A DNA stretch of 5,264 nt from an uncultured Faecalibacterium sp. (GTDB lineage Bacteria; Bacillota; Clostridia; Oscillospirales; Ruminococcaceae), in assembly GCA_934525735.1 (NCBI GenBank), contig CAKSZM010000095.1, positions 1-5,264 on the forward strand, read 5' to 3'. The notes beneath the pieces are model-generated. The model was not told the origin of the DNA and made no database searches. It saw nothing but the letters and a program-made list of their open reading frames with translations. Made by a program: the position numbers and the translations under genes. Below are positions 1 to 5,264 of this stretch, in pieces. Numbering within the stretch: position 1 is the first letter of the stretch; the number at the start of each line of letters is the position of its first letter.

Positions 1-68
1 TGGCAGAAGGTACTGCAATTTTCGGCTTCGTCGTTGCACTGCTGATCATCCTGTTCCTGGGTCAGTAA
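1..68 (+). CDS. atpE: ATP synthase Fo subunit c, 3' end only (partial)
   Basis: The reading frame from base 3 gives 21 residues ending at TAA 66-68: AEGTAIFGFVVALLIILFLG followed by Q. This fits the end of the second transmembrane helix of subunit c, the membrane protein whose ring turns as ions cross Fo. The Glu at the second visible residue sits where the family has its ion-carrying carboxylate (compare A-E-S-T-G-I-Y in Ilyobacter-type c, recalled from memory). The hydrophobic tail and short polar end match the family. The position immediately before atpF is the standard operon order. The start, helix 1 and the loop lie outside the window, so ion specificity and ring type cannot be decided. 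The residue after the Glu is Gly, where sodium-type rings usually have Ser or Thr. Confidence 0.88.
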   Translation, partial: AEGTAIFGFVVALLIILFLGQ

Positions 69-69
69 C

Positions 70-74
70 GGAGG
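70..74 (+). promoter_or_regulatory. Ribosome binding site of atpF
   Basis: GGAGG lies 9 nt before the ATG at 84 and just after the atpE stop codon. It supports the ATG at 84 over the second in-frame ATG at 99, which has only a weak purine stretch before it. Confidence 0.75.
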
Positions 75-83
75 CGCGGACGA

Positions 84-581
84 ATGCTGAAGTTGGATAT
101 GAACCTGCTGTGGACCGTGGTGAACGTCCTCATTATGTATGTGCTGCTGCGCAAGTTCCTGTTCAAGCCTGTTCAGGATGTCATTGCAAAGCGCCAGCAG
201 ATGGTGGATGCTCAGATGGCCGACGCGCAGGACGCAAAGAACAAGGCTCAGGCTGCCCTGACTGCTGCAGAAGATAAGCTGCACAATGTGGACACCGAGG
301 CTGCCGCCCGCCGTGAGGCAAGCGAGCAGCAGGCCGAAAAACAGAAAGAGCAGCTGCTGGCTGACGCACAGCGTCAGGCCGAGGCCATTGTGGCCGAGGG
401 CAAGGCAGCTGCCGAGGCAGAGCGTGCCAGCAAGCTGCGTCAGGCCGATGCGCAGATCGCAGACCTGACCCGCACCGTGTGCGCTAAGGTGCTGGAACGC
501 AACCTGACGCAGCAGGACGACGCCCGTTTGCTGGACGACCTGCTGCAGAAAGCGGGGGACAGCGATGGCAAGCGCAGCTGA
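84..581 (+). CDS. atpF: ATP synthase Fo subunit b (peripheral stalk)
   Basis: A 165-aa protein of normal length for bacterial b. Residues about 7-26 form one N-terminal membrane helix (NLLWTVVNVLIMYVLL), followed by the typical basic RKFLFKPV turn. Residues about 31-135 are a long Ala/Glu/Gln/Lys-rich helix, the dimeric coiled-coil stator. The C-terminal part (TVCAKVLERNL, then an acidic short helix to about 157) matches the segment that in the family docks on the delta C-terminal domain. The protein anchors F1 to subunit a so that alpha3-beta3 does not turn with the rotor. The gene starts 15 nt after atpE, and its last 17 nt overlap the next gene. It is not a b-delta fusion of the mycobacterial kind: the protein ends where ordinary b ends and carries no delta helical domain. 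Only one b-type gene is visible, so a b2 homodimer is likely. Confidence 0.95.
   Translation: MLKLDMNLLWTVVNVLIMYVLLRKFLFKPVQDVIAKRQQMVDAQMADAQDAKNKAQAALTAAEDKLHNVDTEAAARREASEQQAEKQKEQLLADAQRQAEAIVAEGKAAAEAERASKLRQADAQIADLTRTVCAKVLERNLTQQDDARLLDDLLQKAGDSDGKRS
554..559 (+). promoter_or_regulatory. Ribosome binding site for the delta-alpha fusion gene, inside atpF
   Basis: GGGGGA lies 5 nt before the ATG at 565, within the last codons of atpF. It makes 565 the natural start and implies translational coupling between b and the fusion protein. No comparable site precedes the internal ATG at 811, where a conventional alpha would roughly begin. Confidence 0.6.
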
Positions 582-2295
582 GACCTTGAAAGCATATCTG
601 CACTGCGCCCGCACCCCTGCACAGGAGGCTGTGGAGCGCATCCGCACCCAGCTCAAAAAGCAGTATGATGCTGCCGAAGTTGAGCTGATCGTCAGCGTGG
701 AGCCGGAGCTGATGTCCGGCTACGTGTTGCAGGTGGGCGACCGCGTGTTCGATAACTCCGGCAAGCATATGCTGGAGACCATCACCGCAGGCACCCCGGA
801 TCTGGCCACCATGCAGACCCGCGCAGAGGACTACAAGCCCGCTGCCGAGGCTTCTGAGGGCGGCACGGTCATTTCCGCTGCCGACGGCGTTGTGGAAGTG
901 CGCGGCATGGACAAGGCCGTTTACGGCGAGATCGTCACCTTCGACACCGGTGCCAAGGGCATGGTGGAGAGCGTGGAGCCGGATCATCTGGGCATCATGC
1001 TGTTTGACGATATCGAAAAAGTCGGCGTTGGTACGCTGGTCACCCGCAGCGGCAAGCGTGCGGGCATCCCGGTGGGCGACGGCTTCCTGGGCCGCGTCAT
1101 CAGCCCTCTGGGCGACCCCATCGACGGCAAAGGCCCCATCGAGTCCGTGGGCTACAACCCCATTGAAAAGCAGGCCCCCGGCATTCTGGAGCGCCAGAGC
1201 GTGGATACCCCGCTGCACACCGGCATTCTGGCCATCGACTCCATGTTCCCCATCGGCCGCGGCCAGCGTGAGCTGATCATCGGCGACCGCCAGACCGGCA
1301 AGACCTCCATTGCCACCGATGCCATCCTGAATCAGAAGGATACCGGCGTGCTGTGCATCTATGTGGCCATCGGCCAGAAGGCTTCTTCCATCGCCCGCGT
1401 GGCAGGCGACCTGCAGAAGCACGGTGCCATGAGCTACACCACCATCGTGGCTGCAACTGCTTCGGACTCCGCTCCGCTGCAGTACATTGCCCCCTATGCC
1501 GGCACTGCACTGGCCGAGTACTTCATGGCGCAGGGCAAGAGCGTGCTGATCGTTTACGACGACCTGTCCAAGCACGCAGTGGCTTACCGTGCCATCTCGC
1601 TGCTGCTGCGCCGTTCTCCGGGCCGTGAAGCTTACCCCGGCGACGTGTTCTATCTGCACTCCCGTCTGCTGGAGCGCTCCTGCCGCATGCGCGACGATCT
1701 GGGCGGCGGTTCCATCACTGCCCTGCCCATCGTCGAGACCCAGGCAGGCGACGTTTCCGCTTACATCCCGACCAACGTCATCTCCATCACCGATGGTCAG
1801 ATCTTCCTCGAAAGCGCCCTGTTCAACGCAGGCAACCGCCCGGCCGTCAACGTCGGTCTGTCGGTGTCCCGTGTGGGCGGTGCTGCTCAGACCAAGGCCA
1901 TGAAGAAGGCCAACGCGAACCTGCGTATCGAGCTGGCACAGTATAAGGACATGGAGTCCTTTGCACAGTTCAGCTCGGATCTGGACGCTGAGACCCAGCG
2001 CCAGCTGCAGCACGGCAAGGCTCTGATGGAAATGCTCAAGCAGCCGCTGTACCAGCCCAAGTCCGACGCCGAGCAGGTGGTCACGCTGGTGCTGGCTTCC
2101 CATGGAATGCTGGACAGCCTGCCCACCGCAGAGCTGCGCAGCAAGACCTCCGCATTTGTGCGTCAGTTCCGCGCGGATGTGTCCGGCACGATGGACAAGA
2201 TCACCGCGACCGGCAAGCTCGAGCCTGAAATGGTCGATGCGATCCTGAACGCCTGGAAAGCGTATGCGGGAGGCGACAGCTATGCCGTCCAGTAA
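565..2295 (+). CDS. atpA: ATP synthase F1 subunit alpha with an N-terminal delta (OSCP) C-terminal-domain fusion
   Basis: A 576-aa protein, about 75 aa longer than usual alpha. Residues about 78-576 are a complete alpha: N-terminal beta-barrel (about 99-170), nucleotide domain with P-loop GDRQTGKTS (240-248; Lys246, Thr247), family signature PAVNVGLSVS (426-435), arginine finger Arg436 at the alpha-beta interface, and the helical C-terminal domain to 576. Alpha pairs with beta in the alpha3-beta3 head and carries the non-catalytic nucleotide sites. Residues about 6-74 match the delta C-terminal domain: a predicted helix (about 17-34), strand EVELIVSVEPEL, then SGYVLQVGDRVFDNS and a short helix. 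The key pattern is G58-D59-x-V-x-D63-x-S65, equivalent to G-D-x-V-I-D-G-S in delta. No atpH lies between atpF and this gene. Start 565 has a ribosome binding site and overlaps atpF by 17 nt; the 3' end overlaps atpG by 14 nt. The alpha call is near certain; the delta homology is made by eye. Confidence 0.96.
   Translation: MASAAETLKAYLHCARTPAQEAVERIRTQLKKQYDAAEVELIVSVEPELMSGYVLQVGDRVFDNSGKHMLETITAGTPDLATMQTRAEDYKPAAEASEGGTVISAADGVVEVRGMDKAVYGEIVTFDTGAKGMVESVEPDHLGIMLFDDIEKVGVGTLVTRSGKRAGIPVGDGFLGRVISPLGDPIDGKGPIESVGYNPIEKQAPGILERQSVDTPLHTGILAIDSMFPIGRGQRELIIGDRQTGKTSIATDAILNQKDTGVLCIYVAIGQKASSIARVAGDLQKHGAMSYTTIVAATASDSAPLQYIAPYAGTALAEYFMAQGKSVLIVYDDLSKHAVAYRAISLLLRRSPGREAYPGDVFYLHSRLLERSCRMRDDLGGGSITALPIVETQAGDVSAYIPTNVISITDGQIFLESALFNAGNRPAVNVGLSVSRVGGAAQTKAMKKANANLRIELAQYKDMESFAQFSSDLDAETQRQLQHGKALMEMLKQPLYQPKSDAEQVVTLVLASHGMLDSLPTAELRSKTSAFVRQFRADVSGTMDKITATGKLEPEMVDAILNAWKAYAGGDSYAVQ
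580..786 (+). other. Region encoding the delta/OSCP C-terminal-like domain of the fusion protein
   Basis: Codons about 6-74 of the fusion gene. In ordinary delta this domain binds the C-terminus of subunit b, while a separate N-terminal six-helix domain binds the alpha N-termini. Here the b-binding half appears joined directly to alpha. The junction (residues about 75-98) contains L-A-T-M-Q-T-R-A-E-D-Y ahead of EASEGGTV. It lines up with the alpha N-terminal helix of other bacteria (R-x-x-x-aromatic, then SEAxxEGT), so the alpha part seems almost undamaged. The homology is judged by eye against remembered delta sequences. An unrelated alpha N-terminal extension is the alternative, but the GD-x-V-x-D-x-S spacing argues against it. 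Confidence 0.8.
2268..2273 (+). promoter_or_regulatory. Ribosome binding site of atpG, inside atpA
   Basis: GGGAGG lies 8 nt before the ATG at 2282. This selects 2282 as the gamma start rather than the in-frame ATG at 2264, which would add six residues, has no comparable site, and would place this GGGAGG inside the gene. Confidence 0.75.
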
Positions 2296-3169
2296 GCTGC
2301 TCAAGGAGCGTATCGAGAGCATTCAGGATACGATGAAGATCACGAACGCCATGTATCTGATCTCGTCGTCCAAGCTGCGCAAGGCACGCAAAAACTACCA
2401 GAATGTGCAGCCCTACTTCAACCGTATGCGGGATACCATTTCCCGTGTGGTGCCCCATCTGCCGGAAGAGCCGGTGCATCCGTTCTTCCATGAGCGCGGT
2501 TTCGAAAACCCCAAGCGGGCTTATATCGTGCTGACGGCAGACAAGGGCATGGCGGGCGCATACAACCAGAACGTCATCAAGTTCCTCAAGGAACACGCCG
2601 ATGAAAACGACCGGTTCTATGTGATCGGCCAGACCGGCTACCGTGCACTTTATCACAGGGATCCCCGTCTGGTGGAGAATTTCCATTACAGTGCTACGGC
2701 TCCTACGCTGCAGCGCGCCCGCGATATCACGGTGGATGCCATCGATGATTTCAAGTCCGGCAAGCTGGATGAGATCTATCTGGTCTACACCAAGATCGAG
2801 AATGCTCTGACCAGCGAGCCGACCATGGTGCGTCTGCTGCCGCTGGACCGCGACCATCTGCAGCCCGCACCCAAAGGTCTGGGCGACCCCACCGGCGAGG
2901 TGGAGATGTTCCCGGATGCATGGACGGTGTTCGAACAGACCGCACCCATCTACATGCACGGCATGATCTTCGGCGCCATGACCGAGAGCTACTGCGCCGA
3001 GCAGAGCGCCCGCATGACCGCCATGGATTCCGCCACCAAGAGCGCCAACGATATGATCCGTGAGCTGCAGCTGGAATACAACCGCACCCGTCAGGGCTCT
3101 ATCACGCAGGAGATCACCGAGATCATCGGCGGCGCGGCTGCGGTGCAGAACCGACAGAGCGTAGAATAA
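2282..3169 (+). CDS. atpG: ATP synthase F1 subunit gamma (central rotor shaft)
   Basis: With the start at 2282 the protein is 295 aa, close to the usual 285-300. Gamma is the asymmetric shaft that turns inside alpha3-beta3 and links it to the c ring through epsilon. The N-terminal helix reads KLLKERIESIQDTMKITNAM then SSSKLRKA (residues 5-36), as in the family. The Rossmann-like middle begins with YIVLTADKGMAGAYNQNV (81-98), equivalent to S-S-D-R-G-L-C-G-G-L-N. The C-terminal helix RMTAMDSATKSANDMI to QGSITQEITEIIGGAAAV (244-288) is the most conserved part of gamma and is intact. The gene overlaps the end of atpA by 14 nt, and its stop TAA at 3167-3169 is followed almost at once by a structured repeat. 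Starting at 2264 instead would give 301 aa, which the ribosome binding site makes less likely. Confidence 0.96.
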   Translation: MPSSKLLKERIESIQDTMKITNAMYLISSSKLRKARKNYQNVQPYFNRMRDTISRVVPHLPEEPVHPFFHERGFENPKRAYIVLTADKGMAGAYNQNVIKFLKEHADENDRFYVIGQTGYRALYHRDPRLVENFHYSATAPTLQRARDITVDAIDDFKSGKLDEIYLVYTKIENALTSEPTMVRLLPLDRDHLQPAPKGLGDPTGEVEMFPDAWTVFEQTAPIYMHGMIFGAMTESYCAEQSARMTAMDSATKSANDMIRELQLEYNRTRQGSITQEITEIIGGAAAVQNRQSVE

Positions 3170-3199
3170 AATTCGCCCTCTCAAGCCGCTTCGCGTCCA

Positions 3200-3218
3200 G
3201 CTCCCCCAAAGGGGGAGC
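3200..3218 (+). other. Perfect 8-bp hairpin in the atpG-atpD gap
   Basis: GCTCCCCC (3200-3207), loop AAA, GGGGGAGC (3211-3218). It is very stable but has no T tract after it (CCCTTGG follows), so it does not look like an intrinsic terminator. It may stall exonucleases and stabilise the upstream part of the transcript. Confidence 0.7.
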
Positions 3219-3248
3219 CCTTGGCAAAACCGGTAACTTTGCGTGGAA

Positions 3249-3280
3249 TGCCAAAGCCTCTCACTTTGGGAGAGGTGGCA
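3249..3280 (+). other. Second bulged hairpin in the atpG-atpD gap
   Basis: TGCCA (3249-3253) pairs with TGGCA (3276-3280), and CCTCTC (3257-3262) pairs with GAGAGG (3270-3275). A three-base AAG bulge lies at 3254-3256 and the loop is ACTTTGG. A smaller stem AGCGC/GCGCT (3280-3284/3289-3293, loop ATCA) follows directly. TGCCAA at 3249-3254 could instead pair with TTGGCA at 3221-3226, giving a competing fold. No T tract follows. Confidence 0.65.
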
Positions 3281-3336
3281 GCGCATCAGCGCTGACGGAG
3301 AGGGCGGAGTCGCTAGAAAGTAGCAACAAACAATAA

Positions 3337-4766
<1,430 letters not shown>

Positions 4767-4767
<1 letters not shown>

Positions 4768-5174
4768 TGGACAAGTTCATCCTGAACATCACGGCATCCA
4801 GCGGCGAGTTCTATCAGGGCTACTGCGAGGACCTGACCCTGCCCACCGGCGACGGTGTGTACGGCGTGCAGGCCGGGCACAGCCCGGTGCTGGTGGCCCT
4901 GCACATGGGCATCCTGCATTTCGAGGCGGACGGCGAAAGCCGTGATGTGCTGGTGGGCGACGGCATTGCCGAGGTGACCCCTTCGTATGTGATGGTGCTG
5001 GTGGACAGCGCCGAGCGCCCGGAGGACATCGACAGGAACCGTGCTGAGGAAGCACGCATCCGCGCGCAGGAGCGTTTGCAGCACCAGCAGAGCATGCATG
5101 AATATTATCAGAGCAAGATCGCACTCAACCGCGCGATGCAGCGTCTGCAGACTGCTGCCAAGTACAAGCGCTGA
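4767..5174 (+). CDS. atpC: ATP synthase F1 subunit epsilon
   Basis: A 135-aa protein of usual length. Residues about 1-84 form the beta-sandwich that sits on gamma and the c ring, with the family core LPTGDGVYGVQAGHSPVLVAL (25-45). Residues about 85-135 form the two-helix C-terminal arm, which in many bacteria can extend along gamma and block ATP hydrolysis. The arm opens with IDRNRA (88-93), matching the I(L)DxxRA motif known from ATP-binding epsilon of thermophilic Bacillus, so ATP sensing is possible but inferred. The ATG shares its A with the atpD stop (TGATG), with AGGGCGG at 4751-4757 as a modest ribosome binding site, so translation is probably coupled to beta. It is the last gene before a terminator, as in most bacterial ATP synthase operons. 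Confidence 0.96.
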
Positions 5175-5187
5175 GACCTGAACCCGC

Positions 5188-5236
5188 AAAACACCCGATT
5201 TTCTGGGGAATTTTCCCCGGAGAACGGGTGTTTTTT
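5188..5236 (+). terminator. Intrinsic terminator of the ATP synthase operon
   Basis: A long hairpin starts 13 nt after the atpC stop. AAAACACCCG (5188-5197) pairs with CGGGTGTTTT (5225-5234), TTCT (5201-5204) with AGAA (5221-5224), and GGGGA (5205-5209) with TCCCC (5214-5218). Small bulges ATT (5198-5200) and GG (5219-5220) interrupt it. The T6 tract 5231-5236 completes a classic rho-independent signal. The A-rich run on the left could also give some termination from the opposite direction, but that strand has a weaker T run. Confidence 0.93.
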
Positions 5237-5256
5237 GTTGTGCGGGGCCGGAGGTC

Positions 5257-5262
5257 TTGACA
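5257..5262 (+). promoter_or_regulatory. Possible -35 element of a downstream promoter
   Basis: A perfect TTGACA lies 20 nt after the terminator T tract. A -10 box would fall about 17 nt further, beyond the window edge, so this is only a candidate for a new transcription unit on the + strand. Confidence 0.35.
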
Positions 5263-5264
5263 GA

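Follow-up and report, generated by a model that had tools for sequence, protein, structure and literature searches.

A C-terminal domain of delta precedes the ATP synthase alpha subunit in Faecalibacterium

The analyzed stretch of DNA (the window, 5,264 nucleotides, from an uncultured Faecalibacterium sp.; contig CAKSZM010000095.1 of assembly GCA_934525735.1) carries ATP synthase genes in the order c-b-[dCTD-alpha]-gamma-beta-epsilon, where dCTD stands for the C-terminal domain of delta. The following features were located:

3..68, + strand: 3' end of atpE (c subunit); its ion-binding Glu lies within E-G-T-A-I-F, as read by comparison with the complete c of L042, a close relative
84..581, + strand: atpF, b subunit, 165 aa (PF00430, E 1.1e-17; local profile)
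554..559, + strand: GGGGGA resembling a ribosome-binding site, 5 nt ahead of the start codon of the fused gene (sequence reading)
565..581, + strand: last 17 nt of the b gene, shared with the start of the fused gene (ORF coordinates)
565..2295, + strand: fused delta-CTD/alpha gene, 576 aa (ORF; PF00213 and TIGR00962 matches)
571..786, + strand: delta/OSCP C-terminal domain, residues 3-74 (PF00213 positions 98-169)
787..855, + strand: junction and first helix of alpha, residues 75-97 (alignments; predicted helix 80-89)
808..2259, + strand: alpha proper, residues 82-565 (TIGR00962, E 3.7e-212)
2264..3169, + strand: atpG, gamma subunit (local profile; longest frame, a start at 2282 being equally likely by sequence reading)
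3355..4767, + strand: atpD, beta subunit, 470 aa (local profile)
4767..5174, + strand: atpC, epsilon subunit, 135 aa (ORF; local profile)

The first-pass annotation had assigned about 74 extra N-terminal residues of alpha to the C-terminal domain of delta and had proposed a profile search against the OSCP/delta family. With the whole protein as query, residues 3-74 matched positions 98-169 of the 172 positions of PF00213 (E 5.9e-10, 39.9 bits; cut-off, 22.3 bits), and residues 1-90 alone gave an E value of 4e-11 and 43.7 bits. The match was confined to the C-terminal half of the profile; positions 1-97, representing the N-terminal six-helix domain, were not matched anywhere in the fused protein. 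A chance match was ruled out by the E value of 4e-11 at the correct end of PF00213. The NCBIfam delta model TIGR01145 aligned its positions 99-169 with residues 4-74 (E 5.9e-10), and its score of 39.7 bits remained under the model's own cut-off of 57.5, as expected because the fused part is half a delta. Residues 82-565 matched positions 10-495 of the 503 positions of the atpA model TIGR00962 (705.5 bits; cut-off, 484.45; E 3.7e-212), and a motif scan found both the P-loop and the arginine finger. The N-terminus of alpha carries the delta C-terminal domain, which is followed by a complete alpha. The extension was thus confirmed, with a length of about 78 rather than 74 residues, and the alpha part, earlier called nearly full length, is in fact complete by TIGR00962.

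F. prausnitzii CNCM I 4541 (L002) has the same fusion, as does the complete chromosome of Faecalibacterium sp. I4-3-84 (L001). An assembly or annotation artefact was ruled out by its presence in this complete chromosome of a named strain and throughout the genus. The fused domain is under purifying selection, with a dN/dS of 0.16-0.24 in three pairwise comparisons (alpha part, 0.04-0.05). If alpha were started inside the frame, at the ATG at 814 (Met 84), or if the extension were cut off, the enzyme would be an ordinary one, and of 120 close homologues, 115 do have Met at position 84 (3 have Leu, 2 were unscored). By eye, however, a putative ribosome-binding site precedes 565 and no clear one precedes 814, and the Met is not conserved in the fused sequences from outside Faecalibacterium (alignment A1). 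The purifying selection on the domain also speaks against an absent extension, and 13 of 36 fusion genomes would then be left without any delta-type b dock found. We regard this explanation as highly improbable.

No other delta match was present in the reading frames of the window, in agreement with the earlier view that its operon has no separate delta gene. The close relative L042 holds the complete set a-c-b-[dCTD-alpha]-gamma-beta-epsilon, in which only a lies upstream of c, beyond the point corresponding to the edge of the window. The a subunit of L042 has the stator Arg, and alpha and beta of the window have the catalytic motifs (Walker A and GER in beta, by motif scan). N-type ATPase operons likewise lack a delta gene and often accompany an ordinary F-type operon (excerpt of PMC5709465). 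An N-type enzyme was ruled out by the gene order, which in that type is beta-epsilon-a-c-b-alpha-gamma (same excerpt), and by a TIGR03324 score of 574.8 bits, below the cut-off of 750.5. In mycobacteria and Gordonia delta is also fused to another stator subunit (excerpt of PMC5709465), but it is joined to b, not to alpha, and hence occurs once per enzyme; chain d of PDB 7jg5, a b-delta fusion, matched the fused domain at E 0.12. With b in a separate frame (84-581), the window differs from the mycobacterial arrangement, as had been claimed.

Whether such a fusion had been described was left unsure in the first-pass annotation; it has been. Ueno et al. 2025 (PMC12229609) built the design artificially as deltaDeltaN-alpha FoF1 of Bacillus PS3 (PDB 9jc1), and their Discussion names a natural delta-alpha fusion in Acidaminococcus fermentans as well as two similar UniProt entries, G4Q3K6 and A0A1I2C5T3. 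Fusions of this kind are therefore known already, from the literature on a few other bacteria. By the description in PMC12229609, delta and alpha are fused in A. fermentans as they are here, the delta N-terminal domain (NTD) is missing, and a multi-stalk structure was predicted. The window has the features of a natural deltaDeltaN-alpha fusion, i.e. a delta CTD ahead of alpha, a missing NTD and an operon without a delta gene. The engineered enzyme carries two stalks on average and up to three, whereas ordinary FoF1 has one; its H+/ATP is 5.8 versus 3.0, its pumping activity is lower, and many of its stalks were lost on the grid (PMC12229609). Like the protein studied here, 9jc1 bears the delta CTD without the NTD on the alpha N-terminus and has no separate delta. 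Unlike it, 9jc1 is laboratory-made, its epsilon C-terminal domain was removed, and its junction is about 11 residues longer. By sequence alone, 9jc1 ranked third among the matches (E 0.0099). Foldseek, run with a predicted model of poor overall quality (mean pLDDT of 62.8; 57.3, too low for a search, for a model of the domain alone), returned the three fused chains of 9jc1 as the first three PDB matches, with 559 aligned columns. From the last aligned residue of the domain to the V of the conserved G-T-V, the natural junction spans 28 residues versus 39 in 9jc1; because it is short, each domain would stay on its own alpha. The matches in the VIA-align listing were to alpha, and the fused domain was hardly probed.

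Of the 31 genomes surveyed in the genus, 25 carry the fusion. The fused alpha was accompanied by a separate delta gene in 19 of the 31, and in 6 the fused CTD had no other convincing delta match beside it, drafts being liable to miss genes. Among 36 fusion genomes of a wider set, 18 also have a separate delta, and in 13 the fused CTD is the sole PF00213 match better than E 0.1 (again, drafts may miss genes). These counts take nothing from a class survey (391 genomes), whose listed matches end above the weak, fused ones; the fused count of the phylum survey is to be read as "at least". A delta-like match in G064 turned out to be a FliH-like protein encoded next to a FliI-like ATPase and was a false lead. 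In the reference genome, the separate delta sits in a second complete, ordinary operon. Its full-length delta could join the fused enzyme with its NTD on the axis, so that one ordinary stalk forms. The genomes with both genes (19 of 31; 18 of 36) are consistent with such a mixed enzyme, but those in which the fused CTD stands without another convincing delta match (6 of 31; 13 of 36; drafts may miss genes) argue against it, as do the two operons of G001, which lie far apart in the alpha+beta tree. We consider it improbable. The genus counts, the second operon of the reference genome with its different c site, and the genomes with the fused domain as the only convincing delta match are new in this survey, as are the full-length delta-alpha fusions, the tree result and the b'-dCTD-alpha proteins described next.

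Full-length delta-alpha fusions exist too, within the fused clade. In a neighbouring lineage (G122, G1041), b'-dCTD-alpha proteins start with a hydrophobic N-terminal helix, a predicted membrane helix; that of G948 is interrupted by the contig end. At three alphas per enzyme, such proteins would fix three membrane anchors. A single fused clade, i.e. one origin, was rejected by the AU test (p 2.8e-6; 34 fused rows versus 20), as was one clade of CTD-only rows (p 1.5e-58; 28 versus 26); the groups were named only after the first tree had been seen, and the trees were quick searches with no outgroup. L046, on a very long branch, was counted as CTD-only. L051 and L053 were missed by the local delta profile and labelled fused by hand (PF00213 scores of 25.9 bits and 19.8 bits, the latter under the 22.3 cut-off), and six loci (L043, L047, L052, L054, L063, L125) were excluded from the trees owing to contig ends, broken frames or non-ATP synthase identity. 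The N-terminal helix of alpha that contacts delta is weak in Faecalibacterium but well conserved in the majority of the other fused lineages, so lost binding of the delta NTD does not follow.

Each F1 contains three copies of alpha and hence three docking domains. The earlier proposal that b is joined covalently to alpha through one domain holds in that the domain is fused to alpha; b itself is not covalently joined, and there are three such domains instead of a single link. We predict that one docking domain per alpha allows up to three stalks, a reading that we somewhat favor. On the fused domain, b would dock non-covalently, as on delta. The delta NTD, which limits the stalks to one in the laboratory design, is absent from the fusion; its loss would leave all three sites free, and two or three b2-a units could assemble per enzyme. 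The ions moved per ATP would rise with the number of a subunits, and more ions per ATP would make ATP synthesis possible at low ion-motive force. Where the fused CTD is the sole convincing match (13 of 36 genomes), no delta NTD was found to help. The resemblance to 9jc1 with its extra stalks, the complete operon of L042, the intact catalytic motifs, the purifying selection on the domain, the short junction and the b'-dCTD-alpha proteins also favor this reading. Several points weigh against multiple stalks. The predicted model is poor, the alpha helix that contacts delta is conserved in most fused lineages other than Faecalibacterium, and the engineered enzyme lost stalks on the grid and pumped less. 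For natural fused enzymes, no stoichiometry, structure or activity was found; annotated fused operons of the G001 kind have one a and one b gene each, and the DNA of fused operons gave no sign of additional b or a genes. A full delta that could join the fused enzyme is available in 19 of the 31 genus genomes, and in full-length delta-alpha fusions three delta NTDs would compete for the axis.

Alternatively, the fusion may be an economy in which the fused domain replaces delta as the dock for b, with one of three domains used, the others idle and one b2-a unit per rotor. The L042 operon, with its one a and one b gene, would suit this, as would the one stalk of ordinary FoF1 (PMC12229609) and the less easy fit of three stalks in full-length delta-alpha fusions. 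Yet up to three stalks form unaided on the engineered equivalent (PMC12229609), and with b'-dCTD-alpha proteins every alpha would be anchored in the membrane. Two idle domains should experience little selection, but the domain is conserved; this objection is weak, since a single gene encodes all three copies. A single stalk is possible, but we rate it below the prediction of up to three.

As a yardstick for Na+ coupling, we took Q32, E65 and S66 of the Ilyobacter c subunit to be the Na+ ligands. By this motif alone, the c of L042, with I, E and G at these places, does not have the Na+ set; the c fragment of the window covers the second site only (E-G-T). I or M stands at the Q32 place in 19 of 19 c sequences of the window's fused relatives (17 window-clade rows of the alpha+beta tree and, from outside the tree, L043 and L047). 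The c of the fused operon is predicted to be H+-type. The second, ordinary operon of the reference genome has a Na+-type c site and is predicted to be Na+-coupled; the fused enzyme may therefore be a low-gear H+ enzyme. A strict link between fusion and an H+-type c ring was ruled out, as Q (L111, L112) or D/N (L113-L126) stands at the Q32 place in a second fused clade; the c of L046 also has Q there.

These results invoke the tentative idea that nature runs three-stalk ATP synthases, that the fused enzyme of Faecalibacterium might be a low-gear H+ machine beside a Na+-coupled single-stalk one, that the design might have arisen more than once, and that the neighbouring b'-deltaCTD-alpha might build in three stalks. 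If this is true, the number of protons moved per ATP by the fused enzyme would be as much as threefold that of an enzyme having one stalk and the same c ring, and in the b'-deltaCTD-alpha chain each alpha would be equipped with a stalk and a membrane anchor of its own. Possible evolutionary intermediates emerge from the survey, namely separate delta, full delta-alpha, CTD-alpha and b'-CTD-alpha, and so do genomes in which the two enzyme types coexist. Together with the genomes lacking another convincing delta match, these suggest that a working ATP synthase can do without the delta NTD. Faecalibacterium belongs to the abundant gut commensals and can be cultured, so natural variation in stalk number and in the ion cost of ATP would be directly testable.

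The window holds an ATP synthase operon in which the delta C-terminal domain is fused to alpha. Inspection of all window frames revealed no atpH (delta) gene, and the operon contains the following up to the fused gene:

Start of window: atpE (c), 3' end only
84-581: atpF (b)
565-2295, plus strand: fused delta C-terminal domain/alpha gene, 576 residues

It continues with atpG, atpD, and atpC in otherwise usual order. The first-pass annotation had proposed from sequence alone that a delta C-terminal domain precedes a nearly full-length alpha, and profile searches bore out both parts. Residues 3-74 of the fused protein matched positions 98-169 of the 172 positions of delta/OSCP (PF00213; E 5.9e-10 in the entire protein, 4e-11 with residues 1-90 alone), i.e. 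the match was limited to the C-terminal part of this Pfam profile. Alpha follows in full at residues 82-565 (TIGR00962, E 3.7e-212). The last 17 nt of the b gene are shared with the start of the fused gene. Judged by longest frames, such an overlap occurred at 34 of 37 fused loci, the remaining three having gaps of 20 nt (L046), 70 nt (L115), and 30 nt (L121), and the b-to-alpha distance was at least 463 nt in separate-delta operons. The gamma-beta spacer of the window (3170-3354) measures 185 nt versus 33 nt in the related fused operon L042 and contains an inverted repeat whose arms (3185-3226 and 3249-3290) pair imperfectly, being 74% complementary; a 23-nt piece of it had no exact match among 131 loci.

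An AlphaFold model of the fused protein, built on 13 aligned fused proteins, was poor overall (mean pLDDT 62.8, pTM 0.44), with block mean pLDDT of 79-84 across residues 11-60. It predicted a strand (7-14), a helix (20-33), a second strand (38-45), a hairpin (53-57/60-63), and a helix (66-74), followed by a helix of the alpha subunit at 80-89. A Foldseek comparison with the PDB gave 50 rows. The top three, with 559 aligned columns, were chains I, J, and K of 9jc1, a delta C-terminal domain/alpha fusion made in the laboratory; the other 47 were ordinary ATP synthase or F1 entries. By sequence alone, the best PDB matches of the domain were the ordinary deltas 9itj (E 6.4e-5) and 7p2y (E 7.4e-5), and 9jc1_I ranked third (E 0.0099). 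The junction, measured from the final aligned residue of the domain to the V of the conserved alpha motif G-T-V, spans 28 residues in the window versus 39 in 9jc1.

According to the 9jc1 report (Ueno et al. 2025, PMC12229609), the delta C-terminal domain was joined to Bacillus PS3 alpha and the delta N-terminal domain, said to limit stalks to one, was deleted. The product had two peripheral stalks with a subunits on average and three at most, an H+/ATP ratio of 5.8 ± 0.4 versus 3.0 ± 0.2, and an equilibrium pmf that was roughly halved (68 versus 133 mV at Q = 2.5); its pumping activity was lower, and three-stalk particles were few. The same authors report a natural fusion in Acidaminococcus fermentans with a predicted multi-stalk structure and cite UniProt G4Q3K6 and A0A1I2C5T3 as similar. 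The natural delta-alpha fusion as a kind has thus been in print since 2025, and the window adds a further member. Among the matches listed from the open-licence PMC literature, no further report of an alpha-delta fusion was found, nor did that literature yield a paper on Faecalibacterium together with the peripheral stalk. A 2017 analysis of ATP synthase transcription units (PMC5709465) describes as its Rosetta Stone protein the fusion of delta with b in Gordonia and some mycobacteria.

The closest named relatives found were Faecalibacterium: over residues 1-90, L001 (Faecalibacterium sp. I4-3-84, chromosome NZ_CP094466.1) is 84% identical and L002 (F. prausnitzii CNCM I 4541) 83%. When residues 1-78 were used as a protein query, 1970 of 2028 candidates had E <= 0.001, and the best 120 of the 1970 were examined. 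One of these, the metagenome protein P0018, begins as fused alpha, ends as RNA polymerase alpha, and is probably an assembly chimera. Searches starting from other fused lineages returned only 6 and 3 proteins.

The fused domain was present in 25 of 31 genomes of the genus of reference genome G001 (PF00213 at E <= 1e-4), twice on short frames of 311 and 388 aa that were presumably cut by contig ends; the other 6 had only a separate delta at this threshold, split over two frames in G944. In a family sample of 148 genomes (E <= 0.001), 16 had a fused frame: 5 encoded full-length delta-alpha (L037-L041), 10, including a triple fusion (G122), had the C-terminal domain without the N-terminal domain, and one (G049) was cut by a contig end. 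A phylum sample of 398 genomes was searched with alignment A1 of fused sequences spanning the delta/alpha junction; in this search, separate delta and alpha genes have stops between them. At least 23 genomes gave a junction-covering match without a stop, counting the short frame of G725. Twenty of these loci were fetched and annotated, and all encoded a, c, b, fused alpha, gamma, beta, and epsilon; one (L108) was a full-length fusion. The fused delta domain is under purifying selection.

A separate full-length delta accompanied the fusion in 19 of the 25 fused genus genomes and was absent in 6. Among 36 genomes with fusions screened with PF00213 at E <= 10, the fused domain was the sole match better than E 0.1 in 13 (G701, G600, G557, G616, G829, G748, G648, G818, G241, G068, G077, G086, and G063), a count on which genes missing from draft genomes may bear. 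In G557 the fusion sits on a contig of 2,880,462 bases, approximately its entire genome. Eighteen genomes had a separate delta in addition, and three (G137, G021, and G145) had only a full-length fusion. G537 was left unclassified (its one PF00213 match, interrupted by stops, spans the fused gene) and G049 unassigned owing to contig ends; the fused domain fell under the Pfam cut-off in G236 and G036. Because of the number of genomes lacking one, a general requirement for a separate delta is unlikely.

G001 contains two complete operons, fused L042 and ordinary L057, which are distant from each other in the alpha+beta tree. At the c-subunit columns of Ilyobacter Q32/V63/E65/S66/T67/Y70, L042 reads I-L-E-G-T-F and L057 E-L-E-T-T-Y. 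The Q32 column was I or M in all 19 aligned c sequences of the window's fused relatives. E or Q at this column together with E65 and S/T66 occurred in 20 of 22 separate-delta sequences (exceptions L067 and L069), a count excluding the double c of L071. The motif alone predicts an H+-type fused enzyme and a Na+-type ordinary enzyme. A second fused clade departs from the H+-type pattern: its c genes (L111-L126) have Q (L111, L112) or D/N (L113-L126) at the Q32 column, an unusual ion site. In L071, 3284-3745 (plus strand) encodes a 153-aa c subunit with two c hairpins in a single chain, and the operon of L041 has two c genes (7985-8461, minus strand).

Full-length delta with both domains on alpha was seen in six genomes (L037-L041 and L108; 671-690 aa). 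In alpha+beta trees of 35 and 54 rows, the full fusions L037/L038 grouped with separate-delta L067/L069, and full fusion L040 grouped with L045, which has only the C-terminal domain (support 100 each). The L045 protein start still resembles the final helix of the delta N-terminal domain. A single clade of all fused rows was rejected (p 2.8e-6), as was a single clade of rows with only the C-terminal domain (p 1.5e-58, the long-branched L046 included), both in quick outgroup-free trees with groups named post hoc. Rows L051 and L053 were assigned to the fused group by hand (PF00213 25.9 and 19.8 bits, respectively, against a cut-off of 22.3). We infer as the likely order that delta beside alpha gave a full fusion, from which the delta N-terminal domain was lost, more than once. 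In L070 (6595-7735, plus strand), a full delta and then a second, separate 100-aa delta C-terminal-domain frame precede alpha. The fused operon L047 (3209-5542, minus strand), with gamma and beta split into several frames by sequencing errors or decay, was excluded from the trees, as were L043, L052, L054, L063, and L125, the reasons being contig ends, broken frames, or not being an ATP synthase. L052 (6932-7765, minus strand), which matched the delta C-terminal domain (PF00213 E 1.3e-5), was rejected as delta, being a FliH-like protein adjoining a FliI-like ATPase.

Three loci carried a triple fusion:

L046 (G122), 6400-8649, plus strand: triple-fusion alpha, 749 residues
L130 (G1041), 4612-6822, minus strand: triple-fusion alpha, 736 aa
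L131 (G948), 6403-7075, plus strand: triple-fusion N-terminal part, cut at contig end

The L046 protein starts with a hydrophobic helix and coil resembling a b subunit, followed by the delta C-terminal domain (residues 164-241, E 2.2e-9) and alpha (253-743). L130 has the same build, flanked by a, c, b, gamma, beta, and epsilon, and L131 agrees as far as the contig end. Each of the three also has, upstream, a separate and shorter b of 138-141 aa. The search match in G1041 contains one TAA and starts 12 nt ahead of the ATG of the frame, so the TAA must lie upstream of the ATG. Of the 297 genomes in another family sample, only 3 matched the N-terminal part (E <= 1e-8). The Kyte-Doolittle mean over 19 residues reached 2.2 in the first 80 residues of L046, 1.8 for window b, and 1.05 for window fused alpha. 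Pfam gave no b-subunit call for this part; the b-like (b') assignment is our own reading. Searches of the open-licence PMC literature, not worded for b'-delta-alpha, met no report of such a fusion among the matches listed. Within the same scope, no paper was found either on the pairing of the two enzymes across the genus, on the fusion intermediates, or on the genomes without another convincing delta match.

Alpha is present in three copies per F1, so three covalent anchors would tie the triple-fusion enzyme to the membrane. This indirectly favors, short of proof, several stalks in the window's relatives. For b binding, stalk number, gearing, and physiological role of the fused enzyme, we infer the following scheme. 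On top of the head, every alpha would offer a docking site for b and, with the delta N-terminal domain gone from the axis, all three sites could be used. Each b2 would bring along one a subunit, and ions per turn would equal the product of the c and a copy numbers, a relation proposed by Ueno et al. (PMC12229609). Such an enzyme would work near equilibrium at low ion-motive force, which would be useful for a fermenting gut bacterium.
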